Shown: piece after piece, positions 1 to 64,000 of the stretch | Position numbering within the stretch: the first letter of the stretch is position 1 | Layout: each line of letters begins with the position of its first letter | NCBI GenBank assembly: GCA_013001295.1 | Contig: JABDMW010000040.1 | Coordinates: 62,001-126,000, forward strand | Length of the DNA stretch: 64,000 nucleotides | Direction of reading: 5' to 3' | Source of the DNA: Hyphomonadaceae bacterium | GTDB lineage: Bacteria > Pseudomonadota > Alphaproteobacteria > Caulobacterales > Maricaulaceae | Program-made: the position numbers and the translations under genes | The notes under the pieces: generated by a model | Seen by the model: only the letters and a program-made list of their open reading frames with translations | Database searches by the model: none | What the model was told of the DNA's origin: nothing

Positions 1-315
1 TCGAAAAATAATTCGGCAAGATTTATCAATGGGCTCTTCGTCAGAGATTTTTTGAATGACAATGCTTTGATCCTGAATTTTTTTCCCGTTGAGCGCGGAA
101 AGCGCGTCCAGCATATCTGCATTGGTCAGGGCACATATCTTAAACGGTTTTCTGAGGTTGGTGTTAGAATCGGACGGCCATTCGCTAAACCTTACCAAAT
201 TGTACAATATGGCAGCCGTCACCTTTTGTTCCTGATTGGATTCAGCATATGCCACACCGGCGCTCATGACAGCCAAAAGCAATAGTCCAGAAAGAAATTT
301 AAGGTGTCGAGCCAC
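1..315 (-). CDS. YfiR-family periplasmic protein (3' end outside window)
   Basis: The reverse strand encodes 105 codons open at the window edge. It begins GTG at 315 with an AAGGA-type ribosome site about 8 nt upstream. The protein starts with a signal peptide ending near AYA, followed by KVTAAILYNLVRFSEWP and later ICALTN and CRIIF. These match the YfiR/DUF4154 pattern (K-A-x-L-Y-N-x-x-x-F-x-x-W-P, then a Cys-x-I-x-F segment). YfiR proteins are periplasmic and in Pseudomonas restrain a diguanylate cyclase. The gene follows the barrel gene by 17 nt on the same strand, so the two are probably co-transcribed. The C-terminal third is missing, so a fused domain cannot be excluded. Confidence 0.8.
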   Translation of the reverse strand, partial: MARHLKFLSGLLLLAVMSAGVAYAESNQEQKVTAAILYNLVRFSEWPSDSNTNLRKPFKICALTNADMLDALSALNGKKIQDQSIVIQKISDEEPIDKSCRIIFR

Positions 316-332
316 GTGCAGTCCTTTCCAGG

Positions 333-1421
333 TTAAAATTTCAGGGCTGCACCGATAGAGAAAATATTACGCTTTTTTGGTTGAATCCCATTTAGATTTT
401 GATAAAGAGCCCCTCCATATTCAGCATTAAAGCTAATTTTGCATGATGCGTCTGTGCAGGATTTTATCATGCCTGTTAGACCAAGTTTATCACCGCCATA
501 ATTGAGCGGATTGGTGATACTTGCCGGATAGGGAAAGGCCATCGGAACTTTCAAAGATGCATCTTCTCCTTCGATCCGCCCAATATGCCGATAATAAACC
601 TGAACGCCGGGCTGAAAAGCGTAGTGTTTATTGAAATGCCCGAATATGGACGCACCGACGCTATTGCCCAACCGATATCCATTTTCATTCATGCCCGTAC
701 GAACTGTTGTCCTTAGCGTAGTGCCATAGGTAAAAGCGTTCGTGTTTTTCGCATAGGTAACAGATCCCGTTAGATCCAATGTACCCGACCCGGTCTGCAT
801 TGTGAACGGTAAGCGCTCATCCGTCCCGGACCCGTTGCGCGGCGTATCTCCTGTTTCGTTTATTGAGCCAGTTGGAATACGAACGCCGACATTGCCTTTA
901 ATTGAGGATCGCTCAGAAACGCTGACTAACTTCGCCAAGTTTACACCGATGTCACCAAAGCCTGAAGATTTTAATGTAAAGTCTGAAAATCCCGGAACGG
1001 AGCTGATGTGCTCAGTCGATTGAGAGATATGTGGAACGAATAAATTGACCGCCATGTCCTTACCAAAAGAATAGGACACGTATACGGTTTGAATATGTTG
1101 AGATATATATGTCGGTACAACGGGGAAATTATTATTGGTCCGGATTTCACCGGGCGAAAATAATACATCATCAAAACTCACGTTTTCGGTACCAATTTGA
1201 TAACCGCCGAAACTCCCTTGAACATAGGAATATCCGATATCCCATTTATTCTTTTTGGCATCTTTATCCTTGGACGTGACATCGATATTGAGAAGGTCTT
1301 CGAGGCTAAGATCCACCAATTCCGAGGGTGTTGTTTGCGCATTGGCGACCGGCCCCCAAGCCAAAAAACAGGTTTCAAGAAGTGCGCACGCTAAGGCGAT
1401 TTTATTGGTTTTGATGCCCAT
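333..1421 (-). CDS. Outer-membrane beta-barrel protein with TonB-receptor-like N-terminal motif
   Basis: This 362-residue protein has a signal peptide (cleavage near NAQ). Next comes LVDLSLEDLLNIDVTS, a motif usually seen just before the plug of some TonB-dependent receptors. The rest is alternating hydrophobic/polar strands ending in aromatic GAALKF, a typical outer-membrane C-terminus. There is no plug domain and the length is far below the 650 or more residues of a receptor. It resembles phenol-pathway 'transporter' barrels. It lies directly upstream of the YfiR-like gene in one transcript. Function is not known; a sensory or transport barrel working with the YfiR-like protein is inference. 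Confidence 0.7.
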   Translation of the reverse strand: MGIKTNKIALACALLETCFLAWGPVANAQTTPSELVDLSLEDLLNIDVTSKDKDAKKNKWDIGYSYVQGSFGGYQIGTENVSFDDVLFSPGEIRTNNNFPVVPTYISQHIQTVYVSYSFGKDMAVNLFVPHISQSTEHISSVPGFSDFTLKSSGFGDIGVNLAKLVSVSERSSIKGNVGVRIPTGSINETGDTPRNGSGTDERLPFTMQTGSGTLDLTGSVTYAKNTNAFTYGTTLRTTVRTGMNENGYRLGNSVGASIFGHFNKHYAFQPGVQVYYRHIGRIEGEDASLKVPMAFPYPASITNPLNYGGDKLGLTGMIKSCTDASCKISFNAEYGGALYQNLNGIQPKKRNIFSIGAALKF

Positions 1422-1660
1422 GGTTTAGATACCCTCTTTTATTTTGGTCATTTTTTTACACTATAAAAGTGTATTTTTTCATAACACCCTTTCTTTTTGT
1501 TTATGTAATGAAGAATGAAAAATGAAGTGTCGTATCACCGCGTGCATTTCAAAATTGCAAACGATACGGCATTTGGTTCTAAAGTGATTATAGGCTTGGT
1601 GCGCCCCATTGATCCGTGCTAATTTTCGGCAATCGATCGTTTGGAGAAAATGGGGCACAT

Positions 1661-2290
1661 ATGACACTACAGGTATTTAGCGCCGGCTTTGGTCGCACAG
1701 GCACAATGTCTTTAAAACTCGGGCTCCAAGAGTTGGGTTTCGGCCCGTGTCATCACATGCTCGAAGTGGTGGAGAACGGTGCTGAACAAGTGCCGATGTG
1801 GAACGCAGCGCACGACGGCCAAGCAGATTTCGACGCGATTTATAAGGGTTACAGGTCTGCAGTGGACTGGCCGACAGCTGCCTTTTGGCGCGAGTTGTCC
1901 GAACATTATCCAGATGCCAAAATCATCTTGTCATCCCGCTCGGCCGAGAGCTGGTACGACAGTTTTTCCCAAACGATTTTAGCTGTTCTTATGGACGAAG
2001 ACAATTGGCCGGCTCCGGCTGTAGAATGGTTCAAAATGGCGGGTAGAATTTGTATTGACCGCAGCCTTGGTGGTAAGACGGACAAGGAAAGCATGATTGC
2101 CGCTTTCAACGCACATGAAGCCGAGGTGAAAGCCGTCATCCCTGCCAATAACCTTCTTGTCCATGAAGCCAAAGAGGGATGGCCGTCGCTCTGCGCTTTC
2201 CTCGGTGTGCCGGAGCCAGTTACGCCTTATCCACGCACGCACAGCAAGGATGAGTTTTTCGTCTCCATGCAAAAAGCGGACGATATGTAA
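1661..2290 (+). CDS. Sulfotransferase-family protein (Sulfotransfer_4 type)
   Basis: This is a 209-residue cytosolic protein. The start chosen is the ATG of MTLQVFSAGFGRTGTMSLK; an upstream in-frame ATG at 1616 would add 15 residues that do not look conserved. GFGRTGTMSLK is the 5'-phosphosulfate loop of the PAPS-dependent sulfotransferase fold, and SSRSAESWYDSF corresponds to the 3'-phosphate-binding segment. The pattern LGFGPCHHM is typical of the Sulfotransfer_4 group, whose substrates are mostly unknown. It stands alone, divergent from the barrel gene, with about 200 bp before the next gene. Substrate cannot be told from sequence. Confidence 0.82.
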   Translation: MTLQVFSAGFGRTGTMSLKLGLQELGFGPCHHMLEVVENGAEQVPMWNAAHDGQADFDAIYKGYRSAVDWPTAAFWRELSEHYPDAKIILSSRSAESWYDSFSQTILAVLMDEDNWPAPAVEWFKMAGRICIDRSLGGKTDKESMIAAFNAHEAEVKAVIPANNLLVHEAKEGWPSLCAFLGVPEPVTPYPRTHSKDEFFVSMQKADDM

Positions 2291-2497
2291 CCTCGATTTG
2301 GGACATGTCTAATGTCCGCCATGGGGCTCTTCACGACGTGAACCGTACATCCCACGGCTCAGAGTCTGCTTCGCATCCGACCCACGCACCGGGGTATCAT
2401 AACCCAATGTTAACTGTGTCTCTTACCTCAAAATTCACGCTCTTTCGCTAAACAGTTGGTAGTCAATGGGGGATTGGCGGAATTCTTGGTGGGATAG

Positions 2498-4084
2498 ATG
2501 AAACCAAATACAAAATCAGGCGCAAGCGCGGCCAAAAAACAACAATCGCCGGACGAGCGTCGTAAAACACCCCGTGCGCCGCAAAAACGCATGCGGCACG
2601 GGCCGTTGGAAAAAATGCAGCCGCACCCGGCCGCGGAAACTCGCAAACGTGTTGCCTTGTCGAGCATCAAATTTCCCCATAAAACCAGCAATATGAATGC
2701 GATCCGGTTTGCCCTGCGCATCTCGGATGTGATTTGGGTCACGGCCCTGATCCTGCTCGGGATCTGGAACGCCTATATCGGCATCAACAACAAAGACGTC
2801 ATTGCGCCCCTGGCGGCAGGGGCCCTGGGCGCTGTCGGCTTTATCGGCGCGCTGATGGCCATGAAGGCCCACCAATTCGCCCCAACTGAAACCTATGGCC
2901 AGCACATGAAGAAAGTCGGCCTCGCCGCCTTCGCCGCTTTAGGGCTTTGGTTGTCCACCGCACTGATCCTGAGACCGGATACTTTCCTGCCCGACGCTTT
3001 GGCCATTGCCGGCATTACGGCCACGGCGGGCGTCATGCTGCTGCACAGCCTGTATTATTCACAAATCCGCCGCATGCATGAGAGCGGCCAGATCATCCCG
3101 ACCATTATCATGCTGGGTGCCACCGAGTCGGCGCGCCGTTTGATCGAAGAAAACGCCCGCACCCGAGAGCTCAATATCCTGGCGATATTTGACGACCGCT
3201 TGTCGCGCGCGCCACACAATATTTACGGCGTGCCTGTGGTCGGCAAGATCGAGGACATGCTCGAGTGGGACGCCCTGCCCTATGTCGACCGGATAGTCGT
3301 CACCCTGCCCGGCATGGCCGAAGCGCGCAAGCAAGCCTTTATTGAGCAGGTACGCCTGCTGCCCAACCGCATCGCCTTCGTAGTCGACGAATTTGAAGAT
3401 TTGGACCATGTGCAACAGCGCCTGACCCAGATCGCCGAGGTCGGCATGCGCGAATACACCGGCACACCGAAATCCGGCCGCCATACTTTCCTTAAACGGA
3501 TTATGGACATTGGCATCGGCACGACCGCCTTGGTCGTCGGGGCGCCGTTCCTGGCCCTGATTGCCATCGCGATCAGGCTCGACACGCCAGGACCGATATT
3601 CTTTAAGCAAAAACGCCACGGCTTTAACAACCGCGTGTTTGATGTCTATAAATTCCGCTCTTTCCGCACCGATGTCGCGGACCCTCTGGCCAAGAACCAG
3701 GTGATCAAAGGCGATGGCCGTATCACCCGTGTTGGCAAATTTATCCGCAAAACATCCTTCGATGAACTACCGCAATTGCTCAATGTGATTAAGGGCCAAA
3801 TGTCCCTGGTCGGGCCGCGGCCGCACGCTGTCGGCATGCATACGGGGGATATTGAGACTTACCGCCTGGTCGATGAATATGCCCACCGTCACAAGGTGAA
3901 ACCGGGCATGACCGGCTGGGCCCAGATCAATGGCTCACGCGGACCCTTACACGACGCCGAGAGTGTGGCATTACGAGTCAAATATGACCTCGAATATATC
4001 GAGCGTTCCAACTGGTGGTTCGACCTCGTCATCATGGCCAAAACCATTCCGTGCCTGCTGGGCGATAGTGAGAATGTGAGGTAG
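2498..4084 (+). CDS. Polyprenyl-phosphate sugar-1-phosphate transferase (WcaJ/WbaP type)
   Basis: The protein has 528 residues. A basic, Pro/Lys-rich cytoplasmic N-terminus of about 65 residues is followed by four membrane helices (about 70-190). A CoA-binding-like middle domain follows (about 200-300), and a bacterial sugar transferase domain runs from about 330 to the end. Diagnostic segments are KRIMDIG, a long membrane re-entrant helix, DTPGPIFFKQKR, YKFRSF, SFDELPQLLNV and SLVGPRP. The family moves a sugar-1-phosphate from UDP-sugar to undecaprenyl phosphate to start exopolysaccharide or O-unit synthesis. The start has a GGTGGGATAG ribosome site. No other polysaccharide genes are nearby, so it is an orphan initiating enzyme in this window. 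Confidence 0.9.
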   Translation: MKPNTKSGASAAKKQQSPDERRKTPRAPQKRMRHGPLEKMQPHPAAETRKRVALSSIKFPHKTSNMNAIRFALRISDVIWVTALILLGIWNAYIGINNKDVIAPLAAGALGAVGFIGALMAMKAHQFAPTETYGQHMKKVGLAAFAALGLWLSTALILRPDTFLPDALAIAGITATAGVMLLHSLYYSQIRRMHESGQIIPTIIMLGATESARRLIEENARTRELNILAIFDDRLSRAPHNIYGVPVVGKIEDMLEWDALPYVDRIVVTLPGMAEARKQAFIEQVRLLPNRIAFVVDEFEDLDHVQQRLTQIAEVGMREYTGTPKSGRHTFLKRIMDIGIGTTALVVGAPFLALIAIAIRLDTPGPIFFKQKRHGFNNRVFDVYKFRSFRTDVADPLAKNQVIKGDGRITRVGKFIRKTSFDELPQLLNVIKGQMSLVGPRPHAVGMHTGDIETYRLVDEYAHRHKVKPGMTGWAQINGSRGPLHDAESVALRVKYDLEYIERSNWWFDLVIMAKTIPCLLGDSENVR

Positions 4085-4164
4085 GGTACCGATCCCGTCA
4101 TTCCCCCAACCGCCTTGCCCCTTACGCCCAAATACGGTTTACTTAGCCGACACTGGGGAGAGAT

Positions 4165-5478
4165 ATGGCGACCATAGAGATTTATTTTAAAGATACGCAG
4201 GGACTGGGTGATGCCTTGACCGCCCATGATAATATTGATGTAAGCCCGCCGGATGAAAAACTGATCGGGCGTGGCAGGGCAGCCTGCATCTGGATTGGTG
4301 TGAGTGTCCCGATCGAAGAAATTAAAACCGTCTTGGCTGAAGCGCTGCACATCTATCCACATCTGCAATATTACAAGCTCAGCACCGATTATTATCAAGC
4401 ACCCCGGCACGCCCATCATATGATCGGTATTGGCGGTGAAACCGACACGGCCACAAGGCTCGGGCTTAAATCAATCGCGGCTGCAGATCTGCTGGAGGCC
4501 CTTCCGCAAATCACCTCGTCCGAAATTCTGTTTCGCATTGTCCGGGCCACCTATCCAGGCGCCTATAAGGTTTTTGACAGCGAGAAGGAACGCGAATTTA
4601 TGAACAATCAGGCGGCCCTGACCGTAACCGAAAGCGACAAATCCGATGAACAGTCGGCCGTGATCAAGGCCCGGGACGCCTTGGATCAAAAAGCCATCGC
4701 CGCAGGAAGGCGTCCGAAAAGCCCCGAGGCGGCCAGTGAAACCGGCTATGAAAAATACCGCATTACATGGCTTAAATATTTGGCCGGCGATACAGATAGC
4801 GACAACATACATATGGACGAAAATCATTGGCCCGTACAAAATCTGTCGAGCAAAACCAGTGCGCTCGGACATTTGGAAGCCCTGGTCAATTTTACCACAC
4901 GCACGCCCGAAGACGGCCTTGCCGATTTCACCGAACTCAACGGTACCAAATTCCTGCAAGAGTTTGATGAACGATACGATATTTTATGTGGCAAGTTTAA
5001 AGACGGCACTTACGAGGATTGGCTGGAATCGCAATACCTGCCCAACCCGACAAAACTGTTGGATTTCGTCACCCTGATGTGGTTTGGCGGCGAATGGGTG
5101 CTGGCGGACAAATATTTGAAAATCGCCAGGAAAGAGCTCGCCAATTTTCCGGACAATTTTCAGTATTACAAGGATAAAGCGCGCGTGATGCAGGCTTTCG
5201 CCAATGGCAAGACTTTCCGCGCGCCCAAGCCATCAGAGCACTATGATAAGTCTCAGCTCAAAAAGGCAAGCTTGCTCGGCCTGATGGCAGCCATCGCCAA
5301 TAAAGGCGATGTGAACGTCGCCCTCGCCCAGGTCGATAAGGATTTCAAAGCCGCCAATAAATCCAAAAAAAGCCCACAGGCCAATCCAGACTTTGGGCAC
5401 GACCGGTTACGCATACCGTGGAATTTCGAAAAGCAGGCCATCCTGATGTGCGCCCAAGGCCTCAAGAAAGCATCATAG
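4165..5478 (+). CDS. Unrecognised 437-residue soluble protein upstream of the Ubl/DUF4132 pair
   Basis: I do not recognise a family. The start has a strong GGGGAGA ribosome site. There is no signal peptide or membrane segment. The N-terminal ~130 residues are mixed alpha/beta, with an unusual HAHHMIGIGGETD stretch. A charged linker (about 150-200) separates a mainly helical C-terminal half containing paired Trp/Phe-rich helices (TLMWFGGEWVLADKYLKIAR) that look like helical repeats. It is 80 nt after the sugar transferase and about 100 nt before the ubiquitin-like gene, all on one strand. It could belong to the same operon and be a third component of that system; this is inference from position only. 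Confidence 0.6.
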   Translation: MATIEIYFKDTQGLGDALTAHDNIDVSPPDEKLIGRGRAACIWIGVSVPIEEIKTVLAEALHIYPHLQYYKLSTDYYQAPRHAHHMIGIGGETDTATRLGLKSIAAADLLEALPQITSSEILFRIVRATYPGAYKVFDSEKEREFMNNQAALTVTESDKSDEQSAVIKARDALDQKAIAAGRRPKSPEAASETGYEKYRITWLKYLAGDTDSDNIHMDENHWPVQNLSSKTSALGHLEALVNFTTRTPEDGLADFTELNGTKFLQEFDERYDILCGKFKDGTYEDWLESQYLPNPTKLLDFVTLMWFGGEWVLADKYLKIARKELANFPDNFQYYKDKARVMQAFANGKTFRAPKPSEHYDKSQLKKASLLGLMAAIANKGDVNVALAQVDKDFKAANKSKKSPQANPDFGHDRLRIPWNFEKQAILMCAQGLKKAS

Positions 5479-5579
5479 AATGGCGTAACAAGCGACCATC
5501 TATGCAAAAACCGCGCTCGAAAGTATATTGCCTCCACCGTCAAATCCTATAAATTGAGCACAATCAGGAGGCGTGAATT

Positions 5580-6005
5580 ATGGGTGTATCTGTTCGCATT
5601 GTGGATGAGCATTTCGGCAAGTCGAAACTGTCGATCTTTGATCTTCAATATCCGTCGGACACGGTGACGATGCGCGAGTTGATCACCCGCCGCGTCGAAG
5701 AAGAAGTCGCCCAGGTCAATCACATGAAACGCAACCCGGACCGGATCAAAGCCGAACACCGGATGTTTCTGGCCGGGCTCACACGTCGCTCTCCCGAGGT
5801 TCTACTGAACCCTGACGCCGGCGGTAAAAAAGGAAAACCGGTCGACGCCGCGGCCGCTGTCAAAACTGCATTAAAAGCGTTTGATGCGGGCAGCTTTTTC
5901 GTCCTGTTCAATGACAAGCAGTATGAAAATCTCGATGACCAGATCGTTCTCACGCCGAACAGTGAGGTTGTGTTTCTGCGCCTCACGCCGCTGATTGGTG
6001 GATAG
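5580..6005 (+). CDS. Ubiquitin-like beta-grasp protein ending in Gly-Gly
   Basis: The protein has 141 residues and an ideal AGGAGG ribosome site. The N-terminus (VSVRIVDEHFGKSKLSIFDL, then TVTMRELITRRVEEEVAQV) reads as beta1-beta2-alpha1 of a beta-grasp fold. The C-terminus (FFVLFNDKQYENLDDQIVL, then SEVVFLRLTPLIGG) matches the ThiS/MoaD/ubiquitin tail: a strand with a short loop, a 'D-x-x-x-L-x-x-x-x-E-V-x-F-x' turn and a terminal GG. About 50 residues (47-98) are inserted relative to MoaD or ThiS (66-81 residues). No E1-like adenylating enzyme, ThiG or MoaE lies nearby. The gene is followed after 5 nt by the DUF4132 gene, implying translational coupling. Family assignment is by pattern, and the conjugation role is inference. 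Confidence 0.72.
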   Translation: MGVSVRIVDEHFGKSKLSIFDLQYPSDTVTMRELITRRVEEEVAQVNHMKRNPDRIKAEHRMFLAGLTRRSPEVLLNPDAGGKKGKPVDAAAAVKTALKAFDAGSFFVLFNDKQYENLDDQIVLTPNSEVVFLRLTPLIGG

Positions 6006-6010
6006 GCCGG

Positions 6011-8497
6011 TTGGATTTTTTCAAGAAAATATTGGGGCAAAACAACCAAGGCGCAGTAGACGGCACTGCGGATCCCGCCTTCGAACAGGCGCAGCTCTTT
6101 ATCAATGAATATCTGGCGCGCGGGTTTGCTAAATATGGCAATCCGGTCAAACTGGCTGACATGGAAAGCTGGGCAAAGATCAAAGCCGCAGATCCGGAAT
6201 TCATGGCCGATATTTGCCTGCTCGCCCTCAAACGCAAAATTTCAGAAGCCTGGATTAAATCCAAAGCCCCGAAACCGGGAGAGAACATAAATAGCTATGC
6301 CTACCGGGAGGCCGAGCTGAAACTGGGCAGCACATTGATGCGTTCGAAATTGCCGTTTTCGGAAATACAATTAACGGATTTGGTCCACTCATGTGCCAAG
6401 CGCCGCAGCATGGAATGGGACAACCCGATCGTCTCGGTTCTCGGTGCCACGGAACGGGTTTTGGGCGACAATCCGCCCGGTGCACAGCTCACCAAGGCTT
6501 TGCAAAAGGTGCGCGCGAAATGCATCAAGAAAATGCGGTATTCGAACACGGAGGCGAAACGAAAGATAAAAACCCGTATCGAAAAGCTGCTGGACCCGGG
6601 CATAAAAAATACGGCGTTTGTCCTTCCCAAGGGCAAATGGATGCAACGGGCGCTCGAGGACATAGCCGCCCTCACGGACAAGAAACGCGCGGCCTGGCTG
6701 GCGCTCTTGGAATATGCGGCGGACGCCAAGGGATCCAAGCCGAGCCAGAAATGGCTCAAGCAAGGCGGAGACCTTATAACGGCGCTGGGCAAACAAAATT
6801 TTCAGGCCTTGATGACCGACTGGATCGATGGCACCAAGATCGATCCCGGGGATCCTGACCCCGCCGTTGACTTAATCAAGGGCCTTGTCTGGCTTACTGC
6901 CAATACACCCACGAATGAGATGGCGTTGTCCATCAGCCGGTTGGGCGAAAACTGCTATGTCAAAGTGGCGGGTATCGGGGCGCGGTCAAAAAAACTCGGC
7001 AATGCCTGCTGCGTGACCTTGATGAATATGCCGGAAAACAAAACCGCCATTGCCGAACTCGTGCGCCTGCGGGGCAAGATCAAATACCCAAGTGTGCGGG
7101 GTGATATTCAAACCAAACTGGAAGCCATCGCCGAGAAACAGGGCGTGACCGTCGCCGAGTTGGAGGATGCCTCCCTGCCCGATTTCGGATTTGATGCGGG
7201 CGGTCAGTTGATAAAAACATTGGGTGACTTCAATGCCACGATCAATCTCGTTGGCAATAAGGCCGTTCTTGCCTGGGCCGATCAAAACGGCAAGGCCCGC
7301 AAGACCGTGCCGGCCGCGGTGCGTAAGGAATCCAAACCGGAACTTACGGACCTCAAACGGCTCGTCAAAGACATGTCCGGTGTGCTGGCCAGGCAAATCA
7401 CATCATTGGAGCAGAGTTATCTGAATGACCGGTCCTGGGATTTTGCGTCATGGCAAACGCGCCATTTCAACCACCCGGTGCGTCATAATCTCACGCGCAG
7501 CCTGATCTGGTTCATCACCGATGGCAAAAAATCCACATCGGTCCTGCCCACAGACACGGGCCTGCAAGACTTGGCCGGAAAGACTATTAATCCGTCAAAG
7601 ACGGCCGCGGTTAAGCTCTGGCATCCTTTATTCGAAGACACCAAAACCATCGTCGCCTGGCGCGACAAGATCGAGGAGCTCGGTCTTGTCCAGCCGTTCA
7701 AGCAGGCTCACCGCGAAGTCTATGTGGTCACGGACGCGGAACGCACAACCGGGATTTATTCGAACCGGTTTGCCGCCCATGTACTGCGCCAGCATCAATT
7801 CAAAGCCCTGTGCGAGGCGCGCGGCTGGACCTATGTTTTGCAAGGCATGTGGGATGGCTGGAACATTCCTCAAAAACGCATTCCCGCATTCGGGATCGCG
7901 GTTGAATATGCGGTGGAGATGATCGCAGACGAAGGTGAAAGTAATCACGGCATCGCTTTGTACTTGTCATCAGACCAGGTGCGGTTTTCATCGAGCGAAT
8001 CCAACCAGATGAATATTGAGGATGTACCGCCGCTGGTGTTTTCGGAAATCATGCGCGACGTTGATTTGTTTGTTGCCGTCACTTCCGTTGCCAATGATCC
8101 GAACTGGACCGACGGCGGCCCCAATGGGCGGTTCGGCAATTATTGGGAAAGGTTTGCCTTTGGTGATCTGGGCGAAACGGCTAAAACCCGCAAGGAACAA
8201 ATTGCCAAACTGGTGCCGAAACTGGCAATTGCCGACAAGCTGGAAATCGAGGACAAATTCCTGAAAGTCGAAGGTAAGGTCAACACCTATAACATCCATT
8301 TCGGGTCGGGCAATATCATGATGATGCCCGGCAATAAATATTTGTGCATCGTGCCCGGCCGAAGGCCTAAAGAGACCGAGAAAGTTTACCTCCCCTTCGC
8401 CGGCGACACGCTTCTCTCCATCATTCTGTCCAAAGCGCACATGCTGGTCAACGACGACAAAATCACCGATACGAATATTTTGAATCAGTTGCGGTAA
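6011..8497 (+). CDS. DUF4132 (MolR-like) domain protein
   Basis: The 828-residue soluble protein begins at TTG 6011, only 5 nt after the ubiquitin-like stop, with GGTGGATAGG as ribosome site inside the preceding gene. The first ~530 residues are helical, repeat-like sequence (ARM/HEAT style) and include an adjacent Cys pair in NACCVTLM near 331. Residues about 555-690 carry the DUF4132 signature: PFKQAHREVYVVTDAE, YSNRFAAHVLRQHQFKALC and RGWTYVLQGMWDGW. The family includes E. coli MolR/YehI, often fused to WGR; no WGR domain is seen here. The biochemical activity of DUF4132 is not established. Coupling to a GG-ended ubiquitin-like protein suggests a joint role. Confidence 0.82.
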   Translation: MDFFKKILGQNNQGAVDGTADPAFEQAQLFINEYLARGFAKYGNPVKLADMESWAKIKAADPEFMADICLLALKRKISEAWIKSKAPKPGENINSYAYREAELKLGSTLMRSKLPFSEIQLTDLVHSCAKRRSMEWDNPIVSVLGATERVLGDNPPGAQLTKALQKVRAKCIKKMRYSNTEAKRKIKTRIEKLLDPGIKNTAFVLPKGKWMQRALEDIAALTDKKRAAWLALLEYAADAKGSKPSQKWLKQGGDLITALGKQNFQALMTDWIDGTKIDPGDPDPAVDLIKGLVWLTANTPTNEMALSISRLGENCYVKVAGIGARSKKLGNACCVTLMNMPENKTAIAELVRLRGKIKYPSVRGDIQTKLEAIAEKQGVTVAELEDASLPDFGFDAGGQLIKTLGDFNATINLVGNKAVLAWADQNGKARKTVPAAVRKESKPELTDLKRLVKDMSGVLARQITSLEQSYLNDRSWDFASWQTRHFNHPVRHNLTRSLIWFITDGKKSTSVLPTDTGLQDLAGKTINPSKTAAVKLWHPLFEDTKTIVAWRDKIEELGLVQPFKQAHREVYVVTDAERTTGIYSNRFAAHVLRQHQFKALCEARGWTYVLQGMWDGWNIPQKRIPAFGIAVEYAVEMIADEGESNHGIALYLSSDQVRFSSSESNQMNIEDVPPLVFSEIMRDVDLFVAVTSVANDPNWTDGGPNGRFGNYWERFAFGDLGETAKTRKEQIAKLVPKLAIADKLEIEDKFLKVEGKVNTYNIHFGSGNIMMMPGNKYLCIVPGRRPKETEKVYLPFAGDTLLSIILSKAHMLVNDDKITDTNILNQLR

Positions 8498-8562
8498 GCG
8501 GGAAAAACTAAGAGGGCGACTATGGAGAAGATTGAATAAAATTCAGTGATCCAACAGTTCGA

Positions 8563-11007
8563 TCAGGGTTCTGGATTTCGAAATTTAGAGTCCAAATCGT
8601 AGTTCACATTTCCTGATAGAATCGCTTCACGTAAATTTTCGCCCGATATGACGTAACTTTCTCGGCGGAACGAGGATGTTAAATCCTTGGTATGTATCGA
8701 AATGTCAGGAATATTATCCCCATCGACATCTGAAAGATTGGTGACAATACCTCCAAACGAAGAAACGGAAGCGTTGAGTATGTGGAGCCCCTCTCCCGCT
8801 TTCATTTCGTCTAACCTGAATACTTCATTTGTCTCCAGTGTCGAAAATGACTTCGCTAGAACAATACTCACTCTGTGAATCACATCAGAGTCAGCGCCGG
8901 TTGCCGTTGTAGTGAAGTAGGAGAGAGCAATATCGTCCTGATTGTCTCCGTCCAAATCGCTCAGCACACTTGCTTGATTGATTTGACTATCGAGACTGGG
9001 ATAGTCGAATTTTATGACACCGGGAACTGATCCGTTTGGCTCAATTATGTTGCCAGGTAGATTGTTTGCGAGCGTGCTCCCTGGCACCATATAGGCCAAT
9101 GGAGTATCGGTGTAAAAATCGATTGTGGCGACTATAATGTCCTCAAGGTTATCGTTGTCGACGTCGCCACTCATATCGCCTAAAATCGGATTGTCCGGCG
9201 TTTCAAAAACCGTGATGTGATCGTTAGCAATATCTTCGTATTCGATAAGGCCCGTCCCCGTTTTCGCCTCTTTTAAAGCTTGACTGCTGATTATTCCGAA
9301 ATCTGTAATAAATTGGGTTTCATTGGATCCAATTGTCATTAACTCGTCTGCGCCATCACCGTCAATGTCACTTAGAACAGATAATTGGCTTCCCGCGCTC
9401 GTTAATAAGGGAAGCTCAGGTGGTAGGGATATATCGTCGTCTTGATCTTCAGCTGTCAGTATAATGATTTGCTTTGGGTTTAGCGCGTTTATATCATCGA
9501 GAATATCAATGGTGCCATCGACTTTCGACGCTCTAATATAATCACCAAAAACAATGAAAACCAAACCACGATATTTGGATGTGTCCGTTGCAATTAATGA
9601 TTCAGCTGCAATTCCTATCGCGACATCAGCGATTCCGTCTCCATCAAAATCCCCACTTACAGATACGTTTCCCTTGCGGTTGATCCCGCCTACGCCTTCA
9701 AATTTTAAACCTTCCGCAGGTGCCAATAAATCTAAATTTAATTCGCCATCAGTTTGACCCCGTATAGCGTCCCCCCAAATTATGTACGAAAGTGGTCTAT
9801 CGAAAAACGTACTTTCGCGCGCATCAGCAGGCGTTTCCAAAGTTAACAACAATTCGGGTATACCATCCCCATCAATATCATCAGCAGGCCCAGCGGCGAG
9901 ATTGTTTCCTATGTATCTAAGCGGAGATATCGGTGGAAAGTCTCCGAAAATTTTTATCGCTTGCGTTGGTTCAAGGCTATCGAGGAGTATTTCTTCTGCG
10001 CCATCGACGAGTAATTCGCTTTGTAATGTCTTTCCAAAAATCAAATAGCCCTGATGATCCCACGGTTCATCTGTCACAAATTTTGAAGAAGCCAGAAAAA
10101 TATCCGTCAACCCGTCTTGATCGATGTCTCCAACCTGATAAGTTTCCATGTCATAGTTATTCGGAAAAGACCCGGAAAATTTAATCCCTTCCGTTACTTC
10201 GTTTTCAACATCGACAATTTGAACTTCGACAATACATTCAACTGTTTCGCCATCTAATTCTGCTTGCGTAGAAATTGTGTGAAATTCATCAAGGTTTCCC
10301 TGCGTCTCGGCGTTAATTATGTCTCGGACCGTCAGAGATAACGTTGCATTATTGCCGTCGACCGAACTTACTAACCCAATCGAATTCCGTAAATCTTCAT
10401 TTGCCGGACCCGCGCTGCCTCTGGAGTACATTAGTTCAATGTCAAAACTGATCGCTCCCGCTACACCATCCGGTTTGTTGGCTTCGAACGTATAAAAAGG
10501 TCCACGAACGTTTTCCGTTATAGTTGCTGTATCTCCTGTCGAACAAGTCAATGGCCCATCTACATCTGTAATCGTGATTGCAATTGTTTCAGTAGAGCTC
10601 AGCTCGCCATCTGAAACCGTAATCTCAATCGAATAAACATTATCTCTATTTCCGTCCAATGGATTTTCAAAATTAAAAGGATCAGATCCAATGTTTGTTG
10701 TAACAATTCCTGTGTCTTCATCTAAGCTAAATAGGCCACTGTCCCCATCTTGCGCTAGCGAAATCGAGACAGGCGACCCTTCCGGATCAGTCGCTTCGAC
10801 TGTAAAAGTCACGTCAATATTTTCTTCGAAAGAAATATTCGTAGGGCTTGTGATTCTGGGAGCCTGATTGGTCGGAGGTGGAGGTGGTAGAGGTGGTGGT
10901 GGAGGCGCTACACCGGATCCGCCGCCACTACTACTTCCGCCACCGCATCCAGCTAAGGTCAGAAATACAGACGTCGCGAAGCCGTAAGTTAGTTTATATA
11001 TCCGCAT
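8563..11007 (-). CDS. Lipoprotein with cadherin-like domain and FG-GAP/VCBS repeats
   Basis: The start used is the ATG of MRIYKLTYG at 11007; longer readings lack a signal sequence. The 814-residue product has a lipobox (LTLAGC) followed by a GGG/SSS linker and poly-Pro. A cadherin-like domain follows (APRITSPTNISFEEN, then VTATDPEG-type VEATDPEGSP and VSDGELSS). At least seven Asp-rich calcium-loop repeats come next, such as GDIDQDGLTDIFL, DDIDGDGIPELLL and GDFDGDGIADVAI. This is an integrin-alpha-like beta-propeller displayed on the outer membrane, suited to Ca-dependent adhesion. Codon use is clearly more AT-rich than in both neighbours, which hints at transfer. It is convergent with the DUF4132 gene. 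Confidence 0.82.
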   Translation of the reverse strand: MRIYKLTYGFATSVFLTLAGCGGGSSSGGGSGVAPPPPPLPPPPPTNQAPRITSPTNISFEENIDVTFTVEATDPEGSPVSISLAQDGDSGLFSLDEDTGIVTTNIGSDPFNFENPLDGNRDNVYSIEITVSDGELSSTETIAITITDVDGPLTCSTGDTATITENVRGPFYTFEANKPDGVAGAISFDIELMYSRGSAGPANEDLRNSIGLVSSVDGNNATLSLTVRDIINAETQGNLDEFHTISTQAELDGETVECIVEVQIVDVENEVTEGIKFSGSFPNNYDMETYQVGDIDQDGLTDIFLASSKFVTDEPWDHQGYLIFGKTLQSELLVDGAEEILLDSLEPTQAIKIFGDFPPISPLRYIGNNLAAGPADDIDGDGIPELLLTLETPADARESTFFDRPLSYIIWGDAIRGQTDGELNLDLLAPAEGLKFEGVGGINRKGNVSVSGDFDGDGIADVAIGIAAESLIATDTSKYRGLVFIVFGDYIRASKVDGTIDILDDINALNPKQIIILTAEDQDDDISLPPELPLLTSAGSQLSVLSDIDGDGADELMTIGSNETQFITDFGIISSQALKEAKTGTGLIEYEDIANDHITVFETPDNPILGDMSGDVDNDNLEDIIVATIDFYTDTPLAYMVPGSTLANNLPGNIIEPNGSVPGVIKFDYPSLDSQINQASVLSDLDGDNQDDIALSYFTTTATGADSDVIHRVSIVLAKSFSTLETNEVFRLDEMKAGEGLHILNASVSSFGGIVTNLSDVDGDNIPDISIHTKDLTSSFRRESYVISGENLREAILSGNVNYDLDSKFRNPEP

Positions 11008-11192
11008 GATTGACCCCATCCCCACAACTTTCTGGTGCACAATCGCACAGCGCTTGCAGTGATACAATACAAATTGTCTCGATCTGTCGGAACAAGTCAC
11101 ACAAAAATATGATTGAACTGAGCTCCGTATTAAACATCAGTTTCGTTTAATACCGCTTGCATCATTATTGTTTTTCGATATATATTTATCGA

Positions 11193-11993
11193 ATGTCAGA
11201 TATAATTTCCCCAACTCCCCGGTCAATTAAAGCTCTCCGCATCGCGGCGTCGGCCTGGTACACCCCGGTCTTGCTCGGTCAATGGATCTTTGTTGCTTAT
11301 ATATTCTATGCGTATGGCGGACCGCTGCTGGGCGGGGATCTCACGGACTGGAACAAGCATTTGTCCGAGGCCTATGTGCCTGACCGGACATTGGGCAATG
11401 TGTCCGTGGCGGTGCATTTGACGCTCGCAGTGATCATCCATTTCTTTGGCCCGTTGCAGCTTGTGCCCGCGGTCCGCAATCGATATCCCGCCTTCCACCG
11501 ATGGTCGGGCCGTGCCTTTGTCGCCTGCGTCATAATTGTCGTCGCGGCAGGCGCATATATGCTGGTGGTGCGCGAAATCGGCGCCTGGACGCTGCGCGCC
11601 GGCTTTATCTTCCAAGGGTTTATGATTTTGTGGTTTGCCTGGCAGGCCGTGCGCTATGCCCGTCAACGTAAATTCGCCATCCACATGCGCTGGGCCACAC
11701 GCCTTTTCCTGGCCGCGAGCGCCGTCTGGTTTCTCCGGGTGATGATTATGATCTGGTTCGTGTTGACCGGCGGCATCGGCATTGATCAATCAAACGGAAC
11801 CGGCTGGTTCATCGACGCGATGTCGGGCTTACAATTCCTACCGCTTGTTCTCTACGAAGTCTATTGGCGCATCAAAGCGGGAAACAGCACGCGTGCGCGC
11901 TACGCCTTCGCGATATTCCTCTGGATCGCCGCGCTCCTCACCACGGTGGGTGTCGGCCTCGCAACGCTGGGCATGTGGTTCCCGGTATTGTGA
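11193..11993 (+). CDS. DUF2306-family multi-pass membrane protein
   Basis: The start is the ATG of MSDIISPTPRS; no clear ribosome site is visible, but upstream residues look non-coding. The 266-residue product has about seven membrane helices. Conserved His/Arg sites include HLTLAVIIHFFGPLQLVPAVR, FHRWSGR and FAIHMRWATRLF, the hallmark pattern of DUF2306. Paired His in helices suggests haem or metal binding, but the family has no assigned function. It is divergent from the FG-GAP lipoprotein gene, with a shared intergenic region of about 185 bp. Confidence 0.8.
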   Translation: MSDIISPTPRSIKALRIAASAWYTPVLLGQWIFVAYIFYAYGGPLLGGDLTDWNKHLSEAYVPDRTLGNVSVAVHLTLAVIIHFFGPLQLVPAVRNRYPAFHRWSGRAFVACVIIVVAAGAYMLVVREIGAWTLRAGFIFQGFMILWFAWQAVRYARQRKFAIHMRWATRLFLAASAVWFLRVMIMIWFVLTGGIGIDQSNGTGWFIDAMSGLQFLPLVLYEVYWRIKAGNSTRARYAFAIFLWIAALLTTVGVGLATLGMWFPVL

Positions 11994-12023
11994 TGAGAAA
12001 TATGATTAAATGCGAGCCGCTAT

Positions 12024-13481
12024 TTAATCCGTTTCAACGCTATGGGCTGGAAGGTGACGATATCGCATATGAACGACCAGGCGGCTCACCCCCCAGATCA
12101 TCGCAAAGACACCGCTCAAGCTCAGGCATAGCCACAAATCGGGGTAGAAGGTTTTTATCCCGCTGAGTTCAATTCCGTTGAGCCGCGGGAACACGACGAG
12201 GCAGCCATAGGCCAGACCGAACAGCAGCAGCGTTGGCAATAGCGTCAAGAACCAATTTCTTTTTTTGAATTTCGGCGGACGCGACATGATTTGCCGGATG
12301 GACCGCACAGCAAACATCAGCAGTGATATCACGGTCGCGACAAGCCCCCAAAGATTGACATACTGCATGACGCCCGGTTTGGCGGCACCGGTCGGCACGC
12401 CCAGGCCTTTTCGCAATACCGCTCCGGCAACATCGCCCTGCAGACTTCCGGAGAGATTTGTCAGCACGACACCCCCGCGGCCAGTGCCCGGGAAAAACGC
12501 CACTTGCGTGCTGAACCCGCCGTTCAATCCGCTATGATAGATCACGTCGCGCCCCTCTAACTCCGCGAACATCCAGCCATACCCGTAAGGACTATCGGTC
12601 GCCCCATTGGTTTCGATGGGAAGCAACAAAGCATCGGCGAACTCCGGCGGAATAATGCGGGAGTCCCGGGATGAGACAGCGCGAACATAAAGCGCCAGAT
12701 CATAGGCGCTGGCCACAACGCCGCCCGCCGCCATCATAACACGACCGGAAGTAAAAGCCCGCGCGCGCGGCATGCCGAACCATTGCCGAAACCCAGTGGC
12801 TTCTTTTAGGTGATCGCCTTCGAATTTCTGCACATAGCTATTGGTCATGTTGAGCGGTGTGAAGATGCGCTCGTCCATGACGGTCTCAAATTCCTTTCCG
12901 GAAATTGTCTCGACGAGCGCGGCGACGATCATGTAGTTCGCGTTGGAATATTGGAACACGGATCCCGGTTCAGACTGCAGCTGAACCGTGTTCAGTTTTG
13001 CGACCGCTTTTTCAAATACATCCGATCCTCGGTCTGTGTTGTCTTGCTCGCGGTTGCCGTCCAACGTCGAAAATCCGCTGCGGTGTGCAATGATTTCACG
13101 CACGGTCATTTCCCGCCCCGCTATTTTGTCTTGCGGCCGAAAATCGGGAAGGAAATCGCTGACCGGCGCATCCAGATCCAACTGATTTTCCGCGGCGAGT
13201 TGTACAAGCAGCAGAGCGGCAAAGGATTTGCTGACGGAGCCCAGTTGAAATGGCGTGTCGAGCGAGACCGGCGTTTTGTCCTTGTCCGCGATGCCGAATG
13301 ATTTTTCGTAAAAAACACCATCGCCATCAAACAAGATGACGGCCAATCCCGGCACGGACGACGCATCCATTGTTTCCGCGATGAATTGTTCGTACCGGGT
13401 TTCGTCAAAGTCTTGCGCGAATGCCGCCTGTACGACACCCGCAAGCAACAGGATGAAAAGAAAGGATATGATGCGAAACAT
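12024..13481 (-). CDS. Serine hydrolase of the beta-lactamase/penicillin-binding family with C-terminal membrane helices
   Basis: The start is the ATG of MFRIISFLF, preceded by AGAGGGC. The 485-residue protein has a signal peptide (cleavage near AFA). The class-C/DD-peptidase-like catalytic domain spans about 25-360, with the nucleophile motif SVSK (after FQLG), YSN as the second motif, and HSGLNGG in place of the KTG box. The last ~120 residues contain three membrane helices separated by a KFKKRNW basic loop, so the catalytic domain faces the periplasm while tethered. Such proteins act as esterases, peptidases or peptidoglycan hydrolases; beta-lactam resistance should not be assumed. The cupin gene lies 63 bp upstream on the same strand. 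Confidence 0.85.
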   Translation of the reverse strand: MFRIISFLFILLLAGVVQAAFAQDFDETRYEQFIAETMDASSVPGLAVILFDGDGVFYEKSFGIADKDKTPVSLDTPFQLGSVSKSFAALLLVQLAAENQLDLDAPVSDFLPDFRPQDKIAGREMTVREIIAHRSGFSTLDGNREQDNTDRGSDVFEKAVAKLNTVQLQSEPGSVFQYSNANYMIVAALVETISGKEFETVMDERIFTPLNMTNSYVQKFEGDHLKEATGFRQWFGMPRARAFTSGRVMMAAGGVVASAYDLALYVRAVSSRDSRIIPPEFADALLLPIETNGATDSPYGYGWMFAELEGRDVIYHSGLNGGFSTQVAFFPGTGRGGVVLTNLSGSLQGDVAGAVLRKGLGVPTGAAKPGVMQYVNLWGLVATVISLLMFAVRSIRQIMSRPPKFKKRNWFLTLLPTLLLFGLAYGCLVVFPRLNGIELSGIKTFYPDLWLCLSLSGVFAMIWGVSRLVVHMRYRHLPAHSVETD

Positions 13482-13544
13482 TGCGCCCTCTTTCAGTACC
13501 ACGGACACCTTAATCATACAGGTTTTATCGCCCGTGAATGACCC

Positions 13545-14192
13545 TTAAAGCCCGTAAAGCGAAGCGACGTCGGGCGGGATTTTTGACATGTCGATATTGA
13601 TGCCGCGCTCGGCGCTGATGCGTCCGAGAATAGCACCGACGTCCTGCGGTGTTTTGGCGTTTTCCTCGCGCGCCGCGATGGCCACCGCATCAAAGAAATC
13701 TCCGAATTTGCCTTCGGATGTCCCGACCAACAGGATCGCATCAGCGTCACCGGCGTTCCAGAACCCGTGCAGGCCGTGGCGCGGCAATAGCGCCAGACCG
13801 CCGGGTCCGATCGTCTTGGTTTCCGCGCCGGACAAGAATGTGACATTACCTTCGCGCACATAGAAAAACTCGTCCTCGTGGGAATGGGTGTGCGGCGGTG
13901 CGCCGGGTGAGCGGGCCGCGATCTTGAGTTCAAAGAAACTCATGCCGGCAATATTGGTGTCCGGATCTGCCAGCCGGCGGGTGGGATGTAACGGGAAAGC
14001 AATCGCCTCCCCTTCATCCCCGTCGACAATCAGGGCCGGCAATTTGGCTTCAACCGGCTTTTGTGTGCTGACAGCGCTCGTAACCGCGGCATTGCCTGGC
14101 GGTTCGTCTGCTTTGGTACAGGCGCCCAAACTCAAACCAACCATTGCGCTCACCACCCATGCCAGTTTCGAATAATTTTTTGAATGTAACAC
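13545..14192 (-). CDS. Cupin-domain lipoprotein
   Basis: The start is GTG at 14192, supported by GGGAGACGGGGC just upstream. The 215-residue product has a signal sequence with a lipobox-like LSLGAC. The cupin domain (about 60-165) shows the metal motif PPHTHSHEDEFFYVREG, with a second motif around LPRHGLHGFWNAGD. The two His plus Glu of motif 1 and the His of motif 2 are present, so a bound divalent metal is expected. It could be a dioxygenase, isomerase or ligand-binding protein. It is in line with the downstream serine hydrolase gene (63 nt gap), possibly one transcript. Confidence 0.82.
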   Translation of the reverse strand: MLHSKNYSKLAWVVSAMVGLSLGACTKADEPPGNAAVTSAVSTQKPVEAKLPALIVDGDEGEAIAFPLHPTRRLADPDTNIAGMSFFELKIAARSPGAPPHTHSHEDEFFYVREGNVTFLSGAETKTIGPGGLALLPRHGLHGFWNAGDADAILLVGTSEGKFGDFFDAVAIAAREENAKTPQDVGAILGRISAERGINIDMSKIPPDVASLYGL

Positions 14193-14252
14193 GCCCCGTC
14201 TCCCTTTTTAATCCTGTTGAAATAATAGCTGTACGTGTTTTTTTTGACCAGA

Positions 14253-14744
14253 TCAAATCCATCTGCGCACGCGGGTTTTGTAGGCCAGATAGGTATCGCC
14301 GAATTTACGCTCGAGATATTCTTCTTCGGGCAGGATAACCAGGACATGCAGTAAGATCGCGCATACCGGTGTCAGCAGTAAAATCCACAGATTGGACAGG
14401 GCAATGGCGAAGCCAAGGCAGGAAAGCACCATAAATACATACATGGGATTGCGGGTGATGCGGTACGGGCCGCTCTCGAGGATTGCCGTAGTTTTCTTAA
14501 ACGGGTTTTCCGACTGGCCGGATTGGCGCATCAACCGCACGGCGCGAAACCCGAAGAAATACAGGGCGAATAATATGATACCGCCGCCCACCCAATAGCG
14601 CAGCGGTGTAGGCAATAGACCGTCCAAACCGACCGGCATAAATTTTTGCAACGCAATTCCGCTCAATACCGTGGCCAACGGCACCAGCGGAGGCACGACG
14701 CGGATCGCGGCGGCGTCTCGTATTTGAGGTTCAGGTTCAGTCAT
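14253..14744 (-). CDS. Isoprenylcysteine carboxyl methyltransferase-like membrane protein
   Basis: The start is the ATG of MTEPEPQIRD; a TTG two codons earlier is possible. The 163-residue integral membrane protein has four helices. Its C-terminal half carries the PEMT/ICMT signature GPYRITRNPMYVFMVL, followed by a helix and EEEYLERKFGDTYLAYKTRVRRW. These segments bind S-adenosylmethionine in the family, with the substrate usually a lipid or hydrophobic thiol. The bacterial versions have no firmly assigned substrate. It lies 60 bp upstream of the cupin gene on the same strand. Confidence 0.85.
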   Translation of the reverse strand: MTEPEPQIRDAAAIRVVPPLVPLATVLSGIALQKFMPVGLDGLLPTPLRYWVGGGIILFALYFFGFRAVRLMRQSGQSENPFKKTTAILESGPYRITRNPMYVFMVLSCLGFAIALSNLWILLLTPVCAILLHVLVILPEEEYLERKFGDTYLAYKTRVRRWI

Positions 14745-14805
14745 GCCCAAAGCCTACCCGATTTCCAGCCGCCTGTCACGGTCGTCGGAAACGCTCTGCC
14801 AAACA

Positions 14806-14830
14806 AAAAAGGGCCGCTAGGGCCCTTTTT
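14806..14830 (-). terminator. Rho-independent terminator of the metalloprotease gene
   Basis: Arms AAAAAGGGCC (14806-14815) and GGCCCTTTTT (14821-14830) pair perfectly around a 5-nt loop. Flanking A and T runs make it usable on both strands. On the minus strand it lies 23 nt after the stop of the metalloprotease gene. Confidence 0.85.
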
Positions 14831-14852
14831 GAATTCATGATTTAAGACTGAC

Positions 14853-17369
14853 CTAGAACGTCACGCCGACCGGATCGGAGCAGACAGAAGTACCTGTCTC
14901 ACATACCATGTAAGAATAAGACGCGCCGCCTTTGGCCCCGATATTATCGGTGAAAGGTTGAGCACTTACATTTGTGGCAATGGACCCACCATCGCGGAAG
15001 ATATCCACCGCAGTGCTTGCGCCGCTCCAGCTGACATCGACCGTGTGCTTGCCTTTGACTTTATAGCCGGACAAACTCACGGAAATCGGGGCACCGACTG
15101 ACGTCGTGGCTTCCGCCGCATTGGAACACCCATTGTCGCCAGCACCATTATAGGCCTTGGCCCAATACCAATATGTGGTGGATGGCGCTGCAGATGTGTC
15201 GGTATAGCCGACAGTTCCGGTTCCGGCATTGGCGCCGATTGTACTGATCTCGCTTCCGGCATTACAATTGGTGCCGGGATTGGATGACGCACGCCAGATT
15301 TCAAATCCAAATTCATTATCCGCATTATCCATAAAGCTCATGGCAACGCTGCCGGCCGTCACTGCACCCGTGACCATATTGCTCGGGTTGGCCGGTGGAT
15401 CACCGACTTCGGTATTTGACGTGATGATGATCTGGTCAACGCTGAGGCTATCAACGCCTTCGCCGTTGGTTTGTGCTGCATCTGTTGCCCGTACGCGGAC
15501 ATTGCCGGATGTCGACCCCGGCATCACATAGGAATATGACCCGCTGGTGTCATTGCCGGAAACAGTGAACATCTGCGTATATGAACTTCCGCCGTCGGTT
15601 GAGAACGCGAAGTTCGCCGCTTCCGATCCGGAAACCCAGGCATTGGCGTTCAGGACAACGCCGCCGGCACCGCCGGTCACGTTAAATGTCCAATCGTGGG
15701 TGAAGGATTGTTTGCGACGACGCTTCGGTCCGCCGGAACTCGCCTCGGTAATGGACTGGGCGACACCGTCATCCGCATGCGTATCGGCAAATGATCCTGA
15801 AACCGAACCATTGCTCGCGATCTGCCCTGTCGCAACATCGTCAACCGTTGATGGTTGCGGATCTGTCGTGGCCGACGCCGTATTGGTATAGGCAGATGAC
15901 CCGGCTGCATTGGCGGCACTGACCCGATAGAAATAGGTCGTGTCGTCATTTAAGCCATCATCGGCGAAGCTCGTGGCATTGCTGCCGAGCGTCGCTATAG
16001 TTGACCATGTACTGCCGTCCGTCGAGCGTTCAACGGTGAATGAGGTTTCATTCGACGCATTGTCCGTCCACCCGATATTGATGGCATCAAACCCATTGGC
16101 CGCAGCGCTCAAGCCCGTCGGCGCGTCCGGCACAGTTGTGACCGGCGCATCGCGGAAACTGGAAATATTTGCCGCACTCTCGTTAAGCGTCCGCGCGGAA
16201 TAGGCCGCATTGGCCGGATCAACGTCCGGATCAACACCGCTCGGAATGCCGGAATACAGAACATTGGGATTGGCCATCAATCCGATGCGGGCAGCGCCGG
16301 AACAGGAATATGCCATCACAGTTGAAAAATAAGGCGCGGACCCCGGATCATCGACGCCGCCATTGTTACATCGACGGAACCCGTAATTATAATTGCCGGA
16401 AGGCGGGTTCGAATATTGTGAGCGCGCATGCAGCGAGCCCTGGTTGTGACCAAGCTCGTGCGTCAATGTCCGGTTGGACAGGCATCCCCGCGCGGTTTGG
16501 CTAAAGGCATAAGACTGGCTAGAGCCGACCCAGGCAATGCCGCAATAGCCACCACCCGACTGGGTGATCAATGCGACCAAATCGGCGCCGAGCGCATCGC
16601 GATCGACGTGCACCTGTTCCAATTGACCATCGTTTTGAAATGTCACGTCGTCCAGCATTTGGTTGGCGGTTTTTCCGCTTTCGTCATAAACATATTCGTT
16701 CATGCCGACGACATTCATCACGATGTTGACTTGACTGTCGAGATAGACCTGATTGCCTTCGACGACCGCGGCCTGAATTTGCGATTCAACCTGGCTACAA
16801 TCGGACCCGCTGGTACCGCCGGCAGCGACACAGGCGTCATCCGTATAAGCGACGAGTAAATCCTGCTGGATAGCATTGCCCGATGTTACCGGTGACCCGG
16901 ATGCGCTGGCACTTTCCTCGGCACCGCCTTCCGGCAGGGCTGCCGGTTCCATTGACGGAAACGCATCGAGATCAAGTTCATTTAAAACCAGTCCCGCATT
17001 GCGCGTGCCGACCAGTTCGAAATTCCGGTTCTGGTAATTGATCAGTGCCGCGTATGAATTGCCGCGTGCGGTAATGACAACGCGGTCCTGGATATTGTTG
17101 CCAATACGTCCGACCCAAACCAAACTGCCTTTATGGCGTTCGACCCGGTCACGTACGGCTGTCACTTTTTCACCGAACAAATCGATTTCGACTGCCGGTG
17201 CGTTCAGTGCGCGACGATTGACGCGAACAGTTTGCGAGGATGTTGCCTCGGCTTTCACGGCATTTCTTGGCGAAATGCTGTCGAATAATGGTAAAGCCTG
17301 AGCCATCGCCGTTGCTGGCAAGCAAAGTGCGGCGGCCAGACTTGTGGCTGCTAATAGTTTAATCTTCAT
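14853..17369 (-). CDS. Secreted zinc metalloprotease (reprolysin-like) with fibronectin type III domains
   Basis: The start is the ATG of MKIKLLAATS, preceded by GAGGGGC. The 838-residue product has a signal peptide (AMAQA). A propeptide-like region to about 180 is followed by a metzincin catalytic domain with HELGHNQGSLH near 302-312 (HExxHxxGxxH zinc ligands plus catalytic Glu) and a Met-turn in TVMAYSC near 350. Fibronectin-III-like domains lie at about 415-505 and 655-745, with a further beta-domain at the C-terminus. The family cleaves extracellular proteins, and the FN3 units likely bind substrate or surface. The gene is monocistronic with its own terminator. Type II secretion is likely but no system is seen here. 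Confidence 0.87.
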   Translation of the reverse strand: MKIKLLAATSLAAALCLPATAMAQALPLFDSISPRNAVKAEATSSQTVRVNRRALNAPAVEIDLFGEKVTAVRDRVERHKGSLVWVGRIGNNIQDRVVITARGNSYAALINYQNRNFELVGTRNAGLVLNELDLDAFPSMEPAALPEGGAEESASASGSPVTSGNAIQQDLLVAYTDDACVAAGGTSGSDCSQVESQIQAAVVEGNQVYLDSQVNIVMNVVGMNEYVYDESGKTANQMLDDVTFQNDGQLEQVHVDRDALGADLVALITQSGGGYCGIAWVGSSQSYAFSQTARGCLSNRTLTHELGHNQGSLHARSQYSNPPSGNYNYGFRRCNNGGVDDPGSAPYFSTVMAYSCSGAARIGLMANPNVLYSGIPSGVDPDVDPANAAYSARTLNESAANISSFRDAPVTTVPDAPTGLSAAANGFDAINIGWTDNASNETSFTVERSTDGSTWSTIATLGSNATSFADDGLNDDTTYFYRVSAANAAGSSAYTNTASATTDPQPSTVDDVATGQIASNGSVSGSFADTHADDGVAQSITEASSGGPKRRRKQSFTHDWTFNVTGGAGGVVLNANAWVSGSEAANFAFSTDGGSSYTQMFTVSGNDTSGSYSYVMPGSTSGNVRVRATDAAQTNGEGVDSLSVDQIIITSNTEVGDPPANPSNMVTGAVTAGSVAMSFMDNADNEFGFEIWRASSNPGTNCNAGSEISTIGANAGTGTVGYTDTSAAPSTTYWYWAKAYNGAGDNGCSNAAEATTSVGAPISVSLSGYKVKGKHTVDVSWSGASTAVDIFRDGGSIATNVSAQPFTDNIGAKGGASYSYMVCETGTSVCSDPVGVTF

Positions 17370-17592
17370 GATGTTGCCCCTCTTAATGTTAAACACGAAT
17401 ATCATTCTGAGATTCAGATTTCGTGTCAAGGATGGGCCCCCGCCGCATCTACATAGCATGTTATAAAATTATTAGCGTGGGTTGAACAAAGACAGTTAAG
17501 CTCGCCTTAAATGCGAATATTGGATATTGGGCCGTGCGGCGCCAAAAAATAAAAAGGCTGCAGGACGGCAATCGTCTGCTATAAATAACGGT

Positions 17593-18066
17593 ATGTCAAA
17601 AAATAAAAAAACCATCCTCGGAACGTGCGCCTGCAAGGCCTCGGATTTCGAGTTGAGCCAAATGCCCACCCAGCGCATGTATTGCCATTGCTCCATCTGC
17701 CAGTTGGTTTACGACGGCCCCTATTCCGACTTCATGCTGGCAAATGCAAAAACCGTGAGCGTAAATCCAGTCAGTAAAATTCACTATAATCGATATAAAA
17801 AACCGCTCGCGCTGGACCGCGGCGTGTGTACAGAATGTCAGAAACCGGCGATGGGGTTTTTGCAAATAGTGCCCGGCGTACGCTTGGCCTTTATCCCCGC
17901 CTATACTTTGAACGGGCACAAAGATATTCCCGAACCATCGCGCCATATCTGGTATCACAGCCGCGCCGCAGATATCGAAGATGATCTCCCGAAGATCGAA
18001 GGGAAGATGCGCAGCAATATGGCCTGCCTTGGCCCATTTTATAAAGGCTTTCGCGGCAAGCTTTAA
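17593..18066 (+). CDS. GFA/CENP-V-like zinc-binding protein
   Basis: The start is the ATG of MSKNKKTILG (17593); the longer frame has no ribosome site. The 157-residue protein has the cysteine pattern GTCACKA, YCHCSICQ and CTECQ, as in glutathione-dependent formaldehyde-activating-like (GFA/CENP-V) folds that bind two zinc ions. The remainder is beta-rich and soluble. Most members annotated as formaldehyde-activating are not proven enzymes, so a catalytic role is unsure. It is 35 nt upstream of an SRPBCC-domain gene on the same strand, probably one operon. Confidence 0.7.
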   Translation: MSKNKKTILGTCACKASDFELSQMPTQRMYCHCSICQLVYDGPYSDFMLANAKTVSVNPVSKIHYNRYKKPLALDRGVCTECQKPAMGFLQIVPGVRLAFIPAYTLNGHKDIPEPSRHIWYHSRAADIEDDLPKIEGKMRSNMACLGPFYKGFRGKL

Positions 18067-18101
18067 TCCTATATGTGAAAATGGGTAAAGAAGAAGTCCG
18101 T

Positions 18102-18584
18102 ATGAGCTCACCTGAAATAAACTGGCCGGAAGACTATCATCCTGACGCCTGCCCCATCCACGTCGTCAATTCTCTGATTATGGATGTAACGTGCGAACAG
18201 GCCTGGGATAAATTGGTGCGCCCGCTCGATTGGCCAAGCTGGTATCCCAATGCGTCGAATGTCGAACTGATCAACACCACCACTGAGGCGCTGGCCAAAG
18301 GCAACCGGTTTCGCTGGAAAACCTTCGGCATCACGATAGAATGCACGGTGGAAGAATGCATCCCCTCCACGCGTATCGCCTGGTCGTGCGAGCGCTTTGG
18401 CATGAAAATATACCATGCCTGGCTTCTCAAACCGCACCCGCATGGCTGTGAAGTCATCACGGAAGAAACCCAGAAAGGGTTCCTGCCCCGCCTGTCCCAT
18501 ATGCTCCGCCCCAAACGCATGCACACATATCACCAGATCTGGCTGGAGCAGTTGGAGAAGGTCGCACGTCCCCAAACGCGGTAA
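18102..18584 (+). CDS. SRPBCC (START/Bet v 1-like) ligand-binding protein
   Basis: The start chosen is the ATG of MSSPEINWPED, preceded by AAGAAG; GTG 18075 and ATG 18081 are alternatives. The 160-residue protein shows the START-like pattern of an N-terminal strand (VVNSLIMDVTCEQAWDKL), DWPSWYPNASNVEL, a beta-sheet core and a long C-terminal helix (HTYHQIWLEQLEKVA). These proteins hold hydrophobic ligands in a helix-grip cavity. The ligand is unknown. It follows the GFA-like gene closely. Confidence 0.8.
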   Translation: MSSPEINWPEDYHPDACPIHVVNSLIMDVTCEQAWDKLVRPLDWPSWYPNASNVELINTTTEALAKGNRFRWKTFGITIECTVEECIPSTRIAWSCERFGMKIYHAWLLKPHPHGCEVITEETQKGFLPRLSHMLRPKRMHTYHQIWLEQLEKVARPQTR

Positions 18585-18687
18585 GTTTCGTCATCGGCGA
18601 GCATGTGCAAATCAGCATAGTTTATCAGGCCGAATCTTGTAAAAGGGAAACTGAGTTTTCGAAAACGGCAAGAAAAGACCAATAAAT

Positions 18688-20133
18688 ATGCCTGCAATTT
18701 CCAACCTAAACATAACAAAAATTGCCCTCCTCTCCTTCTGTGTTTTGGGGTTGACGGGGTGTGGATCCTCAAAACCCGGCACTCAAAATTCGGCATCGAT
18801 AGATTACACGGCCAAAATCGTTGACGGATATGAAGTTCCGGGCCCGGTCAAGTCCGCTGACTTCCTGCCGGGCGAACTGTTGGAGAGCCCTTTTCATTTA
18901 GTAGCGGCCGCCGCCCATAATGACGGTTTTGCCAATGCCTACGAAATTGAGACCGAAGATTATGTCTTTGTTGTCCAAGGAACGGAATTGGCCCTTCGCC
19001 GCATATTGGAAATCGAAGCCACGGAACGCGCGCGTGACATATCTTCATTAAAGACCGTCGGCGGGACCGCCGCCAAAAAAACCGGCAACCTTGTCGCAAC
19101 ACCTTATCGGTTCTTAAAAGCCGGATTTAACCGCACAAAGAAAGTCGATTCCGCCAAAGATGCGCTTTTATTGGTCCCGTCCGGGGTCGGTGAGGTCTTG
19201 GGCAAGGTTGGAACCGGTATTTATGAAATGGGCAAAACCGGTGTGGGTGTCGCCAAGGATGGTGTCGAAGCGGTCGCCGACGGCGACGGGGATCGCTGCA
19301 GCGTCGGTGAATGCGCCCGTGACGCCGGCTCGACACTCAAGTCAGGATTTGATTCCCTCACCGGCACGAAAAGCCGGGCCCGCCGTCTGCATCAGGAATT
19401 GGGTACGGATCCTTTTACTGACAATCATTTACTGCAACGCCAGGTCGCCCGCGTTGCCTATTCCGGCAGCTTGACATCTGCCGGTTTTTCGGTCGGCCTC
19501 GGCTTTGTCGGGGTGCCCGCGTTTAATGCGTATGCCAGCGGTGTCGGCTATTATAATAATGCCGAATACCTGGCGCAATATTCTGACCCGGATGCGCGCC
19601 GCGAACAAGAGCGGGCCCTGCTTGAGAGCTGGGGCGCTGATCCGACCCATATCGATAATTTATATAGCAATGATGCCTTTACACCGACCACCCGCACACG
19701 CCTGGTTCAGTCCCTGTCCAAAGTAAATTCACCTGAAGAACGGCTCAACATCCTCGCCGCTGCCGTGCCCATGCGTTCTCGATATCTGGTGAATGTCCAG
19801 TTGCGCACCTTGCGCCACATGGTCGAGTTACAGCAAAAAGGTGGACGGATCCTGACGCTGCAGCGCGCGCCACTCACCATTGTTAAGCGTACCGACGGGA
19901 CCGAGGTGCTGACCATCGCCGCAGATCATTTAAAATGGACGCCGCTGGTGACCGATTATATTGGACAATTTGCGCAACTCCCGACGCAGGGCGCACGAAA
20001 GGAAGTGCATATTCTAGGCGCGGGTTCCAAGCTGTTCAAACGAAAAGCCAAGGCCCTGGATCTGCGGGTTGTTGAGATACCGAGCCACAACACGCCCGGA
20101 CCGGTGCCAATTTCATCGAGGCCTGCTCGATAA
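18688..20133 (+). CDS. Lipoprotein of unknown function coupled to a PhoX-like gene
   Basis: This 481-residue protein has a lipobox (LGLTGC) and a Ser-rich linker. The middle region (about 120-220) is Gly/Val-rich and amphipathic (SGVGEVLGKVGTGIYEMGK) and includes a short Asp-rich loop (ADGDGDRC). I recognise no domain. The stop and the start of the following PhoX-like gene overlap as TAATG at 20131-20135, which implies translational coupling and a shared process at the envelope. Confidence 0.75.
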   Translation: MPAISNLNITKIALLSFCVLGLTGCGSSKPGTQNSASIDYTAKIVDGYEVPGPVKSADFLPGELLESPFHLVAAAAHNDGFANAYEIETEDYVFVVQGTELALRRILEIEATERARDISSLKTVGGTAAKKTGNLVATPYRFLKAGFNRTKKVDSAKDALLLVPSGVGEVLGKVGTGIYEMGKTGVGVAKDGVEAVADGDGDRCSVGECARDAGSTLKSGFDSLTGTKSRARRLHQELGTDPFTDNHLLQRQVARVAYSGSLTSAGFSVGLGFVGVPAFNAYASGVGYYNNAEYLAQYSDPDARREQERALLESWGADPTHIDNLYSNDAFTPTTRTRLVQSLSKVNSPEERLNILAAAVPMRSRYLVNVQLRTLRHMVELQQKGGRILTLQRAPLTIVKRTDGTEVLTIAADHLKWTPLVTDYIGQFAQLPTQGARKEVHILGAGSKLFKRKAKALDLRVVEIPSHNTPGPVPISSRPAR

Positions 20134-21335
20134 TGCATACGCGTCGCAGTTTTATTCAACACTCCGGTGGTCTGCTCGCCGTCGTCTCGGCAGGAATGGC
20201 AACCGCGTGCACGAAGAGTCTGGCACCGCCGCCAACGTCGCCTCCGGTCACCACAGGGATAAGCCAGCTGGACGATATCGGTCCCTTATTGGAAGCGGAT
20301 CCAAACGGAGTCCGGCTCCCAGTCGGATTTACCTCGCGGATTGTCGCTCGGTCCGGCGAGGCCCCGACGCCGCAATCCGACTATATCTGGCATGATGCGC
20401 CGGACGGCGGCGCCGTATTTGAATTGGCGAACAATGGCTGGGTCTATGTTTCCAACAGTGAAGTTTCCAGACGGTCAGGCGGTGTTGGTGCTTTGGTATT
20501 TGACGCGCATGCGAATGTCGTCGATGCCTATTCCATCCTGTCCGACACGACAAGCAATTGTGCCGGGGGCGCTATGCCCTGGGGTAGCTGGATGTCGTGC
20601 GAAGAATTTTCAGACGGCCAGGTCTGGGAATGCGACCCGCTGAATAGTAAAGCGGCTCAGGTCTATCCGCAATTGGGATCATTTGCCCATGAGGCCGTCG
20701 CGTATGATACCGACACCGATATCTTGTATATGACCGAAGACCGACGTGACGGTGGACTGTACCGGTTTGTACCAGACCAGTTAACCGCCGACGGCTTTGC
20801 GGATTTTTCAGCCGGGCAGCTTCAAATCGCTGTCGTCAATCCGGCTGATTATTCGATTGACTGGCAGCTTGTCCCCGACCCATTGGCCCGTACCACGCCG
20901 ACGCGAAAGCAAGTGGTAAGCGCGACCCGTTTTAATGGCGGTGAAGGCATTGTTTACTTTGGCGGAAAAGTCATCTTCGCCACCAAAGGCGACAATGTCA
21001 TTTGGTCCTATGACACCGTCTCCAATGCGCTTTCAACCCTATATGAATTTGCATCCTCACCGTCTCCAGTTCTAAGTGGCGTCGATAATATTGGCTTAAC
21101 GCTGGACGGGGAGCCGATCATCAGCGAGGACGGGGGCGATCTTCAGATTGTTGCCTTGACCAAGTCCGGCAAGGTTGCGCCAATCGTTCAACTGATCGGG
21201 CATGACAGATCCGAAATTGCCGGCCCGGCGTTTTCGCCGGACGGGAAGAAACTGTATTTCAGTTCGCAACGCGGCACCACAGGGCGATCGCGCGACGGGC
21301 TCATATTTGAAATTTCCGGCCCATTCCACACCTAA
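20133..21335 (+). CDS. PhoX-like (DUF839) Tat-exported protein
   Basis: The 400-residue product starts HTRRSFIQHSG, a twin-arginine-type signal, with a Cys (TAC) near residue 26 that may also be a lipobox. The rest is a beta-propeller-like protein: FTSRIVARSGE, DGGAVFELANNGWVYVSNSE, MPWGSWMSCEEF, SFAHEAVAYD, MTEDRRDGGLYRFVP and AGPAFSPDGKKLYFSSQRG. These match the PhoX/DUF839 family of calcium/iron-dependent phosphatases. It is shorter than canonical PhoX (over 600 residues), so phosphatase activity is not assured. It overlaps the upstream lipoprotein gene by one base. Confidence 0.85.
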   Translation: MHTRRSFIQHSGGLLAVVSAGMATACTKSLAPPPTSPPVTTGISQLDDIGPLLEADPNGVRLPVGFTSRIVARSGEAPTPQSDYIWHDAPDGGAVFELANNGWVYVSNSEVSRRSGGVGALVFDAHANVVDAYSILSDTTSNCAGGAMPWGSWMSCEEFSDGQVWECDPLNSKAAQVYPQLGSFAHEAVAYDTDTDILYMTEDRRDGGLYRFVPDQLTADGFADFSAGQLQIAVVNPADYSIDWQLVPDPLARTTPTRKQVVSATRFNGGEGIVYFGGKVIFATKGDNVIWSYDTVSNALSTLYEFASSPSPVLSGVDNIGLTLDGEPIISEDGGDLQIVALTKSGKVAPIVQLIGHDRSEIAGPAFSPDGKKLYFSSQRGTTGRSRDGLIFEISGPFHT

Positions 21336-21384
21336 TAAACCCAAGCGTCGATCATGCCGGAATGTCGTCCCAGGCGAATGACGG

Positions 21385-23604
21385 TTACAGCTTCAGCCGT
21401 CGCAGGCGCAGGGCATTGGTGATGACGGAAACCGATGACAGGCTCATGGCGGCGGCGGCGATCATCGGGCTCAGCAATAAGCCAAACACCGGATAGAGCA
21501 CCCCGGCTGCGACCGGCACGCCCAGCGCATTATAGATAAAGGCGAAGAACAGGTTTTGTCGGATATTGCCCATGGTTGCGCGGCTTAACTTCCGCGCTTT
21601 TGCGATCCCCATAAGATCACCTTTGACCAAGGTAACGCCGGCGCTTTCCATGGCCACATCGGTCCCCGTCCCCATGGCAATTCCGACATCGGCCTGCGCC
21701 AAGGCGGGCGCGTCATTAATCCCGTCCCCGGCCATGGCGACCCGTGCACCCGCGGCCTGCAATTCCCGGACAATCCGGTTTTTATCTGCCGGTGAAACGT
21801 CCGCATGCACCTCATCAATACCAACCTTGTCCGCGACCGCCTTCGCCGTGCCGGCACTGTCACCGGTCAACATCACCACCCGCAAGCCGTCCGCGTGAAG
21901 ACGGGCAATCGCCTCGGCAGTTGTCGGCTTGATCGGATCAGCGACACCGATTAGCCCGGCGGTCTGATTATCAATCGCGACGAACATAATGGTCTGGCCT
22001 TGTGCGCGGTAAGTTTCCGCTGCGTCGGCGAGCGTTTCATCGTACACGCCGATCCGGCGCATCATTTTATGATTGCCGATGGCAACGGCTTTTCCGCCGA
22101 CACTGCCTTCGGCGCCTTCGCCGGTAACCGATTGAAAATCCGAGGCCGCGCTGAAGTCGATACCGCGCTCGCGCGTTCCCGAAACGATGGCTTCTGCGAG
22201 CGGATGTTCACTTGCCAGTTCAACGGCTGCGACCGCAGCAAGCAGCGCCGACTCGGTCAGCCCCTTCACCGGATTGACGGTGACCAATTGAGGACGGCCC
22301 TCGGTCAGGGTTCCGGTTTTATCAACAATGACCGTATCAACTTTTTCCAAAGTCTCCAACGCCTCGGCGTTCTTGATCAAGATGCCGTTGGCTGCGCCTT
22401 TTCCGGTGCCCACCATAATCGACATCGGTGTGGCCAGGCCGAGGGCGCAGGGACAGGCGATGATCAAAACCGCGACGGCGTTGACGATGGCAAAGGCCAT
22501 AGCGGGCTGCGGCCCGAATATGGCCCAGACAAAAAAAGTGATGATCGCAATCGCGACGACAGCTGGAACGAAATATCCCGACACCGTGTCGGCCAGTTTC
22601 TGGATGGGCGCCCGCGACCGTTGCGCTTCTGACACCATGCGTACGATCTGGGCCAGTAATGTATCTTCTCCAACCCGTAAGGCTTTCATGACCAGTGTCC
22701 CGGTGCCGTTGACTGTGCCACCGGTCAGCATTTCGCCATCGTGTTTCTCGACCGGGATCGGCTCGCCGGTGACCATGGCTTCCGTAACGCTTGAGCGTCC
22801 CTCGACCACCTCGCCGTCGACCGGGATTTTTTCACCGGGCCGGACCCGCAAACTGTCGCCCGTCTGCACCTGTTCCAGAGCAATTTCTTCTTCGCGACCA
22901 TCGGCGCGGATAATGCGGGCGGTCGGCGGTGCCAATTCCAGCAATTCCCGGATCGCGCCGGAGGTTGACGAGCGGGCCCGCAATTCCAAGACCTGTCCCA
23001 ACAGGACCAGGGTCGTGATAACGGCGGCTGCCTCAAAATACACATGCACATTGCCGGTATGACTGCGAAACGAACTCGGGAACAGTCCGGGCGCAATGGT
23101 CGCGATTACAGAGTAGAAAAAAGCGACGCCGACGCCTAAGGCGATCAGGGTAAACATATTAAGATGGCGCGTTCGCAAGGATTTCCAGCCGCGCTGGAAA
23201 AACGGGGCAGCGCCCCATAATACAACAGGCAGAGCCAATGCCAATTGTCCCCAATTGGCAAAGCCTTCGGGTATCAGCTGTTTGAATGGCTGGCCCGGGA
23301 TCATATCCCCCATTGCATAAATAAATAACGGCACAGCGAACAAGGCGCTGACCCAGAAACGCCGCGTCATGTCCCGCAATTCGCTGTCGTCCTGTGCGCC
23401 AATGGTTACTGTTTCCGGCTCCAGCGCCATGCCGCAAATCGGACATCCGTCATTCTTGACGTGGCGCACCTGCGGATGCATGGGGCAGGTCCAAACCGTG
23501 CCAGTATATCCGATCGGGATTAAATCAAATTCGGTGTTCGCTTGATCTGTTTTGCCCGCACCAGTGGAGCAATGTGTGTGGTCATGATGATCCATCTCCA
23601 GCAT
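21385..23604 (-). CDS. Copper-type heavy-metal P1B-ATPase
   Basis: The protein has 739 residues. The His-rich N-terminus (MDHHDHTHC) is followed by a heavy-metal-binding domain with [12 protein letters not shown] and [11 protein letters not shown]; there is no classical CxxC HMA domain. Eight membrane helices are present with the transport motif CPC ([12 protein letters not shown], ~385). Others are the actuator loop [10 protein letters not shown], phosphorylation site DKTGTLTEG (~426), EHPLAEAI (HP motif), and [16 protein letters not shown]. The CPC motif with HP predicts Cu(I)/Ag(I) export from the cytosol. Start could be ATG 23604 or ATG 23595; neither has a good ribosome site. It is convergent with the PhoX-like gene and divergent from the UrcA gene. 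Confidence 0.93.
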
Positions 23605-23961
23605 ACTATATGATTGGGCAACACGGTCAAACGGACATATATCAAGAATTACTTATGTAGGCAGACCAATATTTGGCGATTAAGCCCGTCCGTACCCACC
23701 ACCTGGGCATGATCCGCGTTTTTTATTGCATGAAAGTATCATTTGCATTGAAAATCGCAGTGATCATTAAATTATATTGTCCCGTAACAGCTGATTTAAC
23801 AGACTGGTATCGAGGGAAATGTACGGCTTGCCGTTAAAAATCCGATGAAAATCCGGGCAAATATTAATATCTGACGCCTTGATATTGTGCAGGGTAGGCT
23901 AAGCTCAGCAGACCTGTCGGTTTTTTCTTGGCTTGACGAGATTTCCAACGCAATGAAAAGC

Positions 23962-23986
23962 TGTGACGTGGCAAAACCATGTCACA
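23962..23986 (+). promoter_or_regulatory. Hairpin I in the UrcA leader
   Basis: TGTGACGTGG (23962-23971) pairs with CCATGTCACA (23977-23986) around loop CAAAA, with one G-U pair. It begins 92 nt before the UrcA start codon. The half-sites recall CRP sites, but their spacing is too wide for CRP. Its last three bases are shared with the outer stem of hairpin II. Confidence 0.55.
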
Positions 23987-24025
23987 CATAAGTTGCGGCA
24001 AGGCTGCCACCTTGCCGCTATGTGT
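23984..24025 (+). promoter_or_regulatory. Hairpin II in the UrcA leader
   Basis: The inner stem GCGGCAAGG (23995-24003) pairs with CCTTGCCGC (24010-24018) around loop CTGCCA. The outer stem ACACATA (23984-23990) pairs with TATGTGT (24019-24025), leaving a 4-nt bulge (AGTT). It ends about 17 nt before the ribosome site. The outer stem competes with hairpin I for ACA 23984-23986. Confidence 0.6.
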
Positions 24026-24053
24026 CAACAAGCATTAAAGAAAGGAACTCCCA

Positions 24054-24413
24054 ATGCTTACTCAACACAATAAACTTTTGGCCCGTTCTCACAAACGAGT
24101 CAATATTGCCGCCGCTTTTGCAACTGTCGCTATGCTGTTCTCAACGCCGACATTCGCGTCCGAGATTCAGGATAGAGAGATAAAAGTCAGATTCAAAAAA
24201 GTTGAACTGACCAGCGAAAACGGTGTCCAGACAGTCTATAAAAAATTTCAGCGAAAGGCCAAAAAAGCGTGCAAATTCCGAAGCGTAACACCGGAGGGAG
24301 ATGTCATGACCAAGGAGGCCTGCATTGAAGACTTGGTAAGCCAATTCGTCAGCGACGCAAATATTCCCGTCCTGACGGTTTATCACAACGAGGCAAAAAC
24401 CAAAGTCGGATAA
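24054..24413 (+). CDS. UrcA-family secreted small protein
   Basis: The 119-residue protein has an N-terminal signal segment (AAAFATVAMLF, cleavage near TFA). The mature part begins EIQDREIKVRFKKVEL, with TVYKKFQRKAKKACKF, KEACIEDLVSQFVSDANI and PVLTVYHNE. Two Cys (in KKACKF and KEACIE) plus the C-x-x-x-L-V...A...I...L-x-x-x-H pattern define the UrcA family (alphaproteobacterial, function unknown). The ribosome site is AAGGA, 8 nt before ATG. The transcript has two leader hairpins and a 16-bp 3' hairpin. A second family member is at 53855. Confidence 0.85.
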   Translation: MLTQHNKLLARSHKRVNIAAAFATVAMLFSTPTFASEIQDREIKVRFKKVELTSENGVQTVYKKFQRKAKKACKFRSVTPEGDVMTKEACIEDLVSQFVSDANIPVLTVYHNEAKTKVG

Positions 24414-24419
24414 ACTTAG

Positions 24420-24461
24420 CGTCCGGGATATCAGTTAGGGAGGACACTGATATCCCGGGCG
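24420..24461 (+). terminator. Strong 16-bp stem-loop just after the UrcA stop codon
   Basis: The 13-bp core CCGGGATATCAGT (24423-24435) pairs perfectly with ACTGATATCCCGG (24446-24458). Three more pairs (one G-U) extend it to 24420 and 24461, around a 10-nt loop. There is no U-tract, so it is either a weak intrinsic terminator or an mRNA 3'-end stabiliser. Confidence 0.55.
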
Positions 24462-24560
24462 TGAAAGTCCGTTCAGCCATGCGGATCGGACACCGCCAAT
24501 TCGCTCTTCAAAAAACCGGTATCTTTGCTATACTTACCCTGCGTAAATCAGGGGATGCAA

Positions 24561-24905
24561 ATGAGCGATACCACAAACCGCAATGACAAATTCCAGAGCT
24601 TTGAGGAATTTTATCCGTTTTACCTGGGCGAGCATGCCGACCCGAAATGCCGGCAGATGCATTATATGGGCACTTCCCTCACTTTCGTCATGTTGGGATT
24701 GGGCATTTTTGTGCACCCGCTCTGGCTGTTGGCAATTCCCTTTGCCGGGTACGGATTTGCCTGGCCGGCACATTTCTTTGTCGAGAAGAACAAGCCCGCC
24801 ACCTTCACCTATCCGCTGTGGTCGTTGATCGGGGATTACAAAATGTTTTTCTCTTGGCTCACCGGCAAGCTCCCGGCCCAGCTCAAGGCCGCCGGCATTA
24901 ATTAG
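24561..24905 (+). CDS. DUF962/Mpo1-like membrane protein
   Basis: The start is the ATG of MSDTTNRND, 6 nt after AGGGG; ATG 24555 is an alternative. The 114-residue protein follows the Mpo1/YGL010w pattern closely: FQSFEEFYPFYLGEHADP, RQMHYMGTSLTF, two membrane helices, then AWPAHFFVEKNKPATFTYP and LWSLIGDYKMF. The conserved His residues (EH, MHY, AHFF) correspond to the iron ligands of yeast Mpo1, a 2-hydroxy fatty-acid dioxygenase of ER lipid turnover. The bacterial members probably act on fatty acids in the inner membrane. It is monocistronic. Confidence 0.88.
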   Translation: MSDTTNRNDKFQSFEEFYPFYLGEHADPKCRQMHYMGTSLTFVMLGLGIFVHPLWLLAIPFAGYGFAWPAHFFVEKNKPATFTYPLWSLIGDYKMFFSWLTGKLPAQLKAAGIN

Positions 24906-24983
24906 CACAAATCACGACGATAATTTGACAAGGAAATTCGTTTCCGACACAGTCCGCCGATAATAATATGTCGGGGGTTCATC

Positions 24984-26693
24984 ATGGGCAAATGGGGTAA
25001 GTTTTTCGCAGTTTTGGTTATCGGGATTATTTTGGCCATCGTTGCGATCCTGCCGCCTACGCCATTATCCGAAGATGCTCCTGCCGATCAATTCTCGTCG
25101 GGACGGGCCATGCAAGATGTGCGCATCATCGCCGCCGAGCCGCATCCGACCGGCACGCCGGAAAACGCCAAGGTGCGCGCCTATTTACAAACCCGCCTCA
25201 TAGAGCTTGGGCTTGAGGTCAGCACATCGGAATCGCAAATCGACGAGCTGGGCCTGAAACGGCTGAACCGGTGGAAGGGCGAGTCCAAGACCGAGCAAAC
25301 CATTGTCAACATCATTGGGGTCATGCAGGGTGTTGATCGCTCCAAGCCGGCGCTCTTGCTCATGGCGCACCATGACACGGTGTGGGAGTCCCCGGGCGCT
25401 GCTGATGCCACCATCGGCGTCGCCAGTATTCTCGAGATTATTCGTGCGATCAAATTGGATAGCCAACCGGCGCGTGATGTGATTGTCTTGTTCACTGACG
25501 CCGAAGAGGTCGGGCTGGTCGGGGCCGAAAACTTTTTCAGGGATAACCCGATGGCGGACACCATTGGCGCGGTCTTGAACTTTGAAGCAAGGGGCGGTGG
25601 CGGCACCACTAATATGTTCCAGACTTCAGCCAATAATGGCAATGCGGCCGCGCTCTATGCCAAGTCGGTCAAGCAGCCGAGCGCCTCATCGCTGTCGATA
25701 TATGTTTACAATGCGCTTCCCAACGACACGGACCTGACCCCGGCATTGGAAAAGGATTACGTCGCCTATAATTTCGCCCATATCGGCCGGGCCGGTTTGT
25801 ATCATTCGCCGAAAATTGACGCCGATGCGCTCGAAGAACGCACGCTTCAGCATATGGGTTCGCAAGGGCTGGATCTGACCCGCGCCCTGCTCGCGGCAAT
25901 CGATTTCCCTGCCCAGAAACGCGACGCCACATTTTTTGATGTGTTCGGATTTTTCACCATCATCTACCCACCTGCACTGGGCTGGCTGTTTTTAATTAGC
26001 ACGACGCTGTGTTTCACCGTCTTCGCCAATTTCAAACAACGGCGCGCGGACTTTTTCAACGGTGCTGTTCGCATGGTCAGCTTTTTGGTTGTTGGCGGTG
26101 CCGTCTTGTATGCCCTGAACTGGCTGTCCGGTGCCAATGCGGGGTCCAATTATTACGACCGGCTGGCCGCGATCCCGAAACTGGAAGTGGTGGCGATCCT
26201 GGCAGGTCTGGCGCTGGCCATCGGGTTTTTCGGGACATCAAAATATGGGTTCGACAAATTTCTCGGCGCGGCTTTTCCGATTTTGCTCATCGGGTTCGCC
26301 GGGCAAGCCTTGGCCCCGACCGCGACCTATTTCATTTCCCTGTCATTGCTGATGTGTGTCGTGCCTGCCTATGCCCGTCACCGCTGGCCGGACAATGCCT
26401 TGATCCCTTGGGTCGCCGCCTTGCTCGCCGCTCTCGTGGTCGGGTATATGATCATGCTCGGGCATTTGCTGTTGCTGGGCGTCGGGCCGACCATGCTACC
26501 GGTGGCCATCCTGACAGCCGCCATCGCCGTCATGGCGCTGCTTCCGTTCTGGCAGGGCCTGACCAAAAGCCGCGCCAAAATGCTGGCGCTTGTCGGCCTG
26601 GCCCTCGCGGTTGTCCTGGCGCTCTACATCCGGCTCGACCCGATGGCCGCCACGGTACCGATCTATTCGCTTCCGGGCTCAGTGATCCACTAA
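24984..26693 (+). CDS. Membrane-anchored M28 family zinc peptidase
   Basis: The 569-residue protein has one N-terminal helix (FFAVLVIGIILAIVAIL). A periplasmic M28 aminopeptidase domain (about 40-315) carries the metal motifs LLMAHHDTVWESPGAADATIG, LFTDAEEVGLVGAENF, LNFEARGGGG and YHSPKI. The last ~240 residues form about eight membrane helices. This architecture matches bacterial relatives of the vacuolar Pff1/ERMP1-type peptidases. The usual second-metal Asp after 'G' is present (AAD). It probably trims periplasmic peptides. It is convergent with the downstream minus-strand gene, with a 12-nt gap. Confidence 0.88.
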   Translation: MGKWGKFFAVLVIGIILAIVAILPPTPLSEDAPADQFSSGRAMQDVRIIAAEPHPTGTPENAKVRAYLQTRLIELGLEVSTSESQIDELGLKRLNRWKGESKTEQTIVNIIGVMQGVDRSKPALLLMAHHDTVWESPGAADATIGVASILEIIRAIKLDSQPARDVIVLFTDAEEVGLVGAENFFRDNPMADTIGAVLNFEARGGGGTTNMFQTSANNGNAAALYAKSVKQPSASSLSIYVYNALPNDTDLTPALEKDYVAYNFAHIGRAGLYHSPKIDADALEERTLQHMGSQGLDLTRALLAAIDFPAQKRDATFFDVFGFFTIIYPPALGWLFLISTTLCFTVFANFKQRRADFFNGAVRMVSFLVVGGAVLYALNWLSGANAGSNYYDRLAAIPKLEVVAILAGLALAIGFFGTSKYGFDKFLGAAFPILLIGFAGQALAPTATYFISLSLLMCVVPAYARHRWPDNALIPWVAALLAALVVGYMIMLGHLLLLGVGPTMLPVAILTAAIAVMALLPFWQGLTKSRAKMLALVGLALAVVLALYIRLDPMAATVPIYSLPGSVIH

Positions 26694-26705
26694 AAACATC
26701 GTTAG

Positions 26706-27473
26706 TTAGTCAACACCCAACTCTTGTTGACGATCATCGATAAGCGCGCCGATTTCGATGTATTTGAGCCGCATGCGTTCATACGTCGCTTTGCGTTCAT
26801 TGGTCAGTGCAGAACGCATCAGAAGCGAATTGCGAAACTGCAAAGTCTTGAATACTGCTGGAATTTCTTCAATTTTCGGCAACTCTTTCAACCAAGGGAC
26901 CCGAACAACCGAATCAGTGAGACCCGGTTTGCCCATAATCTTCGCCAACTCCACATGGTCATATAACAAGGGATCGCCAAACCGCTCCAACGCGTACAAT
27001 TCATGTTGTTTTTCAGTTTCTGTTTCTTCTACTAACGCCGCCATTTCCTGTAATGCCGTCACAAGATCTTCGTTGGCCAATATTCCGAGACGGCCGGACC
27101 CTTGCAGGGTTTCGAAGGTCGTTTGCCTGATTTCGACGGATGGAAATGACCAGAGGGCCGCCTCGATCAGCTCAACCGCTTTATCCGGATCAAGTTTGGA
27201 TCGTGTTCCGATGCTATACTCATACAAAGTTTCGCGGGCTTTTTCTTGGATTTCGGCTTTCGCAGTAATTTCTGCAATTTCAATAAGGGACTCATTGGTA
27301 TCCTGTTCCAAAGTATCGAGATAGCCAAATTCAGCCCGACGCTCGGCCCGTTCTTCATTCCAATTGGTAACCTGGAATGCGATGAGGATTCCGGCAACGA
27401 CGATGAAAAAATCAAGAAAAACCGCAAACCAGTTTTGGTCACGTACATGTTTTGTGAGGGAACGCAGCAGCAT
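26706..27473 (-). CDS. Single-pass membrane protein, array paralogue 1 (DUF6090-like)
   Basis: The 255-residue protein has a GGAG ribosome site 7 nt before ATG. The N-terminus MLLRSLTKHVRDQNWFAVFL leads into one membrane helix (DFFIVVAGILIAFQVTNWNE). The rest is soluble, mostly coiled or helical sequence (EERAERRAEFGYLDTLEQD...). The helix plus 'TNWNE' resembles DUF6090-type proteins of unknown function. It shares about 40 N-terminal residues with the gene at 27845-28654 but the remaining ~210 residues show no evident similarity. It lies at the downstream end of a chain of 5'-end fragments and palindromic repeats. Confidence 0.8.
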   Translation of the reverse strand: MLLRSLTKHVRDQNWFAVFLDFFIVVAGILIAFQVTNWNEERAERRAEFGYLDTLEQDTNESLIEIAEITAKAEIQEKARETLYEYSIGTRSKLDPDKAVELIEAALWSFPSVEIRQTTFETLQGSGRLGILANEDLVTALQEMAALVEETETEKQHELYALERFGDPLLYDHVELAKIMGKPGLTDSVVRVPWLKELPKIEEIPAVFKTLQFRNSLLMRSALTNERKATYERMRLKYIEIGALIDDRQQELGVD

Positions 27474-27492
27474 TAGTTAACTCCGTCCATTC

Positions 27493-27599
27493 CGTCATTA
27501 CCCCGCTCGTCGGGGTAATCCAACTCTGGGCCTACACGATTCCTATTGTACGACGGAAAACAACAGGGTTGGATTACCGGGACAGGCCCGGCAATGACG
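27493..27599. repeat. Palindromic repeat type B, copy 1 (107 bp)
   Basis: Terminal CGTCATTACC and inverted GGCAATGACG bound two facing hairpins: CCCCG..CGGGG with GTAATCCAACTCTG, and GGGTTGGATTACC with CCGGG..CCCGG. It equals copy 2 (28674-28780) in length and layout. It ends 20 nt upstream of the start codon of paralogue 1. Confidence 0.85.
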
Positions 27600-27637
27600 A
27601 AAGGTGGAACATGTTTTGTCAGGGATTGGAGCAGCAT
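27600..27637 (-). pseudogene. 5'-end fragment of the array gene (codons 1-10), joined to repeat B1
   Basis: The reverse strand reads MLLQSLTKHV then runs into the type-B repeat. A purine-rich ribosome site (GGGGGGG) precedes the ATG. The first ten codons differ from the paralogues at one position. Confidence 0.7.
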
Positions 27638-27653
27638 TAGATCACCCCCCCGC

Positions 27654-27777
27654 CCGCTCATCCCCACGGAGGTGGGGATCCATTTTAGATGTCAAAATCT
27701 CACCGAGGTTTGACAGGGATAACATTTTGCAAGCAGAGACATTCCAGATGGGCCCCCGCCGCCGCGGGGGTGAGCGG
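27654..27777. repeat. Palindromic repeat type A, copy 1 (124 bp)
   Basis: The ends are CCGCTCA and TGAGCGG. Inner hairpins are CCCCAC..GTGGGG followed by GATCCATTTTAGATG, and ACATTCCAGATGGGC followed by CCCCCGC..GCGGGGG. The AT-rich centre (about 60 bp) is less conserved between copies. Confidence 0.85.
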
Positions 27778-27845
27778 AAGATTGGTGTGTTTTTCGCGTA
27801 CCAGTTTTGGTCTTTGACGTGTTTTGTCAGAAAACGTATCAGCAT
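27778..27845 (-). pseudogene. 5'-end fragment of the array gene (about 17 codons), joined to repeat A1
   Basis: The frame reads MLIRFLTKHVKDQNWYA and then passes into the type-A repeat, open for 67 codons in total. Its ATG overlaps the stop of paralogue 2 (TAATG), so it could be translated by coupling. The ribosome site GGAGGAG lies inside the end of paralogue 2. Confidence 0.7.
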
Positions 27846-28654
27846 TATTTGGTCTCCTCCACCGTGTGGTCAATGCCGAGGACTTTGTCGACGCTCGCGT
27901 GCAGTTCATCGAGTTTTTCGCTGGCGGGTAAGACGCCTGAGAACGTATACTGGGCGAAATTTATGTTATTTTTGCTCAACATATTGAGGAAGGCCGCATT
28001 CTCTTTCATCGCCGCGTAGTTGCACGTATATTTCGGGCGAGGAAGCCCTCCAGTATCATAACGCTCTTCATATCGAATTGTAAAAAGGTCGGGAAACTTA
28101 TCAGAAGGTTGAATTGTTTGGCTCTGCACTATTGATATTAAACCATTGCTACGAGCGATTTCCTGGCTGAACGATAAGAGGCGAGTCCGCACGTCCTCAG
28201 AGCTGATGTCATTGACACGGCCTGCGGACAGCAACTCCAAGGCCGTGGGGAGATCCGACGGCGGTATGGTCATAGCTGCTGACCAGTCAATCATATTACA
28301 CAAGGAGGATTCGGCACGCTCATTCCTTCCATCCTCCGGAAATATTATGCGAATTTGAGCCTTTGCCGAAGAAAGATCCTTGCTATCCCCATTCAAAAAT
28401 TGCGCGATGTCTTTAAGGGTTTCAGACATAATCGGACGGGATAATGTATATCTCGAACGGCGTTCCGTCAGCTCTACTATATCGCTGTGCAACCGTTGCA
28501 GATAATCAAGCTCACTAACTTTTAGTTGCCGCGCCTCATTCCAATTCGTGATCTGAAATGCGATCAGAATACCCGCGACGACGATGAAAAAGTCGAGCGC
28601 GACTGCGAACCAGTTTTGATCCTTCACGTGTTTTGTGAGTGACCGCAGCAGCAT
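27845..28654 (-). CDS. Single-pass membrane protein, array paralogue 2 (DUF6090-like)
   Basis: This 269-residue protein has a GGGGAG ribosome site. The N-terminus MLLRSLTKHVKDQNWFAVAL and helix DFFIVVAGILIAFQITNWNE differ from paralogue 1 at only a few positions. Beyond 'ARQLKVSELDYLQRL' the C-terminal domain is unrelated by eye, with cysteines at SSLCNMIDW and KYTCNYA. The topology is probably a short cytoplasmic N-terminus, one helix, and a ~220-residue domain outside. Function unknown. The contrast between conserved N-terminus and divergent C-terminus suggests domain replacement. Confidence 0.8.
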   Translation of the reverse strand: MLLRSLTKHVKDQNWFAVALDFFIVVAGILIAFQITNWNEARQLKVSELDYLQRLHSDIVELTERRSRYTLSRPIMSETLKDIAQFLNGDSKDLSSAKAQIRIIFPEDGRNERAESSLCNMIDWSAAMTIPPSDLPTALELLSAGRVNDISSEDVRTRLLSFSQEIARSNGLISIVQSQTIQPSDKFPDLFTIRYEERYDTGGLPRPKYTCNYAAMKENAAFLNMLSKNNINFAQYTFSGVLPASEKLDELHASVDKVLGIDHTVEETK

Positions 28655-28673
28655 TACAACATCTCCCCAAAAC

Positions 28674-28780
28674 CGTCATTACCCACTTTAGGTGGGTAAT
28701 CCAACTCTGGTCTCAGCAGCTTCCCGAAGTGCGACGGAAAACAACAGGGTTGGATTGCCGCCACAGGGGCGGCAATGACG
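28674..28780. repeat. Palindromic repeat type B, copy 2 (107 bp)
   Basis: The layout is the same as copy 1: CGTCATTACCC..GGGTAATCCAACTCTGG at the left, and ACAGGGTTGGATTGCCGCC..GGCGGCAATGACG at the right. It ends 20 nt before the start codon of paralogue 2. Confidence 0.85.
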
Positions 28781-28818
28781 TGATAAGGAACGTGTATTGT
28801 CAGGGAACAGAGCAGCAT
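28781..28818 (-). pseudogene. 5'-end fragment of the array gene (codons 1-10), joined to repeat B2
   Basis: It reads MLLCSLTIHV and then enters repeat B2. The breakpoint codon is the same as in the fragment joined to B1. Confidence 0.65.
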
Positions 28819-28839
28819 TATTATACTTTCCATTCCTCT

Positions 28840-28984
28840 CCGATCGTCCCGGCCACGGCCGGGATCCATTTTAGATATTGCTGTTGCACCGAGGTTAGAT
28901 AGACAAAACGCTTTGCAAGCCGAGACATTCCAGATGGACCCCGTTCGCCAACCACGCGTTTCAGTGAAACGCTCGAGCGATCGG
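28840..28984. repeat. Palindromic repeat type A, copy 2 (145 bp)
   Basis: The ends are CCGATCG and CGATCGG. Left hairpin GTCCCGGCC..GGCCGGGATCCATTTTAG is present, then GACATTCCAGATGGACCCCG. The right hairpin is longer than in other copies, with an extra palindrome GCGTTTCAGTGAAACGC. Confidence 0.8.
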
Positions 28985-29054
28985 AAGGCACGTGTTTTGC
29001 CATCGCGAACCGGTTTTGGTCTTTCGCATATCTTGAAATATTGCGTAATACCAC
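28985..29054 (-). pseudogene. 5'-end fragment of the array gene (about 18 codons), joined to repeat A2
   Basis: From GTG 29054 the frame reads VVLRNISRYAKDQNRFAM, a decayed version of the shared N-terminus with KDQN conserved, then runs on into repeat A2. A GGAGGG ribosome site precedes it. The most divergent tail (AKHVPSDR) leads into the repeat. Confidence 0.6.
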
Positions 29055-29066
29055 TGAGCGCCCTCC

Positions 29067-29101
29067 CCCTTATGGACATCAACATAAGGGTTTTCGTTTT
29101 T
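29067..29101 (+). terminator. Terminator-like hairpin on the plus strand
   Basis: CCCTTATG (29067-29074) pairs with CATAAGGG (29083-29090) around an 8-nt loop, followed by TTTTCGTTTTT. No plus-strand gene ends nearby. It may stop antisense transcription through the array or attenuate the gene at 29208. Confidence 0.5.
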
Positions 29102-29207
29102 GTGTCCAGCATTAGAAGATTGGCGATATACGTTGGTGTGAACACGTGACAGGGTTGGCGACCCATGTTAATCCCTACATATAAAAACCAGAAAAACCGA
29201 GGTTCCC

Positions 29208-30428
29208 ATGGCGCAGAAAAAATTCGATATCATTGTTTATGGCGCGACCAGTTTTGTGGGGCAGATCATGACCCGCTATATGCATGAGCAATTTGACGAC
29301 GGCGCGATAAAATGGGCGATCGCCGGACGGTCGCAAGAAAAGCTTGAAAAACTCAGCGCCGATACGGGCCTCAAGGATATTGAAATCATCACGGCGGACG
29401 CCAAAGACGAGGCAGCGCTGACAGCCATGTGTGCCCGCACAAATGTCGTCATTTCAACCGTTGGCCCCTATGCGCTTTACGGGGACACGTTGGTCAAAGT
29501 CTGCGCCGAGTCCGACACCCATTATTGTGATCTCACCGGGGAACCGCAATGGATCCGCAAAATGCAGGAACGGCACGAAGACACCGCCAAGAAAAGCGGC
29601 GCGCGCATTGTCCATTGCTGCGGCTTTGATTCAATCCCGTCTGATCTGGGTGTGCATTTCCTGCAAAAGCATGCGCAGAAGAAATTCGGACAGACCTGCA
29701 ACCGCATTGATATGCGGGTCGCGAAAATGAAGGGCGGCGCGTCCGGTGGGACCATCGCCAGCATGATCAATATGGTCAAGGAGGCGTCGGGAAATGCGGA
29801 GCTGCGCCGCCAACTGAAAGACCCGTACAGCCTGTGCCCTACCGATCATAAATTCACGGTACGCCAACACAATGTGAAAACAGCCTATGACGAAGAATAC
29901 GGCGCATGGACAGCGCCGTTCATTATGGAAGCGATCAATGCCCGCGTCGTGCATCGCTCCAACGCGCTGAGCGGCAATAGCTATGGCACGGATTTCAAAT
30001 ATCAAGAGGCCATGGTGACCGGCAAAGGCGGGCGCGGCAAAAGCATGGCGCGCGCCGCAAGTTGGGGCATGGGTGGTCTCATGATGGGGCTGGCCGTACC
30101 GCCAACGCGCTGGTTCCTCGAAAACATCGTCCTTCCCAAACCGGGTGAGGGTCCAAGTCCGAAGGCCCAGCACGAAGGCAGTTTCGATCTCGTGTTTTTG
30201 GGAACCACACCTGACGGCGACAAGATCAGATGCCGGGTCACAGGTGACCGCGATCCGGGCTATGGCTCGACGGCAAAAATGCTGGCGCAAGCGGGCGCCT
30301 GTCTCGCACAAGACATCCCGAAAAAAACCAAAGGCGGGTTCTGGACTCCGGCCACGCTCATGGGTGACAAGCTGATCAAACGCCTGACCGCACATTCGGG
30401 CCTGACGTTTGAGTTGGAGGAGATCTAG
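29208..30428 (+). CDS. Saccharopine-dehydrogenase-like NAD(P)-binding protein (trans-acting enoyl reductase type)
   Basis: The 406-residue protein has a GAGG ribosome site. The N-terminal Rossmann segment FDIIVYGATSFVGQIMTRY is followed by WAIAGRSQEKL, VISTVGPYALYGDTLVKVC, HYCDLTGEPQWI and IVHCCGFDSIPSDLG. These are diagnostic for the COG3268 group related to mycobacterial trans-acting enoyl reductase. Expected chemistry is NAD(P)H-dependent reduction or dehydrogenation of a lipid-like substrate. Stop codons of this gene and the convergent MFS gene overlap in a shared CTAG (30425-30428). Confidence 0.87.
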   Translation: MAQKKFDIIVYGATSFVGQIMTRYMHEQFDDGAIKWAIAGRSQEKLEKLSADTGLKDIEIITADAKDEAALTAMCARTNVVISTVGPYALYGDTLVKVCAESDTHYCDLTGEPQWIRKMQERHEDTAKKSGARIVHCCGFDSIPSDLGVHFLQKHAQKKFGQTCNRIDMRVAKMKGGASGGTIASMINMVKEASGNAELRRQLKDPYSLCPTDHKFTVRQHNVKTAYDEEYGAWTAPFIMEAINARVVHRSNALSGNSYGTDFKYQEAMVTGKGGRGKSMARAASWGMGGLMMGLAVPPTRWFLENIVLPKPGEGPSPKAQHEGSFDLVFLGTTPDGDKIRCRVTGDRDPGYGSTAKMLAQAGACLAQDIPKKTKGGFWTPATLMGDKLIKRLTAHSGLTFELEEI

Positions 30429-31636
30429 AAACTGTTTCTGTGGCGAAGTTGCGGCGCAACCCGAGTAAGGGTTAGACAAGCGAGCACACACCAACCACTC
30501 ATCCACAGCATTTGCGTGGGGAGCGCAATGCCCAGATCAATCAGAAGTCCTGTGATACCCGGCCCAAGCGCGCTGGCAAATACGCCGGCGGCGACGATTA
30601 TCGCGCGGATGGAGCCGAGGTTTTTAATACCGTACATTTCCGGCCAGAGCGCACCGACCAATGTCGTCGAAAATCCATAACTGATGCCGATCAAAAACAT
30701 GAAAACATACACGCCCCAAACCGGAGCGATCACGCCCGCTGCCAGACTGGACAGGGCAAGCGGGATAAGAAAGTAAGGCAGGAGACGAAGCGAGCCAAAC
30801 CGGTCGACCAGCTGGCCGCAAAGCAAGGCGAATACCACGGTTGTGATGGCCATCAACGGAAACGCGCCGGAAAATACCAGCGGGTTGTAGCCTCTGAACT
30901 CGATAAAATAATCCTGATGAAAAAAGATCGTGGTACCGATAAATGGCGGCGCCAGAACGCCGGTCAACACGGCATAAAACATAGGATCGCGGATCACTTC
31001 TGCGCGGGTCCAGTCCCGGGCTGTTCGTGACGCGTCGGCCGACGGCAAATCGGATTGTGGCGTCCGTTCGACCCGCCACAATAAAATGACCGCGGGGAAC
31101 GCGAAGAAAAGCAGGATTACTGCGCCGCCGACCCATGCCGCCTGCCAACCCAGGCTGAGGGCAATAATGGTAAAGGTGACCGGCAGAACCGCTTGCCCGA
31201 CCTGATAGCCCGGCACCAGCAGCGACATAGCCCGCCCACGGTTTTGGGCAAACCATCGTCCGGTTTCAGTCAAGGCTGTGTGGCTCATCATGCCCTGGCC
31301 AAACAGGCGCAGAAAGTATATTGCCAGGACCAATATGAGGACACTCGGCGCAAATGCTGTCAGCAAACAGGCAGCAGCGAGGCACGGGATGACGAAACGC
31401 GCCACCTTCCATCCCGGCATAAAATCAAGCGTGCGGCCCAGCCACGGCAATGTCAGCGCACTGGCCAATGTCGCCACCATATATAGAAGGCCGAATTCAC
31501 CGTCGGTCAGCGAGAACTTACTGCGCAGTTCTTCACCCGACAGACCGATAAAAAACGTCTGTCCAAACGAGGAAAACATGGTGAGGATAAACCCACCGGC
31601 AATCCACCGACCATTGCTTTTCAGAAATAAGAACAT
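30425..31636 (-). CDS. Major facilitator superfamily transporter
   Basis: The 403-residue protein has twelve hydrophobic segments. MFS signposts include the loop 2-3 region WLGRTLDFMPGWKVAR, GRAMSLLVPGYQVGQAV in helix 5, and the repeat of the loop at LVDRFGSLRLLPY. The sequence resembles the oxalate/formate-antiporter-like or monocarboxylate subgroup (GRWFAQNRGRAMSL). The substrate cannot be assigned. No ribosome site is evident at ATG 31636. It sits between the two halves of the fragment/repeat array. Confidence 0.9.
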   Translation of the reverse strand: MFLFLKSNGRWIAGGFILTMFSSFGQTFFIGLSGEELRSKFSLTDGEFGLLYMVATLASALTLPWLGRTLDFMPGWKVARFVIPCLAAACLLTAFAPSVLILVLAIYFLRLFGQGMMSHTALTETGRWFAQNRGRAMSLLVPGYQVGQAVLPVTFTIIALSLGWQAAWVGGAVILLFFAFPAVILLWRVERTPQSDLPSADASRTARDWTRAEVIRDPMFYAVLTGVLAPPFIGTTIFFHQDYFIEFRGYNPLVFSGAFPLMAITTVVFALLCGQLVDRFGSLRLLPYFLIPLALSSLAAGVIAPVWGVYVFMFLIGISYGFSTTLVGALWPEMYGIKNLGSIRAIIVAAGVFASALGPGITGLLIDLGIALPTQMLWMSGWCVLACLTLTRVAPQLRHRNSF

Positions 31637-31748
31637 GGGCGGGCTTACCGGGGTTACGGATGAAACAAAAAGCGGCGAAGGAATTGGATATAGCCCGATG
31701 AATATGAGCGTCCAAATATTATTGCAAGACGCAAATAAGGTTTAATCA

Positions 31749-31826
31749 TTATTCCTTTTCAAGGCCACACTCCTCACAGTCATAAATTTTGACTTTCAAC
31801 CGTTTCGTGCGGGACCGCAGGAGCAT
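31749..31826 (-). pseudogene. 5'-end fragment of the array gene in a 25-codon ORF
   Basis: From ATG 31826 the reverse strand reads MLLRSRTKRLKVKIYDC and stops at TAA 31749 after 25 codons. Only the first ~10 residues match the shared N-terminus. No palindromic repeat follows this copy. GAGG precedes the ATG. Confidence 0.55.
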
Positions 31827-31843
31827 AAGGTCAAACCTCTAAT

Positions 31844-31966
31844 CCGATTGTCCCGTCGGAGGACGGGATCCATTTTTATGCCAACATGTTATCGAGTTTT
31901 AATAAATATATCATTGTGCAAACAGAGACATTTCAGATGGACCCCGTTCGCCAACGGGGCGATCGG
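31844..31966. repeat. Palindromic repeat type A, copy 3 (123 bp)
   Basis: It begins CCGATTGTCCCGTCGGAGGA with hairpin CCCGTC..GACGGG and GATCCATTTTTATG. It ends with ACATTTCAGATGGACCCCG and hairpin CCCCGTT..AACGGGG, then CGATCGG. It ends 18 nt from the next fragment's start codon. Confidence 0.85.
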
Positions 31967-32036
31967 CTGGGGGTGATGTCTCAACCGCGAACCAGTTCTG
32001 GTCTTCTACATGGTTTATGAAGGAATGGAGGCGCAT
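31967..32036 (-). pseudogene. 5'-end fragment of the array gene (18 codons), joined to repeat A3
   Basis: It reads MRLHSFINHVEDQNWFAV, then ETSPPADRP from the repeat, staying open for 41 codons. A GGGGGAG ribosome site lies upstream. Confidence 0.7.
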
Positions 32037-32053
32037 TAGTACACTCCCCCACC

Positions 32054-32198
32054 CCGCTCATCCACCCTCGCGTTTTCTTCAAAAACACTCGGAGGGGGAT
32101 CCATTTTAGATGTTAAAGTTTCATCCAGATTTGATAAGGATGACACATTACGAACGGAAATATTCCAGATGGACCCCGTTCGCCAACGGGGCGATCGG
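32054..32198. repeat. Palindromic repeat type A, copy 4 (145 bp)
   Basis: The left end is CCGCTCA (as in A1) and the right end CGATCGG (as in A3 and A5), so the copy looks mosaic. The left hairpin carries an extra AT-rich insertion (about 32067-32090). The centre keeps GATCCATTTTAGATGTTAAA and the ATTCCAGATGGACCCCG segment. Confidence 0.82.
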
Positions 32199-32267
32199 CA
32201 GGGGTGGTGTCGCCACCAAGAACCAGTTCTGGTTTTCCACTTGGTTTGTGATGGAAGTGGGCAGCAT
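32199..32267 (-). pseudogene. 5'-end fragment of the array gene (18 codons), joined to repeat A4
   Basis: It reads MLPTSITNQVENQNWFLV and then passes into repeat A4. CGGAG lies 5 nt before the ATG. Confidence 0.7.
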
Positions 32268-32284
32268 AAGCTCCGCGCCTTAGT

Positions 32285-32408
32285 CCGACTGTCCCGTCGG
32301 CGGACGGGATCCATGGTTGATGCTAACGTTTCACCGAATTTTTATGAACATAACATTCTGTAAGATGAGACATTCCAGATGGACCCCGTTCGCCAACGGG
32401 GCGATCGG
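32285..32408. repeat. Palindromic repeat type A, copy 5 (124 bp)
   Basis: It begins CCGACTGTCCCGTCGGCGGA and ends AACGGGGCGATCGG. Layout and arms match A3, and the right arm is nearly identical to A3 and A4. Confidence 0.85.
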
Positions 32409-32480
32409 AAGGGGGTGATGTCTCAACCGCCAACCCGCCTAAAATTTGATCTTCGACAAAACGGCCCAAGCGTGATTTGC
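32409..32480 (-). pseudogene. Decayed 5'-end fragment of the array gene, joined to repeat A5
   Basis: The reverse strand reads GRFVEDQILGGLAVETSPP without a good start codon. VEDQ and LAVETSPP align with the fragment joined to A3. This is the upstream limit of the array. Confidence 0.55.
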
Positions 32481-32551
32481 CAATACTCGCCCATGATGTT
32501 GAATTTTTCATCCGGCCTGCACCGGGATTGCACAGTGAAAGTGTAAAGCGC

Positions 32552-33793
32552 ATGCAAACCATCACGCCGCAAATCATGGCCCTGATTGCCGCCCTCGGTA
32601 TCGGTTTTTTGATCGGGGTTGTGCGCGAACGCCAGAAGCATGCCGGCGATGACCGGGCGCCAGGTGGCATTCGCACCTTTACCCTGGTCGCACTTTTAGG
32701 GGCGCTGTGCCAGATGTTCGGCAATCCCTATATCCTGGTGGCAGCACTGGCGTTGGTCGGCACATTCGCCATCATGTCGAATTTCCAAGCTCGCGACAAA
32801 GAATCCAGTATCTCGGCCGACATCGCGATTGTCCTGACATTGCTTTTGGGCGCGCTTTCGGTCACGGACGCCCAGCTGGCTGTGGCCCTGGCGGTGATCA
32901 CTGCCGTCCTGCTGGCATCAAAAAATATCCTGCATGTTTTTGCCCGCGATCAGCTGAGCGAATATGAAGTTCGCGATGCCTTGATCTTCGCCGCTGCCGC
33001 TCTGGTGGTTTGGCCGATCTTGCCGGACAAACCGCTCGACCCGCTTGGCGCCCTTAATCTGAAAAGCATTTGGGCCCTGGTCGTGCTGGTCATGGCGGTC
33101 GGGTCGTTCGGCCATATCGGCACGCGCATTTTGGGCGAGAAGCTCGGACTGCCTTTTGTCGGGTTTGCCTCGGGCTTTGCCTCCAGTACCGCGACGATTA
33201 TGTCCATGGGCACCCTATCACGAGACACGCCGAAAAATCTTAATCCGGCAGTGACCGGAGCCGCGTTTTCATCCGTTTCTACCTTTATACAACTCGGCAT
33301 CATTCTCATCGCCATCAGCGTGCCGATGGCGATTGCCATGTGGCCGATCCTATTTGTCGGCGGCGCGACCGCGATTTTATACGGCGCCTTGTTTATGCGC
33401 CGGGTGCTGGCCGACGGTGACGTCGCCGAACAGGTCGAGGCGCGGGTGTTTGATCTGCGCGCCGCCTTAATGTTGGCGGTGCTGGTTTCGGTTGTGCTGA
33501 TCATCACCGTGCTGCTCAACAATAAATTCGGATCATCCGGCGTGCTGGTTGGGACTGCGGTTAGCGGCCTGGCCGACACCCATGCCCCGGCCGCCGCAAT
33601 CGCCAGCCTGGTCTCGACAGAACAAATAACTTCGGTCGACGGGAGAATTCCGATTGTTGCCGCCATCACCACCAATACGGTATCCAAACTCGTCGCCGCT
33701 CTCGGCAGCAATAACAAGGCGTTTATCTGGCGAGTAGCCCCCGGCCTGATCCTGATCGTGATCGCGGTCTGGCTGACCGTGTTTTTGACTTAA
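32552..33793 (+). CDS. MgtC/SapB-DUF4010 family membrane protein
   Basis: The start is the ATG of MQTITPQIM (32552); the longer frame reads into the array. The 413-residue product has about twelve helices. The N-terminal half shows the MgtC/SapB pattern IAALGIGFLIGVVRERQK, APGGIRTFTLVALLGAL, and AIVLTLLLGALSVTD. The C-terminal half is DUF4010: GFASGFASSTATIMSMG, PAVTGAAFSSVSTFIQL, SGLADTHAPAAAIASL, and TTNTVSKLVAAL. The family is widespread and poorly characterised; MgtC relatives relate to Mg2+ and ATP homeostasis. Confidence 0.88.
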   Translation: MQTITPQIMALIAALGIGFLIGVVRERQKHAGDDRAPGGIRTFTLVALLGALCQMFGNPYILVAALALVGTFAIMSNFQARDKESSISADIAIVLTLLLGALSVTDAQLAVALAVITAVLLASKNILHVFARDQLSEYEVRDALIFAAAALVVWPILPDKPLDPLGALNLKSIWALVVLVMAVGSFGHIGTRILGEKLGLPFVGFASGFASSTATIMSMGTLSRDTPKNLNPAVTGAAFSSVSTFIQLGIILIAISVPMAIAMWPILFVGGATAILYGALFMRRVLADGDVAEQVEARVFDLRAALMLAVLVSVVLIITVLLNNKFGSSGVLVGTAVSGLADTHAPAAAIASLVSTEQITSVDGRIPIVAAITTNTVSKLVAALGSNNKAFIWRVAPGLILIVIAVWLTVFLT

Positions 33794-33923
33794 TCGGTAT
33801 TTATTGCGCCGAACCTCCGCTTTCTCAAAGACATATTGCGGCATGTGCGTTAGTGTGGCTGTGCGCTGAAGCAAGCAAATGGCTTTGACAAACCGCAGCG
33901 CATTTAAACCGGGGGGTTACGAC

Positions 33924-34409
33924 ATGCACCGCATCGTGAAAATATTGTTGATTTTATCCGTCGCCATGTGGGGGACGCTTGGGGCTTTTGGAAATTTTGA
34001 TGACTGGGAGGGAACCAAAGGTGCGGTTGAAGCAACCACATCAATGGTGACCTTTGAGGAAAGTCTCGCCCATTGGCGGGCAACCAGCAACACCGTCATT
34101 ATCATGATCGGCGCGGTGCTTATTCCCTTCTTGAAATTGCTGACGGCGGCTCTGTGTTTCTTGGGTGCATGGAAAATGTGGGGCGCCCGCAAAGCCGACG
34201 CAGCGGTATTCCATCGCGCCAGTTACTGGGCGTTGACCGGATGTGGGGTCGCCATGTTCATGCTTTTCGCAGGCTGGATCGTGATTGCAGAAACCTGGTT
34301 TGAGCTGTGGCGCTCCGATGTGCTCCGGGACGCATCGTTGCAGGCAGCTTTCCGCTATTGCGGCATGATCGGCGTCATCGCCCTATTCGTTGGCATGCGC
34401 GAGGACTAG
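33924..34409 (+). CDS. DUF2165-family small membrane protein
   Basis: The start is ATG 33924 with GGGGGG upstream. The 161-residue protein has four membrane helices. Motifs are ALWGTLGAF-like AMWGTLGAFGNFDDW, a polar loop MVTFEESLAHWRATSN, and the last helix YCGMIGVIALFVGM. These match DUF2165 (predicted small integral membrane proteins). No function known. It is 130 nt after the MgtC/DUF4010 gene on the same strand. Confidence 0.8.
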   Translation: MHRIVKILLILSVAMWGTLGAFGNFDDWEGTKGAVEATTSMVTFEESLAHWRATSNTVIIMIGAVLIPFLKLLTAALCFLGAWKMWGARKADAAVFHRASYWALTGCGVAMFMLFAGWIVIAETWFELWRSDVLRDASLQAAFRYCGMIGVIALFVGMRED

Positions 34410-34444
34410 TCGGTATTTTCAGTAGTTCCCGCCATCACCAGCGG

Positions 34445-35359
34445 CTACGCCTTTTCTCTATCCGTGAGTTCGTCCAATAGAAAATCGACTGCTAGACGAA
34501 TTTTTTGGATACTGTATTTAGGACGGTGATAAACGAGATAAAGCCCCGCATTCTGATTTCTCGAAACCGAAACCACGGCGTCTTCCAATTCTAATTGCTC
34601 CAGGGCTCCGGAGGCGAGGTCATCGGCTACGCCCCAATCGGGGATCAATCCAATCCCTGATCCAGCGCGGGCTTCTTCAACCAGAGCTTCCCCATCATTT
34701 GATATGTAAGCGACTGGATTGCGGAGTTCGGCCCAACCCTTCTCTGATTTGACTTGCCAATATAGCAGGCTATTGGGGCCACGATAGAGCAAGGTTTGAT
34801 GGTTTTGCAAATCAGCGGCGGTTCGCGGAATACCATGTTTTTGCAAATACTGAGGCGAGGCCACGAGAATAAATGTGTTGTTTGAAATTTTTCGTGCAAC
34901 CGATCGTTCGGGCGGCGATGCCGTCGCGCGAAACGCAATATCGACTTGGTTTTCGGCCAGACTGACAACTTTATCTGTCAATTCGACATCGAGAATTATA
35001 CCCGGATAAAGAGTTTTTAACTTCCGCAATGCGGGAAGAAGCCGGAACCGCCCAAATCCGGGCAGTGCCGTGATCCGTAATATCCCGGACGGCGTATCGG
35101 CATGGTGCTTGATGACCTCGTTGGCATCATTCATTGCTGTGACGGCGGGACTAACCTGATCTCTGTAAAGAGCACCCAATTCGGTTAATTTCACGTGGCG
35201 CGTGGACCGTTGAAACAAAACAGCGCCCAATTCGGTTTCGAGGTCCTGTATCCGTCTTGATACGGATGAAACCGGCACACCAAACGATTTAGCTGCTCGC
35301 GAAAAGCTCCCGGTTTCAGCAACCTTCAAAAAATATTTTATGGCTCGTAACTTATCCAC
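34445..35359 (-). CDS. LysR-family transcriptional regulator
   Basis: The start chosen is GTG 35359 (MDKLRAIKYFLKV), with AAGGGC upstream. ATG 35395 would add 12 residues that do not resemble LysR N-termini. The HTH is at about 17-37 (GSFSRAAKSFGVPVSSVSRRI), followed by LETELGAVLFQRSTRHVKLT. The co-inducer domain starts near 90 (GILRITALPGFGRFRLLPAL). It resembles the CrgA/PecT-type subgroup. It is divergent from the cytochrome b561 gene, its most probable target. The region is more AT-rich than its surroundings. Confidence 0.9.
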   Translation of the reverse strand: MDKLRAIKYFLKVAETGSFSRAAKSFGVPVSSVSRRIQDLETELGAVLFQRSTRHVKLTELGALYRDQVSPAVTAMNDANEVIKHHADTPSGILRITALPGFGRFRLLPALRKLKTLYPGIILDVELTDKVVSLAENQVDIAFRATASPPERSVARKISNNTFILVASPQYLQKHGIPRTAADLQNHQTLLYRGPNSLLYWQVKSEKGWAELRNPVAYISNDGEALVEEARAGSGIGLIPDWGVADDLASGALEQLELEDAVVSVSRNQNAGLYLVYHRPKYSIQKIRLAVDFLLDELTDREKA

Positions 35360-35411
35360 TTCACTGCCCTTATTATTGCCTTTTGGACAATTCATATTCG
35401 CTAAATCGGTC

Positions 35412-35425
35412 TATTCCCATGAATA
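35412..35425. promoter_or_regulatory. Candidate LysR operator in the LysR/cytochrome b561 intergenic region
   Basis: TATTC-CCAT-GAATA is a perfect inverted repeat of 5-bp arms, of the T-N(11-12)-A size bound by LysR regulators. It lies between the two divergent start codons. Confidence 0.4.
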
Positions 35426-35479
35426 TAGCACTTAATATACCTATTACGACAACAATAATGTGAATCAAATGGATGCAAT

Positions 35480-36394
35480 ATGACGCTCTTGATCGTTCAA
35501 GCCACAGCAGTAAGCCCCTCGACACCCGATGGGTGGCTCCCTCATTTTGAAAGCGTGATAACGCTTGCGATTATTATGACTGCATTTTTGATCGCCTGGC
35601 TTCTTAATCATGCAAAACCAAAAGCACGGGCGCTGGGAACGAGCTTATCCGCCCTTGCCTGCTTCGGAATTGTTGCGTGGTTTGGTGCGGTATTGGGAAC
35701 CGGCGTCATCCAAAACCCAAAGGAGTTTCAGGTTCCCATGGATGCGTGGAAACCCGCATTGCTTTGGATGCAAATGATCGTCGCATTCTGTAGCGGGCTA
35801 TTTCTATTGATCGTGGCCAATCGCCAATTAAATCACGGCAGTGTTCTTGACCTCCCTAGCAAGAATGAAGCGAGCCGTTACGGGCGGGTTTCGCGAATAT
35901 TTCATTGGACGACAGCAATATTATTCATATTCATGATCCCAACAGGTATCTTCGCTTCCATGATTCCCGAAAATGTGTGGTTCCGAACCGAGTACAGTGT
36001 CATGCATAAAACGATCGGCTTTATTCTTTTGGGACTAGTGATAATTCGACTGATCTGGAACCACCGATCAACGCGCCCCACACTCGACCACTCTCTAAAA
36101 CCCAAAGAGCGTAAGCTCGCACACTCGGTTCATATTCTGATGTACATTTTGATGATTGCTGTTCCGGTGACCGGTTATGTTATGACCAGTTTTCACGGAT
36201 ACGCTTCTTATATCTTCACCTTGAAACTGGAGCCTTTTCTTCCCAAGAGCGACGCTTATATAATTTGGGGATTGTTTCACAAATATCTGTTGCAATACCT
36301 CGTATATATAATTCTCGGAGCGCACGTGCTCGGCGCGCTCAAACACCACTTTATCGACAAACACGCAGATGCCATCAAGCGGATGGTGTCATAA
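35480..36394 (+). CDS. Cytochrome b561-family di-haem membrane protein
   Basis: The 304-residue protein has about seven helices. An N-terminal hydrophobic module of three helices (to about 120) precedes a bacterial cytochrome b561 domain (from YGRVSRIFHWTTAILFIFMI). Haem-ligand His candidates are in RIFHW, SVMHKTIGF, LAHSVHILMY, and FHKYLLQYLVYIILGAHVLGAL. Such proteins take electrons from quinol or pass superoxide electrons to quinone. The extra N-terminal helices are unusual for the ~180-residue family. Expression is probably controlled by the divergent LysR. Confidence 0.87.
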   Translation: MTLLIVQATAVSPSTPDGWLPHFESVITLAIIMTAFLIAWLLNHAKPKARALGTSLSALACFGIVAWFGAVLGTGVIQNPKEFQVPMDAWKPALLWMQMIVAFCSGLFLLIVANRQLNHGSVLDLPSKNEASRYGRVSRIFHWTTAILFIFMIPTGIFASMIPENVWFRTEYSVMHKTIGFILLGLVIIRLIWNHRSTRPTLDHSLKPKERKLAHSVHILMYILMIAVPVTGYVMTSFHGYASYIFTLKLEPFLPKSDAYIIWGLFHKYLLQYLVYIILGAHVLGALKHHFIDKHADAIKRMVS

Positions 36395-36503
36395 GAAACT
36401 GCCAAATCAATGCGCCCTTCGATTTGGTGCTTTGTCCATGACAGGCACTAATTAACCAGCTACAAGACCTATTCTTAATCCCACCAAACCTTCGGAGCCA
36501 ATT

Positions 36504-37643
36504 ATGTCCCTGCCTACTACTTACAAACAAATGATTTCAACCGTCTCCGAGAATGGCAAGCTGACCATGAAATTGCGCGACCGCGACATGCCGGTCCCTG
36601 AGTCGGACGAGATTGTTGTGCGCATCGAAGCCACTCCGATCAACCCGTCCGACCACGGTGTGATGTTTGGCTGGACCAATATGGCCAAGGCCAGCTCAGA
36701 GGGTTCCGGCGCTGACACCGTCCTCACCGCGCCGGTCTCGCCGCAGGGCATGGCCGTAATGAAGGCACGTGTCGGTCAGGATTTGATCGTCGGCAATGAA
36801 GGTGCCGGCACCGTGGTCGCGGCCGGTGACAGTGACTACGCGCAAAGCCTGATGGGCAAAACCGTGGCCGTCATGGGCGGCGGCATGTATGCGCAGTATC
36901 GCTGCCTGCCTGCAGCCATGGTGATGCCGCTTTTGTCGGATTGTACGGCCAAAGACGGCGCGTCGAGTTTCGTCAATCCTCTCACCGCGCTTTCGTTTTT
37001 GGAAACCATGCGGCTTGAAGATCACACGGCGATTGTCCACACGGCAGCGGCGTCCAATCTCGGGCAGATGCTCAACAAAATTTGCCAGGCCGACGGCGTT
37101 GATCTGGTCAATATTGTCCGTCGCCAGGAACAGGTGGATATCTTGAAAGGCCTGGGCGCGAAATATATCGTCAATTCCAGTTCCGACACATTCATGAAAG
37201 ACCTGACCGACGCTATTCACGAGACCGGCGCGACGCTCGGCTTTGATGCCACCGGTGGCGGTGATCTCGCCTCAACGATCCTGAGCGCCATGGAAGCGGC
37301 AGCAGCCCGTACACCCGGCGCCTACTCGATCTATGGGTCGATTAAACACAAGCAGGTGTATCTGTATGGCGGGCTTGATGTCAGTCCGACCGTGCTGACA
37401 CGCGGCTATGGCATGGCTTGGGGTGTCGGCGGGTGGCTGTTGCCAAACTTCCTGGCCAAGGTCGGCATGGAAGTCGGTATGAAACTGCGCACCCGCGTTG
37501 CCAAAGAGCTCAAAACTACTTTCGCCAGTCATTACACCGACGAGATCTCTCTTTCCGAGGCATTGGACGCGGACATTGTCGCCAAATATAATGCTAAAGC
37601 TACGGGCTCGAAATTCCTGATCTGCCCACAGAAGGATTTGTAG
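36504..37643 (+). CDS. MDR-superfamily zinc-type oxidoreductase (enoyl reductase-like)
   Basis: The 379-residue protein has a CGGAG ribosome site. A GroES-like N-terminal domain (VVRIEATPINPSDHGVMFGW, VGNEGAGTVVAAG) is followed by a Rossmann domain (AIVHTAAASNLGQMLNKICQ, LGFDATGGGDLASTIL). NPSD and GNEGAGTVV fit the quinone-oxidoreductase/enoyl-reductase branch without catalytic zinc ligands. It probably reduces an enal, enone or enoyl thioester with NAD(P)H. Confidence 0.87.
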   Translation: MSLPTTYKQMISTVSENGKLTMKLRDRDMPVPESDEIVVRIEATPINPSDHGVMFGWTNMAKASSEGSGADTVLTAPVSPQGMAVMKARVGQDLIVGNEGAGTVVAAGDSDYAQSLMGKTVAVMGGGMYAQYRCLPAAMVMPLLSDCTAKDGASSFVNPLTALSFLETMRLEDHTAIVHTAAASNLGQMLNKICQADGVDLVNIVRRQEQVDILKGLGAKYIVNSSSDTFMKDLTDAIHETGATLGFDATGGGDLASTILSAMEAAAARTPGAYSIYGSIKHKQVYLYGGLDVSPTVLTRGYGMAWGVGGWLLPNFLAKVGMEVGMKLRTRVAKELKTTFASHYTDEISLSEALDADIVAKYNAKATGSKFLICPQKDL

Positions 37644-37679
37644 ACGGGGCCTATTACGCCAGGACAGAAAGTTAGGTAA

Positions 37680-38426
37680 ATGAGTTTAGAAAGATTGAAT
37701 GGATTGAGCAGTGCAGATCTGTTCGTTCTATTTCTGATTATTGTTGTCTGGCCAATTTACAGCGCGGTGTCTTTAAAACGACATCCCGTGGAAAAAATCC
37801 GTCATGAACCCAACCTCCGTATCTCGTCATATACGGTCACGATCTTACAGCTTTGGGGTCTGACAGCGGCCATTGGCCTGGTCTGGATTTGGCTTGAGCG
37901 CCCGTTAAGCGAGCTCGGGTTTCGCCATCAACTGGACATGCCGACAATGATAGCATGGGGGCTTGCAGCGGCAGGAATTCTGTTCAGTGCTGTGCAGCTT
38001 TACCAGGTGATGACGAGAGAGAAAGCCCGCGAAAGTGTCAAAAAACAACTGGCGGACGTTGGGGAACATACGGCGCTCTTGATGCCCCGAACCCAAAACG
38101 AATACCGGCTCAGCATGCTCGTCGCGATCACGGCGGGCATCACCGAAGAGATCATATTCCGGGGGTATCTGATCTGGGCCTTTGCCCTGTTCGTTGATCC
38201 GTGGATTGCCGGTGCCCTGTCGGTTTGCCTATTTGTGTTTTTGCACCGATATCAAAGTAAGGCGGGTCTTATTCAAGTCGCCGTCTTCGGCGCCGTGACG
38301 ACGATCATGGTCCTGATCTCCGGATCGCTTTGGCCCGCGATCGTTTTGCACATCCTCGTCGATATGCTCAATATCAGCCTGGCCTGGCAGGTCAGAAATC
38401 GTTCGGCATCCTCGGCGCAAACCTAA
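37680..38426 (+). CDS. CPBP-family intramembrane glutamic protease
   Basis: The 248-residue protein starts 36 nt after the MDR gene, with TTAGG upstream. About seven helices are present. The family motifs are ITEEIIFRGYLIWAF (EExxxR), CLFVFLHRY (FxxxH) and IVLHILVDMLN (HxxxD). CPBP proteases cleave within membranes or process prenylated peptides; many bacterial ones act in stress or self-immunity. All catalytic residues look present. Confidence 0.88.
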   Translation: MSLERLNGLSSADLFVLFLIIVVWPIYSAVSLKRHPVEKIRHEPNLRISSYTVTILQLWGLTAAIGLVWIWLERPLSELGFRHQLDMPTMIAWGLAAAGILFSAVQLYQVMTREKARESVKKQLADVGEHTALLMPRTQNEYRLSMLVAITAGITEEIIFRGYLIWAFALFVDPWIAGALSVCLFVFLHRYQSKAGLIQVAVFGAVTTIMVLISGSLWPAIVLHILVDMLNISLAWQVRNRSASSAQT

Positions 38427-38435
38427 GGCTCACTA

Positions 38436-38915
38436 TTACACGGCGTTGGGCTCGGACTGGCTCTGGATATAGTTCTGCAAGCCGACCAATTTGATCTGTT
38501 CTTGCTGGGTTTCCAGCCAATCCAGATGCTCTTCTTCGCTGGTCAGGATTTTGGCGAACAGATCACGGGTCACGTAATCGCGTACACTTTCGCAATGCTC
38601 GACCGCGTCGCGCAGCAGCGGAATAGCGATGTGTTCGATCTTGAGATCGCATTCAATGATCTCTTCCACCGTTTCGCCGATATATAATTTGCCCAAATCC
38701 TGTAAATTCGGCAGGCCATTTAAAAACAGAATGCGCTCGATGATCCAGTCGGCGTGGTTCATCTCGTCGATCGACTCTTCGTATTCCTTCTCAGCCAGCT
38801 TGCTTACGCCCCAGTCTTTGAGCATACGCGAATGCAGGAAATACTGATTGATCGCGGTCAGTTCATTTTTCAAGGCCGCATTTAAAAACTCAATTGTCTT
38901 GGGATTGTCACGCAT
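38436..38915 (-). CDS. bfr: Bacterioferritin
   Basis: The 159-residue protein is colinear with E. coli bacterioferritin: NELTAINQYFLHSRMLKDWG, ESIDEMNHADWIIERILFLN, GLPNLQDLGKLYIGE, and EEEHLDWLETQQ. The ferroxidase ligands E18, E51, H54, E95, E128 and H131 and the haem-ligand M52 are present. It oxidises Fe(II) and stores iron in a 24-mer. It is 84 nt downstream of bfd on the same strand and likely shares the Fur-controlled promoter. Confidence 0.96.
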   Translation of the reverse strand: MRDNPKTIEFLNAALKNELTAINQYFLHSRMLKDWGVSKLAEKEYEESIDEMNHADWIIERILFLNGLPNLQDLGKLYIGETVEEIIECDLKIEHIAIPLLRDAVEHCESVRDYVTRDLFAKILTSEEEHLDWLETQQEQIKLVGLQNYIQSQSEPNAV

Positions 38916-38998
38916 AGGGGGACTCTGCTGTTAAGTGTAAGATTGAATTTTAAGTATACTGATTCACAAATCGTATTGCGACCAAAAAGAAACTGAAT

Positions 38999-39187
38999 TT
39001 ACTCGGCGGCCTCTAAATAATCGACCCCGGAGATTTCAGCCAGTCGTTCGCGGATCGACTGGGCGCATTTACCGCAATTAAACTTGTGGCCAAAATGAGC
39101 TTGCACGCATTTCGGGCGCCGCGCACCGCACGCTGCGGCCTCGTCGACCTTTTTAGTATTAATTTGGTTACATAGGCAATGAATCAT
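38999..39187 (-). CDS. bfd: Bacterioferritin-associated ferredoxin (Bfd)
   Basis: The 62-residue protein carries CLC near the N-terminus and CGKC near 39-42, the four [2Fe-2S] ligands of the BFD-like domain (IHCLCNQINTKKVDEAA, KFNCGKCAQSIRERL). Bfd reduces the haem of bacterioferritin to release stored iron. AGGG precedes the ATG. Two Fur-like sites lie 19-55 bp upstream, and bfr follows. Confidence 0.93.
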   Translation of the reverse strand: MIHCLCNQINTKKVDEAAACGARRPKCVQAHFGHKFNCGKCAQSIRERLAEISGVDYLEAAE

Positions 39188-39205
39188 AGACCCTGTATAG
39201 CCAGT

Positions 39206-39242
39206 TAAGAATGATTATCAAGTAAAATGCGAATCATTCTCA
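39206..39242. promoter_or_regulatory. Tandem Fur boxes upstream of bfd-bfr
   Basis: TAAGAATGATTATCA (39206-39220) matches TGATAATNATTATCA at 13 of 15 positions. TGCGAATCATTCTCA (39228-39242) matches TGAGAATNATTCTCA at 14 of 15. The centres are 22 bp apart, two helical turns. Iron-replete repression of bfd by Fur is the simplest reading. Confidence 0.8.
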
Positions 39243-39369
39243 CTTGCATTTACAGTTAACGGTAGAAAACCCTGCTTTTTAGGGGTTTTTCGCGGCGCGA
39301 CAGCCTTAAGGACGTCTAAGTTTCAGCACGCACAACGGCGTGTGAGCAACCTAAATCTGGCTTTGCTGT

Positions 39370-39690
39370 CTATTTATAGTTTTTCGCACCGTGTAAGGTC
39401 ATGTCACGCAATTGATTGGCGTTGGACGCGCGCATATCATCCCATTGCTGTTGCGACAGGCACACTTCCTTATTGCCCAGCCGGCTCCCGGTCAGTCGTT
39501 CGGTCTTGCATTTGAGCTCGCCATTATCGGACGTTTGCACATCAGCAATTTGGGTCGGCTTATTTTTGACCTCAGACTGCGCGACAGTTTTTAGGTCTTG
39601 TTGTGCAGCTGACTGCGTCGTTTGGCAGCCGGCGAGCCCCACCGCAACGATGGCGCATGCGCATGATACTTTAATAGAAAGAGTTCTCAT
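39370..39690 (-). CDS. Small lipoprotein with conserved Cys pair
   Basis: The start is ATG 39690 with GGAG upstream. The 106-residue product has a lipobox (VGLAGC) and Gln-rich linker. The C-terminal ~45 residues (LKCKTERLTGSRLGNKEVCL, then SQQQWDDMRASNA) resemble a small alphaproteobacterial family with C-x-T-x-R-x-T-G-S-R and E-V-C. Two Cys may form a disulfide in the periplasm. Function unknown. Confidence 0.75.
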   Translation of the reverse strand: MRTLSIKVSCACAIVAVGLAGCQTTQSAAQQDLKTVAQSEVKNKPTQIADVQTSDNGELKCKTERLTGSRLGNKEVCLSQQQWDDMRASNANQLRDMTLHGAKNYK

Positions 39691-39786
39691 AAATGTCTCC
39701 TCATCAGAGAACCTCAACCCTATACCTTAAATGAGCAAAATTTTCAATGATTGCTGTACGTGCAGATTCATTTTACCAGAGACGCC

Positions 39787-40314
39787 ATGACGAAATCCAA
39801 AAACCAAACCATGTCCACCGCGGACGCGATCAAATATTTCGATAGTCTCGGCCCGATCATGGCTGACGAAATGCTCGGTTTTTATTGGCGCGGTGAAGGC
39901 ATTGATACGGATCACCCGATGGACGGCATGCTTGAGAGCTCGCGTTGGTGGGGCAAGATGTTCAAAGGCCCGGATGATGTGCATCCGCTGATCCACAAGG
40001 GTCTTTTCAAGAAACGGTTTTCGGTTAACCCAGCCCTGCTGCCGATCCGGCTCGCAACCCACCTGCCCTTACGCGATGTGTTGGGGCCGGTGTTGTTTCC
40101 GCCGCTGAGCCCGTTGGCCTCGACGCGCAAACCGAAAGCCCGCCTGCGCATGATGGAGTTTCGCGGCAAGCTCTCAGCCGCTATGTGCTATGATGCCAAA
40201 CCGATCAATGATTGTTTTCGCAAAATCGACGAAGACACTGTCATTGGCTGGATGGACTTTAAAGGCATGGACCAGCCCTATTTCTTTAAACTGTTCCGGG
40301 ATGAGCCGGTTTAA
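39787..40314 (+). CDS. GXWXG/DUF4334-domain protein
   Basis: The start is ATG 39787 (MTKSKNQTM). The 175-residue soluble protein has the GXWXG-type segment LGFYWRGEGIDTDHPMDGML followed by SRWWGKMF. The C-terminal DUF4334 part carries ARLRMMEFRGKLSAAMCYDA and VIGWMDFKG. The pair of domains is common in proteobacteria and has no assigned activity. Its stop overlaps the stop of the convergent ATP-grasp gene by 4 bp. Confidence 0.8.
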   Translation: MTKSKNQTMSTADAIKYFDSLGPIMADEMLGFYWRGEGIDTDHPMDGMLESSRWWGKMFKGPDDVHPLIHKGLFKKRFSVNPALLPIRLATHLPLRDVLGPVLFPPLSPLASTRKPKARLRMMEFRGKLSAAMCYDAKPINDCFRKIDEDTVIGWMDFKGMDQPYFFKLFRDEPV

Positions 40315-41576
40315 GCCTCGACAGCGCAGGCTCTGTCCGGAGCGTCCATGACGATGACCGGGGCCAAGCCGCCGCCGGCGGTGCGCATATTTGTAGTTTG
40401 GCCCTGATACACCCGCGCCGCGAGCAAGAGAGCCCGGCCTTCATAGGTATAGACCCGCACATCGTATTTGAGCGAAACGGTTTCCGCGTCTCTCTCGACC
40501 AACCTGAGCGGCGGCGAGATAAACTTCTGGGCTACATAGCCCCCTTGCAGAATATGCGCCCAGACTTTCCTGGTAAGCTTGCTGCCCCGGTAAGTCGCGC
40601 GGCTGCCAAACCCGGCATTGGGTTTGAAGAAATATTGACGGCGCTGGGCCCATAACCAATCTGCATATTCCGGTGTGACTTCGACGGTGGTTGGAATTTG
40701 CGCGAGTACGGCCCGGTCTGCAGCGGACACGTCCCAAGATTCCAGTCGTTTTTGATCCGACCATAATACCAGATTGCGTTTATCGGCGTAAAGCGCGTGA
40801 TGGCGCGGGCTGGGTGTCAGGACGATTTTGTCATCCATAAAGGCGTCACGAATGATCCGGTTTTTCGGGTCGTCCAACGCGAAGTCCGTCAACCGGTTAT
40901 AGATCAAATCGATACGGGTATCGCCGATATACAGGCCGTCTTTGTCGCGGCGCACTTCACCGGGGTCAGCAATGACGACCTTAAATCCCTTACGTTGCAA
41001 AGCCGCCGCGGTCAGGCGCATATCCGGGTAATGGAATTGTTGCTTGGGGTCAGCATCAATAATCGCTATGGTTTTGAGCGCGGCGGTCAGCCCCGCCAAC
41101 ACCCATTCGCGTTCAAACATATGCCGGATCAGGTTTTCGCTGCCCTGCACATCGCGCCCAATGGCCTGTTCGATGCTGCTGACAATCGCGGATCCGCCGG
41201 CATTAGAATTCACTTCGATCAACCTTGGCCCCGTTGCCGTGATATGAAAATCATATCCCATGAACGCGCCGCGGGTTTGTGGCTGATGGGTATAGACAGG
41301 ATCTGGGTTGCGCGAGAAAACAGCCTGTTGGAAAGCGGGCAGGCTCGCGACTTTTTCGATGGCCGCGATCTGCGCCATCATCGACGACACATCGTCCCGG
41401 GACACAAACACCGCGGTCGCCGCGAAATAATTTTCCCGTTTCGCCAGTTCCGCTGTCAGTTTTTCACTACCGGAAAGTTCGAGGATTTTCCGCTCAATCT
41501 GAGCGCGATCAATCGGCATGCAGTTGCAGGTCTGATTGAGATCGAGCAAATGGGTTGGCGGCACAATCGCATTCAT
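40311..41576 (-). CDS. ATP-grasp-like ligase in an ArsR operon
   Basis: The 421-residue soluble protein starts 2 nt after the ArsR stop. It has an N-terminal Cys motif (LNQTCNCMPI), then GAFMGYDFHITATGPRLIEVN with SNAGGS, DLIYNRLTDFALDD, SPRHHALYADKRN, a glycine loop FFKPNAGFGSRATYRG, and VSLKYDVRVYTYEGR. These resemble circularly permuted or type-2 ATP-grasp enzymes that make peptide-like amide bonds. The substrate is unknown. Tight coupling to an ArsR with Cys pairs suggests metal- or thiol-linked metabolism. Confidence 0.6.
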   Translation of the reverse strand: MNAIVPPTHLLDLNQTCNCMPIDRAQIERKILELSGSEKLTAELAKRENYFAATAVFVSRDDVSSMMAQIAAIEKVASLPAFQQAVFSRNPDPVYTHQPQTRGAFMGYDFHITATGPRLIEVNSNAGGSAIVSSIEQAIGRDVQGSENLIRHMFEREWVLAGLTAALKTIAIIDADPKQQFHYPDMRLTAAALQRKGFKVVIADPGEVRRDKDGLYIGDTRIDLIYNRLTDFALDDPKNRIIRDAFMDDKIVLTPSPRHHALYADKRNLVLWSDQKRLESWDVSAADRAVLAQIPTTVEVTPEYADWLWAQRRQYFFKPNAGFGSRATYRGSKLTRKVWAHILQGGYVAQKFISPPLRLVERDAETVSLKYDVRVYTYEGRALLLAARVYQGQTTNMRTAGGGLAPVIVMDAPDRACAVEA

Positions 41577-41578
41577 GA

Positions 41579-41914
41579 TTAAACCTCAGCGTCCAATCCA
41601 CAACAGATCTCGGCCCGATTGCCACAACAATCGTGCATCAGGAATTTCAGGACCGACCGCAGGCGCGTATAATCTGCAAAATAGGTCACATGCCGCCCTT
41701 CCCGTTTCGAGCTTACCAGTCCGGCGTTGGATAAAACCAAAAGCTGGGCTGATGCCGTGGTCGCGCCGATATCGGCGAACTTGCCAAGCTCTCCCGCGCC
41801 CACTCCATCCGGCCCGGCCTGTATCAAACGCCGCATCAGGGTGAGCCGTCCATCATGAGCCAGCGCCGACATTGATTTGATAATATCTAATTGTTCCATA
41901 TTCCATGTATTCAT
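41579..41914 (-). CDS. ArsR-family regulator with C-terminal cysteine pairs
   Basis: The 111-residue winged-helix protein shows SALAHDGRLTLMRRLIQAG, GELGKFADIGATTASAQLLV (recognition helix region) and GLVSSKREGRHVTYFADY. The C-terminus has two Cys pairs (HDCCGNRAEICCGL), a plausible As(III)/Sb(III) or other metal site. The start may be ATG 41914 or the ATG at 41899 (MEQLDIIKSM); neither has a clear ribosome site. It heads the operon with the ATP-grasp gene. Confidence 0.87.
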   Translation of the reverse strand: MNTWNMEQLDIIKSMSALAHDGRLTLMRRLIQAGPDGVGAGELGKFADIGATTASAQLLVLSNAGLVSSKREGRHVTYFADYTRLRSVLKFLMHDCCGNRAEICCGLDAEV

Positions 41915-41917
41915 GGA
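41902..41917. promoter_or_regulatory. Candidate ArsR autoregulatory palindrome
   Basis: TCCATG-TATT-CATGGA is a perfect 6-bp inverted repeat that overlaps ATG 41914. Binding here would block expression of the operon. Its position favours the downstream ATG 41899 as the true start. Confidence 0.4.
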
Positions 41918-42044
41918 TTATTAAACAGAGTCAAGGATAAACTGAACAAGGACGACTGCAATTTCCTCAAATAATTCTGGTATTTTTGTCGCGATTAGTG
42001 AAAATCAACTTTAGAGCGCACTTTTGTTCACTAGGGGTATTGGC

Positions 42045-43784
42045 ATGACGGTTTTGAAATTTGCTTTGGGCGTTTGCGCGAGCTTCTCCCTTTTCATACC
42101 CGCAGCTTTCGCGCAATCAGACGCTCCCGATACGTCAGCCATGCTTGTCCTCGATTCTTCGGGCAGTATGTGGGGCAAGATCGGTGAAGACACCAAACTA
42201 TCCATCGCCCGCGACGTCATCGACAATATGGTTGACGATTGGGACGACAAGACGCCGCTCGGATTGATGACCTACGGGCATCGCCGCAAAGGCGACTGCA
42301 CCGATATTGAACTGCTTCTGCCCGCTGAGAAAATGGATAAGACGGTATTCAAAAAAACCGTGCGCGGTCTCAATCCGACCGGCAAAACGCCTATGGTGCA
42401 GTCGGTTTTAAACGCGGCTGGCAGCCTTTCCTTCGAAAGCCAGAAAGCTACGGTGATCCTGGTCAGTGACGGTGAAGAAACCTGCGGTCTGGATCCGTGC
42501 ACCATTGGCGCCTCTTTAAAAGAAAAAGGCGTTGACTTCACCGCCCATGTAATTGGGTTCGATGTCTCGTATGCGGAGTCTGCCGGATTGAAATGTCTGG
42601 CGGAAGAAACCGGCGGTCGTTATTTCGCGGCTGAAAATGCCGACGAGCTTTTCGAAGCCTTTGAACAGGTCGCGCAAGATACGCAAGCCCCGGTCGACGA
42701 CAAAGTCGGCGATGCAACCATCGAGGTCGCCGAGAAGGAAGTCGTCGCCGGTTCGAAATTTAACGTCAAATGGACCGGACCACAAAATCAGGGCGACGGC
42801 GTCACTGTTTTCGATGTCGACGGGAAGAAGCGCTACGACAGCCGCTATGTTTTTGACCCGGAGACACCGGACACGGTCGGTTTAGCGGCTCCGGAAACGC
42901 CCGGCACCTATCATGTCCACTATTACACGCGACATAAAAAATCGCTCGCCTATGATGTCGTCACCGTCATCGCGGCCACGGCGAAAGTCGATGCCCCGGA
43001 CACGCCGGTTGTCGGCGGTGCTAAAACCGCATTCAAGATTGAAGGCCCTAACAATGCTGGTGACAATCTCGTTTTTACCACAGCCGCAGGCGAACGCGTC
43101 GGCATCAGTGCGCGCTACACCAATGTGCACCTGAAAGGCGGCGGCATGAATTTAGTCGTTCCTGAAACCCCTGGCGAATACATCGCCCAATACCGGACAC
43201 GTGGCGGTAAAGTTCTCGCCAAAGACAGTTTCACAGTTATTGCGGCCGAGGCCTATCTGGAAACGCCGAAACAGGACATTATCGGAGGGCATAAATTTGA
43301 CGTCAAAATAAGCAAGCCCAATGAAAATTCCGACGAAGTAAAAATTTATGACAAAAACCGCAAACGGGTCAAAGATGAGTTTATTCACATCTATTATAAA
43401 GACGGCGTTATTGAGCTAACTGCGCCGGAAACACCCGGCACCTATAGCGTCGAATATGAGACGCGCGGCAAGAAAACGCTGGCCAAGGACACGATCACGG
43501 TTATTGCCGCCACGGCATCCTTATCTGTGGCAAACGATACGCTCAAAACCGGTGAAAAGTTCAAGGTCACAACCAGCGAACCAATGGTAAGTTCGGACAG
43601 GGTAAAAATTTACAACAGCGACAACCGGCGGGTCAGCGAAAAATATATCAAGTCACAATTTAAGGACGGCGGCATCATCATCTCTGCCCCCAAAAACCCC
43701 GGCACGTATACGGTCGTTTACGAGACGCGCGGCAAGAAACGATTGGCCAGCGACACCATCACAGTCATCGCAGCGGATCCGTAA
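42045..43784 (+). CDS. Secreted VWA-domain protein with four beta-sandwich repeats
   Basis: The start is ATG 42045 with AGGGGT upstream. The 579-residue product has a signal peptide (AFAQ). A VWA domain (about 30-210) carries the MIDAS motif LDSSGSMWGK, LNPTGKTPM and LVSDGEETCG. Four ~90-residue repeats follow, each ending like PETPGTYxVxYxTRxxKxLAxDxxTVIAA. The repeats resemble bacterial Ig-like stalks. It is probably a periplasmic or surface metal-dependent adhesion or scaffold protein. A haem-like membrane protein gene follows by 16 nt. Confidence 0.85.
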   Translation: MTVLKFALGVCASFSLFIPAAFAQSDAPDTSAMLVLDSSGSMWGKIGEDTKLSIARDVIDNMVDDWDDKTPLGLMTYGHRRKGDCTDIELLLPAEKMDKTVFKKTVRGLNPTGKTPMVQSVLNAAGSLSFESQKATVILVSDGEETCGLDPCTIGASLKEKGVDFTAHVIGFDVSYAESAGLKCLAEETGGRYFAAENADELFEAFEQVAQDTQAPVDDKVGDATIEVAEKEVVAGSKFNVKWTGPQNQGDGVTVFDVDGKKRYDSRYVFDPETPDTVGLAAPETPGTYHVHYYTRHKKSLAYDVVTVIAATAKVDAPDTPVVGGAKTAFKIEGPNNAGDNLVFTTAAGERVGISARYTNVHLKGGGMNLVVPETPGEYIAQYRTRGGKVLAKDSFTVIAAEAYLETPKQDIIGGHKFDVKISKPNENSDEVKIYDKNRKRVKDEFIHIYYKDGVIELTAPETPGTYSVEYETRGKKTLAKDTITVIAATASLSVANDTLKTGEKFKVTTSEPMVSSDRVKIYNSDNRRVSEKYIKSQFKDGGIIISAPKNPGTYTVVYETRGKKRLASDTITVIAADP

Positions 43785-43800
43785 ATTTGGAGCGCGAGAA

Positions 43801-44430
43801 ATGAACGCCAAACATATCCACCGCATGACTGCCGGCCTCCTCGGGCTTTTCATTCTCACGCATCTGGGCGTGCACCTGACCGCGCTGATCAGCAAGGAAG
43901 CGCATTTTAAAGCGCTGGATATTGTGCAAGTCCCCTATCGCCATCCGGTCGGTGAGACCATATTGATTTTGGCGATTTTAACCCAGATTTTCACGGGATT
44001 TAAACGGCTGAAAATCAAGCGTAAATCCAAAGACAAATGGGCGCGGGCACAGGTGTTGAGCGGGATCTACCTGGTCTTCTTTCTCCTGCTCCATAGCTCC
44101 GCTGCCCTCTACACCCATCATATCTTCGGCATTGATACGGATTTTTACTGGGCCGCAGGCTCCATGCACTTCTCGCCCATTAAATATGGATTCGCGATCT
44201 ATTATTTCCTGGCCGTCACCGCCGTATTTGTGCATTTGGCTGCCGCCTTGCATTTTGGCTGGAAAGGATCGTCCGGGCGGCTCGAGAAAACCATCTCCAT
44301 CACCGGTGCCCTGGTCGCGGGCCTGATTATATTTGCGTTCTGGGGCGTGCTGTACGACATCACCATCCCGGCCGACACCGCCGCCTATTATGAAAAATAT
44401 TTCGGCATATTCGGGTTGGGCGGATCTTGA
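43801..44430 (+). CDS. Five-helix membrane protein with conserved His (SdhC-like fold possible)
   Basis: The 209-residue protein has about five helices. His residues fall at helix ends (HIHRMTAGLLGLFILTHLGVH, LLLHSSAALYTHH, VHLAAALHFGW), a pattern like the cytochrome b subunit of succinate/fumarate reductases. I cannot identify a specific family. It is 16 nt after the VWA gene with GAG as ribosome site, so probably co-transcribed. Haem binding is inference. Confidence 0.6.
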   Translation: MNAKHIHRMTAGLLGLFILTHLGVHLTALISKEAHFKALDIVQVPYRHPVGETILILAILTQIFTGFKRLKIKRKSKDKWARAQVLSGIYLVFFLLLHSSAALYTHHIFGIDTDFYWAAGSMHFSPIKYGFAIYYFLAVTAVFVHLAAALHFGWKGSSGRLEKTISITGALVAGLIIFAFWGVLYDITIPADTAAYYEKYFGIFGLGGS

Positions 44431-44493
44431 TCTTTTAAAGCATCTTACTTTGACCAAGGCCATTAATGAAAACGATCAAATTTCTTGATTGGG

Positions 44494-45432
44494 TTACCGC
44501 TTTATCCCAAAGAACCGCTCGGCATTTTTGTATAGTATTGCCGCCCTTTGATCTGGTGTGAGCCAATCGATCGAGTTTAATCGCCCAAGAACCAGCGCCG
44601 TCGGCAAATTATCGGTACCGAACATAATGCGATCGCCAAATCCTGCATCGATCAAAGTCCGTAAAGCTTTGTCATAAATTTCGATGGGTAATGGCCCGTT
44701 GGTTATCGACAAATCAACATTCACATTCGGGTAATCCGCAAGAATGCCCAAGGTCTCCTCCCAGAACGGTTCATATCCTCCCGCACGTCCGGCGCCGATA
44801 TGCTGCATCCAAACCCGCAAACCCGGATATGTTTCAAGCACCGGGCGCAGCAAATCCGGGTTCCCCATTTCCGCATTATAATCCGGACAACAGTTCGGAT
44901 CGCCGCGCGTCGAGTTGACGGCCCGAGGCGGCGGGCCTCTTTGGGTGTGGACGCCGATCGGTAAATTGAACTCGGCGGCAAGCGCAAGATATGGATCGAG
45001 CTTGGGATCATTTATCGGTATCCCCATATAATTCGGACCGATTTCAAAAAGTGTCTCTATTTTGCCGTTCTCGACTTGCGTGCGTAGCCACTCGATATCA
45101 ACCCATCCCTCGCTGGACGGGAAACATTTATAATACGGTTCGGCCGTATTGCGCGGACAAGGCACCATGACACCAGCAACAAACCGATCCGGCGCCACGT
45201 CTTTCCAGTTTTCGATATCGTCATAGTCAGTCAATGAAATGACGGCAATCCCAACACCGTTCTCATCCATTTCAGCAAGTATTTTATTTCTGTAAGGAGC
45301 GTCGTCGCTTTCCGGCCAAGTGCCGTGCCGATGCACGTCAATTATTTGAGATGCTTCGTTTAATGGCTCGACATGCACACACCCTGAAATCAGCACGGCA
45401 AATATAACAATCCAAGCTTTACAATAAGTCAT
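44494..45432 (-). CDS. Lipoprotein amidohydrolase (metal-dependent hydrolase, amidohydrolase_2 type)
   Basis: The start is ATG 45432 (MTYCKAWIVIF). The 312-residue product has a lipobox (VLISGC). The TIM-barrel hydrolase shows the metal motif IIDVHRHGTW (HxH), then FEIGPNYMGIPI, LPIGVHTQRGPPP, VWMQHIGAGRAGGYEPFWEE, and RIMFGTDNLPTA. The set fits Amidohydro_2 enzymes such as decarboxylases and lactonases. Envelope location is unusual for this group. It starts 4 nt after the upstream membrane protein's stop codon. Confidence 0.84.
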   Translation of the reverse strand: MTYCKAWIVIFAVLISGCVHVEPLNEASQIIDVHRHGTWPESDDAPYRNKILAEMDENGVGIAVISLTDYDDIENWKDVAPDRFVAGVMVPCPRNTAEPYYKCFPSSEGWVDIEWLRTQVENGKIETLFEIGPNYMGIPINDPKLDPYLALAAEFNLPIGVHTQRGPPPRAVNSTRGDPNCCPDYNAEMGNPDLLRPVLETYPGLRVWMQHIGAGRAGGYEPFWEETLGILADYPNVNVDLSITNGPLPIEIYDKALRTLIDAGFGDRIMFGTDNLPTALVLGRLNSIDWLTPDQRAAILYKNAERFFGIKR

Positions 45433-45436
45433 GGGT

Positions 45437-45805
45437 TTAGCCTTTGTCCGTTTGTTCCACAAAGTCGCCGAGTTCGACCGGACCAATGTCTTTGGACACA
45501 TTGGCCTTGCGCGCCCGGAAGAAAAACACGACCGAGCCGATATAGGCGGTCACGATCATGAACAGGACGAGACGCGGCAGGACATAGAGAAAATCAGGCG
45601 ACGTGGCGACCGGACCAAACCATCCCAAAGCGGAATTTGGCTGTGCACCAATTTCGGCGATCTGAATACCAAGGCGGGAGAGGTCAGAATAGAGCTGAAA
45701 AATTTCGTTGCAAAACCCAAGCGCAAAAAACGTATAAATAATCAAGGCAATCCACATCATGAGCCGGTCAAGACGATGCGCCGCCATGTAGCTGGTGACG
45801 ATCAT
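45437..45805 (-). CDS. Membrane protein, 3' part of a probably frameshifted gene
   Basis: The 122-residue product has two membrane helices (LMMWIALIIYTFFALGFC and VLPRLVLFMIVTAYIGSVVFFF). Read upstream of its ATG the same frame gives TVFAMIVTSYMAAHRLDRL, a better first helix than the ATG start gives. The missing N-terminus is found in another frame at 45802-45894. Alternative start is ATG 45787. It precedes the amidohydrolase lipoprotein gene by 4 nt. Confidence 0.6.
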   Translation of the reverse strand: MIVTSYMAAHRLDRLMMWIALIIYTFFALGFCNEIFQLYSDLSRLGIQIAEIGAQPNSALGWFGPVATSPDFLYVLPRLVLFMIVTAYIGSVVFFFRARKANVSKDIGPVELGDFVEQTDKG

Positions 45806-45894
45806 GGCAAATACAGTGTCATATAATTGGCCATGATGGCACTCGATGCTTGCGCAAATTCAAGAAACAGAATCGTGTGTTCGTATTCAGTCAT
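45802..45894 (-). CDS. 30-codon ORF, probable 5' part of the frameshifted membrane-protein gene
   Basis: ATG 45894 with GGGGGC upstream opens MTEYEHTILFLEFAQASSAI and continues to TGA at 45802-45804, overlapping the next ATG (ATGA). The product ends in ANYMTLYLP. The neighbouring frame at the same point reads TVFAMIVTSY, which would continue the helix smoothly. A single-base change within about 45805-45825 would join the two into a ~150-residue membrane protein. Confidence 0.5.
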   Translation of the reverse strand: MTEYEHTILFLEFAQASSAIMANYMTLYLP

Positions 45895-45985
45895 AACGCC
45901 CCCGTTTGCGATTCAAACTACATGAAGACAATTGAAACGCAATGGATATGAGAAATGAGTAACGCATTCGGAATCGACCGGGCGT

Positions 45986-46891
45986 CTACTCCATAATCTC
46001 CTCAGCGACGCTTTGGAAAACCTCACCCACTTTTTCAAACTTACTGGCCAGCGGGGACGCGTATCGCCAGATCAGGCTGATCTGTCTTTGGGCGAGCGGG
46101 TGGTTGATCGGGCGCACGATTAGCTGATCATCTCGCTTGGCTTCCGAGATTGAGTACAGGCTTGGTAGAACTGCGATACCACCGCCCATCGAGGCCATTT
46201 GTCGGATTGCGTCCAGGGACGTGCCTTGATACTCGCCACTGGTCGTCGCCCCGGCGCGCGTGGCCAGGTTTTGGACAACGGTTGTAAACTTGTGCCCGTA
46301 TCCTAGGGTTAGAAACTCCCGCCCGGCCAAATCACTGAGATTGACGGGATCGCGGGACGTCGCCAAAGGATCGTCCGGGGCCATACAGATATAAATATTC
46401 TCCCGGACGAGCGGAATGCACTTCGTGTCCGGGTGATCTTCGGGCGTCGATATGATCAAATCAAATTGTCCCGATGACAAATGGTCTTGCAAATCAACAG
46501 TGCGCTCTTCGCGGACAGCAAGACGCAGTTCCGGATATGCCCGATGCAATCGGCGTGTGGCAAGCGGCAAAAGATAAGGTCCGACCGTCGGCAGCACGCC
46601 GAGCTTAACCCGACCGGCCAAGGTGCCCTCGGCTTCACGTCCCAGGACTTTCATTTCCTCGACCTGCCTGAGCACGATCCGCGCGCGGGCCACCATGTCT
46701 TCACCTAAAGGGGTCAACAAGGCGCCGTGCCGCCCTCGTTCCAGAAGCGGCGCACCGATATGCAATTCCATGTCCTGGATTTGTGCTGACAGGCTGGGCT
46801 GCGCCACGAAGGTTCGCTTGGCCGCCTCGCCGAATGTTCCGGTATCTGCAATAGCAACCAGATATTCCATTTGTCTCAGTGTCGGTTTCAC
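45986..46891 (-). CDS. OxyR-like LysR regulator lacking the redox cysteines
   Basis: The start is GTG 46891 (MKPTLRQMEYLVAIAD). The 301-residue protein has an OxyR-like N-terminus (GTFGEAAKRTFVAQPSLSAQ, LERGRHGALLTPLGE) and sensor domain (GRVKLGVLPTVGPYLLP). At the peroxide-sensing loop, where OxyR has GHC199 and C208, this protein has GHK201 and Ala210. The only Cys residues (158, 169) are elsewhere. It therefore cannot form the OxyR disulfide. A near-consensus OxyR box is 15 bp upstream of its start codon, shared with a divergent gene. It may be constitutive or sense another signal. Confidence 0.85.
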   Translation of the reverse strand: MKPTLRQMEYLVAIADTGTFGEAAKRTFVAQPSLSAQIQDMELHIGAPLLERGRHGALLTPLGEDMVARARIVLRQVEEMKVLGREAEGTLAGRVKLGVLPTVGPYLLPLATRRLHRAYPELRLAVREERTVDLQDHLSSGQFDLIISTPEDHPDTKCIPLVRENIYICMAPDDPLATSRDPVNLSDLAGREFLTLGYGHKFTTVVQNLATRAGATTSGEYQGTSLDAIRQMASMGGGIAVLPSLYSISEAKRDDQLIVRPINHPLAQRQISLIWRYASPLASKFEKVGEVFQSVAEEIME

Positions 46892-46905
46892 AGGGATTTT
46901 ATTAC

Positions 46906-46942
46906 ATAGCTCAAAACTATAGTAAATATAGTTATTTTATAT
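46906..46942. promoter_or_regulatory. OxyR-type binding site
   Basis: ATAG-N7-CTAT-N7-ATAG-N7-ATAT matches the OxyR tetranucleotide consensus at 15 of 16 positions. In the first half, the consensus T and A within the N7 spacer are also present. It lies between the OxyR-like gene and the divergent gene at 47001. Confidence 0.8.
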
Positions 46943-47000
46943 TTTAACTATGCATGATCGATTGCTACATCAGGGATGCGACAACGAAAGGAGAAACAAA

Positions 47001-47231
47001 ATGTTACGCGCCAAACAAAGTCAAGTCACTTCAAACAAGATCAGTGCATGGTTGGATACCATTCTCACCGATGCCAAGCTGGACACCACCAGTGCGGTCG
47101 TTGCCGGAGGTGACATGACGAACTTAACTTACACCAGGAAGCCATCGACGTCCCCGTCTATCGTCAGAAGCCGACGCCTGCGTCGCAGACGCCCGATCAG
47201 CGCCCCGTCGATTAAAACGACTTGGTTCTAA
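47001..47231 (+). CDS. Small ORF, possible frameshift, divergent from the OxyR-like gene
   Basis: AAAGGAG sits 7 nt before ATG 47001. The first ~38 residues (MLRAKQSQVTSNKISAWLDT, then ILTDAKLDTTSAVVAGGDM) look protein-like. The rest of the frame (TRKPSTSPSIVRSRRLRRRR) is Arg-rich and looks out of frame. The alternative frame from about 47118 reads DELNLHQEAIDVPVYRQKP and ends PVD-stop near 47213. A one-base shift at ATGAC (about 47115) would give a ~70-residue protein. No family recognised. Confidence 0.5.
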   Translation: MLRAKQSQVTSNKISAWLDTILTDAKLDTTSAVVAGGDMTNLTYTRKPSTSPSIVRSRRLRRRRPISAPSIKTTWF

Positions 47232-47260
47232 ACTTCAACTTTGGCAACAAGGATCTCGGT

Positions 47261-47632
47261 ATGACTTTTAGTTCTGTATCTTACCCTTCTCACACCTCCC
47301 CCCATGAGAACCCGTTTAATCAGGATGACGGTCATGCCGGATCACTTTTTTCCTACTTCACTGATCCGGTTCCAACCGGACCTGCACCCGTCAAGACCAG
47401 TGTCTTGAGCGCCCACATCGAAGCTGCCGAGCAGCTCATGGTTGCGGGCGATTATGACGCGGCCTATGCAGAATTAGAGGCCGCAGCCGAACGGTTTATG
47501 GATTATAAGAGCAAGATCATAGGCTCATTTAACAGCTCTATTGCACGCCTGACCACTCTGGGCACAAGGGCCACCGCGCCTCATCCCAAGGCCTTGCAGC
47601 TCACGAGATTACGACGCGACTTAACCGCGTAA
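47261..47632 (+). CDS. Unknown 123-residue protein in the OxyR-box transcript
   Basis: The start is ATG 47261 with AAGGAT upstream; the longer frame begins inside the preceding ORF. The N-terminal ~55 residues are Ser/Pro-rich and disordered. The C-terminal part forms two helices (SAHIEAAEQLMVAGDYDAAY, AELEAAAERFMDYKSKIIGS) typical of a single TPR-like hairpin. No family recognised. It lies 30 nt after the preceding small ORF and 70 nt before nhaA. Confidence 0.55.
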   Translation: MTFSSVSYPSHTSPHENPFNQDDGHAGSLFSYFTDPVPTGPAPVKTSVLSAHIEAAEQLMVAGDYDAAYAELEAAAERFMDYKSKIIGSFNSSIARLTTLGTRATAPHPKALQLTRLRRDLTA

Positions 47633-47702
47633 CCTAACCGAAAATTTGAAAACCGAGCGTGCCCGTTCATAGACGGGCCGCGCCTATATTTATGGAAGAA
47701 AC

Positions 47703-48911
47703 ATGACCCGTATTGTTAACAAAATTCAGGACTTCTTACGCTACGAAACGTCAGCCGGCTTTGTGTTGATGTTCGTCGCGCTGCTGGCACTGCTGGCCAA
47801 CAATACCATGGTCAGCGGCGTGTATACGAGCTTTCTTTCGACGCCGGTTGCCGTTCAATTTGGCGGCTTTGAAATCGCTAAGCCGTTATTTCTGTGGATT
47901 AATGACGGTTTGATGGCGATCTTCTTCTTCTTGGTCGGCCTGGAGATCAAACGCGAAGTTCTCGAGGGCGAGCTCTCCAGCTTTGACAAAGCGTCCCTGC
48001 CGATCTTTGCTGCCATTGGCGGCGTGATCGCCCCGGCGCTGATTTACGTCTTCATCAATCAATCCAACCCTGAGATGATCAAGGGTTGGGCCATCCCGGC
48101 TGCCACGGACATTGCCTTTGCGCTTGGCATTTTAGCGCTGGTTGGATCCCGTGTACCGGTCTCGCTTAAAATCCTGTTGCTGGCGGTCGCCATCATTGAT
48201 GACTTATTTGCCATCGTGATTATCGCCCTTGTCTATACGCAAGATTTATCTCTGACGGCTCTGGGCTGGGGCGGCGTGGGCGTCGCTGGGTTGATTGCGC
48301 TCAACCGGGCCGGTGTCATGCGCATCACGCCCTATGCCTTGATCGGTCTGTTCGTCTGGGCCTGTGTGCTTAAATCCGGTGTGCATGCGACGCTGGCCGG
48401 CGTCATCACCGCACTCGCCATCCCGCTCAAGCACAAAGACCCGCGGTTAAGCTCGCCTCTGCACCGGGCCGAGCATGGCTTGCACATTTGGGTCGCCTAT
48501 TTGATCCTGCCCCTGTTCGCTTTCGCCAATGCAGGCGTGTCATTACAAGGCATCACGCTCGCCGATGTTCTGGCCCCCTTGCCGCTTGGCATTGCCCTCG
48601 GCCTGTTCCTCGGCAAACAAATCGGTGTGTTCGGATTCTCATGGCTCGCCGTGAAGCTGGGACTGGCCAAATTGCCGAGCGGGGCGAATTGGTGCCAGCT
48701 CTACGCCATTGCCTGTTTGACGGGTGTTGGATTTACAATGAGCCTGTTCATTGGCACCCTGGCCTTTGACGGCGACGAAACACTGAACGCCGTGCGCCTC
48801 GGCGTGTTGATGGGATCCATTGCCTCCGGCGTCCTCGGCTTCACCCTGTTGCGTATGTTCTGCGGATGTCCACTCGACACCGCGAAAGGTAAAACCGTCG
48901 CGCCTGCGTGA
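47703..48911 (+). CDS. nhaA: Na+/H+ antiporter NhaA
   Basis: The 402-residue protein has eleven to twelve helices and all NhaA landmarks: LWINDGLMAIFFFLVGLEIK, EGELSS, AIPAATDIAFALGILALVG (ion-site Asp near 136) and LLLAVAIIDDLFAIVIIAL (the Asp pair near 166-167). GVHATLAGVITALAIP and GVGFTMSLFIGTLAF are also present. It exports Na+ or Li+ in exchange for two protons, important for a marine or alkaline habitat. A 6-bp hairpin (GCCCGT..ACGGGC, 47661-47678) lies in its leader. GGAAGAAAC precedes the ATG. Confidence 0.97.
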   Translation: MTRIVNKIQDFLRYETSAGFVLMFVALLALLANNTMVSGVYTSFLSTPVAVQFGGFEIAKPLFLWINDGLMAIFFFLVGLEIKREVLEGELSSFDKASLPIFAAIGGVIAPALIYVFINQSNPEMIKGWAIPAATDIAFALGILALVGSRVPVSLKILLLAVAIIDDLFAIVIIALVYTQDLSLTALGWGGVGVAGLIALNRAGVMRITPYALIGLFVWACVLKSGVHATLAGVITALAIPLKHKDPRLSSPLHRAEHGLHIWVAYLILPLFAFANAGVSLQGITLADVLAPLPLGIALGLFLGKQIGVFGFSWLAVKLGLAKLPSGANWCQLYAIACLTGVGFTMSLFIGTLAFDGDETLNAVRLGVLMGSIASGVLGFTLLRMFCGCPLDTAKGKTVAPA

Positions 48912-49055
48912 TCGTTTCAAGAGTTCGATGGAAAAGCAATAAACACCACGACTCATGCCATTGCTTTAGCCACACTCAGTCGTTAATCCGAAGATATGGA
49001 AAAGCGTCCGTTCACCTCTAATAAAAGCTTCTGAGCCGCAGTCGTCATTCTGTTC

Positions 49056-49721
49056 GTGGCCTCGGAAGTGTTTGCTTATAATTTGCGATTCGTGTTTGCG
49101 CCGTTCCAATTTCTGTCGACCTGGGCGCATGAACTTGGACACGGTATTGGCGCGTTCCTTGGGGGTGGCAGTTTTGATAATATGCAAATCACACCGGGGT
49201 ATGGAGGCCTCGCATTTTGTAAATGGCCGACAAATTTCTCCTATGGGCTCAGCATCATCGTTGGATTGATCGGCCCGAGCCTGGCGGGTTTTTTCGTGCT
49301 TTTATTTGCCCGCCGGCTCGACAAATCCCGCGCCGTTCTTTGGGTGTTGACGGCCGGGTTGATCTTGACCGGTCTGGTTTTTTCCAAAGACTTGTTTACG
49401 CGCGGCGTCGTTTTTGGCCTGGCGTTTCCCATTGGCGTCATCGCTTATCACGGGAATGGGTATATCCGCTCTTTGTTCGCGCAAATCATCGGCATTGTGT
49501 TCTGCATACAGGCCATCGCCGGGTTTGACTATTTCTTCCTCGATGCTAGCAAAGCGGTCGGCGGCACCGACTCGCATCTCGCGGACACGCAGATACTGGC
49601 TGAATATATTGGCGGTCCGCAACTATTCTGGGCGCTCAATGTGACGCTACTTTCGCTTGTCATTCTTTATCTTGCCGCGCGGGTAGCAACAAAGAAGTCA
49701 CCCGAGCAGCCTACAAAATAA
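49056..49721 (+). CDS. M50-like membrane metalloprotease, 5' end interrupted by in-frame TGA
   Basis: From GTG 49056 the frame encodes 221 residues, with helix VASEVFAYNLRFVFAPFQFL, the zinc motif STWAHELGHGIGAFLGG, and about five further helices. The reading frame continues upstream as AAVVILF to a TGA at 49032. It continues beyond that to ATG 48996 (MEKRPFTSNKSF). The first membrane helix appears to begin before GTG 49056. The intact gene was probably 48996-49721 with a nonsense change, or GTG 49056 serves as a new start. Its 3' end overlaps the convergent PhzF gene by 11 bp. Confidence 0.65.
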   Translation: MASEVFAYNLRFVFAPFQFLSTWAHELGHGIGAFLGGGSFDNMQITPGYGGLAFCKWPTNFSYGLSIIVGLIGPSLAGFFVLLFARRLDKSRAVLWVLTAGLILTGLVFSKDLFTRGVVFGLAFPIGVIAYHGNGYIRSLFAQIIGIVFCIQAIAGFDYFFLDASKAVGGTDSHLADTQILAEYIGGPQLFWALNVTLLSLVILYLAARVATKKSPEQPTK

Positions 49722-50559
49722 ATCGTCCGGCCATGGTTTTGATGGCGGTGCCGGAGATGGTTACGCTGGTCGGGTTATGGGTCGTGGTCGCGAAAATTTT
49801 CGAGGTGCGTCCCATATCTTGGCCTTGCGTGTAAGTGAGTGTCTGCGGTCCCCCGAGCAGATCGGTGAGCATGGCGGCGAGTGCGGCGGACGCGCTCCCT
49901 GTCGCCGGGTCCTCGGGTATATTGTCCAAAGGTGCAAACATGCGTGAGCTGATCGTGCCGCCGTCGCGGACATAAGCAAACACGGCGAAGTCGAGCCCAG
50001 TCGGATAGCGTTTCGCTCCTTGGCGAAAAACACTGGTATCCGGCACGCAAGCCGCGAGGCTTCCGCGATCCGTCAGTTCGACCAAAACGAAGGGGAGTCC
50101 AAGGCCGGCCTGTATCGGGTTATGGGTCGTCGTATTAATCTTGCCCGGATCAATCCCGACAGCCGCCGCCACAAGATCGATCGCCGGCTCGGCAAATCGT
50201 TCGAGCGGCACTTCGGTGGTAAAGGCCGCGTTGTTTCCGTCCAGTGTACACCGGAGCGGCCCGACGCCCAGTTCGAGCACCATAGGTGCAGGCGTGCCCT
50301 GATTGGCGAGCGCAATCACCGTACCGATAATCGGATGTCCGGCAAATGGGATTTCGGACGTGGGGGTAAAAATGCGGACCTTGGCCGTATTATCCGGATT
50401 TTCCGACGGATAGACAAAGGTGACTTCCGAATAATTAAACTCGGCCGCGATCTGTTGCAGCTTGTCCTCATGGAGGGTCGTCGCATCCGGAAACACGGCC
50501 AGTTGATTGCCGCCAAATGCGGTGTCGGTAAAAACGTCATACACGACATATTCGGTCAT
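49711..50559 (-). CDS. PhzF-family isomerase-like protein
   Basis: The 282-residue protein shows the PhzF pattern: VVYDVFTDTAFGGNQLAVFP, SEVTFVYPSE with catalytic-type Glu, RIFTPTSEIPFAGHPIIGT, and EDPATGSASAALAAML. The fold is diaminopimelate-epimerase-like. PhzF itself isomerises a phenazine precursor, but most homologues have unknown substrates, and no phenazine genes are here. Its start overlaps the stop of the CinA-like gene (ATGA). Confidence 0.92.
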   Translation of the reverse strand: MTEYVVYDVFTDTAFGGNQLAVFPDATTLHEDKLQQIAAEFNYSEVTFVYPSENPDNTAKVRIFTPTSEIPFAGHPIIGTVIALANQGTPAPMVLELGVGPLRCTLDGNNAAFTTEVPLERFAEPAIDLVAAAVGIDPGKINTTTHNPIQAGLGLPFVLVELTDRGSLAACVPDTSVFRQGAKRYPTGLDFAVFAYVRDGGTISSRMFAPLDNIPEDPATGSASAALAAMLTDLLGGPQTLTYTQGQDMGRTSKIFATTTHNPTSVTISGTAIKTMAGRFIL

Positions 50560-51299
50560 TTCAGTTCCTCGCTCAACTCGATTACTAAATCTTTTAATTC
50601 ATGTTCGACCGCATCGAGCACGCTTTCATCGCGTCCACGGGCGACAAAATTTACCCCCCGGCCCGCGTCGGTGAAATAGGGATAGCTGCCGAGCGAAACG
50701 CCTTCGTATTTTGTCTCAATCTCGGCCAGAGGCGCGGCTGCGTCGCCCTCGCCAATGCCAACCGCCGGCACGGACCGGGAATAGACTTTCGCGCCGCCTT
50801 CGATCCGGTGCTCGATGTCCGGCAACATGCCCTTCATGATTTGCGGCACACCGGCCATGGTAAACACATTTTCAGTTTGAAAGCCCGGCGCTTGCGACAC
50901 CGGGTTCTTGATCAGGCTGGCCCCGTCGGGGATGCGGGCCATGCGCCGCCGCGCCGCGTTAAGCTCCCCGTCCTGGTAGCGGGTTTTCAGCTCGGCAATG
51001 GCGTCAGCGCGTTCTGAAATGCCGCGCCCGAAGGCGCTCGCCACCGCGTCCGCCGTAATATCATCATGAGTCGGGCCAATCCCACCCGTGGTGAACACAT
51101 AGTCAAACCGGTCAGAAAATTCCCGCACCGTATTGGAAATCGTTTCAGCGTCATCCGCCAAAATACGCGCTTCCCTTATTTGCACGCCGAGCGGCTCGAG
51201 GAATTTTGCGATGGTGCGTAAATTGGTATCCTGGGTGCGGCCGGACAACAGCTCGTCCCCGATCATTAACACCCCTGCCGTGACAATTTTTGCGCTCAC
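50556..51299 (-). CDS. CinA N-terminal (MoCF-biosynthesis-type) domain protein
   Basis: AGGAGG followed by 5 nt decides for GTG 51299 (MSAKIVTAG) over GTG 51305. The 247-residue product has the molybdopterin-binding-like domain of CinA: VLMIGDELLSGRTQDTNLRT, VFTTGGIGPTHDDITADAVA, PVSQAPGFQTENVFTMAGVP. The C-terminal nicotinamide-deamidase domain of full CinA (~400 residues) is absent. Stand-alone N-terminal proteins may be pyrophosphatases on ADP-ribose-like nucleotides. It is coupled to the downstream PhzF gene. Confidence 0.9.
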   Translation of the reverse strand: MSAKIVTAGVLMIGDELLSGRTQDTNLRTIAKFLEPLGVQIREARILADDAETISNTVREFSDRFDYVFTTGGIGPTHDDITADAVASAFGRGISERADAIAELKTRYQDGELNAARRRMARIPDGASLIKNPVSQAPGFQTENVFTMAGVPQIMKGMLPDIEHRIEGGAKVYSRSVPAVGIGEGDAAAPLAEIETKYEGVSLGSYPYFTDAGRGVNFVARGRDESVLDAVEHELKDLVIELSEELK

Positions 51300-51384
51300 A
51301 TTCACCTCCTGATTTCAGTGCGAGATTAGGTGGTAAAATTCAGAAGGCAATATGAGAATTGCCTACAATTACAAAGGAAAGACA

Positions 51385-51951
51385 CTAGTTGCCTGGACCA
51401 CCATCTCCTGCGGATGTTTCAGGATCGAAAGAAAACACTCGGGAAATAGTTGCCGTATTGTTGCCTCTTTTATAGCTCGCTGACAAAAACCCTGATACTG
51501 CCCACAAGCCATTTTTGACAGTAACCGGTTTAAAATTTAGTTTTCTTATATGCACGGCGGTTCCGTCGTCAGTTTCAATGGGCAAGGAACCCCTATTATC
51601 CCACTCACCGTCGGCAAAAGTAAAAGATGCAATATCCTTATCGAAAGGTGAGAGTGCCTGATCACTTCCTGCGCTATTTGGCATACCGGTAAAAACGAAT
51701 GTGCAATTGAGATTCAAGTTTCGAACCGGTGTTTTTGGAGTCGTATTATAGGCTTCAATTTCGATATACAATTTGTCATTTTCTACGAAGTTATAACTGC
51801 CAGCTACACGCCCATATTTCTTAATTCGCATAGGTTTCTTTTTTGTAATACTGTAAAACTCATAGACAAGCGATTGAGTTATCTGATCAACATCAAAGCT
51901 AAGTCGCACTCTGATATCTTCTGGATCTCTTTGCTTTGTAGAACTCGTCAT
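51385..51951 (-). CDS. Unrecognised 188-residue protein coupled to the CadC-like regulator
   Basis: No signal peptide or membrane helix is seen. The sequence is beta-rich (RVRLSFDVDQITQSLVYEFY, LYIEIEAYNTTPKTPVRNL) with a C-terminal acidic tail ending GDGGPGN. I recognise no family. Its ATG overlaps the regulator's stop (ATGA), so the two are translated together. The gene is AT-richer than its neighbours. It could be an effector or partner of the regulator. Confidence 0.65.
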   Translation of the reverse strand: MTSSTKQRDPEDIRVRLSFDVDQITQSLVYEFYSITKKKPMRIKKYGRVAGSYNFVENDKLYIEIEAYNTTPKTPVRNLNLNCTFVFTGMPNSAGSDQALSPFDKDIASFTFADGEWDNRGSLPIETDDGTAVHIRKLNFKPVTVKNGLWAVSGFLSASYKRGNNTATISRVFSFDPETSAGDGGPGN

Positions 51952-53627
51952 TGTTCTTTCTCCTGGGCCGCTAATAATAAATGGTATTCGGTGTCCTGAC
52001 GCAGTTCCGCGAGCTCCGGATCATTGAGAATTTCCGTCATCGTATAATTGGCGTCGATGGCTCGCTTCAGCATCGCCAAGGCCTGGGTACGGTCGGCGAG
52101 AATTTCGTAAGCTACGCTCATGCGGTAAAAGACTACTGCAGGAGTCGTATCCGAAATGGGAATTCGGTTTAGTAGGTCTTGCGCTTGGTCGAGATTGCCC
52201 CGTTTGGCATTGTATAACGCGGCCCGGCTTAAATAGGTATGGCCGTCTCGACGATTATCGTATTCATTTTGCAAGAGTTGCAAAGCCCGGTCGTAAGCGG
52301 CATGAGCATCCTTCTGTTTTCCGGGCACCCAACGATAGGCATCGGCCAAATTGGCCCAATATAAATAATCATGGGAATCGCCAGTCATATCTATGGATCG
52401 TTCGAACGCTTCGGCGGACATTGCGTACTGGCCTTGAAAAAACAGGAGAGCGCCGAGATTGCTGTACAGGAGGGCTGCGTCATTGACCTCAAGCCCGTCT
52501 TGTAAAACTTTTATTGCCTCGGTTGTTTTCCCTTGGTGATGCAGGGTATGGGAAAGTTGAGCATAGGCGCGTGGATTGTCCTTGGTAAGCGTTATCGCGT
52601 GTCGGAACATCGATTCTGCTAGCTTGTTCTGGTCTCTGTCTGATAATTTATTTCCGGCAATCAAATAGAAAACAGCGTATTCAGGGTACAGAGAGATTGC
52701 TTTATCCAGTACTTTCTGCGCCTTTTCGTATTCCTTTTTTGCGAATAAAGTTCGAATCCGTCCTTCCAACGAGAACATTGAATCTGGATCAAGAATATCG
52801 GCACGGTCATAGGACTTGAGCGCCGCTTCATAATCGCCTTCGAACATCGTCGTCCATCCGACTGCGATACTGGACAATGCTAAATGTTTGTCGGCTCGGA
52901 GTGCCGCTTCCGCATTTGCTTTCGCCCGTTGCAATAATGCAGGGTCGCGCTCCAAATGCATGTATTCGCGGATCAAAGCCATAGCCAATCCAGCGCGCGG
53001 TGCAGCGTGGTCAGGGTTATCCGCGAGCATGCTGGAGAACAACAGTTGTGCCTGTGGGATGGCATCTTTGCGGGTGTAGTTTTCGACATATTCAAGCCCG
53101 GTCTGCATACGCCGTTTTTGCGGGATTTCAGAAATCGAGTTTCCGACCGGACTGATCCAGGCGACAAGCAGGCCTGCTATGACCAACCCCATCACGCCGA
53201 GCGTGCGAAACCGGAAGAACCGTTTCGGCTGTGGTGACAGCTCGACAATCTCCAGCTCGGTGAAAGGCGATGGCGCGGGTTCGGGTTCGGGTTCGGGAGT
53301 ATCCGCTTCAGCCTGCGGTTGGTCCCCGCTCTCAAGTTCCGCAATCAGCCGGTAGCCTTTGCGCGGGATGGTGATGATATGTGTATGGTTGCCGCGCGTA
53401 TCGCCGAGTGCTTTGCGCAACAGCGATATGGCGCGCGACAGTCTTTCATCGCCGCCAAATTCAACACCCCAGACGGCATCAATTAAATCATTGCGGGACA
53501 TGACGGCGTTGTGATTGTCGACCAGGACCTGGAGCAGATCCATGACTTTTGGTTCCATGGGGAAATGCCCTGCTGAACTTTCAATCAAGAGCCCGTCAAA
53601 GTCGACTTTCGCGGAACCGATCTGCAT
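51948..53627 (-). CDS. Membrane-bound winged-helix regulator with TPR repeats (CadC/ToxR-like)
   Basis: The start chosen is ATG 53627 (MQIGSAKVDFDGL), with GGGCG upstream; ATG 53678 would add 17 residues. An OmpR/PhoB-type DNA-binding domain occupies about 1-100 (FPMEPKVMDLLQVLVDNHNA, DLIDAVWGVEF, RLSRAISLLRKALGD, IITIPRKGYRL). An acidic Pro/Glu linker and one membrane helix (LGVMGLVIAGLLVAWI) follow. A C-terminal periplasmic part has about seven TPR units. Architecture implies direct transmission of a periplasmic signal to DNA. It lacks the CadC sensor. Confidence 0.87.
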   Translation of the reverse strand: MQIGSAKVDFDGLLIESSAGHFPMEPKVMDLLQVLVDNHNAVMSRNDLIDAVWGVEFGGDERLSRAISLLRKALGDTRGNHTHIITIPRKGYRLIAELESGDQPQAEADTPEPEPEPAPSPFTELEIVELSPQPKRFFRFRTLGVMGLVIAGLLVAWISPVGNSISEIPQKRRMQTGLEYVENYTRKDAIPQAQLLFSSMLADNPDHAAPRAGLAMALIREYMHLERDPALLQRAKANAEAALRADKHLALSSIAVGWTTMFEGDYEAALKSYDRADILDPDSMFSLEGRIRTLFAKKEYEKAQKVLDKAISLYPEYAVFYLIAGNKLSDRDQNKLAESMFRHAITLTKDNPRAYAQLSHTLHHQGKTTEAIKVLQDGLEVNDAALLYSNLGALLFFQGQYAMSAEAFERSIDMTGDSHDYLYWANLADAYRWVPGKQKDAHAAYDRALQLLQNEYDNRRDGHTYLSRAALYNAKRGNLDQAQDLLNRIPISDTTPAVVFYRMSVAYEILADRTQALAMLKRAIDANYTMTEILNDPELAELRQDTEYHLLLAAQEKEQ

Positions 53628-53854
53628 TTTGCGCCCGTCTAACGGCAGTAAACATGCCGCAATTGCAGTCTTGCGCATTCAGCCGTTCGAGAGAATATAC
53701 ATTAATGAACACAAAAAATCCAATAAAATCGGTGAGATACCGCGACCTAAGAAAAACCTAAGAAATCGCTCCAACCTCCCACAGGACTTACAACCTGTCT
53801 CCGCTCATGGGTTGGTTGTCATCGATTTTGGTGGCGAATTTAACGGAGCGTAAA

Positions 53855-54214
53855 ATGACTAGTTTAATCAAAATCCCCCTCACCGTCGCAGCCTTCATCA
53901 TGATTGCGGCACCAGCCCAGGCGCAAGACAGTTTCTCGGCGAAGATCAAACAATCGGCGAACGCGTCGGTAGAAGAAAACTATCGGTCCATGGAACAGCA
54001 AGCCACACGATATTGCAAACGCGAAGGCCGTCGCCTGGACGGTAGTGGCAAAGACCTTGAAGCCCGCCGGTTGGTCAAGGTGTGCATCGCACAATTGATG
54101 GACCGGGCGGTGAAGCAAATTCAGGATCCAATCCTGCTCGCCTATCATAATGAACGCAACGGTGTGGAGACCGCAGTCGTAAAAAACGAAAACACAACGC
54201 AACAGGAACGCTAA
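53855..54214 (+). CDS. UrcA-family secreted small protein, second copy
   Basis: The start is ATG 53855 with GGAG upstream. The 119-residue product has a signal peptide (APAQAQ). The mature part carries MEQQATRYCKREGRR, ARRLVKVCIAQLMDRAVKQI and PILLAYHNERN, paralleling the protein at 24054: two Cys, then A-x-x-x-I and L-x-A-Y-H. Identity between the two is low. It is divergent from the CadC-like regulator, a possible regulator of this gene, and ends in a strong terminator. Confidence 0.8.
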   Translation: MTSLIKIPLTVAAFIMIAAPAQAQDSFSAKIKQSANASVEENYRSMEQQATRYCKREGRRLDGSGKDLEARRLVKVCIAQLMDRAVKQIQDPILLAYHNERNGVETAVVKNENTTQQER

Positions 54215-54258
54215 ACGCGCCCCCTGTTTTGAGAGCCAAGCGGGGCGCAGCCCGCGAG

Positions 54259-54299
54259 GGCCGGTTCGGACAACCCTTCAATCCGAGCCGGTCTTTTTT
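54259..54299 (+). terminator. Rho-independent terminator of the second UrcA gene
   Basis: GGCCGGTTCGGA (54259-54270) pairs with TCCGAGCCGGTC (54282-54293) with two G-U pairs around an 11-nt loop, followed by TTTTTT. Confidence 0.9.
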
Positions 54300-54304
54300 A
54301 TAGA

Positions 54305-54676
54305 TTAAACGTGTTGGTCGATCAGGATCGGATTGCCGTCCGGATCCGTAATCATCAGACTGCCCGGGCCACTCGTATCCGCGTCCACGGGTTTGACGAT
54401 ATCAATCCCGGCCTCTCTTAGGTCCGCTTCCAATTCCCGGACATCGGTGAAGCTGTCAAGCGGTCCCCCACCCTGGGCCCAGCCGGGGTTAAAAGTCAGC
54501 ATGTTGCGCTCAAACATGCCCTGAAAAAGACCGATGATACAATTGTTGTTGTTGAGGATCAGCCATCCCTGCGCTTCATCACCCCCCATGGGCTTAAATC
54601 CGAGTTTTTCGTAAAATGCCTTGGACGCCTTGATGTCTTTCACGACGAGACTTGAAGAAAAATTACCGAGTTGCAT
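54305..54676 (-). CDS. VOC-family (glyoxalase/bleomycin resistance fold) protein
   Basis: The start is the ATG of MQLGNFSSSL at 54676, with GGAGAG upstream. The 123-residue protein has paired beta-alpha-beta-beta-beta modules: SLVVKDIKASKAFYEKLGFK, then VRELEADLREAGIDIV and SGPGSLMITDPDGNPILID. DPDGNPI is the usual C-terminal metal-site region. The catalytic role is unknown. Confidence 0.88.
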   Translation of the reverse strand: MQLGNFSSSLVVKDIKASKAFYEKLGFKPMGGDEAQGWLILNNNNCIIGLFQGMFERNMLTFNPGWAQGGGPLDSFTDVRELEADLREAGIDIVKPVDADTSGPGSLMITDPDGNPILIDQHV

Positions 54677-54805
54677 GACGCTCTCCATATATTGCGGGTT
54701 TGGAAAGACACTATCACAAGCGAAAAGCAGCGGCCAGTTCGCTGATGCGATCGAGCATTGAAAATTCGGCGCAAAATGTTAAGCTACAGCCTACGGGGGT
54801 AATTC

Positions 54806-55969
54806 ATGGGCTATATATTTACTGTTTTGGTTTCCACAGCCTTGTTGACGTTTTCGACAAGTCTCACGGCTTTCGCCAAAATTCCAACCGAGGTTTTAGC
54901 ACCCTACAAAGCCTATACAGCAGCCAAAGAAAAAGGCGACGATAAGGCCATTTATGACAATGCAAAAAAGGCCTGGGAAACCGCCGAAAAAGTCATGGGT
55001 GATAGCAAAACGACCGGAGATCTGGCGAATAATTTTGCCGAACTTTTTGCGCTTGGAACAAACCCTTACAAAAATTACAAACTTCGCCGTAAGGCGCGCG
55101 AGCGCAGTATCGAACTCGCCATATTTTATCCAGAGGATGAAAAATCCATCGTTGAAATCGATCGCCGTTTGAAACTGGCGGAAATGAGTTTGTCCTTACG
55201 GGCGTTCAAAGGAAACAATCGAACGGAAGTCAGTGCCAAGAATTCCGATTTTGACGCAGTCGAACGCGCTTTAAAAAAATATGATATGCTCGACAGCACA
55301 TTCGCCGGAGATTTATATGTTCTAAAATCGCGGCTTTATAATCTTCGCAAAATGTACAACAAATCAATCGAATATGCAGACCGGGCTGAGCGGGTTTACG
55401 AGTCCGCAACGGACGATCAGTTTACACACTACCCCTATGTTTTACCCCTTTATAAAGGCGACAGTTTGAAGGCCTTGAACAAGCCGGTTCAAGCGGCGCT
55501 CGAGTATCAAACCGTCATGCAAAACCTGAAAGGAAAACTTCCTGCAGACCATCCATTTATTGCAAGCGCTTTTAAAAGCTGGATGAAGTTGCGCTCTAGC
55601 CTGGAAGATGCCGGACGACTTAAGGAGGCGGAAAAAGCCGGGCTATGTGAATGTTGGCCCTATGAAGATTACAAATCAAAAGTAACCCCGTTAAAACGCA
55701 CCCCGCCCAAAATGCCGGGCGGCTTCGCAAGCGGCAAAAAATCAGGGCACGTCGTTGTCATGTTCGACGTCGATAATGACGGGAAACCATTCAACATCCG
55801 CAAAGTGAGTTCGACATCTTCGAAACTTGACAAAGCCGCGATGAAATCAGTCAAAGACTGGGAATTTTCCAAACGCAGCCCCGACGAAGCCGACAATGCG
55901 CGCAAAGATGTGAGCACAACGATCACATTCCGTCTGATGGACGCGCGCGGCAACATCCTGCCGGAGTAG
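54806..55969 (+). CDS. TonB C-terminal domain protein with TPR-like region
   Basis: GGGGGT precedes the ATG. The 387-residue product has a signal peptide (AFAK). A helical, TPR-like region (about 25-290) is followed by a TonB/TolA C-terminal domain (about 300-387): SGHVVVMFDVDNDGKPFNIR, AAMKSVKDWEFSKR, TTITFRL. There is no N-terminal TonB membrane anchor plus Pro-rich stretch, so it is not a classic TonB energiser. It is probably a periplasmic protein using the domain for protein contacts. Confidence 0.85.
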   Translation: MGYIFTVLVSTALLTFSTSLTAFAKIPTEVLAPYKAYTAAKEKGDDKAIYDNAKKAWETAEKVMGDSKTTGDLANNFAELFALGTNPYKNYKLRRKARERSIELAIFYPEDEKSIVEIDRRLKLAEMSLSLRAFKGNNRTEVSAKNSDFDAVERALKKYDMLDSTFAGDLYVLKSRLYNLRKMYNKSIEYADRAERVYESATDDQFTHYPYVLPLYKGDSLKALNKPVQAALEYQTVMQNLKGKLPADHPFIASAFKSWMKLRSSLEDAGRLKEAEKAGLCECWPYEDYKSKVTPLKRTPPKMPGGFASGKKSGHVVVMFDVDNDGKPFNIRKVSSTSSKLDKAAMKSVKDWEFSKRSPDEADNARKDVSTTITFRLMDARGNILPE

Positions 55970-56056
55970 CCACGTATTCCTGAACGCGAGCTATGCATTT
56001 CTGAAAATTGACTTCCGGCAGCCAGATCGTAGAGTGAGCGGAGCGCAGGATGCAAT

Positions 56057-57502
56057 ATGGTTAAGCTTAAAGATCGCCCGAAGCCCCGTTTTGAGGACGA
56101 CAGGTTTATTGCCGCGGTTCCTGTTCCAGACCAGCGCGAAGTTGATGACTATCGTTGGTATGACGGATTCTCAACGATTGCTGCCATTGCCAACAACCCG
56201 CTCGAGAGTTTCAACGCAGCGCAATATCGTGACCCTTACACCCAATATAAAATGTTTGGCACAGACTTTTGTGTCATCAATTGCCCGGAACTGATCCACC
56301 ATTGTTTTGTCGCCAACCGGCACAATTATAAATTCAGCGCAATCCGGCAAAGGATTTTGCGCGCCGTCATCGGCGATGGTCTGATCTCTGCGGAAGGCGA
56401 AAAATGGCAACATGCGCGCCGGGCCATGTCACCGATGTTCACACCGCGCAATGTCAAAGTATTTGCCGAGATGATGAAGCAAACAACCTTGCGCGAAATG
56501 CCGGCGGTTTTGGAAGCGGCCGCCGACAATAACGGCGAGCTGGAAATTGCCAATCCGATGGCGGCCCTGACATATTTGGTGCTCAGCGATACTTTATTTT
56601 CAGGTGACATAGACCGGGGAAAGAATGAAATCCTGCGTGATGTATCCACCGCTCTGTTGTATGTGGGGCGTCCCGATCCGCTCGATTTCATGGGCGCGCC
56701 TGATTGGGTGCCCCGGCTCACCCGGTTGCGGGGATTGAAAGCGGTTAAAAATTTAAGAGAAATGATTGCTGAATTGACCCGCATTCGCAAGACGGAGCGC
56801 GACCGCGGCGATAATCTTCCAGACGATTTTCTAACGCGGTTGCTGCAGGTCGGCGATGACGACACGCGAAGCTTCAGCGATCTGGAAGTTGAAGAGCATT
56901 TGCTGGCCTTCATCGGCGCCGGGCACGAGACAACGGCGCGTGCTCTGTCCTGGTTATTCTACTTGTTGTCCAACGACACCAATGCCAGAGACCGCCTGGA
57001 AGCAGAGGTTGATGCGCTGGATATCGACGCCGTGCCGCCAGAACAATGGGGCGACCAATTGCCGTTCGCACTCGCGTGTTTCGAGGAAACCATGCGCCTG
57101 TTCCCGCCCGCGCCGTTTATTGCCCGCACGGCGATCGAGAAAGATCAGTTTACGCGGACCGATGGCGATACGATTACGATTCCCAAAGGCACCAATTTAA
57201 TCCTGAACACGTGGCAACTGCATCGCCATAAATCCCTATGGGAACATGCGGATGCTTTTATACCCGAGCGATTCATGGGTGAAGCACGTGAAAAAATCGG
57301 CCGATTTCAATACCTGCCGTTCGGTGTCGGAGAACGGGTTTGCATCGGGCAACGTTTTGCCATGCAAGAAGCGATGATCCTCGTGGCCTTATTGGCCCGC
57401 CGCTACCGGTTTGAGTATGCGGGCAGTGATGTGCCCTGGCCCAAACTTCGCATCACCATCCAACCGGAAAACGGCATGCCGATGCGGATTACGCGACGAT
57501 AG
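56057..57502 (+). CDS. Cytochrome P450
   Basis: The 481-residue protein shows the I-helix AFIGAGHETTARALSW, the K-helix EETMRLFPP (ExxR), the PERF-type FIPERFMGE, and the haem loop LPFGVGERVCIGQRFA with Cys near 430. It is soluble, with no membrane anchor. The pattern resembles CYP102/CYP4-like fatty-acid hydroxylases rather than the typical bacterial class, but the substrate is uncertain. No ferredoxin or reductase is adjacent. Confidence 0.95.
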   Translation: MVKLKDRPKPRFEDDRFIAAVPVPDQREVDDYRWYDGFSTIAAIANNPLESFNAAQYRDPYTQYKMFGTDFCVINCPELIHHCFVANRHNYKFSAIRQRILRAVIGDGLISAEGEKWQHARRAMSPMFTPRNVKVFAEMMKQTTLREMPAVLEAAADNNGELEIANPMAALTYLVLSDTLFSGDIDRGKNEILRDVSTALLYVGRPDPLDFMGAPDWVPRLTRLRGLKAVKNLREMIAELTRIRKTERDRGDNLPDDFLTRLLQVGDDDTRSFSDLEVEEHLLAFIGAGHETTARALSWLFYLLSNDTNARDRLEAEVDALDIDAVPPEQWGDQLPFALACFEETMRLFPPAPFIARTAIEKDQFTRTDGDTITIPKGTNLILNTWQLHRHKSLWEHADAFIPERFMGEAREKIGRFQYLPFGVGERVCIGQRFAMQEAMILVALLARRYRFEYAGSDVPWPKLRITIQPENGMPMRITRR

Positions 57503-57572
57503 CTACCGCTCGACAACTGCACGTGGCGGGACTATCATCAGCGTCCATAAAAAGGCTTTCACGGGGACACAC

Positions 57573-57953
57573 ATGCACATCGTCAGCAAGATTTTGATCG
57601 GGCTCGTCGCTCTCATCCACACCTACATCCTGGTGTTTGAAATGTTTTTATGGGAAAGCCGCGGCCCGAAAGTCTTCTCGGATTTTCCTGTTGATTTGTT
57701 TGCGCCGACGAAAGTCATGGCCGCCAACCAAGGCCTGTACAACGGCTTTCTGGCCGCAGGCCTATTCTGGGCACTTTTGTTGATCAAAGACACAACGTGG
57801 AAACGCAATGTTTCCTACTTCTTCCTGGGATGCGTCGCGGTCGCGGGTATTTACGGCGCGATGACGGCATCGGTGAATATCATCTATGTGCAAGCCGTAC
57901 CGGCCATCCTTGCAATTTTGAGCTTGATGTTTTTGAAACCAAACAAAAGTTAA
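57573..57953 (+). CDS. DUF1304-family small membrane protein
   Basis: The start is ATG 57573 with GGGGA upstream; the longer frame overlaps the P450 gene. The 126-residue protein has four helices and the DUF1304 pattern: LIGLVALIHTYILVFEMFLW, NQGLYNGFLAAGLFWAL, and IYGAMTASVNIIYVQAVPA. No known function. It follows the P450 gene by 70 nt. Confidence 0.87.
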   Translation: MHIVSKILIGLVALIHTYILVFEMFLWESRGPKVFSDFPVDLFAPTKVMAANQGLYNGFLAAGLFWALLLIKDTTWKRNVSYFFLGCVAVAGIYGAMTASVNIIYVQAVPAILAILSLMFLKPNKS

Positions 57954-57958
57954 GTGAA

Positions 57959-59182
57959 TTAGATAATCGCTTTTTCAACAATGGGTTTATTGTCGGGAAT
58001 ACGGCGATAGTGAAACGGGCTTAAATCCAGGCTACGATACGATCCATATGTCAGCAGTTCCGCCGTCCCGCGCCCCATGGCTGGTGACTGTTGCAAGCCA
58101 TGACCGGAGAATCCATTTAAAAAGAAGAAATTTTCAACTTCATCATGCGGCCCCATAATCGCATTATGGTCAAATGTGTTATAGGCATAATGCCCGGCCC
58201 ATTCGCTTTGCACTTTGATCGCTTCGAATTGTGGAATGCGGGTGGCCAGGATCGGCCAGACATGGTTCTCCCAGATTTCGAAATCCATAACGAAATCATC
58301 ATAGGCCACCGCCGGATCAACATCGCTATGGCCGCCGCACTGATAGGTTCCGCCGCCATTTTCGCGCACATGAACCCCGGACGGATCGATGGTCAGAGGA
58401 AGGTCCTGATCGAGGGGTTGCTCGGCAGAGAATATCCATGAGTATCTTTTGCGCGGCTCGACCGGCACATCGATCCCCGCCATTTTTGCGGTGCGCGAGG
58501 CTCGTGGGCCGGACGCATTAAGAACTTTCCCACATGATATCACATCGCCCGACTTCAGCGTAACAGACTGGACGCGGGTCCCGTCTTTACTGTTCGACAT
58601 TGCTACGACTTCGTTGGAAATATACTCGACGCCTTTTTCCTGTGCTTGGCGGCGCCATCCGTCGAACACGGCTGTTCCGTCCCAATATCCTTCATCGATT
58701 AAATTTATGGATCCCAAGACGATGTCATCCACATTGTAAAACGGATAGGCCTGTTTGATTTCCCTAGGGGTCATCAACTGCGTCGCCGCACCGGCCTCGA
58801 GCTGTACTTTCTGGCTCGCGCGCAGCACATCGGCAAATTCTTCATGGTTCGCCAGATACATATACCCGAAACTTCTCACCGAGAGTTCGGGCACACGGTC
58901 GTCTCCGCCCATATAGTCGCGAATGTTTTTGACAAAGTCGGCTGCAAATTGTGAAATTTGAACATTCAGATGTTCGGAAAATTGCTGTCGCATGCAGGAA
59001 TTGGTATGCATGGTCGAGGAAAACTCGTAGCTCGGATCGCGTTCGACCACGAGCACAGAGCCGTTAAAATCTTTGTTGTCAGATAGGAACCAAGCCGTGG
59101 ATGATCCCATAATCGCACCGCCGACGATAACGATATCGTAAGTCGTTTTGGCAGGAGATTGCGGGTTATTCGGAATCGTCAT
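57959..59182 (-). CDS. FAD-dependent oxidoreductase (DAO/glycine oxidase type)
   Basis: The 407-residue protein has the N-terminal dinucleotide fold YDIVIVGGAIMGSSTAWFL and the loop VLVVERDPSYEFSSTMHTNS. Further features are VLNASGPRASRTAKMAGI and the C-terminal FFFLNGFSGHGLQQSPAMGR, all typical of the DAO family that oxidises amines or amino acids. It lies 21 nt after a molybdopterin oxidoreductase gene on the same strand and is probably co-expressed. Confidence 0.9.
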   Translation of the reverse strand: MTIPNNPQSPAKTTYDIVIVGGAIMGSSTAWFLSDNKDFNGSVLVVERDPSYEFSSTMHTNSCMRQQFSEHLNVQISQFAADFVKNIRDYMGGDDRVPELSVRSFGYMYLANHEEFADVLRASQKVQLEAGAATQLMTPREIKQAYPFYNVDDIVLGSINLIDEGYWDGTAVFDGWRRQAQEKGVEYISNEVVAMSNSKDGTRVQSVTLKSGDVISCGKVLNASGPRASRTAKMAGIDVPVEPRKRYSWIFSAEQPLDQDLPLTIDPSGVHVRENGGGTYQCGGHSDVDPAVAYDDFVMDFEIWENHVWPILATRIPQFEAIKVQSEWAGHYAYNTFDHNAIMGPHDEVENFFFLNGFSGHGLQQSPAMGRGTAELLTYGSYRSLDLSPFHYRRIPDNKPIVEKAII

Positions 59183-59203
59183 TCATATCCCGCAATTTAT
59201 TAT

Positions 59204-61282
59204 TTATGCGCATTCAATTTTTACGGGCACGCCATTGAGGACAGCGTTGCCCGACAGCTTATCGATGATGGACGGGTCGGTCAGATCATTGACGGAGACG
59301 CCGGGGCGTTCTTTGGCAATGGAAAGCTTCACGCCCTTTTTGCCGTGACCATAGCCATGCGGGATTGAAACCACGCCCGGCATCATTTCATCGGTAATTT
59401 CAGCCGCCAGTTCCACTTCGCCAACATCATTGGACACCCGCGCCATAGCCCCATCAGTAAGACCAAGAGCGTCCGCACTGTCGGGATGGATCATCAAGGT
59501 GCAGCGGTCCGGGCCTTTGATCAGCCGGTGGCTATTGTGCAGCCAACTATTGTTGGAACGCACATGCCGGCGGCCAATCAGCAGGAAGTCATCACACGAC
59601 GTTGATGCGAGACTTTCCTCAAATTCGTCAAGGTCCGGCATGACCATATCCGGCATGCATTCGATTTTCCCGTGCTCGGTTTTTAAGCGCTCGGGCAAGC
59701 GCGGCTTGAGCGGCCCCATATCATAACCGTTCTCATGGGCAGCGACGTCCTTGAGGCTGACGCCCTCGGGTGAAGATTTCATAATCTCGTCGAGCATCAG
59801 GCGCGGTTCGATTTTCGGCGGCGCGGTATCATTGTTGAGCACGCGAATGGCCGAGGTCAGCCCATGCAGGATTTCCCAATCGTCGAGCTCATGCTCTTCC
59901 TTCGGAAACAGGGCTTCGGAAAAACAGGCGACGTTGCGCACAGACAGCGGTGCGAAAAACAGATTGTAATGCTCTTTTTGCAACGGCCCGCACGGCGGCA
60001 GGATATAGTCGGCATGGCAAGTGGTCTCGGTGATATACATATCAATGCTGACCATCAGATCGAGCGTTTCCAAAGCCTTGCCGATATGTTGCCCGCCGGG
60101 GGCGGAAAGAACCGGATTTCCAGCCATGGTGACCAGCGCCCCGATCTGTCCCTCGCCGGGCGTGGTGATCTCTGCGGCCAGTTCGGCGGCTGGGAGTTCG
60201 CCCAGAACTTCAGGCGAGCCTTTAAGTCGCGTATGATAGCGGCCATAGGAGCCGGTGCCGCTGCGCTCAACCGGGTCAAACAGGGCGGCGGGGAACATGG
60301 TGCCCCCTTCCCGGTCGACATTGCCGGTGGCGACATTGATCATCTGGATCAGATATTGGTTGAGCGTGCCGTAGCGCACCACCGACACACCCATGCGGCC
60401 ATACATGACTGCCGGTTGCCCATTGCCGAGCTCGGCGGCTAAAGCATCGATAGCCGCGACATCGATGCCGCAATGATCAGATAAGGATTGCAGATCAAAA
60501 CTGTCGAGCCGCGCCACAAATTCCGGCCAATTGGCGAGCATATCTTCAAGGCGTCCGGGCTTGATCAGGTTCTGGTTTTTCAAGGACTTCAATACGCCTA
60601 AGAAAAACGAGGTGTCGGTGCCGGGCCGCACAAAATGATGCTCATCAGCGATCTTGGCGGTTTCCGTACGGCGCGGATCAACCACGACCAGTTTACCGCC
60701 GCGCTCCTGCATGCGCTGTATGCGTTTTTTAAAATTCGGCACGGTCCAGATCGACCCGTTCGACGCCATCGGGTTGCCGCCGACAATGACGATCATCTGG
60801 CTGCGATCAATATCGGGCACCGGATACATGGCATTGTGACCATAGACCCATTTCTGGGCGATCATGTGCGGCACCTGATCCAGAGTCGTCGCGGAATACA
60901 CGCCCTTATTGCCCCAGGCTTTCAAAAATCCGCGCATATAGAAATTGCTGGCATAATTATGGGCATTGGGATTGCCGAGAAAAATGGCCGGCACTTTCGG
61001 CCCGGCTTTAACCTCGTACAAACGTTCGGCGATTTCGCGGAACGCCCGCTCCCAGCTGATTTCCTCCCAGACTTCGCCCGTACGTTTGACCGGCCTGCGC
61101 AGCCGGTCCGGGTCATTTTGCAGATCAGGGATGGCGGTCGCTTTTGGACAAATAAAACCTTCGGACAAAACATGATCCGGATTGCCTTTGACCGACACGA
61201 CCTCGCCGTCGCGCACCGTCATCAACACCCCACAATTGGCTTCACAAATATGGCAGGTACGGGCGTGGACGAATTCGGTCAT
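59204..61282 (-). CDS. Molybdopterin oxidoreductase (DMSO-reductase superfamily)
   Basis: GAGGAGATCTCC precedes the ATG. The 692-residue protein begins with a [4Fe-4S] motif CHICEANCGV..ICPK. Cofactor-binding segments include GNPNAHNYASNFYMRGF, VIVGGNPMASNGSIW, VVVDPRRTETAKIADEHHFV, RPGTDTSFFLGVL, and the C-terminal domain LLIGRRHVRSNNSWLHNSH and SIPHGYGHG. There is no Tat signal, so it is cytoplasmic, in the assimilatory/formate-dehydrogenase-like branch. Partner subunits are not adjacent. The FAD oxidoreductase downstream may share a pathway. Confidence 0.93.
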   Translation of the reverse strand: MTEFVHARTCHICEANCGVLMTVRDGEVVSVKGNPDHVLSEGFICPKATAIPDLQNDPDRLRRPVKRTGEVWEEISWERAFREIAERLYEVKAGPKVPAIFLGNPNAHNYASNFYMRGFLKAWGNKGVYSATTLDQVPHMIAQKWVYGHNAMYPVPDIDRSQMIVIVGGNPMASNGSIWTVPNFKKRIQRMQERGGKLVVVDPRRTETAKIADEHHFVRPGTDTSFFLGVLKSLKNQNLIKPGRLEDMLANWPEFVARLDSFDLQSLSDHCGIDVAAIDALAAELGNGQPAVMYGRMGVSVVRYGTLNQYLIQMINVATGNVDREGGTMFPAALFDPVERSGTGSYGRYHTRLKGSPEVLGELPAAELAAEITTPGEGQIGALVTMAGNPVLSAPGGQHIGKALETLDLMVSIDMYITETTCHADYILPPCGPLQKEHYNLFFAPLSVRNVACFSEALFPKEEHELDDWEILHGLTSAIRVLNNDTAPPKIEPRLMLDEIMKSSPEGVSLKDVAAHENGYDMGPLKPRLPERLKTEHGKIECMPDMVMPDLDEFEESLASTSCDDFLLIGRRHVRSNNSWLHNSHRLIKGPDRCTLMIHPDSADALGLTDGAMARVSNDVGEVELAAEITDEMMPGVVSIPHGYGHGKKGVKLSIAKERPGVSVNDLTDPSIIDKLSGNAVLNGVPVKIECA

Positions 61283-61391
61283 GGAGATCTCCTCGTCACG
61301 AGTTTAACCCCAGTCTGGGAATCTATGCAATTTATTTCATATAATTCTGGGATGCGATATTTTTTCATGTTCTCGCCTCGGTAATTAAAGT

Positions 61392-62321
61392 ATGCAGGAG
61401 CGAAACAAAAACGGGGACAAAACATTGGAAGAAGGCAAACCAAGCCAGACCGCATTCATGGTCGCCGTGCACCGGGCGCATCATTACCTGACCGCACCGG
61501 AGCCCAAAATTTTAAGAGATAGTCTGGCTTTGCCCTTGTCCGGGGCCGGATCGGAAGCCGCGATACAGGCATATATGGATGCGATCGAAGCGCGCTTTAC
61601 AGAACTGAGCGACGCGGAAACCTCCCAAATATTTGTGCGCCGTATTGTTGACTCTGTGTGCATGCGCAGCCGCGTCGTGGAGGAATGCCTGGCCGCGTCG
61701 TTGTCGCGCGGCATGCAACAAGTGGTGGTATTGGGTGCAGGCCTGGATTCAACCGCCTATCGTTGTACCGATCTAATAAAAGGGCTCGACGTTTTTGAGG
61801 TTGATCATCCGGCGACACAGGCCTGGAAACGCCAGCGGCTTGCAGATGCGAACATAGAAATTCCTGAAAATGTCCGTTTCGTCAGTTATGACTTTGAGAA
61901 CCAGACCCTGGCCGAAGCCTTACGCGCCGGCGGGGTCGAGGCCGACAAAATGACCTTCTTTACCTGGCTCGGTGTGCATATGTATCTCACCGACGCGGCC
62001 GTGAAATCGACATTTGCCGTGATGGGCGACTATCCCAAGGGCAGTGAAATGGTCATGGATTTCATCAGCCCCGACTATGTGGACACGGGCGGTTTGGTCG
62101 AAAACTCGGTTGACTATCTGGCCAAGGTGGTCACGGAAATGGGCGAGCCGATCAAAAGCCGGTATTTCGAAGCGGAACTGGAAGACATGCTGCTGGCCAG
62201 CGGGTTCGGTCGTGTCGAATTTTTAAGTGCGCGCGCCCTGATCGACCGGTATTTGGACGGCAAAAACGCCGCATTTGATATGCCGGATGAAGCCACATCG
62301 ATTTTAACGGCGCGGGTTTAA
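61392..62321 (+). CDS. SAM-dependent methyltransferase (LCMT/PPM1-like, TIGR00027 type)
   Basis: The 309-residue protein has MVAVHRAHHYL, RDSLALPL, and the SAM-binding segment GMQQVVVLGAGLDSTAYRC. FEVDHPATQAWKRQRL and FFTWLGVHMYLTDAAV follow. The order and spacing are those of the leucine-carboxyl-methyltransferase-like family. Bacterial members are thought to methylate carboxyl or hydroxyl groups of small molecules. It is divergent from the molybdopterin enzyme and has only a weak ribosome site. Confidence 0.9.
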   Translation: MQERNKNGDKTLEEGKPSQTAFMVAVHRAHHYLTAPEPKILRDSLALPLSGAGSEAAIQAYMDAIEARFTELSDAETSQIFVRRIVDSVCMRSRVVEECLAASLSRGMQQVVVLGAGLDSTAYRCTDLIKGLDVFEVDHPATQAWKRQRLADANIEIPENVRFVSYDFENQTLAEALRAGGVEADKMTFFTWLGVHMYLTDAAVKSTFAVMGDYPKGSEMVMDFISPDYVDTGGLVENSVDYLAKVVTEMGEPIKSRYFEAELEDMLLASGFGRVEFLSARALIDRYLDGKNAAFDMPDEATSILTARV

Positions 62322-62357
62322 TTGCCGCGCAAATCGAGCCATTCCCAATCTATAGTC

Positions 62358-62810
62358 TCAACACGTTGAGCAAGGCTCAGTCAGTTGGAACCCGGCTTCC
62401 TGCCATCCTTTTATGCCGCCGTCCAAATGGGCAATATCAGTGAACCCCAATTCCGCCAATATCGGCAATGCCAGCGTGCTGCGACGTCCGGACCGGCAAT
62501 GGACAAGATAAGGCGTGTTGCGATCGAGCGCCGTTAGTTGTTCCTTGAAATCCGCAGCTTTAAAATCAACATTGATCGCGCCGTCAATATGCCCGGCATT
62601 GTATTCTTTTGGCGTGCGTACGTCTAAAATCACGGCGTTTTTATAGGTGTCCATATGACTGGCAACACCGTTAGCACCTAAATGTTTAGGGCCATTGTTT
62701 TGCGTAATTACAGCCGATTGGCTTTCAACATCCGGTGTTTGCCCGGGTGCTTCCGCCGTGCACGACGCGCTCAGGATTAAAGCTGCAACTAATAGTGCTG
62801 TTTGTTTCAT
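62358..62810 (-). CDS. Rhodanese-domain lipoprotein
   Basis: GGAG lies upstream of the ATG. The 150-residue product has a lipobox-like LSASC. The rhodanese domain (about 45-145) shows AVILDVRTPKEYNAGHIDGA, YLVHCRSGRRSTLALPIL and the active-site Cys in HCRSGRRS. LDGGIKGWQEAG closes the fold, and an extra C-terminal CSTC motif is present. It probably handles periplasmic sulfane sulfur or thiols. It is divergent from a cytochrome c lipoprotein gene. Confidence 0.92.
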   Translation of the reverse strand: MKQTALLVAALILSASCTAEAPGQTPDVESQSAVITQNNGPKHLGANGVASHMDTYKNAVILDVRTPKEYNAGHIDGAINVDFKAADFKEQLTALDRNTPYLVHCRSGRRSTLALPILAELGFTDIAHLDGGIKGWQEAGFQLTEPCSTC

Positions 62811-62962
62811 TATTTTTCTCCGTCTTTGCAGTTGTAATATATCACATCAATATATTGTGGCCAATCTTGGTTTTTTTAAAGCCTCATATGTTGCAATTAG
62901 CAACACAGCCGCTCATACTAACTGCACATCGTGATTGAGGCTGGACCAAGGGAGAATATATT

Positions 62963-63358
62963 ATGCGGTATCCGATATTCCTAACCGGACTCGCACTGAT
63001 CCTGAGTATGAGCCTGGCCGCCTGCCAGCAATCCCCGACGACCACTGACAGTACTGGCGACAAATCGAGCGAATCTACCGGCGACAATATCAATGAGGAC
63101 TTCATCGAACTTGGACAAAAAATCGTAAAGACGCGGTGTGCCTTCTGTCATAACACCACGACATCCGGCGATAGCCCGCGCACCGATGCCCCGCCCTTAC
63201 GCACGGTTTTGGCCAATTACAATCCGGACGCCCTTGCTGATGATTTTCGGGAAGGCCTGCAAGTGGGTCATCCGGACATGCCGGATTTCAATTTCAGCGT
63301 CAAAGAAGTCGACGGATTGCTCGCTTATTTAATCTCCATTCAAGAACCCCAAGAATAA
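62963..63358 (+). CDS. Cytochrome c lipoprotein
   Basis: GGGAG precedes the ATG. The 131-residue product has a lipobox (SLAAC) and a Ser/Thr/Asp linker. The mono-haem domain carries TRCAFCHNT (CxxCH) and the distal Met in HPDMPDFNFS. The C-terminal helix VDGLLAYLISIQ completes a small class-I cytochrome c. It is tethered to the membrane and passes electrons in the periplasm. The divergent rhodanese lipoprotein suggests a possible link to sulfur compounds, which is inference. Confidence 0.9.
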   Translation: MRYPIFLTGLALILSMSLAACQQSPTTTDSTGDKSSESTGDNINEDFIELGQKIVKTRCAFCHNTTTSGDSPRTDAPPLRTVLANYNPDALADDFREGLQVGHPDMPDFNFSVKEVDGLLAYLISIQEPQE

Positions 63359-63395
63359 GTAATTGAAGTTTTCAGTTTGATGTGCGCATAAACCT

Positions 63396-64000
63396 TATGG
63401 TTTCAATACGCGCTGCCCTCGTGAATCGTCTGCTGTTTCTAACAGGCGTTAAAACTTTTCTTTCCAATCCAGACAAAGTTGACGACAACATTGTGAAACT
63501 GCGCCGTAAGGGCCCGGATCTGCCGCGCGCTCGTTATCGTAAAATATTCAATGTCACCGAGACCGAGCAGGACGGCATTCGCGTTTTCACCGTTGCGCCG
63601 CGAGACCCGGACCAGAATATCAAAAAGCATGTCCTGTATCTGCATGGTGGCGGTTATCTGATGCCGATTGCCTGGGCGCATTGGAACTTTATCGGTCGCT
63701 TGGTTATGGCGACGGGCCGCAGTGTCACCGTGCCATTGTATCCGCTCGCGCCGGAGCATATATTCTCGGAAACACTCCCGGCTATGCAAACGGTTTTCCA
63801 CCGAATTGCTGAAAAATATGGAACTGAAAATATCGCGGTTATGGGCGACAGTGCCGGTGGCGGCATGACGCTGGCTCTTACACATAAACTTCGAGACGAA
63901 GACCAAATCCAGCCCGAGAAACTGGTGCTCTTATCACCCTGGCTCGACGCAACAGGAACGCATCCGGATCAGCCGGGTATCGAACCCAAAGATACCATGC
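63396..64000 (+). CDS. Alpha/beta hydrolase of the hormone-sensitive lipase family (3' end outside window)
   Basis: The frame is open from ATG 63396 to the edge, 201 codons. HVLYLHGGGYLMPIAWAHW gives the oxyanion-hole HGGG of the HSL (alpha/beta hydrolase-3) family. VPLYPLAPEHIFSETLPAM and VMGDSAGGGMTLAL give the nucleophile Ser in GDSAGG. The catalytic Asp and His lie beyond the window. Activity as an esterase on short acyl esters is typical. Confidence 0.88.

Follow-up and report, generated by a model that had tools for sequence, protein, structure and literature searches.

In the MoaD–MoaE and ThiS–ThiG systems, a ubiquitin-like protein (Ubl) and its enzyme are encoded in a two-gene layout, and the tail of MoaD inserts into MoaE. 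In bacterial Ubl conjugation, represented by CBASS Cap2 and BilABCD, a Ubl ending in Gly-Gly undergoes acyl transfer to a cysteine. The window analysed here, a stretch of 64,000 nucleotides from a Hyphomonadaceae bacterium (contig JABDMW010000040.1), encodes a Ubl–DUF4132 pair that resembles both arrangements in part. As in MoaD–MoaE and ThiS–ThiG, the small protein is a beta-grasp Ubl with a C-terminal Gly-Gly, and MoaD is its top fold match; unlike in those systems, it carries a large insert, and its partner is a DUF4132–DUF7737 protein with a cysteine that tracks the Gly-Gly end. As in CBASS Cap2 and BilABCD, acyl transfer from a Gly-Gly-ended Ubl to a cysteine is proposed, whereas the neighbourhood of the pair shows no recurrent E1, E2 or JAB family (none in more than 3 of 35 loci). 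Consistent with the original prediction, which had noted that MoaE, ThiG and an E1 are not nearby, a Pfam scan of ten other genes at 0.3–17.5 kb of the window found none of the MoaE, ThiG, E1, E2 and JAB domains, which also distinguishes the locus from E1–E2–JAB operons. The DUF4132 domain is common to the WGR–DUF4132 proteins (E. coli MolR type) and to the DUF4132 proteins encoded with AAA and DUF5682 genes. DUF7737 was not found in these types: a Pfam scan placed it in 34/34 Ubl-linked DUF4132 proteins versus 0/13 Ubl-free proteins of Pseudomonadota, marking DUF7737, in terms of domain content, as the part of the partner that accompanies having a Ubl. Ubl-free DUF4132 proteins carry H538 (13/13) and Q565 (12/13), and no Ubl was found in nine stretches read around their genes. 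The features of the window pair are as follows.

5580..6005, + strand: Ubl gene, encoding a 141-aa beta-grasp ubiquitin-like protein with a variable insert and the C-terminus LTPLIGG (ORF, fold model, alignments)
5997..6002, + strand: codons of the C-terminal Gly-Gly, also found in Ubl relatives
6011..8497, + strand: DUF4132–DUF7737 gene with a TTG start 5 nt past the Ubl stop codon, encoding 828 aa
6068..7174, + strand: N-terminal helical-repeat (HEAT/ARM-like) part, residues 20–388 (AlphaFold2 model, VIA-align)
7289..7828, + strand: Pfam DUF4132 domain (PF13569), residues 427–606, E 2e-48, 165 bits against a cut-off of 27
8180..8491, + strand: Pfam DUF7737 domain (PF24879), residues 724–827, E 6e-36, 123 bits against a cut-off of 27
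8345..8347, + strand: codon of Cys779 (YLCIVP), which co-varies with the Ubl Gly-Gly tail

The ORF of the small gene was confirmed, and its beta-grasp fold, previously proposed from sequence, is now supported by an AlphaFold2 model (mean pLDDT 70.6). The model runs through two strands, a helix, the insert, a second helix and four strands to a loose Gly-Gly tail, and VIA-align places it in the ubiquitin-like beta-grasp fold (beta-beta-alpha-beta-beta core) at middling Z scores. The top match is human MoaD (5mpo_B, Z 8.0, 3.9 Å over 80 residues); ubiquitins score about Z 7, and 2kan gives Z 7.2 (2.1 Å over 76 residues) and 4nnj_B Z 7.0 (2.5 Å over 75). Judged by this model, the Ubl lies nearest to MoaD and ubiquitin among solved folds, while Foldseek alone returned no match with E below 0.001. 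The insert, at about residues 52–89, is modelled at low confidence; alignments of the Ubl relatives show that its length varies and that the tail is conserved. It had been read as an argument against MoaD or ThiS, in agreement with the absence of a match to the Pfam ThiS/MoaD family in all 22 Ubl members searched (E up to 0.1). Searches with the window Ubl gave no match, either to Pfam and NCBIfam (E up to 1) or to PADLOC and PHROGs (E up to 0.1), and a search for solved relatives with a Ubl profile yielded only four rows, at E 0.57 or worse.

The sequence GGTGGATAGG, the putative ribosome-binding site of the partner gene, lies just upstream of its start and overlaps the last Ubl codons, and the 5-nt spacing described originally is correct. 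DUF7737 on this protein had been overlooked. The helical-repeat part matches a designed helical repeat best (VIA-align Z 10.2), with karyopherins at about 10, which defines its fold class only. The C-terminal half (residues 389–828) is modelled at low confidence, and most of the matches listed cover the helical repeats at 20–388. No solved relative of the DUF4132 protein was found by sequence, and its PHROG match, phrog_20839, is a family of unknown function. Ten polar residues of the DUF4132 core (H538, Q561, Q565, R568, Y571, T574, E577, S584, R586 and H590) are present in 34/34 Ubl-linked proteins; H590 is Asn in Bacteroides finegoldii.

With the window protein alone as query, genome contigs yielded no relatives; an alignment-based search then gave five. 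In all, 37 Ubl loci from six phyla were collected, and the anticipated linkage to DUF4132 recurs in 36 of them (35 adjacent, one at a distance of one gene). The single unpaired locus, L062, is a Ubl-like ORF with the C-terminus VAGG on a complete 15.8-kb contig without DUF4132. Identical places were counted singly (L002/L004/L009, L003/L005/L012, L008/L014 and L011/L046), as were short loci and their longer re-fetches in further genomes. The small gene is usually first and the spacing tight; gene starts are ORF starts, several of them set by hand (including L040 and L073, whose gaps are by construction, and L061, about 3 nt late), so intergenic gaps are approximate. The 34-protein scan stands without L111, L143 and L069, the last of which, a DUF4132 gene in two ORFs with ambiguous bases, is also outside the column counts. 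In 296 Bacteroidota genomes, the nine full-length DUF7737 places are the same nine loci, in eight genomes, as those of the Ubl. Of the three Nonomuraea DUF7737 paralogues, two lack a neighbouring Ubl yet keep the cysteine. Occurrence is patchy (3/99 genomes in the relatives search, with the source genome counted, and 4/299 in the order). As gene order goes, the comparison establishes that the Ubl and DUF4132–DUF7737 genes travel together, and the recurrence of tail and pairing in six phyla excludes chance.

Around the Ubl, no other gene family occurs in more than three loci, in a comparison of 35 loci based on unannotated ORFs of at least 80 codons within 6 kb, in which genes at GC-rich loci were likely missed or misread. 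The 437-aa gene upstream of the window pair (4165–5478) matches nothing in Pfam, NCBIfam, PADLOC or PHROG and has no counterpart among the neighbours of other Ubl loci; it was therefore left out of the system. A phage or viral origin of the pair was also considered, but searches of phage records and of viral contigs found nothing.

The C-terminal Gly-Gly is present in 31/37 Ubls, including that of the window. The remaining six form one Bacteroidota clade with the C-terminus G-x-x-W, so the conservation expected of the Gly-Gly end is strong, not universal. A Shine-Dalgarno by-product for the following gene was rejected as its source, because Gly-Gly is kept where the Ubl is the second gene (L004, L014) and across gaps of 54–89 nt (L037, L065, L067, L068). 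On the partner side, Cys779 of DUF7737 is found in 31/31 proteins paired with a Gly-Gly Ubl (30 loci, one with two copies; 29 proteins in the main count plus D. ficus and L069, read later), and the six G-x-x-W partners have N, S, S, S, S and A at this position. By comparison, the next most frequent cysteine column reaches 17/34 Ubl-linked partners. As a control, 25 columns are invariant in 30 Gly-Gly partners, and Cys779 is the only one missing from all six G-x-x-W partners; of the 42 columns conserved in at least 29/30, 33 are kept in all six. W500 (29/30) is likewise gone from the six, and a less strict criterion adds A576 and L738 to the losses; Cys779 is thus not the sole change in this clade. 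The D. ficus pair, sampled after the hypothesis was formed, fits it with Gly-Gly and Cys, and an Acetobacter DUF7737-type protein for which no adjoining Ubl was found has Phe at position 779. In the tree, the joint loss falls on a single branch (one clade with support 99/92), indicating a single main event in addition to the Acetobacter case and not many; L061, which frames the loss, and Acetobacter, which adds to it, are long branches whose placement the program flagged as unsure. These alignments establish, at the sequence level, that the Gly-Gly end and Cys779 are kept or lost together. Their co-retention across several phyla suggests an undescribed two-part ubiquitin-like system, with Cys779 as the candidate Ubl-carrying residue.

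One member of the family has been described before. In the available parts of PMC8533742, the drA0165–drA0166 pair of D. radiodurans belongs to the DdrO damage regulon; we find the operator of this regulon in the sequence upstream of the pair. In isolate DRR11, a Gly-Gly-ended Ubl adjoins a DUF5724–DUF4132–DUF7737 protein with the cysteine, identifying DRA0165 (SEP068184) and DRA0166 as members of the Ubl and DUF4132–DUF7737 families. Cys779 of the window protein corresponds to Cys1577 of DRA0166 (numbered on L020), and the trypsin-cut tail of the D. radiodurans Ubl would read LTALAGG. The accessible portions of PMC9650054 call this Ubl Deinococcus-specific with a MoaD-like fold, report its likeness to MoaD and SAMP1, describe a deletion strain with unchanged drA0166 expression, and list 157 co-purified proteins common to four N- and C-terminally tagged forms. 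As the C-terminally tagged forms keep these 157, a free Gly-Gly is unnecessary for those contacts. Neither source, in the parts available, mentions the Gly-Gly end, a wide distribution or a Ubl–enzyme system, and no description of the pair as one system was found in the surveyed literature. The statement that no DUF4132 system with a Gly-Gly modifier had been described therefore needs the qualification that the D. radiodurans genes had already been seen. General SOS control was not supported: among 35 upstream regions (without D. ficus) scanned for four consensus patterns, only the Deinococcus motif was found (3/35), which restricts sequence-level damage control to Deinococcus loci.

The reading we favor, at a probability of about 0.48, is a two-gene accessory system of a dedicated Ubl and a DUF4132–DUF7737 enzyme, in which the tail would be carried on Cys779 after E1 activation. 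The tail would enter a cleft between the DUF4132 core and DUF7737. In the Gly-Gly form, it would first be adenylated by a MoeB/ThiF-type housekeeping E1 whose gene lies elsewhere and then be transferred to Cys779 as a thioester or an acyl-persulfide; a target may then receive the acyl group, or sulfur, through the core's invariant polar residues. A strictly conserved cysteine is as expected of Cys-thioester transfer enzymes (E2/HECT-like). In the G-x-x-W clade, the covalent step would have been lost, and the pair may act through tail binding alone. The D. radiodurans regulon and the RNA-repair genes near three Ubl loci suggest a role in a stress response linked to damaged nucleic acid. In the genome of the window, two ThiF-family (E1-like) matches lie on other contigs; the only one above the family cut-off is a gene for a 249-aa protein, MoeB-like by eye, beside what looks like a cysteine synthase gene. 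E1-like genes occur in 28/29 Ubl genomes (24/24 with Gly-Gly, 4/5 with G-x-x-W) and above cut-off in 11/14 control genomes; being near-universal, their presence is hardly a test. A bolder form, in which DUF4132–DUF7737 proteins are an unrecognised Ubl-transfer enzyme class placing the modifier via Cys779 on stress-damaged targets (for example RNA-/DNA-repair or translation proteins) without E2 or JAB, the E1 being borrowed, or dispensable should adenylation of the tail fall to the DUF4132 core itself, is unlikely.

The strongest alternative, though itself somewhat improbable, treats the Ubl as a permanent subunit of the DUF4132 enzyme, structural or regulatory, with the tail only bound in a pocket and with Gly-Gly and Cys779 as matched packing residues. 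Six pairs survive without Gly-Gly or Cys, no further partner gene occurs in more than three loci, W500 is lost where the Ubl gains a C-terminal Trp, resembling a packing exchange, and the N- and C-terminally tagged forms share their 157 co-purified proteins (PMC9650054). However, packing gives no obvious reason for the C-terminal Gly-Gly in 31/37 Ubls, or for why Cys779 alone among the 25 invariant columns tracks it. Quite doubtful is a sulfur carrier, in which a Ubl thiocarboxylate, as in MoaD, ThiS or CysO, would serve, via Cys779, as sulfur donor for a small molecule or RNA handled by the DUF4132 core. The two-gene layout, the proximity to MoaD in fold, the MoeB-like protein beside the cysteine synthase gene, and one pair flanked by the RNA-repair genes RtcB, RtcA and RlaP would suit such a carrier; the large insert, the 0/22 ThiS/MoaD matches, the want of a gene family in more than three loci, and the retention of most invariant core residues in the six Cys-less pairs argue against it. 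The original suggestion that DUF4132 serves as ligase, target or scaffold in modification or sulfur carriage gains from the co-variation as an enzyme or scaffold idea, and either modification or sulfur carriage may apply. A toxin–antitoxin or defence pair of a toxic DUF4132 effector and a neutralising Ubl is very unlikely despite the patchy spread, the mostly leading small gene and the tight spacing, given the D. radiodurans deletion strain with unchanged drA0166 expression (PMC9650054) and the absence of PADLOC, phage-record and viral-contig matches, though phrog_20839 matches the DUF4132 protein.

Returning to the proposed Cys779-carried Ubl, the comparison brings two domains of unknown function together in a defined two-part system, each partner of which offers one residue for testing, and the G-x-x-W clade without the cysteine provides a natural control for the contribution of the covalent step. 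If the proposed chemistry is true, at least six bacterial phyla, D. radiodurans included, would run a ubiquitin-like pathway missed by annotation, and in D. radiodurans this pathway would be part of a DNA-damage regulon.

The gene for the ubiquitin-like protein (Ubl) is followed after 5 nt by that of its DUF4132-DUF7737 partner:

5580-6005, forward strand: Ubl gene, 141 aa, C-terminus LTPLIGG
6011-8497, forward strand: DUF4132-DUF7737 gene, 828 aa, TTG start

In Pfam, the partner is matched by DUF4132 at residues 427-606 and by DUF7737 at residues 724-827, and the Ubl has zero matches in Pfam, NCBIfam, PADLOC and PHROGs. A genome search found a single copy of each gene in the window's genome. 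A 437-aa ORF without a family match (4165-5478) lies 5' of the Ubl gene. The AlphaFold2 model of the Ubl, built on 6 sequences (mean pLDDT 70.6), predicts a beta-grasp fold in which the insert is of low confidence and the tail is loose. Its top VIA-align match is human MoaD (Z 8.0, 3.9 Å, 80 residues), with ubiquitins and ubiquitin-like domains ranked below at Z of about 7; these Z values are middling, nearly all listed rows are ubiquitin-like by title, and Foldseek alone returned nothing at E <0.001. In the partner model (pLDDT 69.6, pTM 0.45), the N-terminal part is HEAT/ARM-like, and the fold comparison bears on this part, the remainder being barely covered.

The Ubl-DUF4132 pair is accessory. 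Counting in each search the genome at its centre, the Ubl occurs in 3 of the 99 genomes searched among relatives (1 of 14 within the window's genus) and in 4 of 299 genomes at the level of the order. Further loci came from searches of the phylum (3/398 genomes), Bacteroidota (8/296) and Planctomycetota (14/246), from named genome contigs (5 loci) and from plasmid records, giving 37 Ubl loci after repeat removal; judged by sequence, the family ranges over six phyla. A DUF4132 gene adjoins the Ubl in 35 of the 37 loci, stands one gene apart in one (L041), and is absent from the whole contig in one (L062). On this 15.8-kb contig, the Ubl-like ORF (1834-2424) ends in VAGG and perhaps represents another Ubl family. 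Among the 35 pairs measured (D. ficus left out), the genes overlap or lie within 10 nt in 26, are 23-89 nt apart in 8 and 1,175 nt apart in 1, and the Ubl is upstream in 32. At L011 (8400-13580), one Ubl gene precedes two tandem DUF4132-DUF7737 genes. A comparison of 298 neighbouring ORFs revealed no family repeated in more than three loci.

Pfam detects DUF7737 in each of the 34 scanned DUF4132 proteins that are linked to a Ubl. It is found in none of 13 Ubl-free DUF4132 proteins from seven Pseudomonadota genomes; 4 of these 13 proteins carry WGR. E. coli, a control genome, has DUF4132 and yielded no DUF7737 match. Nine of the 296 Bacteroidota genomes have DUF7737, and their 9 full-length places are the same loci as the Ubl. 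A tenth place (genome G904, C1:73387-73503) holds a DUF7737 fragment (positions 63-102) within a frame of 56 codons, which may be the remnant of a decayed system. DUF7737 marks DUF4132 proteins with a Ubl, with Nonomuraea and Acetobacter as exceptions: two of the three Nonomuraea DUF7737-type paralogues (L017, L109, L144) lack an adjoining Ubl, the record holding one Ubl, and Acetobacter plasmids encode a DUF7737-type protein that has diverged, its gene having no Ubl beside it or elsewhere on the plasmid. Ubl-free DUF4132 genes beside AAA ATPase and DUF5682-type genes (L112 7044-16780, by annotation; L095 and L098, by eye) represent a different DUF4132 setting.

The Ubl terminus and one partner residue, Cys779 in the DUF7737 motif YLCIVP (window numbering), vary together. 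GG ends 31 of the 37 Ubls; the other six, L041-L045 and L111 (Bacteroides finegoldii), are all from Bacteroidota and have GAYW, GSYW, GTYW or GRLW (G-x-x-W) as their C-terminus. Cys779 is kept in 29/29 aligned GG partners, as well as in D. ficus and L069, and is replaced by N, S, S, S, S and A in the six G-x-x-W partners. As a control, columns over the partner's last 430 residues were compared. Among 25 columns invariant in 30 GG partners, Cys779 alone is missing from all six G-x-x-W partners; among 42 conserved in at least 29 of the 30, 33 hold across all six G-x-x-W partners, and W500 and Cys779 are the only two that none of these partners has. Under a looser criterion (45 columns common to Deinococcus, the planctomycete L061 and 90% of the rest), A576 and L738 disappear along with Cys779. 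In a tree, the six G-x-x-W pairs group as a single clade (support 99/92) next to Deinococcus, which has GG and Cys; L061, likewise GG/Cys and a long branch, falls outside, so the simplest history is a single joint loss of GG and Cys779. The long-branched Acetobacter protein, with Phe at this position and no Ubl found, would be a second loss of Cys779; the sample of independent GG/Cys events is therefore small. All three Nonomuraea paralogues, including the Ubl-less ones, retain Cys779.

ThiF-family E1-like genes are present in 28 of 29 Ubl genomes (24/24 GG and 4/5 G-x-x-W, the exception being G900), which serves as a consistency check only, because 11 of 14 control genomes also exceed the E1-family cut-off. 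The single match over the cut-off in the window's genome, on another contig, encodes a 249-aa protein and adjoins another gene; by eye, the first is MoeB-like and the second a cysteine synthase gene.

By the sequence of isolate DRR11, drA0165-drA0166 of Deinococcus radiodurans belongs to this family. PMC8533742 assigns these genes to the DdrO/IrrE regulon and reports that mitomycin C raises DRA0166-V5 in wild type and not in an irrE mutant. The Ubl is SEP068184, which PMC9650054 describes as cytoplasmic, MoaD-like and negatively regulating antioxidant capacity; 157 proteins are reported to co-purify with all four tagged forms. Sequence argues against two claims of that paper: that SEP068184 has no operator, since a DdrO operator (RDRM) with zero mismatches lies at L020 7868-7887, its near end 63 nt 5' of the Ubl start codon, and matching sites lie upstream in two other Deinococcus plasmids (L019 7858-7874; L021); and that it is confined to Deinococcus, given the six phyla. 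The gene following drA0166 (L020 13300-13884) matches Endo_dU (PF01949), possibly a DNA-repair endonuclease.

One pair, at L036 in a pseudomonadote outside the window's class, lies inside an RNA-repair island:

L036 1062-15001: Band_7, RtcB, RtcA, RlaP, RNA ligase, proteasome-like protein, RF-1-type factor and the end of a second RtcB

RlaP-family nucleotidyltransferase genes also occur near two G-x-x-W pairs (L043 10822-14618; L045 10683-11741), and this association with RNA repair, at 3 of 35 loci, is suggestive only.

Among the matches listed in a literature search, with bioRxiv and most subscription journals outside its scope, no paper treats the pair as a Ubl system; DUF4132 is named in 3 papers of the literature searched and DUF5724 and DUF7737 in none, and the pair goes unmentioned in passages of PMC7824862, PMC1779556 and PMC7159879. 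That the Ubl is a purely non-covalent subunit of its partner is a serious rival explanation. The most economical account of the sequences is a dedicated Ubl whose tail would lodge in the DUF4132-DUF7737 partner enzyme and, where that tail is GG, would take part in a covalent step through Cys779, as a thioester if the Ubl is a modifier or as an acyl-persulfide if it is a sulfur carrier.
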